Shown piece after piece: positions 1 to 64,000 of a stretch of 64,000 nt of DNA; position 1 is the stretch's first letter, and each line of letters starts with the position of its first letter. This DNA is from Alphaproteobacteria bacterium (GTDB lineage Bacteria; Pseudomonadota; Alphaproteobacteria; Ferrovibrionales; Ferrovibrionaceae), in assembly GCA_017307375.1 (NCBI GenBank), contig JAFKFH010000003.1, positions 1-64,000 on the forward strand, written 5' to 3'. Below the pieces are notes generated by a model. It saw only the letters and a program-made list of their open reading frames with translations, ran no database searches and was not told the origin of the DNA. The translations under genes were made by a program, and so were the position numbers.

Positions 1-670
1 CTCTCGACCAGCCCGGCCGCGTCGTGGGGCGGTTTATAGGCCCCACTTCCAAAACCGTCAAACCCTTTTTTGAAGTTTTTTTGGCAACCCACAAACGCCC
101 CCACAAACCACCCAACAGGTTGGAATTGAACGCACATACGCGCACGTACCATCTTTATGTAATGCTGCTGTGCACACATCAACATGCAGCGGCACGGCAG
201 GACGACACCCGCTTTCGAACTAAACGATTAAGTTTTATTAGGATATATTTTGACGCCAATTACGAGAAGAAGCCCTCGAAATTTTTCTGCCGAGGGGCGA
301 ATCACGTCGTGCACGCGAATCACCCTCGTCCGCGAATCACCCCGAATCAGCGAAAAAAAAGTCGCACTCGATACTTTTGATCGAGATCGGGAGCTCCCCG
401 ATGGACGATTCGACGGGATCCGGGGTGCGACTCGCTGGGCCGATCGGCAAAAAATCGCGGCCACGCAGCGGACCGAATCGTTCCCGCATGCAGGAAAAAT
501 TTCGCCGTCCATTCGCGTCCGGTGACAGCAAACGTAAACAAATGCTTGACGTAACAGGCTTATCCGGCGAAGGTGCGTCCATTCGGAAATCGCTGCCCGG
601 CTGCGTTGGTCTGTCTGCCATCGCGGAACTTTTTGTTAAAGTCGTTCCGGGCCGTGACGTAGGGGGATTG
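1..670. other. Intergenic region upstream of the M23 peptidase gene
   Basis: I find no convincing gene here. The first 260 bases are clearly more AT-rich than the coding sequence that follows. Short open frames exist, but they have no recognisable protein family and no ribosome binding site. The region holds an array of GCGAATCAC direct repeats and many GANTC sites (separate entry), and a small palindrome, CTCGAT at 367-372 with ATCGAG at 380-385. An open frame upstream and in frame with the peptidase starts at 377. Its first ~98 codons are poorly conserved-looking, and the ribosome site points to 671 instead. Confidence 0.6.
297..479. repeat. GCGAATCAC direct repeats and GANTC (CcrM-site) cluster
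   Basis: GCGAATCAC occurs at 297-305, 315-323 and 332-340, with a partial CGAATCA at 343-349, so the period is 17-18 bases. Each copy contains GAATC, a GANTC site. Three more GANTC sites follow: GATTC at 407-411, GACTC at 429-433 and GAATC at 475-479. That makes seven in about 180 bases. GANTC is the target of the alphaproteobacterial cell-cycle methylase CcrM. Dense clusters occur in promoters whose activity responds to methylation state. A regulatory role is inferred. Confidence 0.55.
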
Positions 671-2371
671 ATGTCCGGAAACTCCGACAGCGCGCCGCGG
701 CGCCACGCCGCCGCTGGCAGCCTTCGCAGCAGCAGCAATCTTCGCGGTGGTCTCGATTTTCTCACCAGCCCCTATGCCTTGCTACTGGCGGGCGTCGCGG
801 TCATCGGCGGCTCGCTGCTGGCCTATCAGGCGCTGGAGCGCCGGGATGCCCCCCGCCGCCTCGCAACCTACGAAACGCCCCGCCCGGCCCCGGCCCCCGC
901 GATCGAATCGCCCGGCGCGACCGCACCCGAGGCGTCGCTGCGCCGGGCTGCCGAGGGCTACATGCCGGTGCCGCCCCCGCAGGGCCGCCCGCCCGTTTCG
1001 TCCGAACGGGCAGAAGCCGGCGGCCTGCCGCTGCCCCCCGCCGACCAGCGCGACGCCGAGAGTGCACGGCCGATCGGCCCGTTTGCCGCGCTGCCCCCGC
1101 TCGAGCGCCAGCCCGGCGGCTCGCTGCTCGATCCGCTGCTGGATCGGGCCTGGGTTTTCGGCAGCCAGCTCTTCTCCTCCGGTTCGGCCGACGCGGATGT
1201 AGGGTCGACGCCGCTCGACGAGGCGACGCAAGCCGCCTTGCCGGTCGTCCCCGATCCGGCGACCGTGATCCGGCCGATCGCCGTCAGCCGCGGCGACACG
1301 CTGACCCGGGTATTGCAGCGCGGCGGCGTGCCCGACGATCAGGCCTACCAGGCCGCGACTGCGCTGGCCGACGTGTTCAATCCGCGCCGGCTCCAGCTCG
1401 GCCAGGAAATCACGCTCACCTTCAACCGCACCGAATCGGGCCTCAGCCTGTCGCAGGTCCAACTCGCCGACGGTGTCGAGCGCACGGTCGGCGTCACCCG
1501 CCAGGCGGACGGTTTCTCGGCCTATGAAACCACCATCCAGCTCGACCGCGCCCCGGCACGGGTCAACGCCAAGATCACCGACAGCCTGTATCAGGCGGCC
1601 TTGGATGCCGGCCTGCCGATGCCGGCCTTGTCGGAAATGATCAAGCTGTTCTCCTACGACGTCGACTTCCAGCGCGAGGTCCAGCCGGGCGACAGCTTCG
1701 ACGTCCTTTATGAAAGCTATACCGACGATACCGGCAAGATCGCCAAGACCGGCCGACTGCTGTCGGCGTCGATGACGCTGTCGGGGCGTGAGTTGCGCTA
1801 CTATCTCTATCAGCCGCAGGGCGAGGCCGAACCCGACTACTTCAACCAGAAGGGCCAGAGCGTGCGCAAGGCGCTGCTCCGCACCCCGATCGACGGCGCC
1901 CGCCTCTCCTCCGGATTTGGGGCCCGGCGACATCCGATCCTCGGCTATTCGATCATGCACAAGGGCGTCGACTTCGCGGCACCGACCGGTACCCCGATTC
2001 AGGCGGCCGGCTCGGGCACCGTCGAAAAGGCCGGCTGGAACGGCGGTTACGGCAACTACGTGCGGATCCGCCATTCAAACGGCTTCTCGACCGCTTACGC
2101 GCATATGAGCCGTATTGCCGCCAAGCCGGGCACCGCGGTGCGCCAGGGCCAGGTGATCGGCTATGTCGGCACCACCGGCATGTCTACCGGTGCGCACCTG
2201 CACTACGAGGTCCTGGTCAACAACCAGCAGGTCAACCCGCTGAGCCTGCGCCTGCCGACCGGCCGCAACCTGGAAGGCCGCGAGATGAAGCGCTTCGAGG
2301 CCGAAATGGCCCGGATCGACCAGGAAGCGGACAAGACCCCGGTGCGCAACTGGCTGGCCAGCGGCAAGTGA
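671..2371 (+). CDS. M23-family peptidoglycan DD-endopeptidase, membrane-anchored
   Basis: A 566-residue envelope protein predicted to cut peptide cross-links in peptidoglycan, or to act as a divisome or amidase activator of the same fold. One transmembrane segment lies near residues 34-52. A low-complexity Pro/Ala-rich stretch follows. Around residues 195-250 there is a LysM/OapA-like module (SRGDTLTRVL). The C-terminal peptidase M23 domain (about residues 405-535) keeps the zinc ligands in the MHKGVDFAAP segment and in HLHYE. The ATG at 671 follows AGGGGG at a good distance, so it is preferred over in-frame starts from 377. The next gene is read in the same direction but is probably separate. 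Confidence 0.88.
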   Translation: MSGNSDSAPRRHAAAGSLRSSSNLRGGLDFLTSPYALLLAGVAVIGGSLLAYQALERRDAPRRLATYETPRPAPAPAIESPGATAPEASLRRAAEGYMPVPPPQGRPPVSSERAEAGGLPLPPADQRDAESARPIGPFAALPPLERQPGGSLLDPLLDRAWVFGSQLFSSGSADADVGSTPLDEATQAALPVVPDPATVIRPIAVSRGDTLTRVLQRGGVPDDQAYQAATALADVFNPRRLQLGQEITLTFNRTESGLSLSQVQLADGVERTVGVTRQADGFSAYETTIQLDRAPARVNAKITDSLYQAALDAGLPMPALSEMIKLFSYDVDFQREVQPGDSFDVLYESYTDDTGKIAKTGRLLSASMTLSGRELRYYLYQPQGEAEPDYFNQKGQSVRKALLRTPIDGARLSSGFGARRHPILGYSIMHKGVDFAAPTGTPIQAAGSGTVEKAGWNGGYGNYVRIRHSNGFSTAYAHMSRIAAKPGTAVRQGQVIGYVGTTGMSTGAHLHYEVLVNNQQVNPLSLRLPTGRNLEGREMKRFEAEMARIDQEADKTPVRNWLASGK

Positions 2372-2491
2372 GCCGGAACAGACGGCGATCCGATACCACT
2401 CTGACATGAATTTACAAACGCTGGCTGGCCCAGCGCCTCGCCACGGGCCTTAATCGTGCCGGCCGTCGCCGTCGACGGCGCGGGCGATGGC

Positions 2492-4204
2492 ATGGACAAG
2501 GTTTCCGAACAGAACATTCCCGGCGCAAGCCCATCGCGACTCTCGGCAATCCGGCGCCTTCCAGGCCTTGCCGCCATCGGTACCGTACTGGTCCTCGGCG
2601 CGCTCGCGCTGATCATCCTGGTTGCCGGGCAGAGCGCGATCAGTCAGCGGCGTGCCACCGCCCGGATCGAACAGCAGGCCGGCCTCGCGCAGGATCTCGC
2701 AACGGCCCTGGTTACCGCCGAAAACGGCGCGCGTGGCTTCGTCCTGACCGGCGATCCCGATGCCCTCGAGCCCTATTACCGCGGCCGCGAGCAGGCCCAG
2801 GTCGCGCTGGCGCGGGCCGCCGGTTACCTGGACGAGTGGCAACGGCGCGGCGAGGTCGAGCAGCCGCTGGCCGACATGGCCAACCGGCGGCTCGCCGCGC
2901 TGGGCCAGATGGTCGAACTGGCCTATCGCGAGCTGGCCGACCCGGCCTACCGCCCGAGGCGGCCGGCGGCGATGCCGGGCACCGGCGATGAACTGCGCCG
3001 CGGGCTGGACCGGGCCGTCGCGGCCATGCGGGCGGAAACCGCCGCCAATCTCGAGCAGTTGAACCACCGCACCAACATCCTGCTGCCCGCGATGACCGCG
3101 GTCCTGGTGCTGGGGCTGGGGCTGTCTGTGCTCGGCTTCGTCGCCATCCGGCGCGAGAATCGGGACCGGCATCTGAGCGATATGCGACTGGCCCAGCATG
3201 TACGCGAAGTCGCGCTGTTGCGCGGCTTGACGCAGGGCATGCAGACCGTGCGCGACCGCGCCGGCGGGCATCGCGTGATCGCCGAGCAATTGGCCGACGT
3301 CTTCGCCGACTGCTCGGGTCTGCTGTTCCTCTACGACCCGCAGCGCGATCGCTTTGTCCCTGTCGCCGACTGGGGGCCGCTGATCGTCGCGGCCGACCGG
3401 ACCGAGATGCTGCCCGCCGACTGCCTGGCCGCCCGGCGCGCCCAGGCCGTGACCGGCCGGCGCGACCTTGTCCATGCCGCCTGCGACCATGTCGAGGACG
3501 AGGCCTATTGCTACCGATGCCTGCCGATCCTGATCGACGGCCAGATCACTGCGATCCTGCATCTGAGACTGGCCGGCACTGCCGAGCCCGAGGCCGCCTT
3601 CGCCGCGCTGGGTTCGCTGCCGGAATCGGCGGCCAGGCTGCTCGGCCTGGCCCTTTCGACCCTCGACCTGCGCGAGCGGCTCGACACGCAGGCCCTGCAT
3701 GATCCGCTGACCGGCCTGTGCAACCGTGGCTTCCTCGACGAAGTCCTGCGCCGGGAACTCGACCGGGCGGCGGCGGGGGGACGGCCGCTGGCCCTGGTCG
3801 TCGCGGGCATCGACAACTTCCAGGCCTTGGGCGAACGGCACGGAGTCCGCGCCGGGGACGAGATCCTGAAGACCGTCGCGGGGTTCCTGCGCAGCCAGTT
3901 GCGCGATGCCGACCTGCTGTGCCGCTTCGGTGGCGACAGGATGGCCCTGCTGCTGCCGGACACCGACATCGACGAAGCCTGCCGGATCGCCGACCAGTTG
4001 CGGCGCGGCGTCGCGCGGCTGCATCCGGCCATCGGCCGGGAAATCGTCGAGGACCTGTCGCTGTCCGTAGGCGTGGCCGGGGCCGGCAGGGACGGCCGCA
4101 CCGCGGAAGCCCTGGCGGCGGCGGCCGAGCGCGCCGTTTCGCGGGCGAAACTCGCAGGCCGCGATCGTGTCTCCCGCGCCGACGAGGTCGTCGGCGCCGC
4201 TTGA
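2492..4204 (+). CDS. CHASE3/GAF sensor protein with degenerate GGDEF domain
   Basis: A membrane signalling protein of about 570 residues. Transmembrane helices near residues 26-46 and 195-220 bracket a CHASE3-like helical sensor domain. A cysteine-containing GAF-like domain follows, then a C-terminal GGDEF fold that begins at HDPLTGLCNRGFLDEV. The catalytic signature reads GGDRM (about residue 479) where active diguanylate cyclases have GGDEF or GGEEF. The metal-binding acidic residue is therefore replaced by Arg, and cyclase activity is doubtful. It may instead sense or scaffold. The start is uncertain: ATG at 2492 or GTG at 2456, neither with a strong ribosome site. Confidence 0.8.
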   Translation: MDKVSEQNIPGASPSRLSAIRRLPGLAAIGTVLVLGALALIILVAGQSAISQRRATARIEQQAGLAQDLATALVTAENGARGFVLTGDPDALEPYYRGREQAQVALARAAGYLDEWQRRGEVEQPLADMANRRLAALGQMVELAYRELADPAYRPRRPAAMPGTGDELRRGLDRAVAAMRAETAANLEQLNHRTNILLPAMTAVLVLGLGLSVLGFVAIRRENRDRHLSDMRLAQHVREVALLRGLTQGMQTVRDRAGGHRVIAEQLADVFADCSGLLFLYDPQRDRFVPVADWGPLIVAADRTEMLPADCLAARRAQAVTGRRDLVHAACDHVEDEAYCYRCLPILIDGQITAILHLRLAGTAEPEAAFAALGSLPESAARLLGLALSTLDLRERLDTQALHDPLTGLCNRGFLDEVLRRELDRAAAGGRPLALVVAGIDNFQALGERHGVRAGDEILKTVAGFLRSQLRDADLLCRFGGDRMALLLPDTDIDEACRIADQLRRGVARLHPAIGREIVEDLSLSVGVAGAGRDGRTAEALAAAAERAVSRAKLAGRDRVSRADEVVGAA

Positions 4205-4256
4205 CATCGGCCGGCCCCGCCCCTTCGATAGGCGCCGCGGTTGCGGGGGAGCGACA

Positions 4257-4883
4257 ATGACCGAGAAGATCACGCTGCATGGCAGCTTCCTGTCGGCCCC
4301 GACCTACAAGGTCGGGCTGATGCTGGCGCTGACCGGGCGGGATTTCGCCTACCGGCATGTCGACCTGTCGAAGGGCGAACACAAGTCGCCCGGCTATCTC
4401 GACCTGAACCGCTTCGGCCAGGTCCCGGTACTGCGCCACGGGGCCGAAACGGTGGTCCAGTCCAACGTTATCCTGGACTACCTCGCCGACCTCACCGGGG
4501 CATTCGGCGGTGCCGACGCGAACGAGCGTCGCCAGGCGCGCGAGTGGCTGGCCTGGGAAGCCGACCGGCTGCTTACCTGGGTCGGCCGCACCCGGTTCTT
4601 CACCCGGTTCATGCGGCCCGATCCGGCGGTCGCCGACTATTTCCGCGCCCAGGCCGACGGCGGCATCCAGGTGATCGACGACTGCCTGCAGGACAAGGAG
4701 TGGCTGGTCGGATCGGGACCGACCATCGCCGATATCGGTTGCTATGCCTGCCTCGCCTATGCCGACGAGGCCAATATCACGCTCGACGACTGGCCCCAGG
4801 TCGCGGCGTGGGCCGCGCGCATCCGCGGGCTGCCGGGCTACAAGGCGCCTTACGACCTGCTGCCCACCGGCGACCGCGACTGA
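4257..4883 (+). CDS. Glutathione S-transferase family protein
   Basis: A 208-residue cytosolic protein with the two-domain GST layout. The thioredoxin-like N-terminal domain includes FGQVPVLRHG with the cis-proline and VQSNVILDYL with the glutathione gamma-Glu contact. The helical C-terminal domain contains WLVGSGPTIADIGCYACLAY, the usual N-capping motif. The substrate is unknown. The ATG at 4257 follows GGGGGAG. Its stop lies 2 bases from the stop of the convergent hemY gene. It is one of three GST paralogues in this window. Confidence 0.88.
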   Translation: MTEKITLHGSFLSAPTYKVGLMLALTGRDFAYRHVDLSKGEHKSPGYLDLNRFGQVPVLRHGAETVVQSNVILDYLADLTGAFGGADANERRQAREWLAWEADRLLTWVGRTRFFTRFMRPDPAVADYFRAQADGGIQVIDDCLQDKEWLVGSGPTIADIGCYACLAYADEANITLDDWPQVAAWAARIRGLPGYKAPYDLLPTGDRD

Positions 4884-4885
4884 CG

Positions 4886-6262
4886 CTAACCCTCGGCCGG
4901 CGGCGGCGGCACGGGGTCGGCCGGCGGGACCGGCCGCGACGACAGCATCTCGCCTTTCTCTGCAAGCGGCGTCTCGGGCACGACGACAGGTGGCTGGCGC
5001 CAGGCCATCGCATCGAAGGCGCCGCAGTTCGGGCAGTGGCTATGCCACTCGGGGGCGGCATGGCCGCAATGACCGCAGACCCAGGAGGGATCGACGCTGT
5101 CGGCCGCCAGTTCGAGCCAGCGCCGCAGGTCGCCACCCTCGGCCTCGGCGATCCGGGCGCGCAGGCGGAAGACGCGGGGGCTGCCCTCGGCAATGCCGTC
5201 CAGGGCGGAACGGGCGCCGGCCAGGTCGCCGGCTGCCAGATGCGCGTCGGCCAGCACGATGCGGCTTTCGGCATGGTCCGGTGCCGCATGGGTCAGTTCG
5301 CGCAGCCGGCGCAACCGGTCGCCCTCGCCGCTCGCGCCCATGGCTTCCAGGTAAAGCCGGGCAAGCGTGGGATGGGGGGCGATGCCCCAGGCGGCACGGA
5401 CCACCTTGGCCGCCTTGTTGCCCTGGCCCTGGTGGATCAGCAATTCGGCATAGAGCGCCGTGGCCGGCACGAGATCGGGGGCCGCACCATGCGCGCTCTT
5501 GGCCAGCTTCAGTGCCACCGGGCCGTCACCGGCCGCCACCGCGTCGCGGGCCCGCGCCAGCTCGATCAGGCCGCGCTTGCGCTGCCCCTCCGCCGCGGGC
5601 AGCGCCTTGCGCTTGAGCGCGGCATCGAGATGGACCTGGGCGTCGGCCCAGTCGCCCTGGGCGGTCTCGAGGTCCAGCAGGGTCTTGGCCGTCCAGGCCG
5701 CGTCGGGCTTGAGCGCGAAGGCCTGGCGGGCATAGTCGAGGGCGCGCGCCCGGTCGCCGGCCCGCAGCGCCTGCCCGACCAGGCCGCGCAGGCCGAGGAA
5801 TTCGGTTTCGGGGTGGCCGAGCATCGCGGCGTAGTGGCGCCCGGCCTCGTCCTCGTCGCCCGCCGCCTGCGCCGCCTGGGCCGAAAGCAACAGCGCCAGC
5901 GCGGGCTGGTCCAGCAGCTTTTTCGCCCGCTGCGCCGCCGCCTGTGCCGCCCGCGCATCGCCGGCGGCGATCGCCACCATGCCTTCGGTGAAGGCGCGAT
6001 AGCCCTCGCGCCGCGACCGGGCGCCCGAACCGAGCCGCCAGGCCAGCGGCGCACGGCGCATCAGCCGCAACAGGCGGCTCAACCCGGCCGCGACGACCAT
6101 CAGCACCAGAATGGCGAAGCCGAACAGGGCCAGCGGTGCATCGAGCCGCCAGCCGCCCCAGTCGATCGCCACCCGCCCCGGATGGTCGGCGACCCAGACC
6201 GCGCCGAACGCCACGACGGCGGCCAGCGCGAAGAAGAAGATCAGCCGCAGGAAAACCATCAT
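4886..6262 (-). CDS. hemY: HemY, TPR membrane protein of the heme gene cluster
   Basis: A 458-residue protein. Two N-terminal membrane helices (starting MMVFLRLIFFF) are followed by tetratricopeptide-like repeats rich in Ala and Leu. The C-terminus carries a zinc-ribbon-like element with CGHCG and CPNCG. This is the proteobacterial HemY of the hemCDXY cluster. It is not the protoporphyrinogen oxidase that shares the name in Gram-positives, and its exact role in heme biosynthesis is unresolved. Its ATG overlaps the stop of the upstream mitofilin-like gene, so the two are translationally coupled. Confidence 0.88.
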   Translation of the reverse strand: MMVFLRLIFFFALAAVVAFGAVWVADHPGRVAIDWGGWRLDAPLALFGFAILVLMVVAAGLSRLLRLMRRAPLAWRLGSGARSRREGYRAFTEGMVAIAAGDARAAQAAAQRAKKLLDQPALALLLSAQAAQAAGDEDEAGRHYAAMLGHPETEFLGLRGLVGQALRAGDRARALDYARQAFALKPDAAWTAKTLLDLETAQGDWADAQVHLDAALKRKALPAAEGQRKRGLIELARARDAVAAGDGPVALKLAKSAHGAAPDLVPATALYAELLIHQGQGNKAAKVVRAAWGIAPHPTLARLYLEAMGASGEGDRLRRLRELTHAAPDHAESRIVLADAHLAAGDLAGARSALDGIAEGSPRVFRLRARIAEAEGGDLRRWLELAADSVDPSWVCGHCGHAAPEWHSHCPNCGAFDAMAWRQPPVVVPETPLAEKGEMLSSRPVPPADPVPPPPAEG

Positions 6263-7383
6263 TGGCGCCCGTCGGGCAGGCCGGCGAACAGCGCCTGTTC
6301 GAGCGCGGCCAGGGCCTGCTCGGCCGCCACGCGGCGGCCGGCAAGGTCGGCCCAGCCCTTCGCCGCCTCGGCGGCAGCCGGCGGCAGCGCGCGGACCTCG
6401 GCCAGCGCCGCGGCGGCGTCGCCTTCGGCCAGCCGCCGTTCGGCGCGTGCCACCCGGGCATCGACGTCGTCGCCCTCGATTTCGCCGGTCCGGCGGATCG
6501 AGACCAGGCCGGCGAGGCGGTCGCGGGTCTTGTCCCACCAGCTGTCGCCGCCGGCCGCCTGGGCGGCGGCGACGATCTCGGCGGCGGGAAAGCGATTCTG
6601 CAACTCGGCCAGCCGCGGCACGCCGCTGGCGGCCGATTCGGCCAGCGTGTCGAACCCCTCCGGCGGCGGCTTGGGCGCGAACCGGCCCAGCCGGTCGAGC
6701 TCGGCCCGATAGGGCCTGCCGGCACGCAGCGCATCGCGCAGCGGTTGCAAGGCCGCGGTCACCGCTGCCACGGTATCGATCGCGCGCGCGTTGCCGCGGG
6801 CCGATTCCTCCAGCGCCGCGAGCCGCTCGGGCAGCCTCGCCGCGAGCGCGCTGGTCAGTTCGGCCTTGACCGCGCCGATCGCCTCGTCCAGCGCGGCGAC
6901 ATGGGCGGTCAGCGCCCCTTGCGTCTTCTTCAGATCGTCGATCCGCGCCTCGAGCGGGCCGAGATCGACGGCCGCGGCCTTTTCCCTGGCCGCGGCTTCG
7001 AGCGCGGCCAGGCGCTGCTGCAGCCCGGCCAGGCGGTCGCCCTCGCCCGCCGCCGAAGCGGCGAAGGCGGCCTCGATGCGCCGAAAACGGGCCTCCAGCT
7101 CGCTCAATGCCGGCTGGCCGCCGCCGGCGGCCTTGACCTGCTCGGCAACCCCGCGAATCTGCGTCTGGACGGCCACGATCCGGTCGGAAACCGCGCGCCA
7201 TTCGCGCCAGGCCCAGGTCGCGCCGTAGGCGATCGGCGCGACCACCGCGATCAGCACGAGGATCGCCACGATCATGGCGGCGCGTGTGCCCGACGAGGGG
7301 GCGGGGCGGGGCCGGACCTCGACGGCGTCGACGTCGATCGGCGGCGGGGTTTCTGGGTTTCGCGGTGGGGTCGTCTCGCTCAT
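6259..7383 (-). CDS. Mitofilin-like (COG4223) inner-membrane protein
   Basis: A 374-residue protein with a proline-rich cytoplasmic N-terminus (MSETTPPRNPETPPP), one transmembrane helix near residues 35-57 and a long Ala/Glu/Arg-rich coiled coil. The C-terminal helical domain includes the WWDKTRDRLAGLVSIR segment seen in alphaproteobacterial Mic60/mitofilin relatives. Such proteins are encoded between hemD and hemY and are linked to intracytoplasmic membrane shaping. The start at 7383 is chosen because an in-frame extension to 7560 would overlap hemD and looks unlike protein. It sits 16 bases after the hemD stop. Confidence 0.82.
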   Translation of the reverse strand: MSETTPPRNPETPPPIDVDAVEVRPRPAPSSGTRAAMIVAILVLIAVVAPIAYGATWAWREWRAVSDRIVAVQTQIRGVAEQVKAAGGGQPALSELEARFRRIEAAFAASAAGEGDRLAGLQQRLAALEAAAREKAAAVDLGPLEARIDDLKKTQGALTAHVAALDEAIGAVKAELTSALAARLPERLAALEESARGNARAIDTVAAVTAALQPLRDALRAGRPYRAELDRLGRFAPKPPPEGFDTLAESAASGVPRLAELQNRFPAAEIVAAAQAAGGDSWWDKTRDRLAGLVSIRRTGEIEGDDVDARVARAERRLAEGDAAAALAEVRALPPAAAEAAKGWADLAGRRVAAEQALAALEQALFAGLPDGRQ

Positions 7384-7399
7384 GGCCTCACCCGGTACG

Positions 7400-8098
7400 C
7401 TAGAGAAGCTCGAATAGGCACTCGGCCGTCGGCTGGGCCGAGACATGGACCGCCGCCCAGGGCAATGCGCGCACCTCGGCTGCGACGGCGGCGCTGAGGC
7501 AGCAGGCCCGGACAACCGAAACAGCGTCGGCCACGCCCTCGCGCCGGCTGAGCCTAGCAAACAGCGCCGCGGTTCGGGGAGAGAAAAACAAGGCGGCGTC
7601 GAGCCTTGTGGCCTTCAGCGCGGCTACCGTCGCAGGATCGAGCCGGCTGGCCGCGCGCGCCTCGTAGAGCACCGCGCGGACCACGTCGTAACCGGCGGGC
7701 CGAAGTTCCGCGACGAGATCGGCGGCCACGTCGGCGCCGGAAACATGCAGCAGGCGGCCCGTGCCGGGGGTAAATCGCTGCCGGACCAGGGCGAGCATCG
7801 CCCGGGCGTCGCCGCCGGCCTCGACGACCGCCGCGAAACCGGCCGCGGCGAGGTCGGCGGCGGTCCGGCCGCCCACCGCCACGGTCAAGACGTCGCGGCG
7901 CGGGGTGGCGGCGGCAAGCGCGCGCGCGCCGTTGACCGACGTGACCAGCACCGCCGCGACGCCATCAAGCGGCGGCAGGTCGCCAGGCCGTGCCACGATC
8001 TCCAGCAACGGATCGATCAGCACGTCGTGGCCAAGGGCGGCCAGGTGGCGCGCGGTCTCGGCCGCCTGCTCGGCCGGCCGGGTGACCAGGATTCGCAT
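7400..8098 (-). CDS. hemD: Uroporphyrinogen-III synthase
   Basis: A 232-residue enzyme that closes hydroxymethylbilane with inversion of ring D to give uroporphyrinogen III. Evidence is the N-terminal MRILVTRP followed by EQAAETARHLAALGHDVL, the VTSVNGARALA segment, the C-terminal FFSPRTAALFARL motif and placement straight after hemC. hemD sequences vary a lot, so the operon context carries much of the weight. Its ATG overlaps the hemC stop (TGATG), giving translational coupling. Confidence 0.9.
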   Translation of the reverse strand: MRILVTRPAEQAAETARHLAALGHDVLIDPLLEIVARPGDLPPLDGVAAVLVTSVNGARALAAATPRRDVLTVAVGGRTAADLAAAGFAAVVEAGGDARAMLALVRQRFTPGTGRLLHVSGADVAADLVAELRPAGYDVVRAVLYEARAASRLDPATVAALKATRLDAALFFSPRTAALFARLSRREGVADAVSVVRACCLSAAVAAEVRALPWAAVHVSAQPTAECLFELL

Positions 8099-9027
8099 CA
8101 GCCGAAGAACCCGGCGCCCCCGCGCACCTTCAGCTCGGCCCCCGCATCGGTACCGAGCGCCACGCCGTCGGCCGCAGATCCGCGGCGATCGGCAAAGATG
8201 ACCTCCGAGCCGTCCGGCCGCACGATCAGCGCCTGCAGATGCAGGCCGCCGGCGTCGATGACGGCATGGCCCGCGATCGGTGTGCGGCAGGATCCGTCGA
8301 GGGCGGCGAGCAGCGCGCGCTCGGCCGCCACGCAAAGATGAGTCGGACGATGATCGAGCGGCGCCAGCCGCGCCAGCGTGGCCGCGTCCCCGGCCCGGCA
8401 TTCGAGGCCGATGGCGCCCTGGGCCACCGCCGGCAGCATCTCGTCGATCTCCAGGATCGTCTGCGCCTTGTCGGCCAGTCCGAGGCGGCGCAACCCAGCC
8501 AGCGCCAGCAACGTCGCGTCGACCTCGCCACGGGCGAGCTTGTCGAGCCGGGTACCGACATTGCCGCGGAACGTCATGACCTTGAGATCGGGTCGGCGAT
8601 GGCGGAGAATCGCCTGGCGGCGCAACGACGCGGTGCCGACCACCGCCCCGTCATGCAGGCCGGCCAGGCCGCAACCGTCGCGGGTCAGCAGCACGTCGCG
8701 CGGATCCTCGCGCGGCAGGAACGCCGCCAGGACCAGGCCGTCGGGCAGCGCCGTCGGCATGTCCTTCATCGAATGGACCGCGAGGTCGATGTCGCCGGCC
8801 AGCAATGCCTGCTCGATCTCGAGCGTGAACAGCCCCTTGCCGCCGGCTTCCGACAGCGCCCGGTCCTGGATGCGGTCGCCGGTGGTACGGATCACCACGG
8901 TCTCGATCGCGTCGTCGGCCAGGTCGGGATGGGCGGCAAGCAGTCGGGCGCGGGTCTCGGCCGCCTGGGCGAGGGCGAGCGGCGAACCCCGGGTTCCGAT
9001 ACGAAGGCTATGGCGGCTGGCGGTCAT
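8098..9027 (-). CDS. hemC: Hydroxymethylbilane synthase (porphobilinogen deaminase)
   Basis: A 309-residue enzyme that polymerises four porphobilinogens into hydroxymethylbilane. The sequence opens with LRIGTRGSPLALAQA and includes the active-site aspartate segment DLAVHSMKDMPT and TASLRRQAIL. GSCRTPIAGH supplies the cysteine that binds the dipyrromethane cofactor. Length is normal. The ATG at 9027 is preferred to an upstream in-frame start at 9123 because family similarity begins at MTASRHSLRIG. It is the first gene of the minus-strand heme operon and diverges from tsaD. Confidence 0.95.
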   Translation of the reverse strand: MTASRHSLRIGTRGSPLALAQAAETRARLLAAHPDLADDAIETVVIRTTGDRIQDRALSEAGGKGLFTLEIEQALLAGDIDLAVHSMKDMPTALPDGLVLAAFLPREDPRDVLLTRDGCGLAGLHDGAVVGTASLRRQAILRHRRPDLKVMTFRGNVGTRLDKLARGEVDATLLALAGLRRLGLADKAQTILEIDEMLPAVAQGAIGLECRAGDAATLARLAPLDHRPTHLCVAAERALLAALDGSCRTPIAGHAVIDAGGLHLQALIVRPDGSEVIFADRRGSAADGVALGTDAGAELKVRGGAGFFG

Positions 9028-9124
9028 CGGTGCTAACTCGAAGAAGTCCTTCACATGGAATTCGGGCGCCGCGCCCCCGAGAGGCTTCAGGGGGCGCGCA
9101 TCCGGCGTTCTCAATCGGATCAAT

Positions 9125-9154
9125 ATGACGGATGCGCCAGCCAGACCATAAAAT
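9125..9154 (+). promoter_or_regulatory. Candidate sigma70-type promoter of tsaD
   Basis: ATGACG at 9125-9130 and TAAAAT at 9149-9154 are separated by 18 bases. They lie in the hemC/tsaD divergent region, about 20 bases before the tsaD start. The -10 matches TATAAT at five of six positions; the -35 is weaker. An AGAGG ribosome site follows at about 9163. Confidence 0.4.
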
Positions 9155-9175
9155 AAGCGTCGCAGAGGCCGACCG

Positions 9176-10243
9176 GTGATCGTGCTGGGCCTGGAATCGA
9201 GCTGCGACGAGACCGCCGCGGCGATCGTGCGCGACGCCTCCGCCCCCGGCGAGCGGATCCTGGCCGACCTCGTGCTGTCGCAGCTTGACGACCACGCGCC
9301 CTATGGCGGCGTGGTCCCGGAAATCGCGGCGCGCGCCCATCTCGACCATCTCGACCGGCTGGTCGCCGGCGCACTGGATCGCGCCGGACTGACCCTGGCA
9401 CAGGTCGACGCGATCGCGGTGACGGCCGGCCCCGGGCTGATCGGCGGGTTGCTGGTCGGGTTGAACATGGCGCAGGGCCTGGCCCGCGGGGCCGGCAAGC
9501 CGCTGATCGCCGTCAATCATCTCGAGGGCCACGCCCTGACGGCGCGACTGGTCGCCGACGTCGACTTTCCCTTCCTGCTGCTGCTGGTTTCGGGCGGTCA
9601 CTGCCAGCTTGTCGCGGTCGAGGGTCTCGGGCGGTATCGCCGGCTCGGCACCACCATCGACGATGCGGTCGGCGAAGCCTTCGACAAGGTCGCCAAGCTG
9701 CTCGGCCTTTCCTACCCCGGCGGACCGGCCGTCGAGCGCGCCGCGGCGTCGGGCGATGCCACGCGCTTTCCCCTGCCCCGCCCGATGATCGGCCGGCCGG
9801 GCTGCGACTTTTCGTTCTCCGGCCTGAAGACCGCGGTCCGCCAGCTGGTCGACCGGCTCGGCCGCGACCGCGACGACCAGGCCACCGCCGATATCGCGGC
9901 AAGCTTCCAGGATACGGTGGCCCGCGTGCTGGCCGACCGGGTCGGGCATGCGCTGGACTGGTTCGCCGCGCATCATCCGGGCGGACGTCATCTCGTCGTG
10001 GCCGGCGGGGTCGCGGCCAACCGCGCCATCGGCCGTCGGCTCGAGGCGCTGACCGCCGCGCGCGGCATCTCGACCATCCTGCCGCCGCGGCAGCTCTGCA
10101 CCGACAATGCCGCGATGATCGCCTGGGCCGGCCTGGAACGGGCGCGCGCCGGGCTGATCGACCCCGGCCCGGCGGCGGCGCGGGCGCGCTGGCCGCTCGA
10201 TCCCGGCGCCGAACCGAAACCCTATGCGGGAGTGAAGGCATGA
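9176..10243 (+). CDS. tsaD: tRNA N6-threonylcarbamoyladenosine transferase TsaD
   Basis: A 355-residue essential enzyme that transfers threonylcarbamoyl to A37 of ANN-decoding tRNAs, working with TsaB and TsaE. It starts [14 protein letters not shown] and contains the metal-binding histidine motif ([11 protein letters not shown]) and [13 protein letters not shown]. The phosphate-binding loops lie around [12 protein letters not shown] and [11 protein letters not shown], and the C-terminal [12 protein letters not shown] is present. A GTG start at 9176 follows AGAGG. The hemC/tsaD divergence is common in alphaproteobacteria. Its stop overlaps the next start. Confidence 0.96.
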
Positions 10244-10878
10244 AGGCCACCATCGCCGATGTCGGCGTGACGGCATGTTTTGCGACGCCGGTGATCGCGG
10301 CGCAGCTGGCCGAGGCGGCGAAGCTGAACGAACAGCTGGCCCGCACCATCCTGCAGCGCGAGGGCGCGACCAAGGGGACCGAGCATTCCAATCTCGGCGG
10401 CTGGCAGTCGAGCTGGGATTTCCAGGACTGGGGCGGACCGGCGGTCAAGGCGGTGCTCGACGCCGCCAGGCAGCTCGCCAATCGCTATACCGCCGACCGC
10501 CAGGGACGGCCGGTACAGGTCGACTGGAAGGTCAACTGCTGGGCCAACGTCAACCGGTCCGGCCATGCCAATGTCGTCCACACCCATCCCGGCTGCTACT
10601 GGTCGGGCAGCTATTACGTGGATGACGGCGGGGTCGGCGCCGATCCGCGGCTGGGCGGCGAATTCGAGATGCAGGATCCGCGCGGCGTCGGCCCGGCGAT
10701 GTATGCGCCGAGCCTGGCCTATGCCCTGCCCGGCATGCTGTCGGTCGGCGCGTCCGAAACCATTCCGCCGAAAGCCGGCATGATGATCATGTTCCCGCCC
10801 TGGTTGCCGCACGGGGTCCTGCCTTATCGCGGGAACCGCACCCGGATCTCGATCGCCTTCAATCTCAGCGTCTACTGA
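10240..10878 (+). CDS. 2OG-Fe(II) oxygenase family protein (TIGR02466 type)
   Basis: A 212-residue predicted non-heme iron, 2-oxoglutarate-dependent dioxygenase. The double-stranded beta-helix core includes [19 protein letters not shown], carrying candidate iron ligands. A second histidine lies in [15 protein letters not shown], followed by the family ending [11 protein letters not shown] with Arg for 2OG binding. The substrate is unknown. Its ATG overlaps the tsaD stop (ATGA), so expression should be coupled to the tRNA-modifying enzyme, although a functional link is only inferred. Confidence 0.82.
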
Positions 10879-11027
10879 TCGCCTCGGAGGCGGCGGCAAA
10901 ACCCGCAGCTGGCGGTCCTACGTTATTTTACAACCCTTCGACAAACGGAGGCATGGCCGAAGGCTATAAGAATCGGGCCGCGCTACGGGCCTTCCGCACG
11001 TAATGCGTGCGCGATGGAGGGTTCGCC

Positions 11028-11609
11028 ATGATGGAGCAGATGCAGGCCGACACGATCGCCCGACAGCCGGCGATCGGCACCGCACAGCCCGCCCGCTTCT
11101 TCGACGACGGCATCAGCTGGCCCGAACTGCACCGCCTCGCCGCGCTTTGGCAGGCCAAGCGGCGCGGCCGGTTCATGCCGGCCCGCAGCGATTTCGACCC
11201 CCTGGAGCTGAAGCCCTGGCTGGGCTGGCTGTCGCTGATCCGGGTCGTCGACGGCGGGGCCGATTTCGTCTTTGCCGTCTACGGCACCAGCATCGCCTGG
11301 AATTCGGGCCAGGAACTGCAAGGCAAGACCACCGATGCGCTGCCGGCGGCGTTGCGCCTGCCCATCGAAGAATCCTACCGGCTGGTCTGCCATCTGCGCC
11401 GCCCGCTGTTCTCGGCCATCATCGTGCGCGCCGACGGCGGCCGGCGGGTGGTGATGGAGCGGGCGATCCTGCCGCTCTCCTGCGACGGGCAGACCGTCGA
11501 CCGGCTGCTGGTCGGTCTCGGCCGGCACGAGATCGACGACGACGATGTCGCCGGCTACCGCCGCAGCCTGCAGGGCTGCGACGTCACCGTCGCGCTGGTC
11601 GATCCCTGA
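11028..11609 (+). CDS. PAS-domain protein (PAS_5 / DUF1150-like family)
   Basis: A 193-residue cytosolic protein resembling the alphaproteobacterial PAS_5 family. Supporting features are the W-rich opening (WPELHRLAALWQAKRRGRFM) and a core with FDPLELKPWLGWLSLI, DFVFAVYGTSI and RAILPLSCDG. There is no output domain. These proteins are thought to be stand-alone sensors, but no function is assigned. The ATG at 11028 lies 8 bases after GGAGGG; a second ATG follows at once. It converges with the minus-strand gene that ends at 11613. Confidence 0.72.
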   Translation: MMEQMQADTIARQPAIGTAQPARFFDDGISWPELHRLAALWQAKRRGRFMPARSDFDPLELKPWLGWLSLIRVVDGGADFVFAVYGTSIAWNSGQELQGKTTDALPAALRLPIEESYRLVCHLRRPLFSAIIVRADGGRRVVMERAILPLSCDGQTVDRLLVGLGRHEIDDDDVAGYRRSLQGCDVTVALVDP

Positions 11610-11612
11610 TCG

Positions 11613-12557
11613 TCAGCGCGCAAGCGTCCGGGCGATCGCCTGATCGGCGTCGGTCGCCACGAAATCGGGCAGCAGCGTGGCCAGCCGGCCAGGCGCGAGC
11701 CTGACGCCGCCATCCCACAGATAGCGCTGCTCGACCAGATCGCGCGCGACCGGATCGGCCAACGCGGCGAGACGCATTTGCCACCATGGACGTCGCCGCA
11801 GCCCGGCACCGGGATGCCCGGCGGCGCGAGCAATATCGCGGGCCAGGGCACTCGCCGCCATGTCCAGGGTGGGGCCGTGCACCACCTGGCTGCCCTGCCA
11901 GTCACGCCCCAGCAGGTCCAGCGCCGCGCATGCCAGATCAGGCAGGAACGACCAGGCCTGCGGCCGAGACGCATCGCCGGGAAACCAGGGGCTGCGGCCG
12001 ACCCGCAGGGCGGCGAACATCCCGGCTGCGGGTCCGCCGGCCATGCCCGGGCCGAAATGCCAGCCGGCCCGCAGGGTCAGCAATCGCGTACCGTCGCCCA
12101 GCCGCGCCATGACCTCGGCCTCGGCGCGGCCACGCCCGCTGACCGGTGCGATCGGCGCGTCCTCGCCGAAGACGTCGGCTCCCGGCCGCCCCAACGGGTG
12201 GACCGATCCCGGCAGGACGACGGGGATCCCGGTCTCGCGTGCCGCCGCGGCAACACACGCCGCGATCGCCGGCAGCACCGCAAGGCGCTCGCCCGGCGCG
12301 ACGTCGATGCCGTGCACGATCGCCGAGGCGCCCTGGGCCGCGCGCAGGACCGAGGCGGCGTCGCGACCGTCGCCAGTGACCCATTCCAGCCCGACCGGGG
12401 CGCCCAGGCGGCCCCGCGCCTCGTGCGCGTTGCGCGCCAGCGCCCGGACCTGGCGCCCACGCGCCAGGGCCTGCGCCAGTACCGCGCCGCCGAAGCCGCC
12501 GGTCGCCCCCAGAATCAGTATCGGTCGATCGCCCATCGCGCCATCAGCCGCCGCCAT
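11613..12557 (-). CDS. NAD(P)-binding NmrA/SDR-like epimerase
   Basis: About 307-314 residues with an N-terminal Rossmann fold (ILILGATGGFGGAVLAQAL), the glycine-rich dinucleotide loop of atypical short-chain dehydrogenases. The middle and C-terminal parts look like NmrA or sugar-nucleotide epimerase relatives (VLPGSVHPLG, RAGWHFGPG). No full YxxxK catalytic pair is evident, so it may be a redox sensor rather than an enzyme. The start could be 12557 or 12536 (MGDRPILIL); neither has a clear ribosome site. Confidence 0.75.
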   Translation of the reverse strand: MAAADGAMGDRPILILGATGGFGGAVLAQALARGRQVRALARNAHEARGRLGAPVGLEWVTGDGRDAASVLRAAQGASAIVHGIDVAPGERLAVLPAIAACVAAAARETGIPVVLPGSVHPLGRPGADVFGEDAPIAPVSGRGRAEAEVMARLGDGTRLLTLRAGWHFGPGMAGGPAAGMFAALRVGRSPWFPGDASRPQAWSFLPDLACAALDLLGRDWQGSQVVHGPTLDMAASALARDIARAAGHPGAGLRRRPWWQMRLAALADPVARDLVEQRYLWDGGVRLAPGRLATLLPDFVATDADQAIARTLAR

Positions 12558-12652
12558 CGGCCGACGTTATAATGCCCCGTCATCGCCCTGTCGCGCCCGC
12601 GAATGGCCGGCTGGGTATTGCGGGGGTTGGCCGGCCGGGTTAAGCACGGGGC

Positions 12653-13642
12653 ATGACCCGACTGGCCATCATCGGCGGCGGCGCCTGGGGTACCGCGCTG
12701 GCCGCCGTCGCCCGCGCCGGCGGCGCCGACACGGTGCTGTGGGCCCGCAATGCGGACGTCGTCGCCGACATCAATACCCGGCACGAAAACCGGCTTTATC
12801 TGCCGGGGGTACCGCTCGACCCGGCGATCGTGGCGACGACGGACATGGCGGCGGTCGCCGACGCCGATCTCGCCCTGCTGGTCTGCCCGGCGCAGAGCCT
12901 GCGCGACGTCGTAACCGCCGGCCGCGCGCATCTGGCCGGCAAACCGCTCGCGATCGCCGCGAAAGGCATCGAGATCGCGACCTCGGCCCTGATGAGCGAC
13001 GTGGTCGCCGACGTGCTGCCCGAGGCGCCGCTGGCCGTGGTTTCCGGCCCGACCTTCGCCGACGAGGTGGCCCGCGGCCTGCCGACCGCGGTCAGCGTCG
13101 CCGCGGCCGACATCGCGGTGGCCCGGCGTTTTGCCGCGGCGCTGGCCCGACCGGCCTTTCGTCCCTACGTTTCCGACGATGTGGTCGGCGTCGAGATCGG
13201 CGGGGCCCTGAAGAACGTCATCGCCATCGCCGCCGGCATCGTGACCGGCCGCGGCCTGGGCGAGAACGCGCGGGCCGCGTTGATTACCCGCGGCGTCGCC
13301 GAAATGGCCCGCTACGGCCGTGCCCGCGGCGCCCGCGCCGAGACGCTGATGGGCCTGTCGGGGCTGGGCGACCTGATCCTCACCTGTTCGTCGGCGCATT
13401 CGCGCAACACCTCGCTCGGCATCGCCCTGGGCGAGGGAAGGCAGCTCGCCGACATCCTGGGCGGGCGACGCACGGTCAGCGAGGGGGTGGCGACCGCGCG
13501 CGCCGTCGCGGCCGAATCGCTGCGCCGCGACCTCGATCTGCCGGTCACCCGCGCCGTCGACCAGATCCTGCACGGCGGCGCCGGCATCGACGAGACCATT
13601 GCCGGGCTGCTGGCCCGGCCGCTGAAACACGAGGGGGAATAG
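12653..13642 (+). CDS. gpsA: NAD(P)-dependent glycerol-3-phosphate dehydrogenase
   Basis: A 329-residue enzyme that reduces dihydroxyacetone phosphate to sn-glycerol-3-phosphate for phospholipid synthesis. It has the Rossmann loop IIGGGAWGTALA, the AKGIEIATSALMSDVV region, SGPTFADEVARGLPTA and the catalytic lysine region GGALKNVIAIAAG. LSGLGDLILTCSSAHSRN follows towards the C-terminus. Length is standard. It is followed 9 bases later by the EVE-domain gene, so the two are probably cotranscribed. Confidence 0.96.
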   Translation: MTRLAIIGGGAWGTALAAVARAGGADTVLWARNADVVADINTRHENRLYLPGVPLDPAIVATTDMAAVADADLALLVCPAQSLRDVVTAGRAHLAGKPLAIAAKGIEIATSALMSDVVADVLPEAPLAVVSGPTFADEVARGLPTAVSVAAADIAVARRFAAALARPAFRPYVSDDVVGVEIGGALKNVIAIAAGIVTGRGLGENARAALITRGVAEMARYGRARGARAETLMGLSGLGDLILTCSSAHSRNTSLGIALGEGRQLADILGGRRTVSEGVATARAVAAESLRRDLDLPVTRAVDQILHGGAGIDETIAGLLARPLKHEGE

Positions 13643-13651
13643 GGGAAGACG

Positions 13652-14059
13652 ATGGCTCATTGGCTGATCAAGAGCGAGCCCGAAGCCTGGTCCTGGGACA
13701 TGCAGGTCAAGAAGGGTACCGAATCCTGGAACGGTGTCCGCAACTACCAGGCCGCCAACAACATGAAGGCGATGAAGCTGGGCGAACAGGCCTTCTTCTA
13801 TCATTCGGTGTCGGAGAAACAGATCGTCGGCATCGTCGAGGTCGCCAAGCTCTATTACCCCGACCCGACCGACGAGAGCGGGCGGTTCGGAATGGTCGAC
13901 TTCCGCACGGTCAAGCCGCTGAAAACCCCGGTCACCCTGGCCCAGATCAAGGACGACCCCAGGCTGAACCACCTGCCGCTGATCCGGCAGTCCCGGCTGT
14001 CGGTCATGCCGATCGACGACGCATCGTGGAAATACATCTGCAAGCTGGGCGGCGTCTGA
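13652..14059 (+). CDS. EVE-domain protein
   Basis: A 135-residue protein that is entirely an EVE (PUA-like) domain: HWLIKSEPEAWSW at the N-terminus, WNGVRNYQAANNMKAM, then GIVEVAKLYYPDPT. EVE proteins bind modified nucleobases in DNA or RNA, and alphaproteobacterial single-domain members often neighbour gpsA. A Shine-Dalgarno-like AGGGGAAG precedes the ATG. The Rieske gene starts 2 bases after its stop. Confidence 0.9.
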   Translation: MAHWLIKSEPEAWSWDMQVKKGTESWNGVRNYQAANNMKAMKLGEQAFFYHSVSEKQIVGIVEVAKLYYPDPTDESGRFGMVDFRTVKPLKTPVTLAQIKDDPRLNHLPLIRQSRLSVMPIDDASWKYICKLGGV

Positions 14060-14061
14060 GC

Positions 14062-14424
14062 GTGCTGCCGGCCCGCCACCCGCCGCCGGCCCCCGGCACG
14101 GTGCTGTGCCGGCTGGACGACCTGCCCGATCCGGGCGCCAGGGGCCTGACCTTCGGCGAGGGCCGGCTGGCCTTCGAAATGTTCGTCGTCCGCCGCGGCG
14201 CGCGGGCCTGGGGCTATGTCAACGATTGCCCGCATGCCCATACCACACTCGAATTCATGCCCGACCGTTTCCTCGATTCGGCCGGGCTCGACATCATCTG
14301 TTCGACCCATGGCGCCCGCTTCGCCGTCGAGACCGGGCGTTGCCTGATCGGGCCCTGCAAGGGCCAGGCCCTGACCCCGGTGCCGGTCGCGGTGATCGAC
14401 GGCACGATCACGGTGACGGCATGA
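14062..14424 (+). CDS. Rieske [2Fe-2S] domain protein
   Basis: A 120-residue protein with a single Rieske domain. The cluster ligands are visible as CPH (in VNDCPHAHTTLEF) and CSTH (in IICSTHGARF), separated by about 25 residues. The GRCLIGPCKGQAL segment follows. It is probably a small electron-transfer ferredoxin with an unknown partner. The GTG start at 14062 gives the family-like length; its stop overlaps the ATG of the next gene (ATGA). Confidence 0.87.
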   Translation: MLPARHPPPAPGTVLCRLDDLPDPGARGLTFGEGRLAFEMFVVRRGARAWGYVNDCPHAHTTLEFMPDRFLDSAGLDIICSTHGARFAVETGRCLIGPCKGQALTPVPVAVIDGTITVTA

Positions 14425-15062
14425 CGGCGACGCTGTTCGGCGCGGCCTACAGCGTCTATGTGCGGATCGCCCGGCTTGCCCTGATCGAGAAGGGTGTCGC
14501 CCATGATCTGGTCGAGGTCGACGTCTTCGGCCCGGGCGGCCCGCCGGCCGAGCATGTCGCCCGCCATCCCTTCGGCCGCATCCCGGCCTTCGACCACGAC
14601 GGCTTCATCCTCTACGAGACCGCCGCGATCACCCGCTATGTCGACGAGGCGTTTCCCGGCCCTGCCCTGCTGCCGTCGGGGCCGCAGGCCCGCGCTCGGG
14701 CGGCACAGGTCGTGGCGATGATCGATTCCTACGGCTATCGCCCGCTGGTCTGGGGCCTGTTCGTCGAACGGATCCGCGCGCCGGCACAGGGCCGCCTGCC
14801 CGACGAGGCGGCGATTGCCCAGGCCCTGCCCCAGGCCCGGACCTTTCTTGCCGCCCTGGCGGCGCTGTGCGGCGACGGTCCCTGGCTGGCCGGCAGCGAG
14901 CTGAGCCTCGCCGACCTGCATGCCGCGCCGATCTTTGCCTATTTCACGCTGACGCCGGACGCGGCCGGCCTGCTGGCGCCCCATCCCGGGCTGCGCGCCT
15001 GGTGGCAGGCGATGGCGGCACGGCCGAGCCTGGCTGCGACCCGCTCGCCGCTGGAACCCTGA
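14421..15062 (+). CDS. Glutathione S-transferase family protein
   Basis: A 213-residue GST. The N-terminal thioredoxin-like domain has YSVYVRIARLALIEKG, FGRIPAFDHDGF (cis-Pro) and LYETAAITRYVDE (glutathione contact). The C-terminal helical domain has WLAGSELSLADLHAAPIFAY. The substrate is unknown. It is translationally coupled to the Rieske gene and the last member of the gpsA-EVE-Rieske-GST run. It converges with the outer-membrane protein gene at 15063. Confidence 0.88.
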   Translation: MTATLFGAAYSVYVRIARLALIEKGVAHDLVEVDVFGPGGPPAEHVARHPFGRIPAFDHDGFILYETAAITRYVDEAFPGPALLPSGPQARARAAQVVAMIDSYGYRPLVWGLFVERIRAPAQGRLPDEAAIAQALPQARTFLAALAALCGDGPWLAGSELSLADLHAAPIFAYFTLTPDAAGLLAPHPGLRAWWQAMAARPSLAATRSPLEP

Positions 15063-16229
15063 TCAGAAGCGGATTCGCCAGTTGACCGTGGCGCCGACGG
15101 CGTTCGACCAGTCGCCGGCGACGCGCTGGCGCTTGAAGCCGGCCCCCAGTTCCAGGCCGAAATCGAAGACATGGACGATGCCGGCGGTGAACAGCTGGTC
15201 GCGGCTGGTCCCGCCCGCATTGCCGACGTTCTCGATCGTCCGCGGCGTCATCGCGAGATTGACGATCCACTGCCGGCCGATCCTGGTTTCCAGCATCGCG
15301 GTCAGGAACGCGACGTCCTGATCGTTGCCGTGGTAGCCGCGGAACGCGGCATACTCGACCAGCGGGGTGACGCGCAGGTCGTCGGCCAGGCGGAACTCCT
15401 GGGCCAGGCTGACGATCCAGCCGGATTCGTCGCGGGGATTGTTCTGGCCCGCCTGCTGGAATTCCGCCGACACCATCCAGCTCAGCCCGGGCAGGTCCGG
15501 CACGTGGCCGCCGGTCAGCGACGCCGCCCAGGACCCGAGCCTGCCGGTATTGGACACGCCGCCATAGTCCAGCCGGTTATGGCCGAGGCGCTTGGCCCGC
15601 GGGTCGCCGAATGCCGGCGCGGTGAAGACCGACTGGCTCAGCAACGTCGAATCGGCCATGAAGGCCGACGCCTCGAACGAGACCCGGCCGAAAAGCGCGG
15701 ACGTCGCCGCCAGCCCGCCGCCCAGCCCGATCTTTTCCTTCAGCCGGTAGGCGGCGTTGAAATCCTGGCCGAACAGGATCGGCGCCCGATCCCAGGCGAT
15801 GCCGACGAACGGGTCGAACTTGCCGGCGAAGGCGGTGACGGTATCGTCCTGGTAGCGGGCGAACAGATGCTCGATATAGCCGCCCGTACCGGCGAAGGCG
15901 GTGGACGAGCCCGGGGCGGGACTTTCGACCTGACCCAGCCGGGTCATCAGCTGCAGCGAAAAACGCCGATCGAGAAACAGCGCCGTATTGTTGCGCAGAT
16001 CGGGATAGAGGTTGGCCAGCCGGCCGTCCGGCGCCTGGGATCCGAACGTGTCGATGGCGAAGAATCGCAAGGTGGCGAGATCGACCAGCGTCGGGGCGCC
16101 GCGATATTCCCCGGGCAGCAGGGCAAGGCGCTGATAGGGCGTCTGCTCGAGGAACGGGCTCAAGGCCGCGGCCGGCCCGTTGGCCAGGACCGCGGCAACG
16201 GCGAGGGAAATGGCCGCGACACGTCTCAT
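15063..16229 (-). CDS. Outer-membrane beta-barrel protein of unknown function
   Basis: A 388-residue precursor. The signal peptide is MRRVAAISLAVAAVLANG with a likely cleavage after PAAA. The mature part alternates hydrophobic and polar residues with many aromatics. It ends in VNWRIRF, a terminal phenylalanine typical of BAM-assembled barrels. I do not recognise a specific porin family. It diverges from the ssrA promoter, with only about 30 bases between its start and the ssrA -35 box. Confidence 0.7.
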   Translation of the reverse strand: MRRVAAISLAVAAVLANGPAAALSPFLEQTPYQRLALLPGEYRGAPTLVDLATLRFFAIDTFGSQAPDGRLANLYPDLRNNTALFLDRRFSLQLMTRLGQVESPAPGSSTAFAGTGGYIEHLFARYQDDTVTAFAGKFDPFVGIAWDRAPILFGQDFNAAYRLKEKIGLGGGLAATSALFGRVSFEASAFMADSTLLSQSVFTAPAFGDPRAKRLGHNRLDYGGVSNTGRLGSWAASLTGGHVPDLPGLSWMVSAEFQQAGQNNPRDESGWIVSLAQEFRLADDLRVTPLVEYAAFRGYHGNDQDVAFLTAMLETRIGRQWIVNLAMTPRTIENVGNAGGTSRDQLFTAGIVHVFDFGLELGAGFKRQRVAGDWSNAVGATVNWRIRF

Positions 16230-16262
16230 GCGCCGTCAGACTGCCGGCCGCGTGTGACAGGC

Positions 16263-16291
16263 TTGCGAAAGCGGTCGGCTATCCCTATATC
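16263..16291 (+). promoter_or_regulatory. Sigma70-type promoter of split ssrA
   Basis: TTGCGA at 16263-16268 and TATATC at 16286-16291 are separated by exactly 17 bases. Transcription would start near 16298, just before the acceptor half of the tmRNA gene. The spacing and the position support it as the ssrA promoter. Confidence 0.6.
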
Positions 16292-16297
16292 TCTTGG

Positions 16298-16378
16298 TGC
16301 CGGGCAACCGGCTATGGCGATAAACACCGTATGGAATAAACGTTACGGACCCGGGGGCGGTACCCGGCGCCTCCACCA
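16298..16378 (+). ncRNA. ssrA: Two-piece tmRNA, acceptor RNA (3' half)
   Basis: This is the first-transcribed half of a circularly permuted ssrA. It ends with CGCCTCC (16368-16374), discriminator A and an encoded CCA (16376-16378). CGCCTCC pairs with GGGGGCG, which opens the coding half at 16429. The third pair is G-U, the alanyl-tRNA synthetase identity element. A T-stem, CCGGG/CCCGG, lies at about 16351-16367. The 5' end is inferred from the promoter. The T-loop is not the canonical TTCGA type, as expected for alphaproteobacterial split tmRNAs. Confidence 0.85.
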
Positions 16379-16428
16379 AGAGCCCATGACCCAGGTGTGG
16401 ACCAGGGACGTTCTCGTGGGTTGTTGCT
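16379..16428 (+). other. Intervening segment of permuted ssrA, removed from the precursor
   Basis: Fifty bases lie between the encoded CCA of the acceptor RNA and the GGGGGCG that starts the coding RNA. In permuted tmRNAs this spacer is cut out by tRNA-type processing, leaving two base-paired RNAs. The exact cut sites are inferred from the tRNA-like ends. Confidence 0.75.
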
Positions 16429-16605
16429 GGGGGCGAATCAGGCTCGACGTGCGTGGTAAAGATACGACTTTCGCTCGGCATGGTTCCGCCGTCATCGGGC
16501 CATATCACAAGTGCCAATGATAACACTGAGGCGCTCGCTGTCGCTGCATAAGCGATAAGCGCGGTTCGGGGGGCACCGGGCAACAGAAGCCCCCCACTCA
16601 ATCTC
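16429..16605 (+). ncRNA. ssrA: Two-piece tmRNA, coding RNA (5' half) with tag reading frame
   Basis: It begins GGGGGCGAATCAGGCTCGACG, matching the conserved 5' end of tmRNA. The tag frame runs 16513-16551: resume codon GCC, then N-D-N-T-E-A-L-A-V-A-A and a TAA stop. With the tRNA-borne alanine the peptide is AANDNTEALAVAA, with the AA end read by ClpXP and the AAND part bound by SspB. A GGGGGGC/GCCCCCC hairpin (16568-16574 with 16589-16595) closes the 3' region. The 3' end is approximate. The tag is translated from stalled ribosomes. Confidence 0.85.
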
Positions 16606-16734
16606 CCGACGCCACGGAAAACGCCGGTCCCCCGCCACGATCGTTGCGGGCGCCCTTGCCGTGGCGGCGGGCTTTCGGCCACAATGGCCGCTTAGCTGGC
16701 GTACTGGTTCAAAAGACGGTTAGGGGACGGCTGC

Positions 16735-17259
16735 ATGGCCCGCGACTTCATGGATTACAACAGCATGGTCGAGGACGCGTTGCGTCTGGTCGTGCGCCGC
16801 GCGGTCGAACGGGTGATCGCCGAGGGCCTGCCCGGCAACCATCATTTCTACATTTCGTTCCGCACCGATTTTGCCGGGGTCGACATCCCGGAATACCTCC
16901 ACGCCCGCTATCCCGAGGAAATGACCATCGTGCTGCAGCACCAGTATGGCGGGCTGCACTGCGACGACGAGAAGCTCGGCGTCACGCTGAACTTCAACAA
17001 GGTGCCCGAGCATCTGGTGGTGCCGTTCGCGGCGATCACCGCCTTCGCCGACCCGTCGGTAAATTTCGGCCTGCAGTTCCACGGCACGGCGATGGCCGCC
17101 AACAGCGCCCGGCGCAACGGTCCGGCGGCGGTCAAGCTGCAGGAACAGCAGCCTGCCGCGAAGGCCGAGACCCCGGCCGCACCGTCCGACGGGAGCGACG
17201 GCCCGGCCGAAGGCGGCGCCAAGGTCGTGACCCTCGACGCCTTCCGCAAGAAGCAGTAA
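16735..17259 (+). CDS. sspB: SspB, ClpXP adaptor for ssrA-tagged proteins (alpha type)
   Basis: A 174-residue adaptor that binds the ssrA tag and ClpX and speeds delivery of tagged proteins. The N-terminal domain (residues 1-120) has MVEDALRLVVRRAVERV, HHFYISFRTDFAGVDIP, MTIVLQHQYGGL and FAAITAFADPSVNFGLQF, as in alphaproteobacterial SspB. A disordered Ala/Pro/Glu linker leads to the C-terminal ClpX-binding tail AKVVTLDAFRKKQ. AGGGGA precedes the ATG. It lies directly downstream of ssrA on the same strand, which matches its role. Confidence 0.92.
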   Translation: MARDFMDYNSMVEDALRLVVRRAVERVIAEGLPGNHHFYISFRTDFAGVDIPEYLHARYPEEMTIVLQHQYGGLHCDDEKLGVTLNFNKVPEHLVVPFAAITAFADPSVNFGLQFHGTAMAANSARRNGPAAVKLQEQQPAAKAETPAAPSDGSDGPAEGGAKVVTLDAFRKKQ

Positions 17260-17313
17260 GACGCCGGCGACGCCGCGACCGCTTCACCCAGCCCGACACG
17301 CAAGGGATTGCGC

Positions 17314-18927
17314 ATGCCCGATTTCAGCTACCAGGACCTGTTCCCGCAGGGAGCCGACACCACGCCCTATCGCAAGCTGACGGCCGAAGGCGTCGAGACG
17401 ATCGAGGCGGGCGGGCGCAGGATCCTGAAGGTCGCGCCCGAGGCGCTGTCGACGCTTGCCTTCAACGCGATGCGCGACATCGCGCATCTGTTCCGGCCCG
17501 GCCATCTGGCGCAGCTCGCAAAGATCCTCGCCGACGACACCGCCAGTCCGAACGACCATTTCGTCGCCCGCGAGATGCTGAAGAACGCCAATGTCTCGGC
17601 CGGGATGATCCTGCCGTCCTGCCAGGATACCGGCACGGCGATCGTCGTCGGCAAGCGTGGGCAGAACGTCTGGACCGACGGCCGGGACGAGGCGGCGCTG
17701 AGCCACGGCGTCTACCGCACCTATACCGAGACCAACCTGCGCTATTCGCAGATGGCACCGCTGTCGATGTTCCAGGAAAAGAACACCGGCACCAACCTGC
17801 CGGCCCAGATCGACCTGTTCGCCACCGACGGCGATGCCTACAAGTTCCTGTTCATGGCCAAGGGCGGCGGGTCGGCCAACAAGACCTTCCTGTTTCAGGG
17901 CACGCCGGCGCTGCTGCGCGGCGAGGCGCTGCTGAAATTCCTCGACGAGAAGATCAAGACCCTCGGCACCGCCGCCTGCCCGCCCTATCATCTGGCGATC
18001 GTCATCGGCGGCCTGTCGGCAGAACAGAACCTCAAGACCGTCAAGCTCGCCTCCGCGCGCTACTACGACAGCCTCCCGACCGAAGGCTCGGCCGGCGGCC
18101 AAGCCTTCCGCGACGTCGAGTTCGAGCAGCAGGTGCTGGCCCTGACCCAGGCCTCGGGCATCGGCGCCCAGTTCGGCGGCAAGTATTTCTGCCACGACGT
18201 CCGCGTCATCCGCCTGCCGCGCCACGGCGCCTCGCTGCCGGTGGGCATCGGCGTCTCCTGTTCGGCCGACCGCCAGGTGCTGGGCAAGATCACCCATGAG
18301 GGTGTCTTCCTCGAACAGCTCGAGACCGATCCGGCCAAGTACCTGCCCGAGGTCACCGACGCGCATCTGGCCGACGACGTCGTCGCCGTCGACCTGAGCC
18401 GGCCCATGAGCGAGATCCGGGCGCTGTTGTCGCAATATCCGATCAAGACGCGGCTGAAGCTGACCGGCACGCTGATCGTCGCCCGCGACCTCGCGCACCA
18501 GAAACTGGCCGAGCGCCTCGACCGCGGCGAAGGCCTGCCCGACTACGTCAAGAATCACCCGATCTACTACGCCGGCCCGGCCAAGACGCCGGAAGGCTAC
18601 GCCTCCGGCTCGTTCGGCCCGACCACGGCCGGCCGCATGGATTCCTTCGTCGACATGTTCCAGAAGCACGGCGGATCGATGGTGATGCTGGCCAAGGGCA
18701 ACCGCTCGAAGGCGGTGACCGAGGCCTGCAAGACCCATGGCGGCTTCTATCTCGGCTCGATCGGCGGCCCGGCCGCGATCCTCGCCCAGAACTGCATCAG
18801 GAAGGTCGAGGTGCTGGAGTATCCTGAACTCGGCATGGAAGCGATCTGGAAGGTCGAGGTCGAGGATTTCCCCGCATTCATCATCGTCGACGACAAGGGC
18901 AACGATTTCTTTGCCAATCTGGCCTGA
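17314..18927 (+). CDS. fumA: Fumarate hydratase class I (4Fe-4S, oxygen-sensitive)
   Basis: An approximately 537-residue TCA-cycle enzyme interconverting fumarate and malate. The N-terminal alpha domain contains [18 protein letters not shown] with a cluster cysteine and [13 protein letters not shown]. Further cysteines lie in [17 protein letters not shown] and near [18 protein letters not shown]. The C-terminal beta domain has [16 protein letters not shown] and [17 protein letters not shown]. The ATG at 17314 is chosen because AAGGGA lies 6 bases upstream; a TTG two codons earlier is less likely. A strong hairpin follows the stop. Confidence 0.93.
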
Positions 18928-18938
18928 TGATCCGACGG

Positions 18939-18977
18939 TCCGGCCGGCCTGCCTCATGGTCGGGCAGGCCGGCCGGA
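18939..18977 (+). terminator. Hairpin downstream of fumarase
   Basis: A perfect 15-base-pair inverted repeat: TCCGGCCGGCCTGCC at 18939-18953 and its complement at 18963-18977, with a 9-base loop. It starts about 12 bases after the fumarase stop. No T-run follows, so termination may be weak, or the hairpin may protect the mRNA 3' end. Confidence 0.55.
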
Positions 18978-18990
18978 GCGGGGTGGCACA

Positions 18991-19018
18991 TTGACGATCG
19001 CCCAATCGTCGCTAGATA
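18991..19018 (+). promoter_or_regulatory. Candidate promoter of hrcA
   Basis: TTGACG at 18991-18996 and TAGATA at 19013-19018 have a 16-base spacer. The start point would be near 19025, only a few bases before the hrcA ATG at 19029, so the transcript would be nearly leaderless. No CIRCE operator (TTAGCACTC-N9-GAGTGCTAA) is present here. Confidence 0.45.
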
Positions 19019-19028
19019 GTCAGGGGCG

Positions 19029-20063
19029 ATGATCCAAGAGCTGAGCGAGCGCAGCCGGGAGATCTTCCGGCTTATCGTGGAATCCTACTGCGAGACCGGG
19101 ACGCCGGTCGGCTCGCGCTTTCTGTCCAAGCGTCTCGACCACAAGCTGTCGCCGGCCTCGATCCGCAACGTCATGGCGGATCTCGAGGAGGCGGGCCTGA
19201 TCTTTGCCCCGCATACCTCCGCCGGACGCCTGCCGACCGAGATCGGCCTGCGGCTGTTCGTCGACGGCCTGATGGAAGTCGGCAACCTGACCCAGAGCGA
19301 ACGCGACGAGATCGAGGCACGCTGCGCGGCGCGCGGCCGCCCGCTCGACGACATGCTGGGCGAGGCGACGCAGATGCTGTCCGGACTGTCGGGCTGCGCC
19401 GGCCTCGTCTACGCGCCGAAGGGCGATGCGCCGCTGCGCCAGATCGAATTCATCCAGCTTGGCCCCGGCCGCGGCCTCGTGGTGCTGGTCACCGAGACCG
19501 GCGCGGTCGAGAACCGGTTGATCGAACTGCCGTTGGGCGTCTCGCCCTCCGCCCTGGTCGAGGCGGCGAATTTCCTGACCGCGCGGCTGCGCGGCCACTC
19601 GATCGGCGATGCCCGCGGGCTTCTCGCCGCCGACCTCGCCCAGCGCCGGGCCGAGCTGGACGAGCTCTCCGCCAAGGTAGTCGAGGAAGGGCTGGCCGTA
19701 TGGTCGGGCGATTCGGGCCATTCGTCGCTGATCGTGCGCGGCCAGTCGAAGCTGCTGAACGATATTGCCGCGGTCGAGGATCTCGAGCGCATCCGCCTGT
19801 TGTTCCAGGAGCTGGAACAGCGCGAGGACATGCTGCGCCTGGCCGAGCTGGCCGAGGGTGCCGAGGGGGTGCGCATCTTCATCGGTTCGGAGAACAAGCT
19901 GTTCGGCCTGACCGGCTGCTCGCTGGTCGTGGCGCCGTTCCGCAACAGCCAGCAGCGCATCGTCGGGGCGATCGGCGTCATCGGCCCGACCCGGCTGAAC
20001 TATGCCCGCGTCATTCCCATGGTCGACTTCACCGCCCAGGTGGTCGGCCGGCTGACCGGCTGA
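19029..20063 (+). CDS. hrcA: Heat-inducible transcription repressor HrcA
   Basis: A 344-residue repressor that binds CIRCE operators, usually at groESL and sometimes dnaK, and is kept active by GroEL. The N-terminal winged helix has GTPVGSRFLSKRLDHKLSPA and SIRNVMADLEEAGLI, with HTSAGRLPTEIGLRLFVDG. The C-terminal GAF-like domain ends with FIGSENKLFGLTGCSLV and IGVIGPTRLNYARVIPMVDF. No CIRCE element is visible in this window, so its targets lie elsewhere. Downstream are a pentapeptide-repeat gene and grpE. Confidence 0.95.
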   Translation: MIQELSERSREIFRLIVESYCETGTPVGSRFLSKRLDHKLSPASIRNVMADLEEAGLIFAPHTSAGRLPTEIGLRLFVDGLMEVGNLTQSERDEIEARCAARGRPLDDMLGEATQMLSGLSGCAGLVYAPKGDAPLRQIEFIQLGPGRGLVVLVTETGAVENRLIELPLGVSPSALVEAANFLTARLRGHSIGDARGLLAADLAQRRAELDELSAKVVEEGLAVWSGDSGHSSLIVRGQSKLLNDIAAVEDLERIRLLFQELEQREDMLRLAELAEGAEGVRIFIGSENKLFGLTGCSLVVAPFRNSQQRIVGAIGVIGPTRLNYARVIPMVDFTAQVVGRLTG

Positions 20064-20069
20064 TCCGAG

Positions 20070-21422
20070 ATGGCCGAGGGGCGGACGCCGGAAGAGCCAA
20101 AATTCGAGCTGAAGAAGATCAGTCAGCAGGAATTGACCCCGATCCTGAAGAGCCACCAGGATTTCGTGCGCGGCAAGATGGGGGGCCGCCGCGCCCAGTT
20201 GGCGCTGCATGACCTGACCCACCTGTCGTTGCGCGACTACGACCTGTCGAACGCCGATTTTTCCGGCGCCGACATGCGCAATGCCGATCTGCGCCGCACC
20301 AAGCTCTATGCCGCCACGATGTTCGCGACCGACCTGCGCGAAGCGCGCATGCAAGGCTGCGACCTGACCCGTGCCGACCTCCGCGGCGCCTGTTTCCGCG
20401 GCGCCGACATGTCGGACGCGACGCTGGCCGAAGCCGACCTGCGCGACGGCACGCTGATGCGCCGCGACACCAAGGGCAACCTGGTCTCGGTCCGCTTCGA
20501 GACCTCGGCGGCCAACATGGCCCAGGCCCGGCTGAAGCGGGCCAACCTGGCCGGTGCCAAGATGAACGGGTCGTTCGCGGTCCAGACCGACCTGACCGAC
20601 TGCAACCTGACCAATGTCAAGATGATCCGTACCGACCTGTCCTATGCGGATCTGTCGGGCTCGAACCTGCGCGGCGCCGACCTGACCGAGGCGGTGCTGG
20701 TCGGCACGATCCTGCACGGCGCCATCCTGTCGGGTACCATCCTGACCTCGGCCAACCTGGAGAATGCCGATCTCTGCGGCGCGATGCTCGAGGCCGTCGA
20801 CCTTTCGCGCGTCGATCTCTCGCGCGCCCTGCTGCCGCGCAGCCTCGACCAGCTCGGCGCGACCATCGCCGAGGTCGTGCAAAATCATGCCGAGTGGATC
20901 TTCTCCGGCGGCCAGAAGGGCAAGCGCGCCGAGTTGTCGCGCTACGACATGCAGAAGCAGAACCTGTCGTCGCTGATGCTGTCGGCGGCCGATCTCAGCC
21001 ACAGCCTGCTCGCCGGGGCCGACATGATGGCGATCAACCTGATGATGGCCAACCTGTCGGGCTGCGACCTGCGCGACGTCGCGCTGAACCAGGGCGATCT
21101 GCGCGGCGCCAACCTCAATCGCGCCAACCTGACCGGGGCAAGCCTGGTCGGCATTCGCGCGACGCCGGTGCCGATCACCGGCACGCTGAATGCGTCCTGG
21201 CCGGCCCATTTCGAGGATGCGCGCATGGCCGGCGTCGACCTTTCCGGCGCGGTGCTGCGCAAGGCGCGCATGCCCCGGGTCGATTTCACCCGCGCCCGGT
21301 TGCGCGACGTCGACTTTACCGGGGCGGATCTGCAGGACTGCGTCTTCGATGGCGCCGACCTGCGCGGCGCGACCCTGGAAGGCGCCGACCTGCGCGGGGC
21401 GCGCGGGCTGAAACTCGACTAA
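20070..21422 (+). CDS. Pentapeptide-repeat protein with duplicated cap-plus-helix layout
   Basis: A 450-residue protein built from A(D/N)LxX pentapeptide repeats that form a right-handed quadrilateral beta-helix. There are two repeat blocks, roughly residues 45-270 and 295-445. Each is preceded by a similar helical cap: HQDFVRGKMGGRRAQLALHD near residue 29 and HAEWIFSGGQKGKRAELSRYD near residue 276. The pattern H-x-x-aromatic, then RA-x-L, is shared, which points to an internal duplication. No function can be assigned; some relatives mimic DNA and protect gyrase. It starts 7 bases after hrcA and precedes grpE. Confidence 0.85.
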   Translation: MAEGRTPEEPKFELKKISQQELTPILKSHQDFVRGKMGGRRAQLALHDLTHLSLRDYDLSNADFSGADMRNADLRRTKLYAATMFATDLREARMQGCDLTRADLRGACFRGADMSDATLAEADLRDGTLMRRDTKGNLVSVRFETSAANMAQARLKRANLAGAKMNGSFAVQTDLTDCNLTNVKMIRTDLSYADLSGSNLRGADLTEAVLVGTILHGAILSGTILTSANLENADLCGAMLEAVDLSRVDLSRALLPRSLDQLGATIAEVVQNHAEWIFSGGQKGKRAELSRYDMQKQNLSSLMLSAADLSHSLLAGADMMAINLMMANLSGCDLRDVALNQGDLRGANLNRANLTGASLVGIRATPVPITGTLNASWPAHFEDARMAGVDLSGAVLRKARMPRVDFTRARLRDVDFTGADLQDCVFDGADLRGATLEGADLRGARGLKLD

Positions 21423-21544
21423 GCGGCGGCGATGGCGGGGGCTGGCGCGGCGCGGTGGCGCGGATGCCCGGCAGGGCGTCCGATCACCGGTGCCGGAACC
21501 TCGCCCCGGGTTGAACCGCCTGAAATCGCGGCAGAAAACCTCTT

Positions 21545-21566
21545 CCGCCCCCTTTTTTCCGGGCGG
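21545..21566 (+). promoter_or_regulatory. Hairpin in the grpE leader
   Basis: CCGCCC at 21545-21550 pairs with GGGCGG at 21561-21566 across a loop holding a T-run. It lies 22 bases before the grpE start, next to the purine-rich GGGAGAG. It could modulate grpE translation, or it could be incidental in GC-rich sequence. No CIRCE or clear sigma-32 element is visible. Confidence 0.25.
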
Positions 21567-21588
21567 GAGAGTCGCTAAATATGCGGCC

Positions 21589-22215
21589 ATGACCGACAGC
21601 ACCAATGCCCATGACGCGGCCGCGCCGCAACCCGAACAGAATCCCGCGTCCGCCGCGCCGGCCAACGATGCCGCCGGGACGCCCGACCCGATCGCCGCCG
21701 CCCAGGCCCTTGCCGAGCGCCTTGCCGCCGCCGAGGCCGAGATCGCCGAGCTGAAGGACCGCGCGCTGCGCGCCGCGGCCGAGGTCGAGAACACCCGCCG
21801 CCGGCTGGAGCGCGACAAGGACGAAGCCGTCAAGAATGCCGCCGGCCGATTCGCCCGCGACATCATTCCGGTGGCCGAGAACCTGACGCGCGCCCTGACC
21901 TCGGTGCCGGCCGATGCCGAGTTGCCGGAGCCGGTGAAGAACCTGCTGACCGGCGTCGAAATGACCGAGCGCGAGCTGCTGAACGTGTTCGAGCGTCACG
22001 GCATCAAGCGGATCGACCCGCGCGGCGCCCGCTTCGACCCGAACCTGCACAATGCGATGTTCGAGGTCGAGGATCCGTCGCAGCCGGCCGGTACCGTCGT
22101 TCACATGGTCTCGTTCGGCTACACCATTGCCGGCCGCCTGCTGAAGGCCGCCGAGGTCGGTGTCTCCAAGGGCGGCCCGCGTCCCGAGGCCGTGGGCGTC
22201 GATACCCAGGCCTGA
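21589..22215 (+). CDS. grpE: GrpE nucleotide exchange factor of DnaK
   Basis: A 208-residue cochaperone that promotes ADP release from DnaK. It has a flexible acidic N-terminus, a long dimeric coiled coil (LAAAEAEIAELKDRALRAAA, then EVENTRRRLERDKDEA) and the four-helix bundle. The C-terminal beta domain has FDPNLHNAMFEVED, GTVVHMVSFGYTIAGRLLKA and the ending VGVSKGGP. The start at 21589 gives normal length. An in-frame extension upstream to 21490 lacks family similarity. Confidence 0.95.
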   Translation: MTDSTNAHDAAAPQPEQNPASAAPANDAAGTPDPIAAAQALAERLAAAEAEIAELKDRALRAAAEVENTRRRLERDKDEAVKNAAGRFARDIIPVAENLTRALTSVPADAELPEPVKNLLTGVEMTERELLNVFERHGIKRIDPRGARFDPNLHNAMFEVEDPSQPAGTVVHMVSFGYTIAGRLLKAAEVGVSKGGPRPEAVGVDTQA

Positions 22216-22284
22216 CCGCTTACGGCGCATTAAGGCGGCGGCCGTCGTTGTCATGATGCGCCGCCCTCCTTTATGGTGCCGGGC

Positions 22285-23040
22285 ATGAGCGCTGCCACCG
22301 AAACCAGTCACCGCGGCCTGATCCTCGTCGCCGAAGACGACCCGACCAGCCGCAAGATGGTCAGCCGCCTGTTGCAGTCGGCCGGTTTCGCCGTCGTGCC
22401 GGCCGAGGACGGCGGCGCGGCGGTTGCCCGCTTTGCCGACCAGTCGGTCGATCTGGTGCTGATGGACCGCTACATGCCCGAGGTGGACGGTCTGGCCGCC
22501 ACCCGCACGATCCGGGCCAGCCGGCGCGGGGAGACCGTCCCGATCATCGGGCTGACCGGCGATACCGAGCCCGAGGACATCACGGCCTGCGAGGAAGCGG
22601 GCATGGACCTCGTCCTGGGCAAACCCGTCGACCTCGACGAACTCCTGGCCGTGATCGAGACGGCGCTGGCCGGCACGCCCGAGGTCACCACACCGCGCGC
22701 GCGCGTTGCCGGCGACGAGACCGAGCCCGATTTCGACCCGGCCGTGATGGCAGCGCTGATGGCGAGATTCGGCCGCAACGGTCTTGCCGAGTTGATCGGC
22801 GCCGCCCACGAGAGCATGGCGATCGCGGCCGCCGCAATCGCCTCGGGCGACGCGGCGCGTCTTGCCCGTGCCGGCCATTCGCTGAAAAGCGCCGCCTCGC
22901 AGCTCGGTCTCAATGCCCTGTCGCGTGCCTGTCGCGCGGTCGAGGCGGCGAAGGGCGATCCGGCACTCGGCTCAGACCTGCAGGCCGCCCTGGCTGAAGC
23001 GCGCGCGACGATCGCGCTGAACCGGCCGGATCTCGCATGA
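22285..23040 (+). CDS. Response regulator with C-terminal HPt domain
   Basis: A roughly 251-residue protein. The receiver domain (LILVAEDDPTSRKMVSRLL) has its phosphoacceptor Asp in LVLMDRYMPEVDG and its lysine in VLGKPVDLDEL. A histidine phosphotransfer domain follows, with the active histidine in RAGHSLKSAASQLGLNAL. The layout suits a relay protein passing phosphate between a hybrid kinase and another regulator. No kinase is adjacent. The start could be 22285 or 22273. Its stop overlaps the first copy of a 17-base tandem repeat, and the CheY-like gene follows. Confidence 0.85.
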   Translation: MSAATETSHRGLILVAEDDPTSRKMVSRLLQSAGFAVVPAEDGGAAVARFADQSVDLVLMDRYMPEVDGLAATRTIRASRRGETVPIIGLTGDTEPEDITACEEAGMDLVLGKPVDLDELLAVIETALAGTPEVTTPRARVAGDETEPDFDPAVMAALMARFGRNGLAELIGAAHESMAIAAAAIASGDAARLARAGHSLKSAASQLGLNALSRACRAVEAAKGDPALGSDLQAALAEARATIALNRPDLA

Positions 23041-23079
23041 TCGGCCTGTCCACATGATCGGCCTGTCCACATGATCGGC
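23037..23079 (+). repeat. 17-base tandem repeat carrying start codons
   Basis: ATGATCGGCCTGTCCAC occurs at 23037-23053 and 23054-23070, and a third partial copy, ATGATCGGC, begins at 23071. The first copy overlaps the TGA stop of the upstream gene; the third provides the start of the next. Translation from either of the first two ATGs gives only M-I-G-L-S-T before a stop. A recent duplication seems to have pushed an originally overlapping start 34 bases downstream. Confidence 0.75.
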
Positions 23080-23517
23080 ATGCCGTCCTCGCGCAGCCGG
23101 CCGGCCCATACCCTGATCAATTTCGCCGAGATCAGGGTACTGATGGCCGAGGACGAGCCGTTTTCGCGCAAGCTGCAGCTGCAGGCACTGGGCGAACTGG
23201 GGATGAACCAGTTCATCATCGCCCAGAACGGCCGCGAGGCGATCGAACACCTGCAGAGCCCGCTGGTCTTCGACCTGATCGTCTCGGACTGGAACATGCC
23301 CGAGGCGACCGGCATGGAAGTGCTGCGCGCGGCCCGGCGGCTGCGGCCGCGGGCCACCTTCGTGATGCTGACCGCCCGTACCGACGCCGAGGCCGTACAT
23401 GCCGCGCTGGCGGCACGCGTCGACGGCTATGTCGCCAAGCCGTTCTCGGTGCCGCAGCTGCGCCTGCGGCTGATCACCGCCATCCGCAACGCGGAGAAAC
23501 GCAATGGCCATGGCTGA
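23071..23517 (+). CDS. CheY-like single-domain response regulator
   Basis: A 148-residue receiver-only protein. Its features are [20 protein letters not shown] (acidic pocket), the phosphoacceptor Asp in [17 protein letters not shown], the switch Thr in [13 protein letters not shown] and the lysine in [11 protein letters not shown]. There is no output domain, so it should act by protein contact. It may pair with the receiver-HPt protein encoded just upstream. The end overlaps the ubiE start by 14 bases. ATG at 23080 is an alternative start. Confidence 0.85.
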
Positions 23518-24265
23518 CCGCCAACACGATTCCACCGCCTCGTTCGGCATGCGCGACGTGCCGCGCGACGAGAAAGCCCGGCTGGTCCGCGGCGTGTTCG
23601 ACAGCGTGGCCAAGCGCTACGACATCATGAACGACCTGATGTCGGGCGGCGTGCATCGCCTGTGGAAGGATGATTTCGTCGCCTCGCTGCGGCCCCGGCC
23701 AGACTGGCGCGTGCTTGACGTGGCCGGCGGCACGGGCGACATCGCGTTCCGCATGCTCGATGCCGCCCCGGGCATCGGCGTCACCGTCCTCGACATCAAC
23801 GAGAACATGCTGTCGGTCGGCCGCGACCGCGCCGTGGACCAGGGCCGCTTCGACGGATTGCAGTGGGTCGTCGGCGATGCCGAGAAGCTGCCGATCGAAT
23901 CGTCGAGCCTCGATGCCTATACGATCGCCTTCGGCATCCGCAACGTCACCGACATTCCGGCCGCGCTGGCCGAGGCGCGCCGGGTGCTGCGGCCGGGTGG
24001 CCGCTTCATGTGTCTCGAATTCTCGACCGTCGAATTGCCAATCCTCGACCGGCTCTACGATCGCTGGTCGTTCACCGCGCTGCCATGGCTAGGCGCCAAG
24101 GTCGCCGGGGACGCCGAGGCCTACCAGTATCTCGCCGAAAGCATCCGCCGTTTCCCCGACCAGCGCCGTTTCGCGGCGATGATCGAGGCCGCCGGCCTGT
24201 CCCGGGTCACGTGGCGCAACCTCACCGGGGGCATCGCCGCCGTTCACGGCGCCTGGCGCATCTGA
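23504..24265 (+). CDS. ubiE: Ubiquinone/menaquinone C-methyltransferase UbiE
   Basis: A 253-residue SAM-dependent enzyme that adds the C-methyl group in ubiquinone (and menaquinone) synthesis. Family signatures: [21 protein letters not shown], the SAM-binding loop [16 protein letters not shown], then [20 protein letters not shown] and [10 protein letters not shown]. The C-terminus reads [20 protein letters not shown]. It overlaps the preceding response regulator by 14 bases and is followed 24 bases later by ubiB. Confidence 0.96.
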
Positions 24266-24289
24266 GTTCATCGAGTTGAAGGCGCAGTC

Positions 24290-25861
24290 ATGATTCCGGC
24301 CATCCGCCATCTGCGCCGACTGAACGAGATCGCGGCTACCCTCGCCCGGCACGATGCGTTGTTCCTGCTGGACGAACTGCCGCTGCCGCCGGCGGTGCTG
24401 ATGGCGTGGCGGGCCTATGCCGCCCTGCCGCGCCGCCCGGAAAGCGTCGGCCACCCGCCGGGGGTGCGCCTGGCCAATGCCTGCATGGCGCTCGGCCCGA
24501 CCTTCATCAAGCTCGGCCAGCTGCTGTCAGTGCGACCCGATGTTGTCGGCACCGAGGTTGCCGCGGCGCTCGGCCGGCTGCGCGACCGGCTGCCGCCGTT
24601 CCCGTTTGCGGACGCGCAGCTGCTGATCGAAGCGGAGCTGGGCCAGCCGCTCGATGCGCTGTTCCTGTCGGTCGACCGCCAGCCGGTCGCCGCCGCATCG
24701 ATCGCCCAGGTGCATTTCGCCGTCACCGCCGACGGGCGGCCGGTGGCGATCAAGCTGCTGCGGCCGGGCGTGGAGGCGACGTTCCGGCGCGACCTCGACC
24801 TCTTCGAATGGCTGGCAGGCCTGGCCGAACGGCTGGCGCCGCGGCTGCGCCGGCTGCGGCCGCTGTCGGTCGTCGCCACCTTGCGCGAATCCGTCATGCT
24901 GGAGCTGGACCTGCGGCTCGAAGCCGCGGCCGCGGCGGAACTGGCGGAGAATTTCGCCGCCGATGACGATTTCCGCGTGCCGCTGGTCGACTGGCAGCGC
25001 ACCGCCAAGCGTGTGATGACGATGGAGCGCATCGACGGCCTGCCCGTCGACGACATCGTCGGGCTGGCAGCGGCCGGGCACGACCTGCAGGAATTGTCGG
25101 CCAAGGTGATCCGCGCGTTCCTGAAGCAGGCGATGCAGGATGGCTTCTTCCATGCCGACCTGCATCACGGCAACCTGTTCGTCGACCGGAACGGCCGACT
25201 CGTCGCCGTCGATTTCGGCATCATGGGCCGGCTGGACCGGGCGACGCGGCGCTTCATGGCCGAAATGCTGCACGGCTTTCTCACCGGTGACTACGTCAAG
25301 GTGGCCGAGGTCCATTTCGCCGCCGGCTATGTGCCGCCCGACCGGTCGGTCCCGCTGTTCGCGCAGGCGGCACGGGCCATCGGCGAACCGATTCTCGGCC
25401 GTCCGGTCACGGAAATCTCCGTCGGCCGGCTGCTCGGCCAGCTGTTCGAGGTGACCGAACTGTTCGGAATGCGGACCCAGCCGCATCTGCTGCTGTTGCA
25501 GAAGACGATGGTGACGGTCGAGGGTGTGGCCCGCAGCCTCGATCCCCAGGTCAATTTCTGGGAAGTGTCGCGCCCGGTGGTCGAATCCTGGATGGGCGAC
25601 CTGGTCGGGCCCGGCGCGGTCAAGGAGTGGGTCGGTTACGGCCGCCGCCTGGTTCGCCGCCTGCCGATGCTGGTCGAGCGTCTCGACCAGATCGACCGGC
25701 TGATCGGCGAAAATGGCGGGGTCAGGCTGGACGACGATTCGACCCGGCGGCTGGCCCAGGCCATCGCCGACGCCAACCGGGGTCAGCGCTGGATGGGCTG
25801 GGCAATCGTCGTCCTGCTGATGACCGTCCTGGTGATGACGGTCTACGCATACTGGAGCTGA
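24290..25861 (+). CDS. ubiB: UbiB, atypical kinase-like ubiquinone biosynthesis protein
   Basis: A 523-residue ABC1/ADCK-family protein needed for ubiquinone synthesis. The diagnostic KxGQ motif is seen in FIKLGQLLSVRPDVVG. Other kinase-like motifs are AAASIAQVHFA (the alanine-rich loop), VAIKLLRPGV, FFHADLHHGNLFVD and LVAVDFGIMGRL. A C-terminal membrane anchor reads MGWAIVVLLMTVLVMTVYAY. It lies just after ubiE, forming a small quinone operon, and converges with the regulator gene that ends at 25879. Confidence 0.95.
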   Translation: MIPAIRHLRRLNEIAATLARHDALFLLDELPLPPAVLMAWRAYAALPRRPESVGHPPGVRLANACMALGPTFIKLGQLLSVRPDVVGTEVAAALGRLRDRLPPFPFADAQLLIEAELGQPLDALFLSVDRQPVAAASIAQVHFAVTADGRPVAIKLLRPGVEATFRRDLDLFEWLAGLAERLAPRLRRLRPLSVVATLRESVMLELDLRLEAAAAAELAENFAADDDFRVPLVDWQRTAKRVMTMERIDGLPVDDIVGLAAAGHDLQELSAKVIRAFLKQAMQDGFFHADLHHGNLFVDRNGRLVAVDFGIMGRLDRATRRFMAEMLHGFLTGDYVKVAEVHFAAGYVPPDRSVPLFAQAARAIGEPILGRPVTEISVGRLLGQLFEVTELFGMRTQPHLLLLQKTMVTVEGVARSLDPQVNFWEVSRPVVESWMGDLVGPGAVKEWVGYGRRLVRRLPMLVERLDQIDRLIGENGGVRLDDDSTRRLAQAIADANRGQRWMGWAIVVLLMTVLVMTVYAYWS

Positions 25862-25878
25862 GGCGGCCGCCGGGGCGA

Positions 25879-26550
25879 TCAGGCCTCGACGAGGACGTAG
25901 CCGACGCCGCGAACGGTCTGCAACTGGGCCGTCGACCCGGAATTCGCCAGGCGTCGGCGCAGGCGATGCACCAGCACTTCGAGGCTGTTCGACCCGTGCC
26001 GGGCATTGTCGCCGTAGATGGCCTGGTCCAGCTCGAACTTGCCGATCGGCTCGCCGGCGCGACGCAGCAGCAGTTCCAGCAATTCGCATTCGCGGCGCGA
26101 CAGGACCAGCGGCTGACCGCCGATCCGCAGCGCGCGCAGGCGCGGTTCGAAGACCAGATTGCCGCAGCGCAGCGACTCGCCGCGCACCGCCTGCGCCCGG
26201 CGGGTGACCGCGCGGATGCGGGCGGCCAGTTCGTCGACGTCGATCGGCTTGACCAGATAGTCGTCGGCACCGAGATCGAGGCCGCGGACCTTGTCGGGGA
26301 CCGACAGCCGGCCCGACACGATCAGGATCGGCGTCAGCCCGTCGGCCACACGCACGTTGCGAATGAGATCATCGCCGTCGCCGTCCGGAAGCGTGGGTTC
26401 CACCACGACGGCATCATAGCGGTTGTGGGCCAGCGCCTCTTCGGCGTCGGCGCGGGTGCCGCGACCTTCGGCGGCGAACCCCAGCTTGTTCAGGCCGCTC
26501 AGCATGCTTTCGAGCAGCGGGGCCTTGTCTTCGATCACCAGTACTCGCAT
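25879..26550 (-). CDS. OmpR/PhoB-type response regulator with Glu in place of phosphoacceptor Asp
   Basis: A 223-residue regulator: an N-terminal receiver (MRVLVIEDKAPLLES) and a C-terminal winged helix (LVLSRRECELLELLLRRAGE, then LEVLVHRLRRRL and VRGVGYVLVEA). At the phosphorylation site the sequence is AVVVEPTLPDGDG, so residue 51 is Glu. The acidic pair near the N-terminus, the switch serine (ILIVSGR) and the lysine (DDYLVKP) are kept. Glu may mimic the phosphorylated state. No histidine kinase is nearby. The ATG at 26550 follows AAGGGG; a GTG three codons upstream sits on that site. Confidence 0.88.
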   Translation of the reverse strand: MRVLVIEDKAPLLESMLSGLNKLGFAAEGRGTRADAEEALAHNRYDAVVVEPTLPDGDGDDLIRNVRVADGLTPILIVSGRLSVPDKVRGLDLGADDYLVKPIDVDELAARIRAVTRRAQAVRGESLRCGNLVFEPRLRALRIGGQPLVLSRRECELLELLLRRAGEPIGKFELDQAIYGDNARHGSNSLEVLVHRLRRRLANSGSTAQLQTVRGVGYVLVEA

Positions 26551-26887
26551 CGCCGGCACCCCTTATGTGTCGTGGTGGCGTTCTTTTGCCGATCTTGAGC
26601 CGTGGCGCCCGCCGGCGCTTCAGGACAACTGACCAACGATGAGTGGACTGTAAGCCAACGATTTTCGCGGCTTCAAGCGAATAAAGTTGAATTTTATGTA
26701 ATTGTTGTTTGTTTACAGGCAGTTACAAAAAGAGACAATACTTACGTCATATGTAAGTAATTTATCGATCAAGGATTGAAGCGAATAACAATAACCACCC
26801 GCCAAGGCTGTATATCGTTAAAATTTGTATTGCTCTGCCGGGTGAAGTGTATTAAATATGAATTCACACTCCAGATGGAGATTACCA
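26551..26887. other. AT-rich regulatory region before coaBC
   Basis: About 330 bases without a gene, with a sharp drop in GC between roughly 26650 and 26870. It contains runs such as TTAAAATTTGT, the inverted repeat described separately, and candidate promoter hexamers near 26825-26855 with non-ideal spacing. It lies between divergent genes (the minus-strand regulator and coaBC), so both promoters should be here. Confidence 0.55.
26740..26758. promoter_or_regulatory. Inverted repeat in the AT-rich region, possible operator
   Basis: ACTTAC at 26740-26745 and GTAAGT at 26753-26758 form a perfect six-base dyad with a 7-base spacer. It lies within the AT-rich divergent promoter region. It could bind the adjacent OmpR-type regulator, but such regulators usually use direct repeats, so this is a guess. 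Confidence 0.35.
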
Positions 26888-28111
26888 GTGGCGACTCAGC
26901 CCAGGCGTGTCCTACTCGTCATTGCCGGCGGAATCGCAGCGTACAAGTCGCTCGAACTCATTCGCCGCCTGCGGGAGCGCGGCGTGGCCGTGCGCTGCGT
27001 CATGACGCAAGCGGCGCGCGAATTCGTCACGCCGCTTTCGGTCGGCGCGCTGTCGGGCGACACGGTCTATGGCGAGCTTTTCGACCTGACCGACGAAGCG
27101 CAGATGGGTCATATCCAGTTGTCGCGCAGTGCCGATCTCGTCGTGGTGGCACCGGCCACCGCCGACCTGATCGCGCGCATGGCCACCGGCCGGGCCGACG
27201 ACCTCGCCTCGACGGTGCTGCTGGCCACCGACAAGAAGGTGATGATCGCGCCGGCGATGAACGTGCGGATGTGGAATCATCCGGCGACCCAGCGCAATCT
27301 CGCCACCCTGCGGCGCGACGGCATCCTGTTCGTCGGTCCGAACGACGGCGACATGGCCTGCGGCGAATTCGGCCCCGGCCGGATGGCCGAACCGGCCGAG
27401 ATCGTCGCGGCCGTGATGGCGGAACTGGGGCGCGGCGACGGCCCGCTGGCCGACCGGCGGATCCTGGTCACTTCCGGCCCGACGCGCGAGCCGATCGATC
27501 CGGTGCGCTACATCTCCAACCATTCTTCCGGCAAGCAGGGGCACGCCATCGCCACGGCGCTGGCCGAACTGGGCGCCCGCGTCCTGCTCGTCGCCGGTCC
27601 GGTCGCCATCCCCGACCCGCCAGGCATCGAGACGCTGCACGTCGAGAGCGCGCGCGAGATGCTGGCCGCCTGCGAGGCTGCCTGCGAGGCCGGCCAGCCG
27701 CTCGATGCAGCAATCTTTGCTGCCGCCGTCGCCGACTGGCGGGTGGCTGGCGAGGCACGGCAGAAGATGAAGAAGGACGGCCAGACCATCCCGGCGCTGA
27801 CGCTGACCGAGAATCCCGACATCCTGCACACCGTCAGCCACCATCCCACCGCCCGGCCGCGCCTCGTCATCGGCTTTGCCGCCGAAACCGAGCATCTGCT
27901 GCGCAATGCCGATGCCAAGCGCCGGCGCAAAGGCTGCGACTGGCTCGTCGCCAACGACGTCGGCACCGGCACCGGCACGTTCGGTGGCGACGAGAACTCG
28001 GTCCTGCTGCTGACCGAGGACGGCGTCGAGGACTGGCCGAAACTGACCAAGGGCGAGGTCGCCCGCCGCCTCGCCAGCCGCATCGCCGAACATCTTGCCG
28101 AGGGTTCCTGA
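26888..28111 (+). CDS. coaBC: Bifunctional CoaBC (phosphopantothenoylcysteine synthetase/decarboxylase)
   Basis: A 407-residue enzyme for two steps of coenzyme A synthesis. The N-terminal flavin-dependent CoaC decarboxylase has VLLVIAGGIAAYKSLELIRR, the histidine in MGHIQLSRSADL, and IAPAMNVRMWNHPATQRNL. The C-terminal CoaB ligase has ILVTSGPTREPIDPVRYISN and AAAVADWRV, followed by the lysine-rich KMKKDG. GTG at 26888 is preferred because GGAG lies 7 bases upstream; an in-frame ATG exists at 26858. dut follows after 3 bases. Confidence 0.94.
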   Translation: MATQPRRVLLVIAGGIAAYKSLELIRRLRERGVAVRCVMTQAAREFVTPLSVGALSGDTVYGELFDLTDEAQMGHIQLSRSADLVVVAPATADLIARMATGRADDLASTVLLATDKKVMIAPAMNVRMWNHPATQRNLATLRRDGILFVGPNDGDMACGEFGPGRMAEPAEIVAAVMAELGRGDGPLADRRILVTSGPTREPIDPVRYISNHSSGKQGHAIATALAELGARVLLVAGPVAIPDPPGIETLHVESAREMLAACEAACEAGQPLDAAIFAAAVADWRVAGEARQKMKKDGQTIPALTLTENPDILHTVSHHPTARPRLVIGFAAETEHLLRNADAKRRRKGCDWLVANDVGTGTGTFGGDENSVLLLTEDGVEDWPKLTKGEVARRLASRIAEHLAEGS

Positions 28112-28114
28112 CCG

Positions 28115-28576
28115 ATGGCCGACCAAGTCCCCGTCGTCGCCGTCCGGCGGCTGCCCCATGGCCGCGATCTCCCCCTGCCCGCCTATGCCACCGCCGGCGC
28201 CGCGGGGCTCGACGTCGTCGCGGCGGTCGCCGAGCCGGTGACGCTGGCCCCGGGCGAACGGCGGCTGATCCCGACCGGCCTCGCCATCGCGCTGCCCGCC
28301 GGTTACGAGGCGCAGGTGAGGCCCCGGTCCGGGCTGGCGCTCAAGCACGGCATCGCGCTGGTCAACAGCCCCGGCACGATCGACGAAGACTATCGCGGCG
28401 AGGTCGGGATCATCCTGATCAACCTGGGATCCGACAGCTTCACCATCAATCGCGGCGATCGCATTGCCCAGCTCGTCGTCGCGCCGGTCACCCGTGCCCT
28501 CCTCGCCGAAGTCGACGATCTGCCCGATACGGCCCGGGGGGCCGGCGGCTTCGGATCGACCGGCGTCAAATCCTGA
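28115..28576 (+). CDS. dut: dUTP diphosphatase
   Basis: A 153-residue trimeric enzyme that hydrolyses dUTP to dUMP and pyrophosphate. All five motifs are visible: [50 protein letters not shown] and the C-terminal [10 protein letters not shown] that closes over the active site. It starts 3 bases after coaBC; the coaBC-dut pairing is widespread. The Rrf2 gene begins 10 bases after its stop. Confidence 0.97.
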
Positions 28577-28586
28577 AGAGACCGTC

Positions 28587-29042
28587 ATGCTGAAACTGCC
28601 GCGCAAGACCATGTTCGCCGTCGAGGCCGTGGTCGATATCGCCTACCACGCCCGGCCCGAGCCGGTGCAGTCGAAGGAAATCACCCGCCGCCAGGGCATT
28701 CCGCAGCGTTACCTGGAACAGGTGATGCAGCAGCTGGTTCACGCCGGCGTGCTGAAGGGCGTCCGCGGCCCCCGCGGCGGCTACACGCTGGCGCGCGAAC
28801 GGCGCCGCATCTCGCTCGGCGAAGTCGTGCGCGCCATCGACGCCGGCGAGGAGGGGGACGGCCCCGACGAGGAGGAGACCGGTTCAGAGATCGGCCTGCT
28901 GGTCGTGCGTCCGCTGGTCGCCGAACTGCGCGAGGAGATGATGCGGCGGCTCGATGCGATCAGCCTCGAGGAACTCTGCCAGCGCTCGGCCGAGCGCGGC
29001 ATCGTGCCCGACCGCGGCGCCCGCGCCGACTTCACCATCTAG
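28587..29042 (+). CDS. Rrf2-family transcription regulator without cluster cysteines
   Basis: A 151-residue winged-helix regulator: [20 protein letters not shown], the recognition region [20 protein letters not shown], then [16 protein letters not shown]. IscR, NsrR and RsrR use three cysteines in the loop after this wing. Here that region is Glu/Asp/Gly-rich and cysteine-free, with only one Cys near the C-terminus. It should therefore not carry an Fe-S cluster. Lying directly before cysK, it resembles CymR-type regulators of cysteine metabolism; that role is inferred. Confidence 0.85.
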
Positions 29043-29077
29043 AACCAGAACCCGAAAAAGAGCCCCAGGAGCACATC

Positions 29078-30034
<957 letters not shown>

Positions 30035-30057
30035 GGTCCCGGCGACCGCCAGCTTGC

Positions 30058-30096
30058 GTCGATCGTTGCCCCGGCGAAGGCCGGGCAACGATCGAC
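30058..30096. repeat. REP-like palindromic element downstream of cysK
   Basis: GTCGATCGTTGCCC at 30058-30071 is complementary to GGGCAACGATCGAC at 30083-30096. An inner GGC/GCC extends the stem to about 17 pairs around a GAAG loop with one bulged C. The core, CCCCGGCGAAGGCCGGG, resembles dispersed intergenic palindromes of alphaproteobacteria. It may also act as a terminator or mRNA stabiliser between cysK and the next gene. Only one copy is seen in this window. Confidence 0.6.
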
Positions 30097-30114
30097 AACG
30101 TCAACGGGAACCCC

Positions 30115-30888
30115 ATGGACGACGACCAGCTCGAACGCTACGCCCGCCACATCATCCTGCGCGAGATCGGCGGCGCCGGGCAGCAGGCCCTGCTACGGGC
30201 CAGGGTGCTGGTCGTCGGCGGCGGGGGCCTGGGTTCGCCGCTGATCTACTATCTCGCCGCTGCCGGGGTCGGCACGATCGGCGTCGTCGACGACGATGTC
30301 GTCGGCCTGTCGAACCTGCAACGCCAGATCCTCCACCGCACCGCCGATATCGACACGCCGAAGGTCGACAGCGCCGCCCGCGCGGTGGCCGCCCTGAACC
30401 CCGATATCCGCCTCGTGCCTCATCGCGAGCGGCTGACCCAGGCCAACGCCCGTGCGCTGATCGGCAGTTACGACATCGTGGCCGACGGCAGCGACAATTT
30501 CGACACCCGCTTCCTGCTGAACGACGTCTGCTTCGCGCTCGGCCGCACGCTGGTCTCGGGCGCCATCCTGCGCTTCGACGGGCAGCTCTCCACCTTCAAG
30601 GCGCATCTGGGCGCGAACCATCCCTGCTATCGCTGCCTCTTCCCCGCGCCACCGCCGCCCGAGATGATCCCGAACTGTGCCGAGGGCGGCGTGCTCGGCG
30701 CCCTCGCGGGCACCATCGGCGCCCTGCAGGCGACCGAAGTGGTCAAGGAGATCCTGGGGCTCGGCCGCTCGCTGTCCGGGCGCCTCGTCATGCACGACGC
30801 GCTGGAGATGACATTCCGCACGATCACCGTGCCGAAGGATCCCGACTGCCCGCTTTGCGGCGAACGCTCCACTATCACAGTACCGTGA
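30115..30888 (+). CDS. moeB: MoeB/ThiF/HesA-family sulfur-carrier adenylyltransferase
   Basis: A 257-residue E1-like enzyme that adenylates the C-terminal Gly-Gly of MoaD- or ThiS-type sulfur carriers. It opens RYARHIILREIGGAGQQALL. The nucleotide-binding loop is VLVVGGGGLGSPLIYYLA, followed by DDVVGLSNLQRQILH and the adenylate-binding DGSDNFDTRFLLND. Two zinc-binding Cys pairs (CYRC and CPLC) are present. The carrier cannot be told from sequence; proximity to cysK supports a sulfur-transfer role. Confidence 0.88.
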   Translation: MDDDQLERYARHIILREIGGAGQQALLRARVLVVGGGGLGSPLIYYLAAAGVGTIGVVDDDVVGLSNLQRQILHRTADIDTPKVDSAARAVAALNPDIRLVPHRERLTQANARALIGSYDIVADGSDNFDTRFLLNDVCFALGRTLVSGAILRFDGQLSTFKAHLGANHPCYRCLFPAPPPPEMIPNCAEGGVLGALAGTIGALQATEVVKEILGLGRSLSGRLVMHDALEMTFRTITVPKDPDCPLCGERSTITVP

Positions 30889-30955
30889 TTGATCGGTCCC
30901 TGCCGCCCCGCCATGATGCGGCGACGCATCGGGAACGACGGGGGATGGAGGGGAC

Positions 30956-31582
30956 ATGGTCAGGATCTGGGGCCGGCGCAATTCGATCAACGTGATGAAG
31001 GTGGTGTGGACCGCCGAGGAGCTCGGCCTCGCCTATGAGCGCGTCGACGTCGGCGGGCCGTTCGGCCAGCTCGATGGTCCGGCGTTCGGCGCGATGAATC
31101 CGAACCGCAAGATCCCGGTGCTGGAGGAAGACGGTCTGATCGTCTGGGAAAGCAACACGATCGTCCGCTATCTGGCCGCCAGCCGCGGCAGCGAGGGTCT
31201 GCTGCCCGCCAACCCGGCGCGCCGTGCCCTGGTCGAAAAGTGGATGGACTGGGTGCTGACCGAACTCAATCCGCCGATCGGCACCATCTTCATCCAGCTG
31301 ATCCGCACCCCCGAGGACCAGCGCGACCTGGCCGCCGTCCAGGCGGCCTGCCCCGTCGCCGACCAGCGCTGGCGCCTGCTCGACGACGTGCTGGCCCGCC
31401 AGCCCTACGTTGCCGGCGACAGCTTCACGGCCGCCGATCTCGCCGTCGGGCCGTTCGTCCATCGCTGGTATCACCTGCCCCCGCCGGCGACGCGGGCGGA
31501 ACTGCCGCATGTCCGCGACTATTACGAGCGGTTGCGGGAACGTCCTGCCTATCTCGCGCATTGCTGCTTACCGTTGACGTGA
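30956..31582 (+). CDS. Glutathione S-transferase family protein
   Basis: A 208-residue GST: N-terminal RRNSINVMKVVWTAEELG, NPNRKIPVLEEDG with the cis-proline and VWESNTIVRYLA, then a helical domain with YVAGDSFTAADLAVGPFVHR. The RRNS start resembles a GST clade in which Ser or Arg replaces the catalytic Tyr. The substrate is unknown. GGAGGGG precedes the ATG. It is the third GST in the window and the last gene before the large kinase. Confidence 0.88.
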   Translation: MVRIWGRRNSINVMKVVWTAEELGLAYERVDVGGPFGQLDGPAFGAMNPNRKIPVLEEDGLIVWESNTIVRYLAASRGSEGLLPANPARRALVEKWMDWVLTELNPPIGTIFIQLIRTPEDQRDLAAVQAACPVADQRWRLLDDVLARQPYVAGDSFTAADLAVGPFVHRWYHLPPPATRAELPHVRDYYERLRERPAYLAHCCLPLT

Positions 31583-31622
31583 CGGCCACGGGGAGTGGCC
31601 GCGCGGGCATCGTGGGGCGGGG

Positions 31623-34600
31623 ATGGATGGCTTGAACAGTCCGGCAGATCCAATCGGCACCTCCTTTCTCGCCGGCGGCGGCGAGATGGGCGCCGCGATG
31701 CGGGCGAAGGACTGGGCCGCCACCCCGCTCGGCCCGACCGAGAACTGGCCGCAAGCGCTGAAGACCGTCATCCGCATCATGCTGTCGTCGCGCTATGCGA
31801 TGTGGATGGCCTGGGGCCCCGACCTCACCTTCTTCTGCAACGACGCCTATCGGCCGACCCTCGGGGTCAAGCATGGCTGGGCCCTCGGCACCTCCGCCCG
31901 CAAGGTCTGGGCGGAAATCTGGAAGGATATCGGCCCCCGCATCGACAAGGTGCTGGCCACCGGGGAAGCGACCTGGGACGAGGGGCTGCTGCTGTTCCTG
32001 CAGCGCGCCGGCTATCCGGAGGAGACCTACCACACCTTTTCCTACAGTCCGGTCGCCGACGACGCCGGGCAGATCGCCGGCATGCTCTGCGTCGTCACCG
32101 AAGTGACCGAGCGGGTGATCGGCGAGCGGCGCCTTGCGCTGCTGCGGGAACTGTCGGGCGAACTGGCAGGCATCAATGCGATGGCACGGCTGCCCAATGC
32201 GTTGCGGCGGGCGTTTTCCACCGACATCTCCGACCTGCCGTTCACCCTTACCTACCTGCTTGAGGACGACGGGCGGCGGGCACGGCTTGCCTGCGCCACC
32301 GGCGTCGCCGCCGATACCGCGCTGAGCCCGGCGGAAGCCGTACCCGGCGAGGCGGCCTGGCCGGGATCGATACTGCAGGGCCCGTCGCGCACCCTGCCGC
32401 TGCCGGCTGCCACGCTGCCGGCGCCTGCCGGCTGGGATGCGCCGCCCCATGCGGCGATGGTGCTGCCGCTGGCCGCACAAGGCCAGGACGGGCCCGCCGG
32501 TTTCCTGATCGCCGGGCTGAACCCGTTCTGCGCGGTCGACGAGGCCTATGCCGGCTTTCTCGACCTCGTCGCCGGCCAGGTCGCGGCAAGTCTCGGCAAC
32601 ATCAAGGCCTACGAGGAGGAGCGCAAGCGCGCCGAGGCGCTGGCCGAGATCGACCGGGCCAAGACCGCCTTCTTCTCGAATGTCAGCCACGAGTTCCGCA
32701 CGCCGCTGACGCTGATGCTGGGGCCGCTGGAAGAAATGCTGGTCGCGGCGGGCCCCGGTGATCGCGAGCGGCTCGAGGCAGCCCATCGCAACGGCCTGCG
32801 CCTGCTGAAGCTCGTCAACTCGCTGCTCGACTTCTCGCGCATCGAGGCCGGTCGCGCGCAGGCCGCCTTCGTCGAGACCGATCTGGGCGCCTACACCGCC
32901 GAACTGGCGGCCAACTTCCGCTCGGCGATGGAGAAGGCCGGGCTGGCCTTCCGCGTCGACTGCCCGGCGCCGCTTGCCGTCCATGTCGATCGCGACATGT
33001 GGGAAACCGTCGTCCTCAACCTGCTGTCGAACGCCTTCAAGTTCACCTTCGACGGCGAGGTCGCGGTGGCGCTGCGCCCGTCGACGGACGGCCGTGCGGC
33101 GGTGCTCACCGTTACCGATACCGGCACCGGCATCGCCGCCGACCAGATTGCCCACCTGTTCGAACGGTTTCATCGGGTCGAGGGGGCCCCCGGGCGCAGT
33201 TTCGAAGGGTCGGGCATTGGCCTGGCGCTGGTGCGCGAGCTGGTGCGGCTGCATGGCGGCACGATCACCGCGGATTCGAGCCCGGGCCGTGGCACCTGCT
33301 TTACCGTGACCCTGCCTCTGGGCACCGCGCATCTGCCGGCTGAGCGGTTGGTCCGCGATGCGGCCATGCGCCCGCAAGGGCCGGGCCGGGCGCGCGCCTA
33401 TGTCGAGGAGGCGCTGCGCTGGCTGCCCCGCGACGGCGCGGGCGACGAGGAGACGATGTTCGCCGCGGTGGGCGCCGCCGGATCGGCGTCCGGTCCCCCC
33501 GGCACCGGCGAGCGCATCCTGCTGGCCGACGACAATGCCGACATGCGCGACTACATCAGCCGGTTGCTGCGCGGGGCCGGCTATTCGGTCGAGGCGGTCG
33601 GCACCGGCGGGGCGGCGCTGGCCGCCGCGCGCGCCGTCGCGCCCGATCTGGTGCTGAGCGACGTGATGATGCCGGGGCTGGACGGCTTCGGCCTGCTGCG
33701 GGCGCTGCGGGCGGACGCGACGCTCAGGCGCATCCCCGTGCTGCTGCTGTCGGCGCGGGCCGGCGACGAGGCGCGCATCGAGGGCCTGGAAGCGGGCGCC
33801 GACGATTATCTGACCAAGCCGTTCTCGGCGCGCGAGATGATCGCGAGGGTCGCCTCGAACCTGCAACTGGCGGCGATCCGCCGCCAGGCCGAGACGGCAC
33901 TGGAGGAAGAGGCCCGCACGCTGGAAATCCTGAACCGGATCGGCACGACGATCGCCGGCGAACTCGATCTCGAACGCGCGGTGCAGACGGTCACCGATGC
34001 CGCGACCGCGCTGACCGGCGCGGCCTTCGGCGCCTTCTTCTACAACGTTCTCGACGACGCCGGCGCGCGCTACACCCTCTACACGATTTCGGGCGTGCCG
34101 CGTTCGGCGTTCGAGCAATTCCCGATGCCGCGCAACACCGCCGTGTTCGCCCCGACCTTCGACGGTGTCGGCGTGGTGCGCTCGGACGATATCCTGGCCG
34201 ATCCGCGCTATGGCCGGAACGCTCCGTACCGGGGGATGCCCGACGGGCACCTGCCGGTGCGCAGCTATCTTTCCATGCCGGTGGTCTCGCGCAACGGCGA
34301 GGTGCTGGGCGGCCTCTTCTTCGGCCACCCCGAGCCGGCACGGTTCACCGAACGGGCCGAACGGCTGGTGATCGGGATCGCCGCCCAGGCCGCCATCGCC
34401 ATCGACAATGCGCGGCTCTACCAGGCCGCCCAGGCCGAGATCGCCCAGCGCCGCAAGACCGAGGCGGAACTGCGCCAGGCCGAGCTGGCCCAGTTCCGCC
34501 TGAACGAGATACTGGAAGCGCGGGTGGCCGAGCGGACGGCCGAGCTGAGCCGCACCAACGAGCAGCTGCGCATCGAGGCGGCAGAGCGGGAGCGGGTCGA

Positions 34601-36155
34601 GCAGGCGCTGCGCCAGTCGCAGAAGATGGAGGCGATCGGCCAGCTGACCGGCGGGGTCGCCCACGACTTCAACAACCTGCTGACCATCATCATCGGCAAT
34701 CTCGAAACGCTGCAGCGGCAGTACGCGCGGGAACACACCGATATCGGCCGGGTGAAGCGTGCCGCGGAAAATGCCTTCCGCGGCGCCCAGCGCGCCGCCG
34801 CGCTGACCCAGCGGCTGCTGGCCTTCTCGCGCCGCCAGCCGCTGGCGCCGCGCCCGGTCGACGCCAACAAGCTGGTCGCCACGATGTCGGACCTGCTGCG
34901 CCGGACGCTCGGCGAAGGCATCGCCATCGAGACCGTGCTGGCGGGCGGGCTGTGGCGGACCCATGCCGACCCCAACCAGCTCGAAAGCGCGATCCTCAAC
35001 CTGGCGGTCAATGCCCGCGACGCGATGCCCGGAGGCGGCCGGCTGACGATCGAAACGGCCAATGCCTATCTCGACGAAGGTTATGCCGCGTTCCAGGCCG
35101 AGGTCGTGCCCGGCCAGTACATCGTCATCGCGATCAGTGATACCGGCACCGGCATGACGCGCGAGGTCGTCGCCCAGGCCTTCGAGCCGTTCTTCACGAC
35201 CAAGGGGGTCGGGCACGGCACCGGCCTGGGGCTGAGCCAGGTCTACGGCTTCGTCAAGCAGACCGGCGGGCACGTGAAGATCTATTCGGAGGTCGGCCAG
35301 GGCACGACGGTCAAGATCTACCTGCCGCGACTGCTGGGCGAGGTCGAGGACGACGAGGACGTCGAGGGCGCGGCGGCCACGACAGTCCATCCGGTGTCCG
35401 AACTGATCCTGGTCGTCGAGGATGACGACGACGTCCGCGCCCACTCGGTCGACATCCTGACCGAGATCGGCTATCGCGTGGTGCAGGCACAGAACGGGGC
35501 CGCGGCGCTCGACATCATCGATCATCGCGACGATATCGCCCTGCTGTTCACCGATGTCGGCCTGCCCGGCGGCATGAACGGCCGCCAGCTGGCCGAGGCG
35601 GCGCAGGCACGGCTGCCGGGTCTCAAGGTCCTCTTCACCACCGGCTATGCCCGCAACGCGATCGTCCATGACGGGCGGCTCGATCCGGGCGTGCAGCTTA
35701 TCACCAAACCATTCACGTATGCCGCATTGTCGGCAAAGGTCAGGGACATGCTCGATATCGAAGCCGATGCGTCCGTCATCCTTGTCGTCGAGGATGACCC
35801 CCTGGTGCGCATGGTGATGGCCGAAACGCTTGCCGGGCTGGGTGCACGGGTCGAGGAGGCGGCAACCGCGACCGAGGCGATCGCCAAGGCGCGGCTCCTG
35901 GGCAGCCGGCTCGCCGCCGCGATCGTCGATCTTGGCCTGCCCGATCGCAAGGGCGACGGGCTGGCCCAGGAATTGCGCGCGATGCAAGCCCGGCTGCCGA
36001 TCATCGTCGCCTCGGGCTATGGCCAGGGCGATCTGCAGGCAAGGCTGGGCCAGGATCCGCTGATCAGCTTCCTGCCCAAGCCCTACGACGCCGATCAGAT
36101 CGCGACCCATCTGCAACGGCTCGGCATCGCCGGACTCGCGCTTGCGGCGTCGTGA
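31623..36155 (+). CDS. Double hybrid sensor histidine kinase (PAS-GAF-HK-REC-GAF-HK-REC-REC)
   Basis: A 1510-residue cytosolic protein with no obvious transmembrane segment. Domains in order: PAS-like (about 15-170), GAF (180-340), HisKA with H in FFSNVSHEFRTPLTLM (near 354), and HATPase with a GIGLALVREL G-box. A receiver follows (Asp in LVLSDVMMPGLDGFG, near 679), then a second GAF (765-940) and a coiled coil. The second HisKA has H in GGVAHDFNNLLTIIIGN (near 1012), followed by a second HATPase with GTGLGLSQVYGF. Two terminal receivers complete it (near 1259 and 1382). Both kinase cores look intact. It ends about 10 bases before the nepR promoter, suggesting but not proving a link to the stress response. 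GGGGCGGGG precedes the ATG. Confidence 0.9.
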   Translation: MDGLNSPADPIGTSFLAGGGEMGAAMRAKDWAATPLGPTENWPQALKTVIRIMLSSRYAMWMAWGPDLTFFCNDAYRPTLGVKHGWALGTSARKVWAEIWKDIGPRIDKVLATGEATWDEGLLLFLQRAGYPEETYHTFSYSPVADDAGQIAGMLCVVTEVTERVIGERRLALLRELSGELAGINAMARLPNALRRAFSTDISDLPFTLTYLLEDDGRRARLACATGVAADTALSPAEAVPGEAAWPGSILQGPSRTLPLPAATLPAPAGWDAPPHAAMVLPLAAQGQDGPAGFLIAGLNPFCAVDEAYAGFLDLVAGQVAASLGNIKAYEEERKRAEALAEIDRAKTAFFSNVSHEFRTPLTLMLGPLEEMLVAAGPGDRERLEAAHRNGLRLLKLVNSLLDFSRIEAGRAQAAFVETDLGAYTAELAANFRSAMEKAGLAFRVDCPAPLAVHVDRDMWETVVLNLLSNAFKFTFDGEVAVALRPSTDGRAAVLTVTDTGTGIAADQIAHLFERFHRVEGAPGRSFEGSGIGLALVRELVRLHGGTITADSSPGRGTCFTVTLPLGTAHLPAERLVRDAAMRPQGPGRARAYVEEALRWLPRDGAGDEETMFAAVGAAGSASGPPGTGERILLADDNADMRDYISRLLRGAGYSVEAVGTGGAALAAARAVAPDLVLSDVMMPGLDGFGLLRALRADATLRRIPVLLLSARAGDEARIEGLEAGADDYLTKPFSAREMIARVASNLQLAAIRRQAETALEEEARTLEILNRIGTTIAGELDLERAVQTVTDAATALTGAAFGAFFYNVLDDAGARYTLYTISGVPRSAFEQFPMPRNTAVFAPTFDGVGVVRSDDILADPRYGRNAPYRGMPDGHLPVRSYLSMPVVSRNGEVLGGLFFGHPEPARFTERAERLVIGIAAQAAIAIDNARLYQAAQAEIAQRRKTEAELRQAELAQFRLNEILEARVAERTAELSRTNEQLRIEAAERERVEQALRQSQKMEAIGQLTGGVAHDFNNLLTIIIGNLETLQRQYAREHTDIGRVKRAAENAFRGAQRAAALTQRLLAFSRRQPLAPRPVDANKLVATMSDLLRRTLGEGIAIETVLAGGLWRTHADPNQLESAILNLAVNARDAMPGGGRLTIETANAYLDEGYAAFQAEVVPGQYIVIAISDTGTGMTREVVAQAFEPFFTTKGVGHGTGLGLSQVYGFVKQTGGHVKIYSEVGQGTTVKIYLPRLLGEVEDDEDVEGAAATTVHPVSELILVVEDDDDVRAHSVDILTEIGYRVVQAQNGAAALDIIDHRDDIALLFTDVGLPGGMNGRQLAEAAQARLPGLKVLFTTGYARNAIVHDGRLDPGVQLITKPFTYAALSAKVRDMLDIEADASVILVVEDDPLVRMVMAETLAGLGARVEEAATATEAIAKARLLGSRLAAAIVDLGLPDRKGDGLAQELRAMQARLPIIVASGYGQGDLQARLGQDPLISFLPKPYDADQIATHLQRLGIAGLALAAS

Positions 36156-36163
36156 CATTTTTG

Positions 36164-36189
36164 GGAACCTTCGGGTCGTATGGGCGGTT
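36164..36189 (+). promoter_or_regulatory. EcfG-type promoter of nepR
   Basis: GGAAC at 36164-36168 is followed by 17 bases and GGTT at 36186-36189. The known consensus of EcfG-type general stress sigma factors is GGAAC-N16/17-CGTT. The element starts 9 bases after the kinase stop, with about 70 bases of leader before nepR. Confidence 0.65.
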
Positions 36190-36262
36190 GGAAGTCTGCC
36201 GCCTTCCGCGCTGGATGGCTGGCCCCTTTCACGTCCGTTGAGCATGGCTTAAGACGCAAATT

Positions 36263-36472
36263 ATGGCAGAGTCTCGCAAGCCCGCGACGGACAAGCGCCC
36301 GGTGGCCTCGGCCGAAGGACCGGCGGATCCGGTCGTCCCCACCGTCGATGCAGGCGCCAACGACTGGCTGTCGCGCGGCCTGCGCGACCTGTTTCAGGAA
36401 ACCGCCGAGGAGCCGTTGCCCGACAGTTTCCTGAAACTGATCGAGGAACTCGAGCGCAAGAACCGGAACTGA
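36263..36472 (+). CDS. nepR: NepR, anti-sigma factor of the general stress response
   Basis: A 69-residue protein that binds EcfG in unstressed cells and is captured by phosphorylated PhyR. The conserved core is WLSRGLRDLFQETAEEPLPD followed by FLKLIEELE, giving the two NepR helices; the N-terminus is disordered, as usual. The ribosome site is weak. It has its own EcfG-type promoter and converges with phyR across a bidirectional terminator. Its length and core motif are diagnostic despite the small size. Confidence 0.92.
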   Translation: MAESRKPATDKRPVASAEGPADPVVPTVDAGANDWLSRGLRDLFQETAEEPLPDSFLKLIEELERKNRN

Positions 36473-36506
36473 GTCGAGGCAGCGCCGCTCGCGCGCACGC
36501 GCCATG

Positions 36507-36534
36507 AAAAAAGGCCGGGATCGCCCCGGCCTTT
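36507..36534. terminator. Bidirectional terminator between nepR and phyR
   Basis: AAAAAA, then GGCCGGG at 36513-36519, a 5-base loop, CCCGGCC at 36525-36531 and TTTC. The A-run on one side and the T-run on the other make it an intrinsic terminator usable from both strands. It separates the convergent nepR and phyR genes. Confidence 0.85.
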
Positions 36535-36554
36535 CTGCTGTCCGCCCGGCTGCC

Positions 36555-37364
36555 TCAGCCTGCCTTGTCGACGGCTTCCGGCGGCGGGTTGAAAAACAAT
36601 GCCTGGCTGACCGCCGCCTTGACCGAGTCGGCCAGGAACGGCTTGGTGATGAGGAAGGTCGGCTCGGGCCGCTCGCCCGTCAGCAGCCGTTCCGGATAGG
36701 CGGTGATGAAGATGACCGGGACCGGCCCGCCGGTGCGGATGTCGCGCACGGCATCGATGCCCGAGGAATCGTCGGCCAGCTGGATATCGGCCAGGATCAG
36801 GCCGGGCTGGTGACGGCGTGCGATCTTGACCGCCTCGTCGCGGGTGGTGGCGATCGGCAACACGGTATGGCCGAGTTCCTGGACGATCGCCGACAGGTCC
36901 AGGGCGATGACCGGCTCGTCCTCGATGATCAGGATCTCGGTGGCGAGTCCGGCCGACAACTCGTCCATCGCCTGGGCGAAATGCCGCTGCGCCTCGTCGG
37001 CGGTACAGCCGAGGATGACCGCCGCCTCCTGCGTCGAGAAGCCTTCGAGCGAGACGAGGAGCAAGACCTGGCGGTGCTGTGGCACGAGGGCCCGCAGCCT
37101 CAGGTCGACGTTGCGGCGTTCTTCCCAGCCTTCGGCCGGGGCATCGTCGCTGTCGACCATCAGGCTTGCCCACATCTCGTGGAACAGCCGGTAGAGGCCC
37201 AGGCGCGACGACGCCTTCGCCAGGACATCGGGCTGGGCCACCGCCGCTTCGAGCGTCGCCCGCACATAGGCGTCGCCCGACTTCTGGTTGCCGGTCAAGG
37301 CCCGAGCATAACGGCGCAGAAAGGGAAGATAGCCGACGATCTGCTGCGCCTGCGCCTGAGTCAT
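36555..37364 (-). CDS. phyR: PhyR, general stress response regulator (sigma-like plus receiver)
   Basis: A 269-residue protein with the inverted layout unique to PhyR. A sigma-factor-like domain (residues 1-125; LPFLRRYARALTGNQKSGDA, then FSTQEAAVILGCTADEA) precedes a C-terminal receiver with LIIEDEPVIALDL and the Asp in LILADIQLADDSSG. The lysine lies in FLITKPF. On phosphorylation it sequesters NepR and frees EcfG. GGAG precedes the ATG. It diverges from ecfG. Confidence 0.96.
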   Translation of the reverse strand: MTQAQAQQIVGYLPFLRRYARALTGNQKSGDAYVRATLEAAVAQPDVLAKASSRLGLYRLFHEMWASLMVDSDDAPAEGWEERRNVDLRLRALVPQHRQVLLLVSLEGFSTQEAAVILGCTADEAQRHFAQAMDELSAGLATEILIIEDEPVIALDLSAIVQELGHTVLPIATTRDEAVKIARRHQPGLILADIQLADDSSGIDAVRDIRTGGPVPVIFITAYPERLLTGERPEPTFLITKPFLADSVKAAVSQALFFNPPPEAVDKAG

Positions 37365-37470
37365 TCTGCCAATCTCCTGCTCAATCGACCCCCCAAGCGG
37401 TCATTTTCGGCGCAACCCGGTCGCCATCGCCCGTCGACGGCAGACCGCACGCCCGTGTAACGGCCAGAAT

Positions 37471-37496
37471 AACCATGGAGCGATACATCCGGTTCC
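37471..37496 (-). promoter_or_regulatory. EcfG-type promoter of phyR
   Basis: Read on the minus strand: GGAAC (37496-37492), 17 bases, then GGTT (37474-37471). Spacing and sequence match the nepR element. It lies about 107 bases before the phyR start. Confidence 0.65.
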
Positions 37497-37528
37497 GAAC
37501 TTAGCGCATTTCCCGCGCGGATTTTTTG

Positions 37529-37554
37529 GGAACCGAACAATGGGGTCGGGCGTA
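37529..37554 (+). promoter_or_regulatory. EcfG-type promoter of ecfG
   Basis: GGAAC at 37529-37533, 17 bases, then CGTA at 37551-37554. It is divergent from the phyR element and 33 bases from it, and lies about 116 bases before the ecfG start. It implies autoregulation of the sigma factor. Confidence 0.6.
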
Positions 37555-37669
37555 TAGTACTGCGCATCGGATCCCGGCGGGGATCGCGATGCCATGAAAA
37601 GGGCCGTTCGCGCACGACGTTGGACGCCGCGGACGGTTGCAGGCAGTCGCGGAACAAGGGGATGAGGAC

Positions 37670-38323
37670 ATGGCAGTGACCGGAAATCTTGCGGCGAAGT
37701 GCGACGTCGGCCAGGCCGACCGCCTTGTCGAAAAGGGCTGCCTGAGCGAGAAAGACTTCAAGACCGAACTGGTCACCCATCTTTCGGCGGTCCGCGCGCT
37801 GGCACGTTCGCTGTGCGGCGGGACGGCGCTGGCCGACGACCTGACCCAGGAAGCGCTGATCAAGGCCTGGGCCAGCCGCGATTCCTTCGCCGCGGGCACC
37901 AACATGCGCGCCTGGTTGTGCACCATCCTGCGCAACGTGTTCTATTCCCATATCCGTCGCCATGCGCGCGAGATCCAGGATGTCGAGGGCGTCCACGCCG
38001 GCAAGCTGGTGGCGCAGCCCGAGCAGCAGGGGCATGTCGAACTGCAGGATCTCGCCGAGGCGATGCAGCGCCTGCCGGATGACCAGCGCGAAGCGCTGAT
38101 CCTGGTCGCGGCCGCCGGCTTCTCGTATGAGGAGGCCGCCGATATCTGCGGTTGCGCGGTCGGCACGATCAAGAGCCGGGTTTCGCGGGCACGGCAGACC
38201 CTGTTGCAGATGTTCGAGGGCGTCGATTCCGGCACACGGGCGACGCATCCCCGCATCAGCGCCGCCTCGCTGACCGCGATGATGCAGGCGTCGGTCCCGA
38301 CGGGCGTGCGCTACCGGAACTGA
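37670..38323 (+). CDS. ecfG: EcfG-family general stress sigma factor
   Basis: A roughly 217-residue ECF sigma factor that directs the alphaproteobacterial general stress regulon and is restrained by NepR. Region 2 has ALARSLCGGTALADDLTQEA, then NMRAWLCTILRNVFYSHIRR. Region 4 has LPDDQREALILVAAAGFSYE and GTIKSRVSRARQTL. It has a longer than usual tail. The ATG at 37670 is chosen because AAGGGG lies 8 bases upstream; an in-frame start at 37637 is possible. A HisKA_2 kinase gene follows 10 bases later. Confidence 0.93.
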   Translation: MAVTGNLAAKCDVGQADRLVEKGCLSEKDFKTELVTHLSAVRALARSLCGGTALADDLTQEALIKAWASRDSFAAGTNMRAWLCTILRNVFYSHIRRHAREIQDVEGVHAGKLVAQPEQQGHVELQDLAEAMQRLPDDQREALILVAAAGFSYEEAADICGCAVGTIKSRVSRARQTLLQMFEGVDSGTRATHPRISAASLTAMMQASVPTGVRYRN

Positions 38324-38333
38324 TTCCGCCATC

Positions 38334-40016
38334 ATGGTGTGGCGGGCGCAGCCCCTCCGCACGCGGCTGATCATCGCGCTCGCCGTCACCCTCGCCCCTC
38401 TGGCGATGCTCGGGATCGTCCGGGCGGTGATCGACTATCGCGAGGACCGCGCGACGGCGGAGCGCAATCTGGTCGAGCAGACCAGCCTGCTGACGCGCGA
38501 GCATCAGCGGGTCCTGGGGGCCACCGCCCGCATCCTGTCGCTTCTGGCCGCCGATGCCGACATCCGCGGATTGCGCGCGGCCGCGTGCGACGCCACGCTA
38601 CGCGATGCGGTGGCGACGCTGAAGGAATATCGGATGGCGATCGTCGCCGGGCCGGACGGCGTGATCCGCTGCCGCAGCGATGCCGGCCGCCCGGTCGGGC
38701 CGGCCGGCAACTGGCGCTGGTTTCAGGATGCCCTTGCCGAGCGCCGCCTGATCGTCTCGTCGATCTTCCAGAGCCCGGCGCTGCAGGATCGCACCCTGGT
38801 CGCGGCCCTGCCGATGCTGGACGCAGACCGGGCAGTCACCGGTGTGGTCGCGCTTTATTTCGATCTCGGCGCCCTTCTCGGGGCCTCGTCGGCCGGTCGC
38901 ATGACCCCGGACACCTCGCTGACGCTGATGGACGCCCAGGGCGGCCGTCTGTTGCTGGCCGGTGCTCCGCTCGACCTCGGGGCCGAGGCGCAGGCGGCGC
39001 TGGTCCGCACCGCCGGCAGCGAGGAAGCCGCGCTGGCGATGGTCCGCGACAGTGGCGGCCACGACCTGGTGATCGCGGTGACGAGCCTGGTGCCGCAGCG
39101 GCTCTATGCAGCGATGGCACGCGACGTCGACGCGATCCTCAAGCCGTTGCGGGCCAAGCTCGCGATGAATCTCGCGGTCCTGCTGGCGATCTGGCTGGTG
39201 GCGGTGCTGGCCATCGGGGCGATGACCCACCGGATGATCGTGCGCTGGATCCTGCATCTGCGCAACGCGACGACCGACTACATCGCCGGGCGGCCGGTCG
39301 CCCGCACCACCGGGCTCGACGACGCGCCGCTCGAACTGCGCGAGCTCGGCACCTCGATCATGGAAATGATGGATGTCTCCGACCGGCGCGGCGACGACCT
39401 CAAGGAGGCCATCGCGCATCGCGACCAGATGATCAAGGAGATCCATCATCGCGTGCGCAACAACCTGCAGATCATCGCCAGCCTGCTCAACCTGCAGACC
39501 CGGACGGTGACCGAGCCGGCGGCGCGCGAGACCCTGCTGGCGCTGCGCACGCGCATCAATGCGCTGGCCCTGATCCACCGCAATCTCTACGAGAACCACG
39601 ACCTGCAGCTGGTCGATCTCGACGCCTTCCTGCCGATGCTTTGCAACCAGTTGCAGGACCTGTCGGCGGCGGGGAAGCGCCATGTCGCGATCCGCACGGC
39701 GGTACCGCGGCTGAGCGTGCCGGCCGATGCGGCCGTGACCCTGTCGATGCTGCTGACCGAGATCGTTTCCAGCACGGTCAAGCAGCTCAGCCCCGGCGAC
39801 ACCGCACCCGCCGCGATCGCCGTCGAATTGTCGCCGGCCGCCGCCGGCCGCCAGCGGCTGACCGTATCGGCCGACGGCATCGTCGATCCCTTCGGATTCC
39901 CGGACAGCCTGAGCCGCCAGCTGATCGAAGGTTACGTCCGCCAGCTGGGCGGCACGATCGACGCCCGGGACGCCGGCGCCACGACGATCGTCATCGAGGT
40001 CGCCAAGCTGGCCTGA
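38334..40016 (+). CDS. HisKA_2 (PhyK-like) sensor kinase with eroded ATP-binding domain
   Basis: A 560-residue membrane protein. Transmembrane helices near residues 12-32 and 280-300 enclose a periplasmic dCache-like sensor; a HAMP-like linker and a HisKA_2 domain with its histidine in EIHHRVRNNLQIIASLLNLQ (about residue 370) follow. In the ATPase domain the N-box reads LLTEIVSSTVKQ, without the expected Asn. The G1 region reads TVSADGIVDPFGF, unlike the usual DNGxG. ATP binding is therefore questionable. Position after ecfG suggests it controls PhyR, perhaps as phosphatase or kinase partner. Confidence 0.87.
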   Translation: MVWRAQPLRTRLIIALAVTLAPLAMLGIVRAVIDYREDRATAERNLVEQTSLLTREHQRVLGATARILSLLAADADIRGLRAAACDATLRDAVATLKEYRMAIVAGPDGVIRCRSDAGRPVGPAGNWRWFQDALAERRLIVSSIFQSPALQDRTLVAALPMLDADRAVTGVVALYFDLGALLGASSAGRMTPDTSLTLMDAQGGRLLLAGAPLDLGAEAQAALVRTAGSEEAALAMVRDSGGHDLVIAVTSLVPQRLYAAMARDVDAILKPLRAKLAMNLAVLLAIWLVAVLAIGAMTHRMIVRWILHLRNATTDYIAGRPVARTTGLDDAPLELRELGTSIMEMMDVSDRRGDDLKEAIAHRDQMIKEIHHRVRNNLQIIASLLNLQTRTVTEPAARETLLALRTRINALALIHRNLYENHDLQLVDLDAFLPMLCNQLQDLSAAGKRHVAIRTAVPRLSVPADAAVTLSMLLTEIVSSTVKQLSPGDTAPAAIAVELSPAAAGRQRLTVSADGIVDPFGFPDSLSRQLIEGYVRQLGGTIDARDAGATTIVIEVAKLA

Positions 40017-40040
40017 ACCCCGGCCGGCGCCCGCGGCAGG

Positions 40041-41027
40041 TCAGAGCAAGCCGGCGATCACGCGGTCGGGCGGGGTATGGCCGTCGGCAAAGGTCTTGAT
40101 GTTGATGATGACCTTCTCGCCCATGTCGACGCGGCCTTCCATCGTCGCCGAACTCATATGCGGCAGGAGGACGATGTTGGGCAGCTCGAGCAGCTTGGGG
40201 TTCACGGCCGGCTCGTGCTCGAAGACATCGAGGCCCGCCCCGGCCAGCTCGCCCTTGCGCAGCTTGCGGGTCAGGGCGTTCTCGTCGATCACCTCGCCGC
40301 GGGCGGTATTGACGATATAGGCATGCGAACGCAGCAGGTCGAGCCGCCGGGCCGAGAGCAGATGATAGGTCGCCGGGGTATGCGGGCAGTTGACCGAGAT
40401 GATGTCCATCCGGGCCAGCATCTGGTCGAGGCTTTCCCAATAGGTCGCCTCCAGCTCGCCCTCGATCTCGGCATGCAGGCGGCGGCGGTTGTGATAGTGG
40501 ATCGACAGGCCGAAGGCGCGGGCGCGGCGGGCCACGGCCTGGCCGATGCGTCCCATGCCGATGATGCCGAGCCGCTTGCCCCAGATCCGCTTGCCCAGCA
40601 TCCAGGTCGGCGACCAGCCGTTCCAGCCGCCCTCGCGCAGCACCCGCTCGCCCTCGGTCAGGCGGCGCGGCACGGCCAGGATCAGCGCCATGGTCATGTC
40701 GGCGGTATCCTCGGTCAGGACGCCGGGCGTGTTGGTCACGGTGATGCCGCGCTGGCGGGCGGCGCCGAGGTCGATATGGTCGACGCCGTTGCCGAAGCTG
40801 GCGATCAGCCGCATGTTCGGGTTGGCATGGGCCAGGACCCCGGCATCGATCTTGTCGGTGACGGTCGGGACCAGAACGTCGGCGGTCTTCATCGCCTCGA
40901 TCAGCTCGGCCTGGGTCAGCGGATGATCGTCGTTGTTCAGCCGCGTGTCGAAAAGCTCCATCATCCGCGTCTCGATGGCATCGGGCAGCTTGCGCGTGAC
41001 GACGACGACGGGCTTTTTCTTCGACAT
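40041..41027 (-). CDS. D-isomer 2-hydroxyacid dehydrogenase (GyaR/GhrB-like)
   Basis: A 328-residue NAD(P)-dependent enzyme, probably reducing glyoxylate or hydroxypyruvate. It has the Rossmann loop LGIIGMGRIGQAVARRARAF, catalytic Arg in NTARGEVIDENAL, Glu in AGLDVFEHEP and His in LLPHMSSAT. The substrate-binding NTPGVLTEDTADMTM segment is present. The start MSKKKPVVVV at 41027 is preferred over an in-frame extension to 41210, which looks non-coding. It has a normal family length. Confidence 0.9.
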   Translation of the reverse strand: MSKKKPVVVVTRKLPDAIETRMMELFDTRLNNDDHPLTQAELIEAMKTADVLVPTVTDKIDAGVLAHANPNMRLIASFGNGVDHIDLGAARQRGITVTNTPGVLTEDTADMTMALILAVPRRLTEGERVLREGGWNGWSPTWMLGKRIWGKRLGIIGMGRIGQAVARRARAFGLSIHYHNRRRLHAEIEGELEATYWESLDQMLARMDIISVNCPHTPATYHLLSARRLDLLRSHAYIVNTARGEVIDENALTRKLRKGELAGAGLDVFEHEPAVNPKLLELPNIVLLPHMSSATMEGRVDMGEKVIINIKTFADGHTPPDRVIAGLL

Positions 41028-41118
41028 GGGCCTCACTCTGCCAGGTTCAGCTGGTTGCTTGCGACCCTTCCTAGCAGAACCATCCGAAAGCGGCAATTTC
41101 CCTTCGCCGCCGCACCCT

Positions 41119-41943
41119 CTATCCGGCGGCGGCCCAGCTGCGAGCCACCGCCTCGGTCGCCGCGTCGGCCGGGTGGAAGGCTTCGATCTTGAGGTCCTGC
41201 AGCGTGGCATCGCAGGCGGTGCCGAAGCTCGTCACCGTCGAGAACCAGCGGGTGCGCTGCCCGTCGATCTCGTAGATCAGTTCCAGCAGCGGCGGCTGGG
41301 GCACCGCGTCGACCTGTTCGCGGGCCGGCACGTCGGGAAAGGCGCGGGCCTCGGCCAGCAGGCGGCTCAGCACCGGATCGTCGCCGCGGGCGCGCGCCTC
41401 GGCGGCAACCCGCGACAGCATGTGGCCGACGGTCTCGGCCCAGTTGACCAGGGCCGGCCTGATGCCCTCCGGGTCGACCAGCAGCTTGATGATGTTGAGC
41501 GGGCCTGGGCCCTTGGGCAGGCCGAGGCGCCCCATCATCGCCACCGCGCCCCGATTGGCCATCACCAGGTTCCAGCCTCGATCGGCGACCAGGGCCGGGA
41601 ACGGGTCGTGGCGTTCCAGGATGAAGTCGAGGGCGCGCCGGGCCTGGCTCAGATCGGCGTCGTCGAGCGGGCGGTTGCCATAGATGGGCGCGAAGCCCGC
41701 GGCGACCAGCATGGCATTGCGCTCCCTGAGCGGCAGATCGAGGCTTTCGGCCAGGCGCAGCGCCATTTCGCGGCTGGGCCGGGCCCGGCCGGTTTCGAGA
41801 AAGCTGAGATGCCGCGCCGAGGTCTCGGCTTCCAGCGCCAGGCCGAGCTGGCTCATGCCGCGCAGGCCGCGCCAGCGGCGCAGCATCGCCCCGAACGGCG
41901 GTTCGGTCGCGGGTTTGGAATGGGCCGGGGCTGTCGCGGGCAT
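41119..41943 (-). CDS. XRE-family regulator with MmyB-like ligand-binding domain
   Basis: A 274-residue regulator. The helix-turn-helix (residues 16-75) includes LRRWRGLRGMSQLGLALEAE and TSARHLSFLETGRARPS. The C-terminal PAS-like MmyB/MLTR domain has MLVAAGFAPIYGNRPLDDAD, then FPALVADRGWNLVMANRGAV, a segment linked to fatty-acid-like ligand binding in relatives. The target is unknown. A GGGAGA ribosome site precedes the ATG. Confidence 0.87.
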   Translation of the reverse strand: MPATAPAHSKPATEPPFGAMLRRWRGLRGMSQLGLALEAETSARHLSFLETGRARPSREMALRLAESLDLPLRERNAMLVAAGFAPIYGNRPLDDADLSQARRALDFILERHDPFPALVADRGWNLVMANRGAVAMMGRLGLPKGPGPLNIIKLLVDPEGIRPALVNWAETVGHMLSRVAAEARARGDDPVLSRLLAEARAFPDVPAREQVDAVPQPPLLELIYEIDGQRTRWFSTVTSFGTACDATLQDLKIEAFHPADAATEAVARSWAAAG

Positions 41944-42107
41944 GGCATTCTCCCTGATGATGGCGGACCGACCTTACGCAGCCCGTCGGCGCGCGGCCAT
42001 TACCTCGCGGGTAAAATCGCCTACGCGGTGGCCAGGCTTGACCCTTCTTTAACCACGGGGGCATAAAGCTGGTCTCAGGGGATTGTGAATCGGAAGTCAG
42101 GGGACAC

Positions 42108-42674
42108 GTGTTGCCGCCATCCATGCATGCGACATTGCCGGCCGCGCTGATCGCGCTGGCGGCAGCGTTCGTCCCGGCGCAGGCCGGGGCCGCAGGGACT
42201 GCGGAAGCCGCGCCCGCGCCGGTGCGCAAGCCGGCCGAGGCCGGCATCGGTGCCGATTCGGGCCTGCCGGTGCCGCGCTGGGTCGCGCTCGCCTCCGACC
42301 GGGTCAACATGCGGACCGGGCCGGGGCCGCGCTATCCGATTTCCTGGTCCTATCAGCGCCGCGGCCTGCCGGTCGAGATCGTCGACGAACACGAATACTG
42401 GCGGCAGATCCGCGAGCAGGACGGCACCAAGGGCTGGGTGCACAAGAGCATGCTGACCGGCAAGCGCAGCGCACTGGTGATGGGCGGCATCCAGGATGTC
42501 CGCGATCAGCCCAGCCCGGTCGGCGATGTCGAGCTGCAGGCCGAGCCGGGCGTACAGGTCCGGCTGCTGGCCTGCCGAGATTCCGTGTGGTGCGAAGTAC
42601 AGGTCGCCGGCCGCAAGGGCTACATGGCCCGGGAAGGGCTATGGGGCCTCTACCCCGGCGAAACCTTCAAGTAA
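42108..42674 (+). CDS. SH3-domain secreted protein
   Basis: About 183-188 residues: a signal peptide (MHATLPAALIALAAAF, cleavage near QAGA), then a bacterial SH3 module with ALASDRVNMRTGPGPRYPI, WSYQRRGLPVEIVDEHEYWR and GTKGWVHKSMLTGKR. A second SH3-like half reads VELQAEPGVQVRLLACRDSV and GRKGYMAREGLWGLYPGE. It is periplasmic, probably binding peptidoglycan. GTG at 42108 follows AGGGGA; ATG at 42123 is an alternative. It converges with the oxidoreductase that ends at 42681. Confidence 0.82.
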   Translation: MLPPSMHATLPAALIALAAAFVPAQAGAAGTAEAAPAPVRKPAEAGIGADSGLPVPRWVALASDRVNMRTGPGPRYPISWSYQRRGLPVEIVDEHEYWRQIREQDGTKGWVHKSMLTGKRSALVMGGIQDVRDQPSPVGDVELQAEPGVQVRLLACRDSVWCEVQVAGRKGYMAREGLWGLYPGETFK

Positions 42675-42680
42675 CCCCGT

Positions 42681-44033
42681 CTACAGCGACATCAGGGCAT
42701 TGCTGCCCAGGCCCTGACGGACCCGCTGCCAGACCAGCCCGGCCTGCAGCGCCAGGCCGGCGATCGGCCGCAGCGGCGCCACGGACCGGTGCGGCATGGC
42801 CGCCAGCCGGGCATAGTCGGCACCATCGCCGCAGATCGCGTCGGCCAGCGCCCGGCCGGTCCGCGCGGTCAGCGCCACGCCATGGCCGGAGAAACCCTGG
42901 GCATACCAGATCCCGTCGGCGGTCCGGCCGACGTCGGTCATCCGGTTGACGGTCACGTCGATCAGCCCGCCCCAGGCATAGTCGATGCGTACCCCGCGCA
43001 AGTCGGGGAAGACCTTGCCGATCTTGCGGCGCATCGCCCGGGCGATACGCTCGCGGCTCCAGTCGCCGGCGGCGCAGCCGCCACCGAACAACAGGCGCCC
43101 GTCGGCACCGAGGCGGTAATAGTCGAGCACCGCCTGGGTGTCGTAGACGGCGGCCCCGGCCGGGAACAGCCGGTCGGCGAGCGCACGCGGCAGCGGCTCG
43201 GTCGCGACCATGAAGGTGCGGAGCGGCAGGATGCGGCCGGCGACATCGGGGGCCAGCCCGCCGATATAGGCATTGGCCGCCAGCACGACCGAGCCGGCGC
43301 GGACCGACCCCAGCGTGGTACGCGCCACCGGCGCGGCCCCGGTCTGGTCGACGGCGATCACCGGCGAATGCTCGAAGATCCGCACGCCGGCGGCTCGCGC
43401 CGCGTCGGCCAGGCCGACCGCATAGCGCAGCGGGTGCAGCTGGGCGGCGTTGCGGTCGAGATTGCCGCCGAAATAGCGCTCGGTGGCGACGACGCCGCGC
43501 CCCTCGGCGGCGTCGAGATGCTCGAGGCTGCGATAGCCGAAATGGCGGCGCAGCGTCGCCGCCTCGCGGCGCAGGCTGCGGGCATGGCCGGCTTCGGCCG
43601 CCGCGACGAAGACGCCCTCGCGCAGGTCGCAATCGATCTGGTGGCGCGCGATCAGTGCCTTGACCTCGGCGACGCCTTCCACCGACAGCGCCCACAGATC
43701 GGCCGCCGCCTGGTCGCCCAGCCGATGGGCAATCGCCTCGTTGCCGGCGGTGAAGCCGGGCAGGACGAAACCGCCGTTGCGGCCCGAGGCGCCGCCGCCG
43801 ACGCGGCCGGCTTCGAGCAGCACCACGTCGCGGCCCCGTTCGGCAAGGCGCAGCGCGGTGGTCAGGCCGAGATAGCCGCCGCCGATCACCACGGCGTCGG
43901 CCGTGATGTCGCCGGACAGCGCGGGGGCGGCGACGCGCCGGGTGGTCGCCTCGTAATAGGTCGTTTCAGGCAGGTAGGCGGCGGCACGCGCGAACGCGCG
44001 GGCCTGCCGCAGGCCGGTGGCCAGGGCGGTCAT
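42681..44033 (-). CDS. FAD-dependent amine/amino-acid oxidoreductase (PuuB/DadA-like)
   Basis: A 450-residue DAO-family flavoenzyme. The FAD-binding loop is AVVIGGGYLGLTTALRLAER with VVLLEAGRVGGGASGRNGGF, the pattern of gamma-glutamylputrescine oxidase and related enzymes. A C-terminal WYAQGFSGHGVALTARTGRA forms the second FAD contact. The substrate is likely an amine or secondary amino acid but cannot be named. It is upstream of, and divergent from, a polar amino acid ABC transporter, which may supply its substrate. Confidence 0.87.
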   Translation of the reverse strand: MTALATGLRQARAFARAAAYLPETTYYEATTRRVAAPALSGDITADAVVIGGGYLGLTTALRLAERGRDVVLLEAGRVGGGASGRNGGFVLPGFTAGNEAIAHRLGDQAAADLWALSVEGVAEVKALIARHQIDCDLREGVFVAAAEAGHARSLRREAATLRRHFGYRSLEHLDAAEGRGVVATERYFGGNLDRNAAQLHPLRYAVGLADAARAAGVRIFEHSPVIAVDQTGAAPVARTTLGSVRAGSVVLAANAYIGGLAPDVAGRILPLRTFMVATEPLPRALADRLFPAGAAVYDTQAVLDYYRLGADGRLLFGGGCAAGDWSRERIARAMRRKIGKVFPDLRGVRIDYAWGGLIDVTVNRMTDVGRTADGIWYAQGFSGHGVALTARTGRALADAICGDGADYARLAAMPHRSVAPLRPIAGLALQAGLVWQRVRQGLGSNALMSL

Positions 44034-44431
44034 GATACGGGATCCGGAACGGTCAGAACTGTGGATGCGGTCGCGGCCGCGCGGCTCGACGGCGCGCGCG
44101 GGCTACACGACGGAATCAGGCAGATGTCGGCCTAATGATGGCCTTCGACGATCCACAGGGTGATGCGGCTTTCGGCAATCCCGAACGGTTGGACGGGGGC
44201 CGACGACTGCGCCGGGGCAGCGGGTGCGCAAAGCGCGAACATGATACACCTGAATTTCTGAGTTTTGGCTCAGCTTCGGTAGCCAATATGGCAGCCTGGC
44301 CGCAAAAAGTCAATTACAGCACCGTGACAGTCATTATCGGTCGCCGCGTCGCCATCGTCACAAATCGGTAAAATATCGGAAACGCACGATCCGCAGAATG
44401 CCGGCCGCTGATGTTGGGGGATTGCACAACA
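44034..44431. other. Intergenic region between the oxidoreductase and ABC transporter genes
   Basis: About 400 bases without a supported gene. GC content falls between roughly 44250 and 44400. A small hairpin, CTGAG (44258-44262) with CTCAG (44269-44273), is present. A -10-like TAAAAT lies near 44369 without a clear -35. A short open frame at 44135-44371 has no recognisable family or ribosome site. Promoters for both divergent genes should be here. Confidence 0.5.
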
Positions 44432-45199
44432 ATGACCGGAGCGGCCGAGATCGTTGCCGTCGAGAACTTGCACAAAAGTTTCGACGACCAGCCGATATTA
44501 CGGGGCATCGACCTGACGATCGCTGCCGGCGACCTGGTATCGATCATCGGCCCGTCGGGCTGCGGCAAGTCCACCCTGCTGCGCTGCCTGAATTTCATCG
44601 AGACGCCTGATTCCGGCAGGGTCGCCGTCGCCGGGGTGCAGATCGAACGGGCTGCCGGCCAGCCTTTCGACGCCAGGCTGCAGGCCAAGGCCCATGCGCT
44701 GCGCGCGCAATGCGGCATGGTGTTCCAGAGCTTCAACCTGTTCCCGCACAAGACGCTGCGCGAGAACGTCATGCTGGCGCCGATGGTGGTCAAGGGCATG
44801 GGCCGCGACGAGGCCGATGCCCTGGCCGTGCGGCTGCTCGACAAGGTCGGGTTGAAGCCGCATATCGACCGGCATCCCGCCAACATGTCCGGCGGCCAGC
44901 AGCAGCGCGGCGCCATCGCCCGCGCCCTGGCGATGGCCCCGCAGGTCATGCTCTACGACGAGCCCACCTCGGCCCTCGACCCGGAACTGGTCGACGAGGT
45001 GCTGCAGGTCATGCGCGACCTGGACCAGGACGGCATGACCCAGATCGTGGTGACGCACGAGATGCGCTTCGCCCGCGATGCATCCGACTACATCGTCTTC
45101 ATGGAAGGCGGGCATGTCGTCGAGATTTCCGACGAGGACGAGATCTTCGAGAACCCGCGCGATCCGCGCACGCGCCGCTTCCTGAAGCGCTTTGCGTGA
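44432..45199 (+). CDS. Polar amino acid ABC transporter, ATP-binding protein
   Basis: A roughly 255-residue ATPase of the GlnQ/HisP type. Walker A is GPSGCGKSTLLRCLN, the Q-loop MVFQSFNLFPHKTLREN, the signature NMSGGQQQRGAIARALAM, Walker B VMLYDEPTSALDPEL, and the switch His lies in VVTHEMRFARDAS. ATG at 44432 has GGGGG upstream; ATG at 44411 is the alternative. The fused binding protein/permease gene follows 8 bases later. Confidence 0.93.
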   Translation: MTGAAEIVAVENLHKSFDDQPILRGIDLTIAAGDLVSIIGPSGCGKSTLLRCLNFIETPDSGRVAVAGVQIERAAGQPFDARLQAKAHALRAQCGMVFQSFNLFPHKTLRENVMLAPMVVKGMGRDEADALAVRLLDKVGLKPHIDRHPANMSGGQQQRGAIARALAMAPQVMLYDEPTSALDPELVDEVLQVMRDLDQDGMTQIVVTHEMRFARDASDYIVFMEGGHVVEISDEDEIFENPRDPRTRRFLKRFA

Positions 45200-45207
45200 G
45201 GGCCACG

Positions 45208-46704
45208 ATGATCCGGGTGCTGCCGCTGCTGTTCGCCGTCCTGTTGTCCGCCCTGCCCGCCTTCGGCCAGGAAAAGCTGCTGCGCTGGGGCGGCGACGCC
45301 AATTCCGGCGCCCCCTACGTCTTCCAGGATCCGGACAAGCCCGGACATATCATCGGCGTCGAGGTCGACATCGCGAACGCGATCGCCGAGGCGATGGGAC
45401 GCCAGCCCCGGTTCGTGCAGAACGAATGGGGCAGCCTGGTGCCGGGCCTGGAGATCGGCTTGTACGACGCCGTGATCAACGGGCTGGAGATCACGCCCGA
45501 GCGGGCCGCCGCCGTCGACTTCTCGGTGCCCTATTGGATCACCCATGCCCAGTTCGCGATCCGGCGGGGCGATCCGCCGATCGACGACCTGGCCGCGGCC
45601 CGCGGCAAGACCGTCGGCACGCTGAAGGCGTCCCAGGCCGAGATGCTGCTGACCCGGGCCGGCGGCATCACGGTCCGAACCTACGATCAGGAGATCAACG
45701 CCTATGACGATCTGCGCAACGGCCGCATCGACGCGGTGCTGCTGGATGCGCCGATCGGCGTCTACTACGCCGGCCCCGATCGGGCGCTGCAACTGGTCGG
45801 CCGTCCGGTCGGCCGCATCGAATACGGCGTCGCGGTAAAGAAGGGCAACGCCGCGCTGCTGGCCGAGATCAACCAGGCGATCGCCACGATCCGCCAGTCC
45901 GGCAAACTGCGCGAGATCCTCGATCGCTGGAACCTGTGGTCGCCGGTGATGGCCGACGTCACCGGCGACAAACGGCCGATGACGGCCCAGCCCACCGCCT
46001 TCGACGCCTATGTCGCCGCGACCCGGCCGCAGGGGTGGGAAGCCCGCCTGATGCGCTATGTCGCCTTCCTGCCGGCGATCGGCAAGGCGGCGATCACCAC
46101 GATCGAGATCTCATTGATCTCGATGGCGCTGGCGATCGCCCTCGGCGCGATGCTGGCGCTGGCGCGCGTCTATGGCGGCACGCTGCTCGACCGCCTGGCG
46201 CTGCTCTACATCGAGACGGTGCGCGGCACGCCCTTGCTGATCCAGATCCTGTTCATCTACTACGGCCTGCCCAACATCGGGGTGAAGCTGGACCCGTTCC
46301 TGGCCGGGGTTCTGGCGCTCGGCTTCAACTACGCCGCCTACGAGGCCGAGAACTACCGTGCCGGCCTGCTGGCGGTGCCGCGCCAGCAGTACGAGGCGGC
46401 CGTGGCGCTGAACATGACCGAGCGCCAGGCGCTGCGCCATGTCGTCATCCCGCAGGCGATCCGCCTGGTGCTGCCGCCGACGACCAACGACTTCATCTCG
46501 CTACTGAAGGACTCGTCGCTGGTATCGGTGATCACGATGGTCGAACTGACGCAGACCTACGTCCAGCTCTCGACCACCTATTACGACTATTTCGGCACCG
46601 GTATCCTGATCGGGCTGGTCTACCTGCTGATCGGCCTGCCCTTCGTGCGGCTGGCGCGCTGGACCGAGGCGCGGCTGCACCGGGCCTATCGCCGCGGCGG
46701 ATAG
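45208..46704 (+). CDS. Polar amino acid ABC transporter, fused substrate-binding protein and permease
   Basis: A 498-residue single chain. The signal-like N-terminus is MIRVLPLLFAVLLSALPAFG. A family 3 solute-binding domain (residues 22-255) has IIGVEVDIANAIAEAMG and FSVPYWITHAQFAIRR. A HisM/GlnP-type permease (about 290-498) follows with ISMALAIALGAMLALARVY, the EAA-loop AVALNMTERQALRHVVIPQA and NDFISLLKDSSLVSVI. The binding domain is thus tethered to its permease. Together with the ATPase this gives a complete importer from two genes. The ligand is unknown. Confidence 0.92.
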   Translation: MIRVLPLLFAVLLSALPAFGQEKLLRWGGDANSGAPYVFQDPDKPGHIIGVEVDIANAIAEAMGRQPRFVQNEWGSLVPGLEIGLYDAVINGLEITPERAAAVDFSVPYWITHAQFAIRRGDPPIDDLAAARGKTVGTLKASQAEMLLTRAGGITVRTYDQEINAYDDLRNGRIDAVLLDAPIGVYYAGPDRALQLVGRPVGRIEYGVAVKKGNAALLAEINQAIATIRQSGKLREILDRWNLWSPVMADVTGDKRPMTAQPTAFDAYVAATRPQGWEARLMRYVAFLPAIGKAAITTIEISLISMALAIALGAMLALARVYGGTLLDRLALLYIETVRGTPLLIQILFIYYGLPNIGVKLDPFLAGVLALGFNYAAYEAENYRAGLLAVPRQQYEAAVALNMTERQALRHVVIPQAIRLVLPPTTNDFISLLKDSSLVSVITMVELTQTYVQLSTTYYDYFGTGILIGLVYLLIGLPFVRLARWTEARLHRAYRRGG

Positions 46705-46723
46705 GTGAGCGCGGGCGCCGGTC

Positions 46724-47314
46724 TCAGAGATCGGCCGCCAGCGCCTCGCGCACCGATTCCGGCATAAGGGCGATATGGCCGTAGGCCGGATGGGTGATGC
46801 CGAGCGTCACCTGCGTGCCCGGCCTGCGGAAGGCATCGGCGGCCGACGGGGTCAGGCGGAAGCGGAGAAAATGGACCGACGAGATCTTGCCGTCGTCCTT
46901 GGTGCGCCCTTCCGGGTCGTCGGGCACGCCGGGCACGGCCTCGCCGCCCACGGTCAGCGCGACATGGGAATCCGCACCGGTCAGGCGGGCCAGCACGAGG
47001 TTGCGGCGGATCGGATCGTCGATCTCGAACATCAGCGTCGCGACCAGTTCCGCCCCTTGCGGGATCAGCGGATTATAGGCGGCAAGCTCGTCGGCGATCT
47101 GTTCCTCGCCACCCTTCTCGATCCGCAGCATCTCCTGCACCTGCCACCACATTGTCTGGTAGCTCTCGAAATAGAAGGTGGCGAACGGCCCGACCTCGAG
47201 CCGGCGCAGCTTCTTCTGCGCCACGAAGTCGGGCCGGTGCGCCTTGCGGAACGCCTCGTATTCGGCCATCGGCAGGATGTCGCTGCGGTCGATCCGGCGC
47301 TCGGTCGCGGGCAT
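46724..47314 (-). CDS. DUF3501 family protein
   Basis: A 196-residue protein of the DUF3501 family: [60 protein letters not shown] and the C-terminal [15 protein letters not shown]. No catalytic motif is evident. It is regularly encoded with the Fe-S reductase-like protein and rubrerythrin, as here, and may be an accessory or assembly factor for them. The function is not established. It starts 14 bases after the Fe-S gene stop. Confidence 0.82.
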
Positions 47315-47328
47315 CGGGACGGGCTCCT

Positions 47329-48678
47329 CTACTTGCTCAGGCGATAGGCGGCGTCGATCAGTTCGATCGGGTTGGTGGCATGCTTGGGCGCGGCGGCCTT
47401 CTCGGCCTCGCCCAGGCGCTGCATGCCCTGGATCAGATGCTCGCCGGCCAGCGGGCATTCGGAGGCGACATAGGCAGGCTTGGCCTTGGCCGCCTGGCGC
47501 GCCGCCGGCTTGCCGACCTTCAGCGCCACCTCGAAATATTCCTGCTGCACCCCCCACGACCCGCCATGGCCCGAGCAGCGTTCGATCACGTCGATCTTGG
47601 TGTCGGGGATCAGCCGCAGCATGTCGGCGGCCTTGGCCCCCATGTTCTGCGCGCGGGCATGGCAGGCGAGATGGACCGCGACGCCGCCCGCGAGCGGCTG
47701 CAGCCCGGGCGCCATGCCCTCCTTCCTGGCGATGTCGACCACGTATTCCGAGAGATCGAAGGTCGCCTGGGCCAGCTTGCGCACCTTGGCATCGTCGGGG
47801 ACGATCAGCGGCCATTCGAATTTCAGCATCAGCGCGCAGGACGGCGTCAGGGCAACGACGTCGTAGCCGTCGTCGATCCATTGTTCGAGGTCGCGGGCCA
47901 CGGTTTCGGCCCGATCCGCGACCTTCGCCAGATCGCCATGCTCGAGCTGCGGCATGCCGCAGCAGGCGGGATAGACCACCTCGGTCGCCACGCCGTTATG
48001 GGCCAGCACGCGCCGCGCCGCCTCGCCGATGCCCGGGTTGTTGTAGTTGACGAAGCAGGTGGCATAGAGCACCGCCTTGCGCCCGAAACCCGGCGCGGCG
48101 GCGTTCGGGGTCACCCCGTCGGTCCGCGCCCGCGCGGCGAAGGTCTTGCCGTGGAACTTTGGCAGGTCGGCATCGCGATGGATGCCAGCGATACCCTCGA
48201 GGATCGGGCGGGTGATCGCATTGTCCTGCGCGGTCGCCCAGTTGGCCAGCGGCGCGACCAAGCCGGCAAGCCGGCCGTTGCGATCGGTCGCGGTGAGCTG
48301 GCGGTCCCAGAAGCCGACATCGCCCTTCTTCAGCTCGACCGCGCGGTAGCGCAGCATCAGATGAGGGAAATCGAGATTGAACTCGTGCGGCGGCACATAG
48401 GGACACTTGGTCAGGAAGCACATGTCGCAGAGCGTGCAGGCATCGACGACCGGCTTGAAATCGGCCGAGGCGACGCCGTCGAGCTCCTCGGTCGGCGAGG
48501 CGTCGACCAGATCGAACAGCCTGGGAAAGGAATCACAGAGATTGAAGCACCGGCGGCAGCCGTGGCAGATGTCGAACACCCGCCTGAGTTCGGCGTCGAG
48601 CGCGGCTTCGTCGTAGAATTCCGGATTGTGCCAGTCGATCGGGTGCCGCGTCGGGGCATCCAGACTGCCTTCCCGCAT
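47329..48678 (-). CDS. Heterodisulfide-reductase-like Fe-S protein with two CCG domains
   Basis: A 449-residue protein. The N-terminal ferredoxin-like part has two 4Fe-4S motifs, [18 protein letters not shown] and [18 protein letters not shown]. Two cysteine-rich CCG-type domains follow, with [13 protein letters not shown] and the [22 protein letters not shown] pair, resembling GlpC/HdrD. It is probably cytosolic and moves electrons to or from a thiol or rubrerythrin partner. Start [10 protein letters not shown] at 48678 follows AAGGA. It lies between rubrerythrin and DUF3501 in one minus-strand run. Confidence 0.85.
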
Positions 48679-48700
48679 GGGTCTTTTCCTTCTCGCGCCG

Positions 48701-48732
48701 GGCTGGCTGGTGGAGTGGCTGGCTGGTGGAGT
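48701..48732. repeat. 16-base tandem duplication upstream of the Fe-S protein gene
   Basis: GGCTGGCTGGTGGAGT occurs twice in succession (48701-48716 and 48717-48732), 23 bases upstream of the Fe-S protein start. It lies in the spacer between that gene and rubrerythrin. The exactness suggests a recent slippage event; no regulatory role is evident. Confidence 0.7.
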
Positions 48733-48824
48733 GGCCGGCCGGGGTCGACGGCTGGCCGGGCCGGGCAAAACCCGCCCCCGGAGAAGCCGGGAGCGGGGAT
48801 CACCCGATCGCGCGGGAATGCGGA

Positions 48825-49241
48825 TCAGAGGCCGTCGAGCGCCTTCTGGAAGCGGCCGGCGTGGCTTTTCTCGGCCTTGGCCAGCGTCTCGAACCAGTCC
48901 GCGATCTCTTCGAAGCCTTCCTCGCGGGCGGTGCGGGCCATGCCCGGATACATGTCGGTGTATTCGTGGGTTTCGCCGGCGATGGCGGCCTTGAGGTTGT
49001 CGGCGGTGCCGCCGATCTTCAGGCCGGTGGCGGGGTCGCCGACCTCGGAGATGTATTCGAGATGGCCGTGGGCATGGCCGGTCTCGCCCTCGGCGGTCGA
49101 GCGGAAGACCGCGGCGACGTCGTTGTAGCCTTCGACATCGGCCTTCTGGGCGAAATAGAGATAGCGGCGGTTGGCCTGGCTTTCGCCGGCGAACGCTTCC
49201 TTCAGGTTGTTCAGGGTCTTCGAGCTGGCCAGATCAGACAT
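48825..49241 (-). CDS. Rubrerythrin-like diiron protein without rubredoxin domain
   Basis: A 138-residue four-helix ferritin-like protein. Diiron ligands are supplied by [43 protein letters not shown] and [13 protein letters not shown]. The C-terminal rubredoxin module of classical rubrerythrin is missing, so an external electron donor is needed, perhaps the neighbouring Fe-S protein. The likely role is peroxide reduction. Start [10 protein letters not shown] at 49241. Confidence 0.9.
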
Positions 49242-49419
49242 GGTCGTCTCCTCGTTCACGGTTCTTGCGCCACGCAAAGGACGTACCGACCCCGCAAGCG
49301 CCGAACTGAAAAAGGGACTGACGATAAAAATGGCGGGGGGTCATCGGCAGACCGGCGATCGATAAGGAACCGCGCGGCCACAACCCATCACACTCCGCCC
49401 GCAGGCGGATGTCAACCAG

Positions 49420-49436
49420 TTTGGAATTTTTCCAGA
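49420..49436. promoter_or_regulatory. Irr-box (ICE)-like palindrome between irr and rubrerythrin
   Basis: TTTGGAA at 49420-49426, a 3-base spacer, then TTCCAGA at 49430-49436: a 17-base dyad with one mismatch. This fits the layout of the iron control element bound by Irr (TTTAGAA-N3-TTCTAAA). It lies upstream of rubrerythrin. Binding by the adjacent Irr is inferred. Confidence 0.45.
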
Positions 49437-49470
49437 AAAGAACCTAAATGCCTGAAATTGCGATTTATTA

Positions 49471-49890
49471 TCAGGCAGAACGGACCCGGATCACAACATC
49501 GACCCGGGCGATGCAGGTCCCGCCGGGCGCCTCGGGCAGGCCCGAGACCGCCAGGGACTCGCCGGGGATGTCGATCAGCAGTCCGGTCTGTTCGTGGAAG
49601 AAGTGATGATGGTCGGAGACGTTGGTGTCGAAATAGGCGCGCCCCGAATCAACCACGACCTCGCGCAGCAGGCCATGCGACGTGAACTGGTGCAGGGTGT
49701 TGTAGACGGTGGCGAGCGACAGCGACTGGCCGGCCTTCACCGCCTCGTCGTGCAGCATCTCGGCCGTCACATGGCGGTCGCCGGCATCGAACAGAAGCCG
49801 GCCGAGCGCCAGGCGCTGGCGCGTCGGCCGCAAGCCTGCCTGGCGCAGCCGGGCAATGGCATCGGCGAAGGGTCGGCGCGTCGTCGTCAT
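49471..49890 (-). CDS. irr: Irr-type Fur-family iron response regulator
   Basis: A 139-residue Fur-family regulator. The N-terminal winged helix has LRQAGLRPTRQRLALGRLLF and LSLATVYNTLHQFTSHGLL. The metal/heme-binding region reads YFDTNVSDHHHFFHEQTG, whose HHH triplet and FDTN lead-in are typical of Irr rather than Fur. Irr senses heme availability and represses or activates iron genes. Start MTTTRRPFAD at 49890; a TTG 13 codons upstream is possible. Its neighbour is the rubrerythrin module. Confidence 0.88.
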   Translation of the reverse strand: MTTTRRPFADAIARLRQAGLRPTRQRLALGRLLFDAGDRHVTAEMLHDEAVKAGQSLSLATVYNTLHQFTSHGLLREVVVDSGRAYFDTNVSDHHHFFHEQTGLLIDIPGESLAVSGLPEAPGGTCIARVDVVIRVRSA

Positions 49891-49914
49891 CCCTCCAGAT
49901 ATAAGCCGATGTTG

Positions 49915-49931
49915 TTTGGAATCAATCAAAA
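49915..49931. promoter_or_regulatory. Second Irr-box-like palindrome, upstream of irr
   Basis: TTTGGAA at 49915-49921, spacer TCA, then ATCAAAA at 49925-49931: five of seven positions complete the dyad. It shares TTTGGAAT with the site at 49420 and lies 25 bases before the irr start, consistent with autoregulation. It overlaps the 3' end of the MFS gene. Weaker than the other site. Confidence 0.35.
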
Positions 49932-51317
49932 CCTGCGGTGGAAGCGCGGAAAACCGCCATTTCCGGCGATGGCGGCCGCCGCGGCGATCGCCATGAGCCC
50001 GGCGACCGCGAAGGTCGCGTGCATGCCGCGCGCCGCCGCCCCGGCATCGGCGCCGCCGGCCGCCAGGCTGAACACCGCCCCCATCAGCGAGGCCCCGGTG
50101 ATCAAGCCGAGATTGCGCGACAGGTTGAGCAGGCCGGAAACGGTGCCGCGGCGATCCGCCGGCACATCCGCCATCGCCGCGGCATTGTTGGCGGCCTGGA
50201 ACAGCGCGTAGCCGGGCGTCATCACCAGCAGCGGCACGATATAGGCCGGGATCCCCCAGCCGCTCGGGAGCAGGGCCAGGCCGAAGGCGCCGGCGGCGAT
50301 ACCGGCCAGCCCGGCCAGCGCGGCGCGGCGAGTGCCGATTCGATCGGCCAGCCGCCCGGCCGGCACCCCCGACAGGGCCGAGACGACCGGGCCGGCCGAC
50401 ATGACCAGACCGGCCTGCGCGGCATCGAGGCCAAGCCCGGCGACGAGGTAGAACGGCCCGACCACCAGCGTCGTCATCATCACGGTCGCGACCAGCCCGC
50501 CGGCAAGCAATGCCGGGCCGAGCGGCGGTTCGCCAAGACCGGCCAGCCGGACCAGCGGCGCCGGCGAGCGCCGCTCGACGGCGACGAAGATCGCCGCGCC
50601 GGCCGCGGCCGCGGCCAGAAGCGCCATGTTGGACGGCCCGAAACTGCCATGCCCGACGGTCATTGCCAGTGCATAGGCGGCGAGCGTGGCGGCCAGTACC
50701 AGGGTGCCGGGCCGGTCGAAGGCGGGGCGCTCAGGAGCGATGCGATCGACGGGCAGCGCCCGCCAGGCCAGCCCCAGCGCGGCCAGCCCGACCGGGACCG
50801 GGCCGAGGAAGATCGCAGGCCAGCCGAAGGCCGCGATCAGTATCCCGCCGATAGACGGCCCCAGCGCGGTGCCGATCGCGGACATGGTGCCGAGCAGGCC
50901 CATCGCCGCCCCGGTCCGCTCCTTCGGGATCGTCTCGCCGACGAGCGCCATGGCCAGCGCCATCATCGCCGCGGCCCCGAGGCCTTGCACCGCGCGGGCC
51001 ACGATCAGCAGCCACAGCGCCGGCGCCATCCCGCAGGCGACCGAGGCCGCGAGATAGAGCGCGATGCCTGCCAGCATCAGGCGCCGGCGACCGACGAGGT
51101 CGCCGAGCCGGCCGATGCTGACGATCAGCGTCGTCATCGCCAGCAGGTAGGCGATCACCACCCACTGGACCGCGCCGACCGGCGCGGCAAAGGCGACCGC
51201 CAGCGACGGCAGGCCGACATTGGCGATGCTGGTGCCGAGCGAGGAGAGCAGCATGGCAAGCGACAGGCTGGCGAGCGGCCAGCCCGACGCACGGACGGGA
51301 GAGGGAATGGCGGACAT
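49926..51317 (-). CDS. MFS drug efflux transporter (DHA2-like)
   Basis: A 463-residue inner-membrane transporter with many hydrophobic helices. The motif A loop is IGRLGDLVGRRRLMLAGIAL, motif C-like residues lie in LGLLGTMSAIGTALGPSIGG, and a repeat of motif A sits in the second half (GRLADRIGTRRAALAGLAG). It resembles EmrB/QacA-type proton-drug antiporters; the substrate is unknown. It diverges from a LysR regulator across a 115-base region with a palindrome. Its end nearly abuts the irr upstream region. Confidence 0.88.
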   Translation of the reverse strand: MSAIPSPVRASGWPLASLSLAMLLSSLGTSIANVGLPSLAVAFAAPVGAVQWVVIAYLLAMTTLIVSIGRLGDLVGRRRLMLAGIALYLAASVACGMAPALWLLIVARAVQGLGAAAMMALAMALVGETIPKERTGAAMGLLGTMSAIGTALGPSIGGILIAAFGWPAIFLGPVPVGLAALGLAWRALPVDRIAPERPAFDRPGTLVLAATLAAYALAMTVGHGSFGPSNMALLAAAAAGAAIFVAVERRSPAPLVRLAGLGEPPLGPALLAGGLVATVMMTTLVVGPFYLVAGLGLDAAQAGLVMSAGPVVSALSGVPAGRLADRIGTRRAALAGLAGIAAGAFGLALLPSGWGIPAYIVPLLVMTPGYALFQAANNAAAMADVPADRRGTVSGLLNLSRNLGLITGASLMGAVFSLAAGGADAGAAARGMHATFAVAGLMAIAAAAAIAGNGGFPRFHRRF

Positions 51318-51391
51318 CGGATCTTTCCACAGGACGTATCGACCTGCGGAAAGCCTAGCCGCCCGGGCAGCATGGCGTAGCACGCAACGTT

Positions 51392-51408
51392 TGCACTTCA
51401 TTAGTGCA
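51392..51408. promoter_or_regulatory. LysR-type operator palindrome
   Basis: TGCAC at 51392-51396 and GTGCA at 51404-51408 form a perfect dyad with a 7-base spacer. It lies in the divergent region, 25 bases upstream of the LysR start and about 75 bases upstream of the MFS start. It fits the T-N11-A layout of LysR-type sites. Confidence 0.6.
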
Positions 51409-51432
51409 TCAAGCGCCATGTATGATGCGGCC

Positions 51433-52314
51433 ATGGTCGATCTGAACCTGCTGGCGACCCTCGACGTGCTACTGGCCGAAGGCAGCGTCGTCGGCGCAGC
51501 GCGGCGCCTGCGGCTGAGCCCCTCGGCGATGAGCCGGCAGCTGGCCCGGCTGCGCGACACCACCGGCGACCCGCTCTTGGTCCGCGCCGGACGCGATCTG
51601 GTGCCGACACCGCGGGCGCTGGAATTGCGCGAACAGGTCGGCCGGCTGGTGCGCGAGGCCGAAGCGATGCTGCGCCCGGTCGCGGCGCTGGATCTCGGCC
51701 GGTTGCAGCGACGCTTCACCCTGCGCAGCGCCGAGGGCTTCGTCGAGGCCTTCGGACCGGCGCTGATCGCGCGGGCGGCGGCCGAGGCACCCGGCGTGCG
51801 GCTGCGTTTCACGACGAAACCCGACAAGGATACGGCACCGCTGCGGGATGGCCGGGCCGACCTGGAAACCGGCGTGATCGGCGAGGATGCCGGGCCGGAA
51901 CTGTTGACCCAGGCGCTGTTCCGCGACCGGTTCGTCGGGGTGGTGCGGGAAGGTCACCCGCTGTGCCGCGGCGCTATCGGCCCGGAACGCTTCGCCGCCG
52001 GCCGGCACGTGCTGGTATCGCGGCGGGGACAGGACCGCGGCCTCGTCGACGAGGCGCTGGCATCGCTGGGCCTGACACGCGAGATCGTCGCGATCGTCGG
52101 TGGTTTTTCGGCAGCGTTGAGCCTGGTGCGCGCCACCGACCTGATCGCGGCCGTGCCGGCGCGGCATACCGCCGCATTGCGGCAGGGCCTGCACGCCTTC
52201 GAGCTGCCGGTCGCGGTGCCGGAAATCACGGTTTCGCTGATCTGGCACCCGCGGCTCGACGCCGACCCCGCCCATCGCTGGCTGCGCGGCTGCGTCCGGG
52301 CGGTCTGTGCCTGA
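51433..52314 (+). CDS. LysR-family transcription regulator
   Basis: A 293-residue regulator. The winged helix at the N-terminus reads LNLLATLDVLLAEGSVVGAA and RRLRLSPSAMSRQLARLRD. The periplasmic-binding-like effector domain follows and ends with EITVSLIWHPRLDADPAHRW, as in NodD/TdcA-type members. It most likely controls the divergent MFS gene. Start MVDLNLL at 51433 matches the usual family start; ATG at 51418 is possible. Confidence 0.9.
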   Translation: MVDLNLLATLDVLLAEGSVVGAARRLRLSPSAMSRQLARLRDTTGDPLLVRAGRDLVPTPRALELREQVGRLVREAEAMLRPVAALDLGRLQRRFTLRSAEGFVEAFGPALIARAAAEAPGVRLRFTTKPDKDTAPLRDGRADLETGVIGEDAGPELLTQALFRDRFVGVVREGHPLCRGAIGPERFAAGRHVLVSRRGQDRGLVDEALASLGLTREIVAIVGGFSAALSLVRATDLIAAVPARHTAALRQGLHAFELPVAVPEITVSLIWHPRLDADPAHRWLRGCVRAVCA

Positions 52315-52540
52315 TCACCTTTTCGCGAAAAAGCCCGGGATTGCCTATTAATTAGCCAATATCCGCCATCCGGCGCACGCACCCCGCGCAAATAGCGCGT
52401 TGGCCTCGCCCGCCGGATACGCTACAGTCCGTAACACTTCGTGAGCTGGACATGCCGGCACCCGATGCCTTGTGCAGGCGACCGGCGCATCCTACTTGCC
52501 ACCTAAGATCGGCCACAGTCGAACCGGGATTGCCTCTATC

Positions 52541-53071
52541 GTGACGCGGAAGACCAGTTTCTCCTACCAGGATCTCCTGGATTGTGCCCATGGCAAGCTG
52601 TTCGGGCCGGGCAATGCCCGCCTGCCGCTGCCGCCGATGCTGATGTTCGACCGCATCACCGAGATTTCCGACGCGGGCGGCAAGTATGGCAAGGGCACGG
52701 TCACCGCGGAGTTCGACATCAAGCCGGACCTGTGGTTCTTCGATTGCCATTTCGAATCGGACCCGGTGATGCCGGGCTGCCTCGGCCTCGACGCCGTGTG
52801 GCAGTTGCTCGGCTTCTTCCTCGGCTGGATGAAGGCACCGGGCCGCGGCCGGGCGCTCGGCGTCGGCGAGGTCAAGTTCACCGGCGAGGTGCTGCCGACC
52901 GCCAAGAAGGTCGTCTACAACCTCGACATCAAGCGCGTCATCCTGCGCAAACTGGTTCTGGGCATCGCCGACGGCACGGTCAGCGTCGACGGCAAGCCGA
53001 TCTACGAGACCAAGGATCTACGGGTCGGGCTGTTCCAGCCCGATGCCACCCCGGCGGCCGCCGGCGCCTGA
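52541..53071 (+). CDS. fabA: FabA, 3-hydroxydecanoyl-ACP dehydratase/isomerase
   Basis: A 176-residue hotdog-fold enzyme that dehydrates beta-hydroxyacyl-ACP and isomerises trans-2- to cis-3-decenoyl-ACP, the branch point of anaerobic unsaturated fatty acid synthesis. The active-site histidine lies in [15 protein letters not shown], and [16 protein letters not shown] carries the catalytic Asp. GTG at 52541 gives the normal length. The next gene is fabB, 38 bases downstream. The 226-base upstream gap has no gene. Confidence 0.95.
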
Positions 53072-53109
53072 GGCGCCGCTTTCACCAGACTGCCAGAGAG
53101 GCTTAGATC

Positions 53110-54333
53110 ATGGGCTTGCGTCGTGTCGTCGTCACCGGCCTCGGCATTGTCAGCTCGATCGGCAACAATGCCGACGAGGTCACCGAGAGCTTGAAGGCCG
53201 GCCGATCCGGCATCGTTGCCGCACCGGAATACAAGGAACTGGGCTTCCGCAGCCAGGTCTACGGGGCGATCACCCTCGACCTCGACGCGGCGGTCGACCG
53301 TCGCGTCCGCCGTTTCATGGGCGATGGCGCGGCCTACAACTATGTCGCGGCCCAGGAAGCCATCAGGATGGCCGGCCTGACCGAGGCGCAGATTTCCAAC
53401 GAGCGTACCGGCCTGATCATGGGGTCTGGCGGCCCGTCGACCCGCAACATCGTCCAGTCGGCGCTGACCGCGCGCGAGAAGGGCCCGAAGAAGGTCGGGC
53501 CGTTCATGGTGCCGCGCTGCATGTCGTCGACCAATTCGGCGAACCTATCCACCGCGCTGAAGATCAAGGGCCTGTCCTATTCGATCTCCTCGGCCTGCTC
53601 GACCTCGGCCCATTGCATCGGCAATGCCTTCGAGACGATCCAGTGGGGCAAGCAGGACGTCATGCTGGCCGGCGGCGGCGAGGAGCTTGACTGGACCCTG
53701 TCGGTGCTGTTCGACGCAATGCCGGCGATGTCTTCCGGCTACAACGACACCCCGGCCCGTGCCAGCCGCGCCTATGACCGCGACCGCGACGGCTTCGTTA
53801 TTTCCGGCGGCGGCGGCGCCGTCGTGCTCGAGGAACTCGAGCATGCCAAGGCCCGCGGCGCGACGATCCTGGCCGAAATGGTCGGCTATGCCGCATCGTC
53901 CGACGGCGCCGACATGGTCGCCCCCTCGGGCGAAGGCGCGGTACGCTGCATGAAGCTCGCCCTGGCCGGCAACGACCGGCCGATCGACTACATCAACACC
54001 CACGGCACCTCGACGCCCGTCGGCGACATCACCGAGCTCAACGCGATCCGCGAGGTGTTCGGCGACAAGGTGCCGGCGCTGTCCTCGACCAAGTCGCTGA
54101 CCGGCCACAGCCAGGGCGCCACCGGTGCACATGAGGCGGTCTATTCGCTGCTGATGCTGCGTGACGATTTCATCGCCGCCTCGGCCAACATCGAGAACCT
54201 CGACCCCGGTGCCGAAGGTTTCCCCATCGTCCGCGAACGGCGCGACAATGCGGGCCTGCGTCAGGTGATGTCGAACAGCTTCGGCTTCGGCGGCACCAAT
54301 GCGGTGCTCGTCTTCCGCAAATTCGAGGGCTGA
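53110..54333 (+). CDS. fabB: FabB, 3-oxoacyl-ACP synthase I
   Basis: A 407-residue condensing enzyme elongating acyl-ACPs, including the cis-3-decenoyl product of FabA. The catalytic Cys lies in [18 protein letters not shown], the two His in [12 protein letters not shown] and [20 protein letters not shown]. The C-terminal [13 protein letters not shown] is typical. GAGAGG precedes the ATG. fabI follows after 6 bases. Confidence 0.96.
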
Positions 54334-54339
54334 GGGATC

Positions 54340-55155
54340 ATGGGGGAGTTGTTGATGGCCGGCCGCCGCGGGCTGGTGATGGGCATGGCCAACGATCATT
54401 CGATCGCCTACGGCATTGCCCGCACCCTGCGCGACCATGGCGCCGAAATGGCCTTCACCTACCAGGGCGATGCCTTCGCCAAGCGGATGAAGCCGCTGGC
54501 CGAGGCGCTGGGCGGCAAGATCATCCTGCCCTGCGACGTCGAGGACGAGGGGTCGCTCGACCATCTGTTCGCGGCCCTGAAGGCCGAATGGGGCAAGCTC
54601 GATTTTGTCGTGCATGCACTGGCCTATTCCGACAAGGAAGAGCTCAAGGGCCGCTACGTCGACACCACCCGCGGCAATTTCGCCCGGACGATGGTGATCT
54701 CCTGCTATTCGTTCACCGACATCGCGCGGCGGGCCGAAGCGCTGATGACCGACGGCGGCTCGCTGCTGACCCTGTCGTTCGAGGGCGCCGAGCGGGTGAT
54801 GCCGAGCTACAACGTAATGGGCGTGGCCAAGGCGGCGCTGGAATCGAGCGTGCGCTATCTCGCCAACGACCTCGGGCCGAAGGCGATCCGGGTCAACGCG
54901 ATCTCGGCCGGTCCGATGCGCACTATCGCCGGCTCGGCGATCGGCAATGCCCGCTACGTCTATCGCACCAGCCGCGATGCGAGCCCGCTGCGCCGCAACA
55001 TCCAGCTCGACGATGTCGGCGGCGCCGCGATGTTCCTGCTGGGCCCGCTGTCCGGCGGCATCACCGGCGAAGTGCTGCATGTCGACGCCGGCTATCACGT
55101 CATCGGCATGACCCCGCCGGGGGCGGCGAGCGTCGCCGACGCCGGCGGCGCCTGA
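54340..55155 (+). CDS. fabI: FabI, enoyl-ACP reductase
   Basis: A 271-residue SDR-type NAD(P)H reductase completing each elongation cycle. It has GLVMGMANDHSIAYGIARTL for nucleotide binding, the active-site Tyr-x6-Lys in SYNVMGVAKAALESSVRY and NAISAGPMRTIAGSAI in the substrate loop. It should be the target of triclosan-like inhibitors. The start could be 54340 or 54355 (MAGRRGL), which has GGGGGAG upstream. It is the last gene of the fabA-fabB-fabI operon. Confidence 0.95.
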   Translation: MGELLMAGRRGLVMGMANDHSIAYGIARTLRDHGAEMAFTYQGDAFAKRMKPLAEALGGKIILPCDVEDEGSLDHLFAALKAEWGKLDFVVHALAYSDKEELKGRYVDTTRGNFARTMVISCYSFTDIARRAEALMTDGGSLLTLSFEGAERVMPSYNVMGVAKAALESSVRYLANDLGPKAIRVNAISAGPMRTIAGSAIGNARYVYRTSRDASPLRRNIQLDDVGGAAMFLLGPLSGGITGEVLHVDAGYHVIGMTPPGAASVADAGGA

Positions 55156-55318
55156 GCTTTTTTCGACCGCCCGACCTTCGGCCGGACGCCGGGGTCGGGA
55201 TCTTCCGCGAACATGGAAGCGGAAGCGACGGTTTTCAGCCGGCCGCGGCAATCGTGCTTGCACCCGTGAAATTTCGGCTACTATCGGCACGGATGAACGG
55301 TGCCTAGAAGGGGCCTTG

Positions 55319-56350
55319 ATGACACGCAGGCAGCAACCGGACCCGGCCGCCGGCGGCGAGACAGCGAGCCAGCTGGCCCTGGCCGCGCTCGACCGGATGG
55401 GGATCGAGGCGACTCCGCAGAGCTTTGCGGTCTTCCACGACTACTACAGCGGCGGCAACGCCGCGCTGAAGGCGGCGATCGATGGCGTACTGGAGCAGGG
55501 CCAGCATCTGACCGCGGAAGCCTGCGACGAATTGCACGAGCGGTTCCTGACCAACGCGGTCCTCGCCGCGCTGGTGCCGGAGGCATCGCTGCAACTGGCC
55601 GACATGATGGCGACGATGGCCGATATCATCGCCCATGCCGGGGCCGACACCAAGAATTTCGGCCGGCAGCTTCAAGCCTTCGCCGGCGAGGCGGGCCAGG
55701 CCCCGTCGGGGGCAAGCCTGGCCTTGCTGATCCAGCGCCTGCTGATCCACACCCAGGAAACCATCGCCCGCGTCGATCTGCTGGAACGCCGGCTGGACGA
55801 GGCGCGCGGCGAGATCAGCGAGCTGCGCAGTTCGGTCGACCGCATCCAGCGCGAGGCGATGACCGACCCGCTGACCGGCCTGGGCAATCGCCGTGCCTTC
55901 GAGGCGCGGCTGGCCTCGGCCATCCGCGATGCCCGCAAGCGGCGCAAGCCATTGTCGGTGCTGTTGTGCGACCTCGACAATTTCAAGCGCTTCAACGACA
56001 GCTGGGGCCACCTGATCGGCGACCTCGTGCTGAAGCTGTTCGCCAAGGTGCTGTCGGACTCGACCAAGGGTCGCGACATGCCCGCCCGCTTCGGCGGCGA
56101 GGAATTCGCTGTCATCCTGCCTGAAACCCCGCTGTCGGGCGCCACCCGGCTGGCCGAGAAGATCCGGCAGGAACTCGAGCACAAGCGGCTGGTCAAGAAG
56201 AACACCGGCGACGAGATCGGGAAGATCACCGTCTCGATCGGCTGCGCCACGCTGGGCGCCAAGGAAACCGCGGCCGAACTCCTGACCCGGGCCGACAAGG
56301 CGCTCTATGCCGCCAAGGGCGACGGGCGCAACCGCGTGTCGCAGGCCTAG
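55319..56350 (+). CDS. Diguanylate cyclase (GGEEF)
   Basis: A 343-residue cytosolic protein. A helical N-terminal region (LDRMGIEATPQSFAVFHDYY onward) of the type seen in several alphaproteobacterial cyclases leads into a coiled coil, then a GGDEF domain. It contains DPLTGLGNRRAFEARL, LCDLDNFKRFNDSWGHLIGD and the active RFGGEEFAVILPE. The inhibitory I-site position reads KGRD rather than RxxD, so product inhibition may be missing. ATG at 55319 follows AAGGGG. Confidence 0.93.
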   Translation: MTRRQQPDPAAGGETASQLALAALDRMGIEATPQSFAVFHDYYSGGNAALKAAIDGVLEQGQHLTAEACDELHERFLTNAVLAALVPEASLQLADMMATMADIIAHAGADTKNFGRQLQAFAGEAGQAPSGASLALLIQRLLIHTQETIARVDLLERRLDEARGEISELRSSVDRIQREAMTDPLTGLGNRRAFEARLASAIRDARKRRKPLSVLLCDLDNFKRFNDSWGHLIGDLVLKLFAKVLSDSTKGRDMPARFGGEEFAVILPETPLSGATRLAEKIRQELEHKRLVKKNTGDEIGKITVSIGCATLGAKETAAELLTRADKALYAAKGDGRNRVSQA

Positions 56351-56399
56351 CGACAAGACGGCGCGGACGGCGCAGCCATATCTGCAAAAGGAATGCTCG

Positions 56400-57479
56400 A
56401 TGACGTTCTCGCAAAGCTATGCCCAAGCGCGGCGGAAATTCCTCGACGCCGCGACGGCGCGCGGCCTGCCCGTCGAAAGCCATGTCATGGGAGATCGGAC
56501 CGGCGCACAGGGCGAAGCCCTGGCGACCGACACGGCGCTGATTGGCCGGGCCGATGCCGAAAACCTGCTGATCGTCACGTCCGGCACCCATGGCGTCGAA
56601 GGCTTCTGCGGTTCGGGCTGCCAGGGTGCGCTGATCGGCGATGAGGAACTGGCCGGCCGGCTCGGCCCGGCCCGAAGCGCGATGCTGCTGGTGCATGCGG
56701 TCAACCCCTGGGGCTTCTCGCATCTGCGCCGCACCAACGAGGACAATATCGACCTGAACCGCAACTGCGTCGATTTCGCCGCCACCCGGCCGGCCAATGC
56801 CGGCTATCGCGATCTCGACGCCCTGCTGATGCCGGCGACCTGGCCGCCGACGGCCGAGAACGATCATGCGATCGCGGCCTATCAGCAGCGGCACGGCATG
56901 CCGGCATTCCAGCGCGCCGTGTCGGCCGGGCAATACGAGATCGCCGATGGCCTGTTCTATGGCGGCACCGGCCCGGCCTGGAGCCAGCGGACGATGCGGG
57001 CGATCCTGGAGCGGCATGGCGCGGGCCGCAAGCGTATCGGCTGGATCGACATCCATACCGGCCTCGGGCCCTGGGGCCATGGCGAGAAGATCTTCGCCGG
57101 CAGGCCGGTGGCCGAGGAACTGGCGCGCGCGCGGGCCTGGTGGGGCAACGACGTCTTCGCGACGTTCGAGCCCGGCTCGGTTTCGGCCGACGTCACCGGC
57201 CCGGTCGTCGGGCTGGGCCAGCAGGTCTGCCCGCAGGCCGAGTTCACCGGCATGGGCCTCGAGTTCGGGACCCTGCCGATGGCCGAGGTATTGCTGGCGC
57301 TGCGCGCCGACCACTGGCTGCATCGCAACCCGCAGGCCCCGGCCGGCCAGGCCGCGGCGATCAAGCGCGCGCTGCGCGACGCGTTCTACGGCGATACCGA
57401 CGGCTGGAAGGGCATGGTGACCGCCCAGACGCGGGTCGCGGTGCTGCAGGCGCTCATCGGCCTCGGCCGGCCGGGCTGA
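56400..57479 (+). CDS. DUF2817 (M14-like) metallopeptidase family protein
   Basis: A 359-residue protein with an M14-carboxypeptidase-like zinc site: LIVTSGTHGVEGFCGSGCQG provides His and Glu ligands, and the third region includes IGWIDIHTGLGPWGHGEKIF. NEDNIDLNRNCVDF is also conserved in the family. The substrate is unknown; peptide or amide cleavage is likely. Start MTFSQSYAQAR at 56400 follows AAGGA. It converges with the M20 gene that ends at 57490. Confidence 0.85.
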   Translation: MTFSQSYAQARRKFLDAATARGLPVESHVMGDRTGAQGEALATDTALIGRADAENLLIVTSGTHGVEGFCGSGCQGALIGDEELAGRLGPARSAMLLVHAVNPWGFSHLRRTNEDNIDLNRNCVDFAATRPANAGYRDLDALLMPATWPPTAENDHAIAAYQQRHGMPAFQRAVSAGQYEIADGLFYGGTGPAWSQRTMRAILERHGAGRKRIGWIDIHTGLGPWGHGEKIFAGRPVAEELARARAWWGNDVFATFEPGSVSADVTGPVVGLGQQVCPQAEFTGMGLEFGTLPMAEVLLALRADHWLHRNPQAPAGQAAAIKRALRDAFYGDTDGWKGMVTAQTRVAVLQALIGLGRPG

Positions 57480-57489
57480 GCCCGGCCCA

Positions 57490-58659
57490 TCAGCCCATCA
57501 GCCGCCGGATCGCGTGGCCATAGGCGTCCCAGACCAGCGGAATCGAGGCGATCTCGATCCGCTCGTCGGCGCCGTGGACACCCTCGCAGGTAACCCCGAA
57601 GCCGCAGGTGGCCGGAATGCCGCGGTCGGCGAGATAGTTGCCGATGTTCGACGGACCGCAGACTTCACCCGGCACCGGCCGCCCGGCCGCGCGGGCCGCA
57701 CCTTCCACCAGGGCGGCGCCGAGGCGGTTTTCCGGGGCCAGGCGATAGGGACCCCAGCTTTCCAGCGCCTCGATCCGGGTGGCTCTCGTCGACGGCATCA
57801 CATGGTCGACCGCCTCGACCGCGGCACCGACCAGCTCGGCGGCCGCCGCGGCATCGAAGGCGGGGGTCAGGCGGATATCGACGTTCAGCGAACAGGCATT
57901 GGGCACCATCGAGAACCCGGCCCCGCCCGACACGGCGGTGACAGTCAGCTTCGGCGGCAGGGGAAAGTCCGCCCCATCGGGCGCCGGGGGCAGCTTGACC
58001 GCCGACAGCAGCTGGATCAGTGCCGCCAGCTTGACGGCGGCATTCGACGGCGGCTCGGCCACTGCCGCGCCGGAATGCTGGGCGGTGCCGTAGACCTCGA
58101 CGACAGCGCGCCAGAAGCCGCGGGCGCCGATATTGACGATCGCGTTCTCCGGATAGCCGACCATGACGCCGGCAACGTCGGGCCGCTCGGCGATGAACCG
58201 CTTGATTCCCCCGAACCGGCCGGTGTGCTCGTCGGCGTCGAACAGCAGGATCAGCCGGCCGTTGAGGCGGCGGCGTTCCGCCGCCAGTTGCGCCGCCAGA
58301 TGGCAGAACGTCGCCACCGCGATCTTGGAATCGGCCGCCCCCCGGCCGTAGAGCCAGCCGTCGCGGATGACCCCGGCGAAGGGATCGACGCTCCAGGCGC
58401 CGCGATCGCCGGCCGGCGCGGTGTCGATGCAGGCGTTCAGCACCCAGGTCGGCCCGGCACCGCCGCCCTCGATCTCGGCGAGCAGCGCCACCGGCTGGCC
58501 CGCCGCATCGTCGAGGATGCGGGGCCCGAGGCCGAGCGGGCCGAGCGCGCCGGCCGCCACCTCGAGCACGCCGGCCGGGCTGTCGATGCCACCCTGGCTG
58601 GGCGCCGCGATCAGCGCCCGCGCCAGGCCCAGAACGGCATCGAGCGGCAGGCCGGTCAT
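57490..58659 (-). CDS. M20-family hydrolase with atypical metal ligands
   Basis: A 389-residue M20/M25/M40-type amidohydrolase. The bridging Asp is seen in LYGRGAADSKIAV, and the late histidine in TCEGVHGADERI. The first ligand motif, normally HxD, reads NACIDTAPAG, with Cys where His is expected. The usual Glu-Glu pair reads DADEHTG, so His follows the catalytic Glu. The dimerisation domain with GTAQHSG is intact. It starts by overlapping the stop of the binding-protein gene (ATGA) and is likely to process the imported peptide or amide. Confidence 0.85.
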   Translation of the reverse strand: MTGLPLDAVLGLARALIAAPSQGGIDSPAGVLEVAAGALGPLGLGPRILDDAAGQPVALLAEIEGGGAGPTWVLNACIDTAPAGDRGAWSVDPFAGVIRDGWLYGRGAADSKIAVATFCHLAAQLAAERRRLNGRLILLFDADEHTGRFGGIKRFIAERPDVAGVMVGYPENAIVNIGARGFWRAVVEVYGTAQHSGAAVAEPPSNAAVKLAALIQLLSAVKLPPAPDGADFPLPPKLTVTAVSGGAGFSMVPNACSLNVDIRLTPAFDAAAAAELVGAAVEAVDHVMPSTRATRIEALESWGPYRLAPENRLGAALVEGAARAAGRPVPGEVCGPSNIGNYLADRGIPATCGFGVTCEGVHGADERIEIASIPLVWDAYGHAIRRLMG

Positions 58660-60233
58660 TGCAGATGGACCTGCCACAGCGGCAGCACGCCGTCGGCCCG
58701 CTGCACGGCCTCGACCTTGCCCGCCATGCCCCAGGTGACGTACTGGCGATACAGCGGGATATAGCCGATATCGGCCGCATTGATGCCCAGCGCCTTGACG
58801 ATCTCGGCCTTGCGGCGGGCCGGATCGGTCTCGGTCTCGATCTGCCTGGTCAGCGCGATGACCTCGTCGTTCTTCCAGCCGCCGATGTTGAAGAAGCCGA
58901 CCCCGCCGGCACGCGGCAGCATCAGCGGCTTGAGGACGTCGAGGGCGTCGTTGTTGCCGGGCGTCCAGCCCAGCAGATAGAAGCTGGTTTCCTGCTTCAG
59001 CACCTTGTTGAGGAACAGCCCGCGATTCTGGGCATTGAGGTTGACCTTGACGCCGATGCGGGCGAGCATCGCGACCACCGCCTGGCAGACCGCCTCGTCG
59101 TTGACCCAGCGATCGTTCGGGCAATCCATGCCGACGGCGAAGCCTTCCGGATAGCCGGCCTCGGCCAGCAGCGCCTTGGCACCGCCGACGTCGAGCGGCA
59201 GGCGGGTTTCCAGCGACGGATCGTAGCCGTCGATCGGCGGCGCGATCATCGACCCCGTGGGATCGGCCGCCCCGCGCATCACCCGTTCCTTGATCGCGTT
59301 GACGTCGATCGCCTGGTAGAAGGCGCGGCGCACGCGGATATCCTTGAACGGGTTGCGGCCCTTCACGCTCGATTCCAGCAATTCGTCGCGGAACTGGTCC
59401 ATGCCCAGGAACATCGTCCTGAGCTCGGCCCGCTGGGCGACCTTGAAACCGGCCGTCGACTGGACGCGCGGCACATCCTGCAGCGGCACCGGGTCGATCA
59501 GGTCCAGTTCACCCGACAACAGCGCGGCGACGCGGGTGGCACCGGCCTTGACCGGGCGGAAGCTGACCTTGGGCAGCGGCTTGGCCGGCTTGTCCCACCA
59601 GTCGGGGTTGGGCGCAAGCTCGGTACGCTCGTCGGGCTTGCGCTCGACCAGCGTGAAGGGTCCGGTGCCCATCGCCTTGAAATGCGCCGGGCTGAGCTGG
59701 TTGGCGCGCAGGTTGGTCGGCTTGGCCGCCTGGTTGGCCTCGGCCCAGGATTGCGACATGATCAGCACGAAGGCGAGGTCGTTCAGCAGCGTCGGCGACG
59801 GCTGGCCCAGGCGGATCTCGACCGTGGCCGGGTCGATCGCGACGGCTTCCTTGACCGCGGCCAGCGTCGGGATCATGGCCGAACCCTCGGCCTTGCCGCG
59901 GGTGATCGTGAAGACCACGTCACCGGCGGTGAACGGGCTGCCGTCCTGGAACTTGACGCCCTGGCGCAGCGTGAAGCGCCAGGTCAGCGGATCGACCTGG
60001 GTCCAGGCGGTGGCCAGGGCGGGTTCGAGCTTCAGATCGCGGTCGTAGCGCAGCAGCGGTTCGTAGATCGCGTGCAGAAACGACAGCGTGAAGATCTCGA
60101 AGCGACCGGCCGGATCCATCGTCTCGACATCGGCCGAACCGCCGTAGCGGAACACCGGCTGCGCCGCCGCCGGGGCCGTGATGCCGACCATCGCGGCCAA
60201 CGCCGCGCCCAAAAGCCATTTCGTCCGCGTCAT
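58656..60233 (-). CDS. ABC transporter substrate-binding protein, family 5 (DppA/OppA-like)
   Basis: A 525-residue periplasmic binding protein. The signal peptide MTRTKWLLGAALAAMVGITA is cleaved near PAAAQ. Family features are VETMDPAGRFEIFTLSFLHA and TWRFTLRQGVKFQDGSPFTA, followed by VRRAFYQAIDVNAIKERVM. The ligand could be an oligopeptide, nickel chelate or glutathione-like compound. Permease and ATPase genes are not in this window. It is coupled to an M20 hydrolase gene and diverges from the OsmC gene. Confidence 0.92.
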   Translation of the reverse strand: MTRTKWLLGAALAAMVGITAPAAAQPVFRYGGSADVETMDPAGRFEIFTLSFLHAIYEPLLRYDRDLKLEPALATAWTQVDPLTWRFTLRQGVKFQDGSPFTAGDVVFTITRGKAEGSAMIPTLAAVKEAVAIDPATVEIRLGQPSPTLLNDLAFVLIMSQSWAEANQAAKPTNLRANQLSPAHFKAMGTGPFTLVERKPDERTELAPNPDWWDKPAKPLPKVSFRPVKAGATRVAALLSGELDLIDPVPLQDVPRVQSTAGFKVAQRAELRTMFLGMDQFRDELLESSVKGRNPFKDIRVRRAFYQAIDVNAIKERVMRGAADPTGSMIAPPIDGYDPSLETRLPLDVGGAKALLAEAGYPEGFAVGMDCPNDRWVNDEAVCQAVVAMLARIGVKVNLNAQNRGLFLNKVLKQETSFYLLGWTPGNNDALDVLKPLMLPRAGGVGFFNIGGWKNDEVIALTRQIETETDPARRKAEIVKALGINAADIGYIPLYRQYVTWGMAGKVEAVQRADGVLPLWQVHLQ

Positions 60234-60313
60234 CGGCTACTCGTCCCCATGCTGCATTGCCGTGAATGTGCTGTCCGGCAATACTAGTGAGACAACCTGC
60301 GAGGAGCAATGCG

Positions 60314-60784
60314 ATGGCCGGCCTGGCCGTACCCCCGGAATGGCTCGGACCCGTCACCCTGCGCCTGGAAGGCGATTGTCCCGGCTACGCCCGCAGCGAT
60401 GTGCGCGTGCGCGGCCATGTGGTGACCATCGACGAACCGCCGGAGCGCGACGGGACCGACCAGGGGCCGGCACCGACCGAAATGATGATCGCGGCGCTGA
60501 TCGGGGTCTGCAACGTCATCCTGCGCCGCCTTGCCCGGCGCGACGGCATCGCGATTCATCACCTGAAGGTCGCTGCGGCGGCCGAACTGGACCGCCGCGG
60601 CGTCTGGCTCGCCGAACCGGTCGAGGTGCCATGGCCGCGGATCCACCTGACCCTGACCATCGCGACCGATGCCGACGACGAGCGGCTGGCCGCCTGGCGC
60701 CGCGATCTGGTTCGATTCTCGCCGGTCCATGCGACGCTGCGCGCCGCCGGGACCGAACTGACCGACGACTGGATCCGCGCATGA
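60314..60784 (+). CDS. OsmC-family protein
   Basis: A 156-residue OsmC/Ohr-fold protein. The central helix has APTEMMIAALIGVCNVILRR, with the Cys at the redox-active position of this family. The second cysteine position is not filled, so peroxidase activity is uncertain. HHLKVAAAAELDRRGVW follows. GAGGAG lies 7 bases before the ATG at 60314. Its stop overlaps the next ATG. Confidence 0.82.
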   Translation: MAGLAVPPEWLGPVTLRLEGDCPGYARSDVRVRGHVVTIDEPPERDGTDQGPAPTEMMIAALIGVCNVILRRLARRDGIAIHHLKVAAAAELDRRGVWLAEPVEVPWPRIHLTLTIATDADDERLAAWRRDLVRFSPVHATLRAAGTELTDDWIRA

Positions 60785-61626
60785 CCGGGCCGCGTTCGCA
60801 TTACCTGGCGATCGGCGGCCACGAGATCCACGTGCTGGAATGGGGCAGGCGCGAGGCGCCCGCCATCGTGCTGTGGCATGGCCTGACCCGCAATGCGCGC
60901 GATTTCGATACGCTCGCCCGCCATCTGGCGGCCGGCCGCCGGGTGATCGTGCCGGACACGCCCGGCCGCGGGCTGTCGCAATGGGCGCGCGATCCCGACC
61001 GCGACTACAGCTTGCGCCTCTATGCTGCCCAGGCCGCGGGCCTCGCCGACGCATTCGGTCTCGGCCGCTTTGACTGGATCGGCACGTCGATGGGCGGGCT
61101 GATCGGCATCATCGCCGCCGCGGGTCCGCTGCGCGGCCGCATCGGGCGCATGGTGCTCAACGACATCGGCCCGCTGCAGCCCGAGGCGGCGCTGGGGCCG
61201 ATCGCCGCCTATGCCGGCGCCCCGCCGGCCTTCGCGACGATGCTGGAGGTCGAAGCCTATCTGCGACGCATCTACGCCTCGTGGAGCCCGCTGACCGACG
61301 ACGAGTGGCGCGGCATCGCCGAAGCGTCGGCGCGCCGCCTGCCCGACGGCCAGCTGACCCTGAACTACGATCCGCGGATCGTGCGCCAGTTGACGGGCCA
61401 TCCCGACGAACGCGACCTGTGGGCCGAATGGGACGCGATCGCGGCCCCGGTGCTGACGCTGCGCGGCGCCCAGTCGACGGTGCTGCCGCGCGAGGTCGCA
61501 GCCGAGATGCAACGCCGCGGGCCGCGCTGTCCGGTGATCGAGATTCCCGGCTGCGGCCACGTGCCGGCGCTGAACACGGCAGCGCAATTCGCGCTGATCG
61601 ACCGGTTCCTGGAGGACCAGCCATGA
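60781..61626 (+). CDS. Alpha/beta hydrolase
   Basis: A 281-residue cytosolic hydrolase. The oxyanion segment is [18 protein letters not shown], the nucleophile Ser lies in [15 protein letters not shown], and the catalytic His in [17 protein letters not shown]. The lid region is short. The substrate is unknown; esterase or C-C hydrolase activity is likely. It overlaps the OsmC gene upstream and the acetyltransferase gene downstream (ATGA at both ends), forming a tightly coupled run. Confidence 0.88.
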
Positions 61627-62183
61627 CCGCCGAGAGCAATGTCCGCCTGCGCCCGCTGGAGCGCCAGGACCTGGCCTTCGTCCACCGCCTCGACAACAAC
61701 GCCAACGTGATGCGCTACTGGTTCGAGGAGCCCTACGAAACCTTCGCGGAACTGGCGGCGCTCTACGACGAGCATATCCACGACCAGCGCGAGCGGCGCT
61801 TCGTCGTCGAATGCGACGGCGTCAAGGCGGGGCTGGTCGAACTGGTCGAGATCGACCACATCCACCGGCGCGCCGAATTCCAGATCATCATCGTGCCCGA
61901 CCACCAGGGCAAGGGCATCGCCACCCGTGTCACCCGGCTGGCGATGGAATACGGGTTCAGCGTCCTGAACCTCTACAAGATCTACCTGATCGTCGACACC
62001 GAGAACCACAAGGCGATCCACATCTACGAACGGATGGGCTTTGCGGTCGAAGGCGTGCTGCGCCACGAGTTCTTCATCAACGGGCAGTACCGCGACGTGA
62101 CGCGGATGTGCCTGTTCCAGCATGAATTCCTGGCCCGGCACCGCCCGGCCCAGCCCAGCATGCTGAAGCCGACCGCCCAGTAG
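61623..62183 (+). CDS. speG: SpeG-like spermidine N-acetyltransferase
   Basis: A 186-residue GNAT enzyme. The SpeG pattern is strong: [52 protein letters not shown] and [20 protein letters not shown]. The acetyl-CoA loop is [16 protein letters not shown], followed by [20 protein letters not shown]. It acetylates spermidine or spermine and so relieves polyamine toxicity. It is the last gene of the OsmC-hydrolase run and converges with the MscS gene. Confidence 0.92.
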
Positions 62184-62219
62184 AGCCGGCGCCGACGATG
62201 ATCGCTCAAGCCGGGCCGC

Positions 62220-64000
62220 TCAGGCCGCCGATGGCGCCGGCTTGGCGGTCGCGTCGAGCGCGGTGCGCGCCACCGCCGCCTCGGCCGCTTCGTCCGAGCC
62301 GGCGACCTGCACCGTCGGCATCGCGAACTTGATGCCGTTCTGCTCGAACGCCTTCTTGATCAGGGCGAAGGCCTTGCGGCGGATGGTGAATTGCTGGCCC
62401 GGCTTGGTCATCATCTTGACCCGCAGCTCGACCGCGAAGTCGCCGAAGGCCTCGACGCCCTGCATCTTCATCGGTTCGAGGATGTCGGCGGCGAATTCCG
62501 GATCGGCGGCGAGATCCCGGCCGATCTGCTTGACCAGCTTGCGCGCCTTCTCGATGTCGCTGTCATAGGTGATGCGGATCGGGAACTTGTCGATCACCCA
62601 GTCGCGGCTCATGTTCTGGATCGCGCCGAGCGAGCCGAAGGGCACGGTAAACAGCGGCCCGCGATGATGGCGCAGCTTGACCGAGCGCAGCGAAAACGAT
62701 TCGACGGTGCCCTTGTAGCTGCCTGACTGGATGTATTCGCCGACCCGGAAGGCATCGTCGAGCAGGAAGAACATGCCGGAGATGATGTCCTTGACCAGGG
62801 TCTGGGCACCGAAGCCGACCGCCACGCCGACGACGCCGGCACCGGCGATCAGCGGGCCGACCTCGACACCCAGCCCTGCCAGCACCATCAGCACCGCCAT
62901 CACGGCAAAGACGATGAACAGCACGTTGCGCAGGATCGGCAGCAGCGTGCGCAGGCGGCCCATGCGCCGGGCGACATCGCCCTCGGTCTCGGTCGAGGCG
63001 AGCGCCTCGGCAAGCTTGCGATCGATGATCGTCTTGACCAGATGCCAGAGGAAATCGGCGATCAGCAGCACCATGACACCCGAGAGCACGCCACGGATCG
63101 CCCGGGTGCCCAGCGTGTCCTGGACGGTGAGCGCGCCGAGATCGACCTGCCAGGCGCGGGCCAGCAGCAGGGCCGAGCCGATGATCAGCAGGGCGCGCAA
63201 TCCCCGCTCGAGGCAGACGGCCAGCACCGTCGGGATCTCCTGGTCGCCATGCTCGGAGCCGGGCGGGCGGAGGATATGGTTGACCGAGCGCTGGACGACG
63301 CCGACGACGACCGGCAGGCCGACGACGACGGCCAGTGTCCACATGATGCCGGAGGCGCCGATCGCGCGCAGGACCCAGAGGGCCAGGAAGAACAGGGTTG
63401 CCAGCACCGATACCGCCCGCGGCCCAAGCAGCGGATGGGCCGCGGTCGTCGCCGGCCGGCGCCAGATGATTTCGAGGGTCAGCAGCAGGGTGACGAGGCT
63501 GAGGCCCGAGATGATCAGGTTGACGACATCGTGCGACAGGCCGAGCGGGGCGAGGAAATTGATCGTCGCCATGCCGAAGGCGATCCAGCCGACCACGACG
63601 GTCAGCCGGCGATGCCAGAACCAGGCGGCGGCGGTGTCCATCGGGATGATGCGGAAACGCTCGCCGCCCGGCGCCAGCAGGAAGCGGCCGACCACGACCG
63701 ACATGCGCTGGGCCAGCAGCGCCAGCAGGTAGTTGAGCACGAGCAGGCGCAACAGGGGCGGCCAGTCGAAGGCGAGAAACGCCCCGACCGAACCCAGCGC
63801 GAACGAGCAGATCGCCCCGGTGCCGAAGCCGAGCCGGACGGCCACCGCAAGCAGGCGGTTGGAGACCGAATCGAGCGGCTGGGCGATCAGCCATCTGATA
63901 TTGCGCCGCGACAACCGCCAGTAGAGCCATTCGAAGCCGCCGCCGAGGGCAAGGAAACCGACCAGGACGAGGACGACCGGCAGGATGCCGCGCTCGCGAA
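62220..64000 (-). CDS. MscS-family mechanosensitive channel, truncated by window edge
   Basis: At least 593 residues are visible. The reading frame stays open to base 64000 with a further membrane segment (ILPVVLVLVGFLAL), so the true start lies outside the window; the TTG at 63914 is probably internal. Many transmembrane helices precede the pore helix region LGVEVGPLIAGAGVVGVAVG, then FGAQTLVKDIISGMFFLLDD, the MscS signature, and YKGTVESFSLRSVKLRHHRG of the beta domain. It is a large MscS/MscK-type channel that opens under membrane tension. Confidence 0.9.
   Translation of the reverse strand, partial: RERGILPVVLVLVGFLALGGGFEWLYWRLSRRNIRWLIAQPLDSVSNRLLAVAVRLGFGTGAICSFALGSVGAFLAFDWPPLLRLLVLNYLLALLAQRMSVVVGRFLLAPGGERFRIIPMDTAAAWFWHRRLTVVVGWIAFGMATINFLAPLGLSHDVVNLIISGLSLVTLLLTLEIIWRRPATTAAHPLLGPRAVSVLATLFFLALWVLRAIGASGIMWTLAVVVGLPVVVGVVQRSVNHILRPPGSEHGDQEIPTVLAVCLERGLRALLIIGSALLLARAWQVDLGALTVQDTLGTRAIRGVLSGVMVLLIADFLWHLVKTIIDRKLAEALASTETEGDVARRMGRLRTLLPILRNVLFIVFAVMAVLMVLAGLGVEVGPLIAGAGVVGVAVGFGAQTLVKDIISGMFFLLDDAFRVGEYIQSGSYKGTVESFSLRSVKLRHHRGPLFTVPFGSLGAIQNMSRDWVIDKFPIRITYDSDIEKARKLVKQIGRDLAADPEFAADILEPMKMQGVEAFGDFAVELRVKMMTKPGQQFTIRRKAFALIKKAFEQNGIKFAMPTVQVAGSDEAAEAAVARTALDATAKPAPSAA

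Follow-up and report, generated by a model that had tools for sequence, protein, structure and literature searches.

Does the plus-strand stretch that begins at position 16263 of the window (the whole 64,000-nucleotide stretch of DNA analysed here) encode the tag RNA of trans-translation next to the adaptor that reads its tag, and is such a neighbourhood out of the ordinary? The locus is almost certainly a two-piece tmRNA (ssrA) gene of the ordinary alphaproteobacterial kind with sspB downstream, a reading already put forward in an earlier note on this DNA and now backed by covariance models, ARAGORN and Pfam. The alpha-tmRNA covariance model (RF01849, alpha_tmRNA; gathering score 50 bits) gives a 258.4-bit match (E 5.6e-74) on the plus strand, 16259-16598, that covers the full model (positions 1-355 of 355), and RF04321 (tmRNA_permuted) matches at 16316-16551 (+) with 148.8 bits, over its gathering score. 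ARAGORN reports a gene at 16282-16642 under the label tmRNA*, which we take to denote the permuted form. The features of the locus are as follows.

16263..16291, plus strand: likely tmRNA promoter (TTGCGA at 16263-16268, 17-base spacer, TATATC at 16286-16291), from the sequence and from similar pairs at related tmRNA genes
16297-16598, plus strand: two-piece tmRNA gene, circularly permuted (Rfam, ARAGORN, sequence)
16297..16378, plus strand: acceptor RNA, ~82 nt, with an encoded CCA end at 16376-16378 (RF01849 and RF04321 alignments); its 5' end is set from the promoter position
16379..16428, plus strand: intervening segment of 50 bases, predicted to be removed (fold, sequence)
16429..16598, plus strand: coding RNA (RF01849 alignment, sequence); its 3' end is the end of the Rfam match
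16513..16551, plus strand: tag reading frame ANDNTEALAVAA and stop (ARAGORN, 232-270 of the gene starting at 16282)
16568..16595, plus strand: 3' hairpin around GGGCAACAGAA that closes the coding RNA (region aligned by RF01849)
16735..17259, plus strand: sspB, ClpXP adaptor of the alphaproteobacterial type, 174 aa, C-terminus VVTLDAFRKKQ (PF04386, solved relatives)
17308-18927, plus strand: class I fumarase gene, next after sspB (Pfam)

The order of the pieces is permuted, the acceptor piece with its CCA lying upstream of the coding piece, as is evident from the sequence and from both Rfam models. The anatomy read earlier from the letters holds in each part, including the encoded CCA end, the 50-base spacer and the pairing of the first 7 bases of the coding RNA with the acceptor end: GGGGGCG (16429-16435) can pair at 7 of 7 positions with CGCCUCC (16368-16374), the third pair being G-U. 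The 3' hairpin region (16560-16601) folds to -17.2 kcal/mol, which is weak fold evidence when taken alone because its z-score is only -1.13. The region 16365-16440 is predicted as a single long helix (-41.1 kcal/mol, z -3.78; shuffles -28.29, sd 3.39, with 0 of 200 as stable) in which the intervening segment extends the acceptor stem. The segment folded alone gives a z-score of -1.71, the acceptor stem supplying part of the long-helix stability.

The modelled shape of this helix would suit a precursor cut on either side of the intervening segment. By analogy with characterized two-piece tmRNAs, the promoter at 16263-16291 would drive a single precursor transcript, whose acceptor stem would close over the 50-base segment prior to its excision. 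RNase P would probably make the cut at 16429, and the 3'-processing pathway of tRNAs the one after 16378; the acceptor and coding RNAs so released would stay joined by base pairs. Northern blots described in the accessible part of PMC2245857 assign 82 nt (the 5' piece) and 204 nt to the tmRNA pieces of S. meliloti, and those in the accessible part of PMC7335160 assign ~80 and ~240 nt to the pieces of Orientia, together with a 372-nt precursor.

The assignment of the site at 16263..16291 as the tmRNA promoter, judged from its sequence, is likely. Its 17-base spacing is ideal, as the earlier note had stated, but each hexamer matches only 4 of 6 sigma-70 consensus positions, and the site is not among the promoters listed by a generic sigma-70 scan. 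The -10 hexamer falls within the 5' flank modelled by RF01849, and related tmRNA genes show a similar pattern upstream. In 75 of 112 distinct tmRNA upstream regions the best -35/-10 score was at least 9 of 12 (as compared to 50 of 1120 shuffles), and the spacer was 17 bases in 72 of the 109 sites that scored at least 8 of 12, with the -10 taken as TATATT after inspection of the same genes and with many of the regions coming from related genomes. Since the -10 was chosen post hoc and the genomes are related, this comparison is a consistency check and no independent test.

The tag frame read earlier is the one that ARAGORN yields, and ANDNTEALAVAA is an ANDN-type tag with an AA end. By analogy with known systems, the two-piece RNA, charged with alanine and acting with SmpB, would rescue stalled ribosomes, and A-ANDNTEALAVAA would be appended to the stalled product; SspB would then bind the AAND portion of the tag and pass the tagged proteins to ClpXP, which would recognise the C-terminal end. 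On the same grounds the SspB of the window is expected to bind the tag peptide AANDNTEALAVAA, and recognition of the tag by ClpX is expected as well. The LAVAA end had been singled out as a variant to be tried for ClpX recognition; it is nothing special, because tags with an AVAA end are common. They make up 11 of 51 ARAGORN tags (the window's own among them) from loci L001-L055 (n=55), and 15 of the 61 printed for the named loci (L056-L135), the best 80 of at least 548 relatives by SspB similarity, a set skewed to kin such as Reyranella. One of the latter (L135, tag ANDNDALAVAA) shares the complete -ALAVAA end, and the Caulobacter tag has an AVAA end as well.

The product of sspB matches PF04386 at residues 11-165 with 148.6 bits (E 1.9e-43), far above the curated cut-off of 27 bits, and has three solved relatives at E of 0.001 or lower: 2nys (AGR_C_3712p; 1.1e-31), 2qas (9e-31) and 2qaz (1.2e-30), the latter two of which we take to be Caulobacter SspB. 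Its tail, VVTLDAFRKKQ, presumably the ClpX-binding element, is one residue apart from that of 2nys (VVSLDAFRKKQ), and a strict pattern for a tail of this type fits 43 of the 80 best SspB relatives (out of at least 548). The start of sspB had been placed about 130 bases downstream on the same strand; its ATG at 16735 is separated by 136 bases from the Rfam match and by 92 bases from the ARAGORN end at 16642.

The surroundings of the two genes offer some additional observations. Among the named loci (best 80 of at least 548), a fumarase is encoded downstream of sspB on the same strand in 62, of class I in 40, of class II (FumC), a different family, in 26 and of both classes in 4, as counted with 4 of the 80 loci having 1500 bases or less of downstream sequence; most matches in this set are 0.5-3 kb away from where sspB starts. 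The pattern resembles the exchange of an enzyme for its analogue in the same position. On the other side, a 388-aa open reading frame (15063-16229, minus strand) is divergent from the tmRNA gene; its N-terminus appears signal-peptide-like by eye, and no Pfam family matches it at E 0.001.

How widespread is the adjacency of the tag RNA and its adaptor? The rarity implied in the earlier note finds no support: in the sampled genomes of the class, adjacency is the most frequent arrangement. Across 143 genomes of the class with completeness of at least 95% (the window's own genome among them), alpha_tmRNA matches were obtained in 140, SspB in 133 and both genes in 132. Matches above the cut-off remain in 138, because the only matches of G041 and G061 fall under it; two extra copies in G006 and five matches under the family cut-off were excluded from the class counts. 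In 92 of the 132 genomes sspB lies no more than 500 nt downstream of the tmRNA on the same strand, at 37 to 395 nt (median 109); the distances are those between the last base of the Rfam match and the point where the Pfam match begins, not the start codon. Another 3 such downstream cases fall at 501-1500 nt and 12 at 1501-5000 nt; the single case of the latter group that was inspected (L146) has an M19 peptidase gene between the two. The genes are not near each other in the remaining 25 genomes (19 on another contig, 3 on the opposite strand of the same contig, 3 on the same strand more than 5 kb away), and some of the 19 may reflect assembly breaks. Within the window's own family both genes occur in 15 of 18 genomes, adjacent in 12 of these 15 and on different contigs in 3 (as judged by eye).

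The named loci (best 80 of at least 548) give a similar picture, with an ARAGORN tmRNA at most 500 nt upstream of sspB in 58 of the 80, for example in Oceanibacterium hippocampi, Fodinicurvata fenggangensis, Reyranella massiliensis and Kaistia hirudinis. The 22 loci of this set not counted as adjacent comprise 7 with less than 600 bases of upstream sequence, 12 without a plus-strand ARAGORN tmRNA and 3 at distances of 505-1488 bases. Since most of the surveyed relatives have the same arrangement, that of the window is not unusual.

Such proximity might mean that ssrA and sspB are transcribed together as a single unit, the amount of adaptor tracking that of the tag RNA, an explanation that we consider possible if doubtful. 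The short same-strand gap in those 92 of 132 genomes argues for it, as do loci L070 and L078, where the sspB match begins before the ARAGORN tmRNA has ended; on the other hand, the genes are 1.5-5 kb apart in 12 of the 132 and unlinked or more than 5 kb apart in 25. A hairpin-plus-T terminator was found in none of the 58 gaps among the named loci (best 80 of at least 548) and nowhere in 16150-17400, which would also favour read-through. However, the zero of 58 says little, because the scan was strict (perfect stem of at least 6 with at least 5 T in 8), uncalibrated and without a positive control, and shuffled gaps give only 0.25 of 58. The longest T run, moreover, is 5 in 9 of these 58 gaps (best 80 of at least 548) and 6 in 4. 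In the window itself the transcript could be terminated by a hairpin within 16600-16690, whose predicted fold is stable (-44.6 kcal/mol, z -2.04, equalled by 8 of 200 shuffles). A more general version, in which most alphaproteobacteria would make tag RNA and adaptor from a single read-through transcript, co-tune tagging with ClpXP delivery and excise the two-piece RNA from the 5' leader of the sspB mRNA, appears to us slightly less probable still, and unlikely.

The reading of the locus as the regular ssrA gene followed by sspB also depends on the rest of the genome (7,539,962 bases in 41 contigs, listed as 100% complete), where a different high-scoring ssrA was looked for. There is no second RF01849 or tmRNA_permuted match anywhere in it, and the standard tmRNA model gives nine matches elsewhere, all under the cut-off (the best at 39.6 vs 47 bits), whose lengths of 72-94 bases resemble those of tRNAs. 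Neither of the two outcomes that the earlier note had named as refuting its reading, a lack of any plus-strand hit to the alpha-tmRNA model or a rival ssrA elsewhere, was obtained. That the locus is a decayed or chance copy with the working ssrA elsewhere is, judging by sequence, very unlikely to the point of being negligible: nothing was found in its favour, the nine matches all being sub-cut-off, and against it stand the full-length model match, the intact tag frame and acceptor pairing, and the lack of any other above-cut-off match with the three tmRNA models in a genome of full listed completeness.

A few other genomes of the class differ in their tmRNA content. Next to a normal permuted tmRNA (185.5 bits), G006 carries two extra ones, L157 on contig C5 (109.9 bits) and L158 on contig C3 (107.8 bits), of which one only has an ARAGORN tag, long and divergent (ANRKALGFADLTVGMSKMRLAA). 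Both contigs contain SufB-like, ATP-dependent DNA ligase and weakly ParB-like genes of similar size matching PHROGs, and one of the two also has a ribonucleotide reductase gene; the contigs probably come from phages that encode a tmRNA of their own and ended up in this genome through binning. G134 and G061 have a standard one-piece tmRNA (L136, 176.2 bits, and L137, 152.9 bits, with ARAGORN tags ANNDFEYKLAA and ADDNFEYAMAA, respectively), no permuted tmRNA above the cut-off and no SspB match. In G131, G139 and G041 (completeness 95-99%) none of the three tmRNA models (alpha, standard, permuted) gave an above-cut-off match; G131 has an SspB match and the other two have none; these cases may be due to assembly gaps or divergent genes.

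The family itself is well described, the accessible part of PMC11915505 counting 11,946 distinct permuted tmRNA sequences. As for its neighbours, the accessible part of PMC2245857 (a 2007 study) lists tmRNA as one of 3 out of 11 small RNA genes with both flanks conserved in alphaproteobacteria, does not name sspB in that statement, and terms a functional association uncertain; the accessible part of PMC2573895 gives SMc01449 and SMc01450 as the neighbours of S. meliloti ssrA. Among the abstract openings searched, none states ssrA-sspB adjacency, which is weak evidence. A row for DUF1321 in the Zymomonas start-site table, in the accessible part of PMC7566282, was set aside as a candidate sspB, the identity of DUF1321 with SspB being unconfirmed. 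Our survey quantifies the ssrA-sspB linkage across the class and bears on the association left uncertain in the accessible part of the 2007 study (PMC2245857).

A tmRNA gene beside the gene of a protein from its own pathway is likewise known from the ssrA-smpB neighbourhood of other bacteria (linkage according to the accessible part of PMC2245857), whereas the neighbour here is a degradation adaptor and not SmpB; in S. meliloti, the same part of that paper places smpB 1.1 Mb from the tmRNA, unlinked. The SspB of the window shares the PF04386 domain with its alphaproteobacterial counterparts (2qas, 2qaz, 2nys) and, as far as tested, differs from them in sequence divergence only. With the two-piece tmRNAs of Caulobacter, Sinorhizobium meliloti and Orientia the locus has in common the permuted order, the CCA, the intervening segment, the G-U third pair and an ANDN-type tag; the differences are in sequence and exact tag residues only, and none is of kind. 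Overall, this is a known type of gene in its usual place, and it enlarges a well-described family by one sequence.
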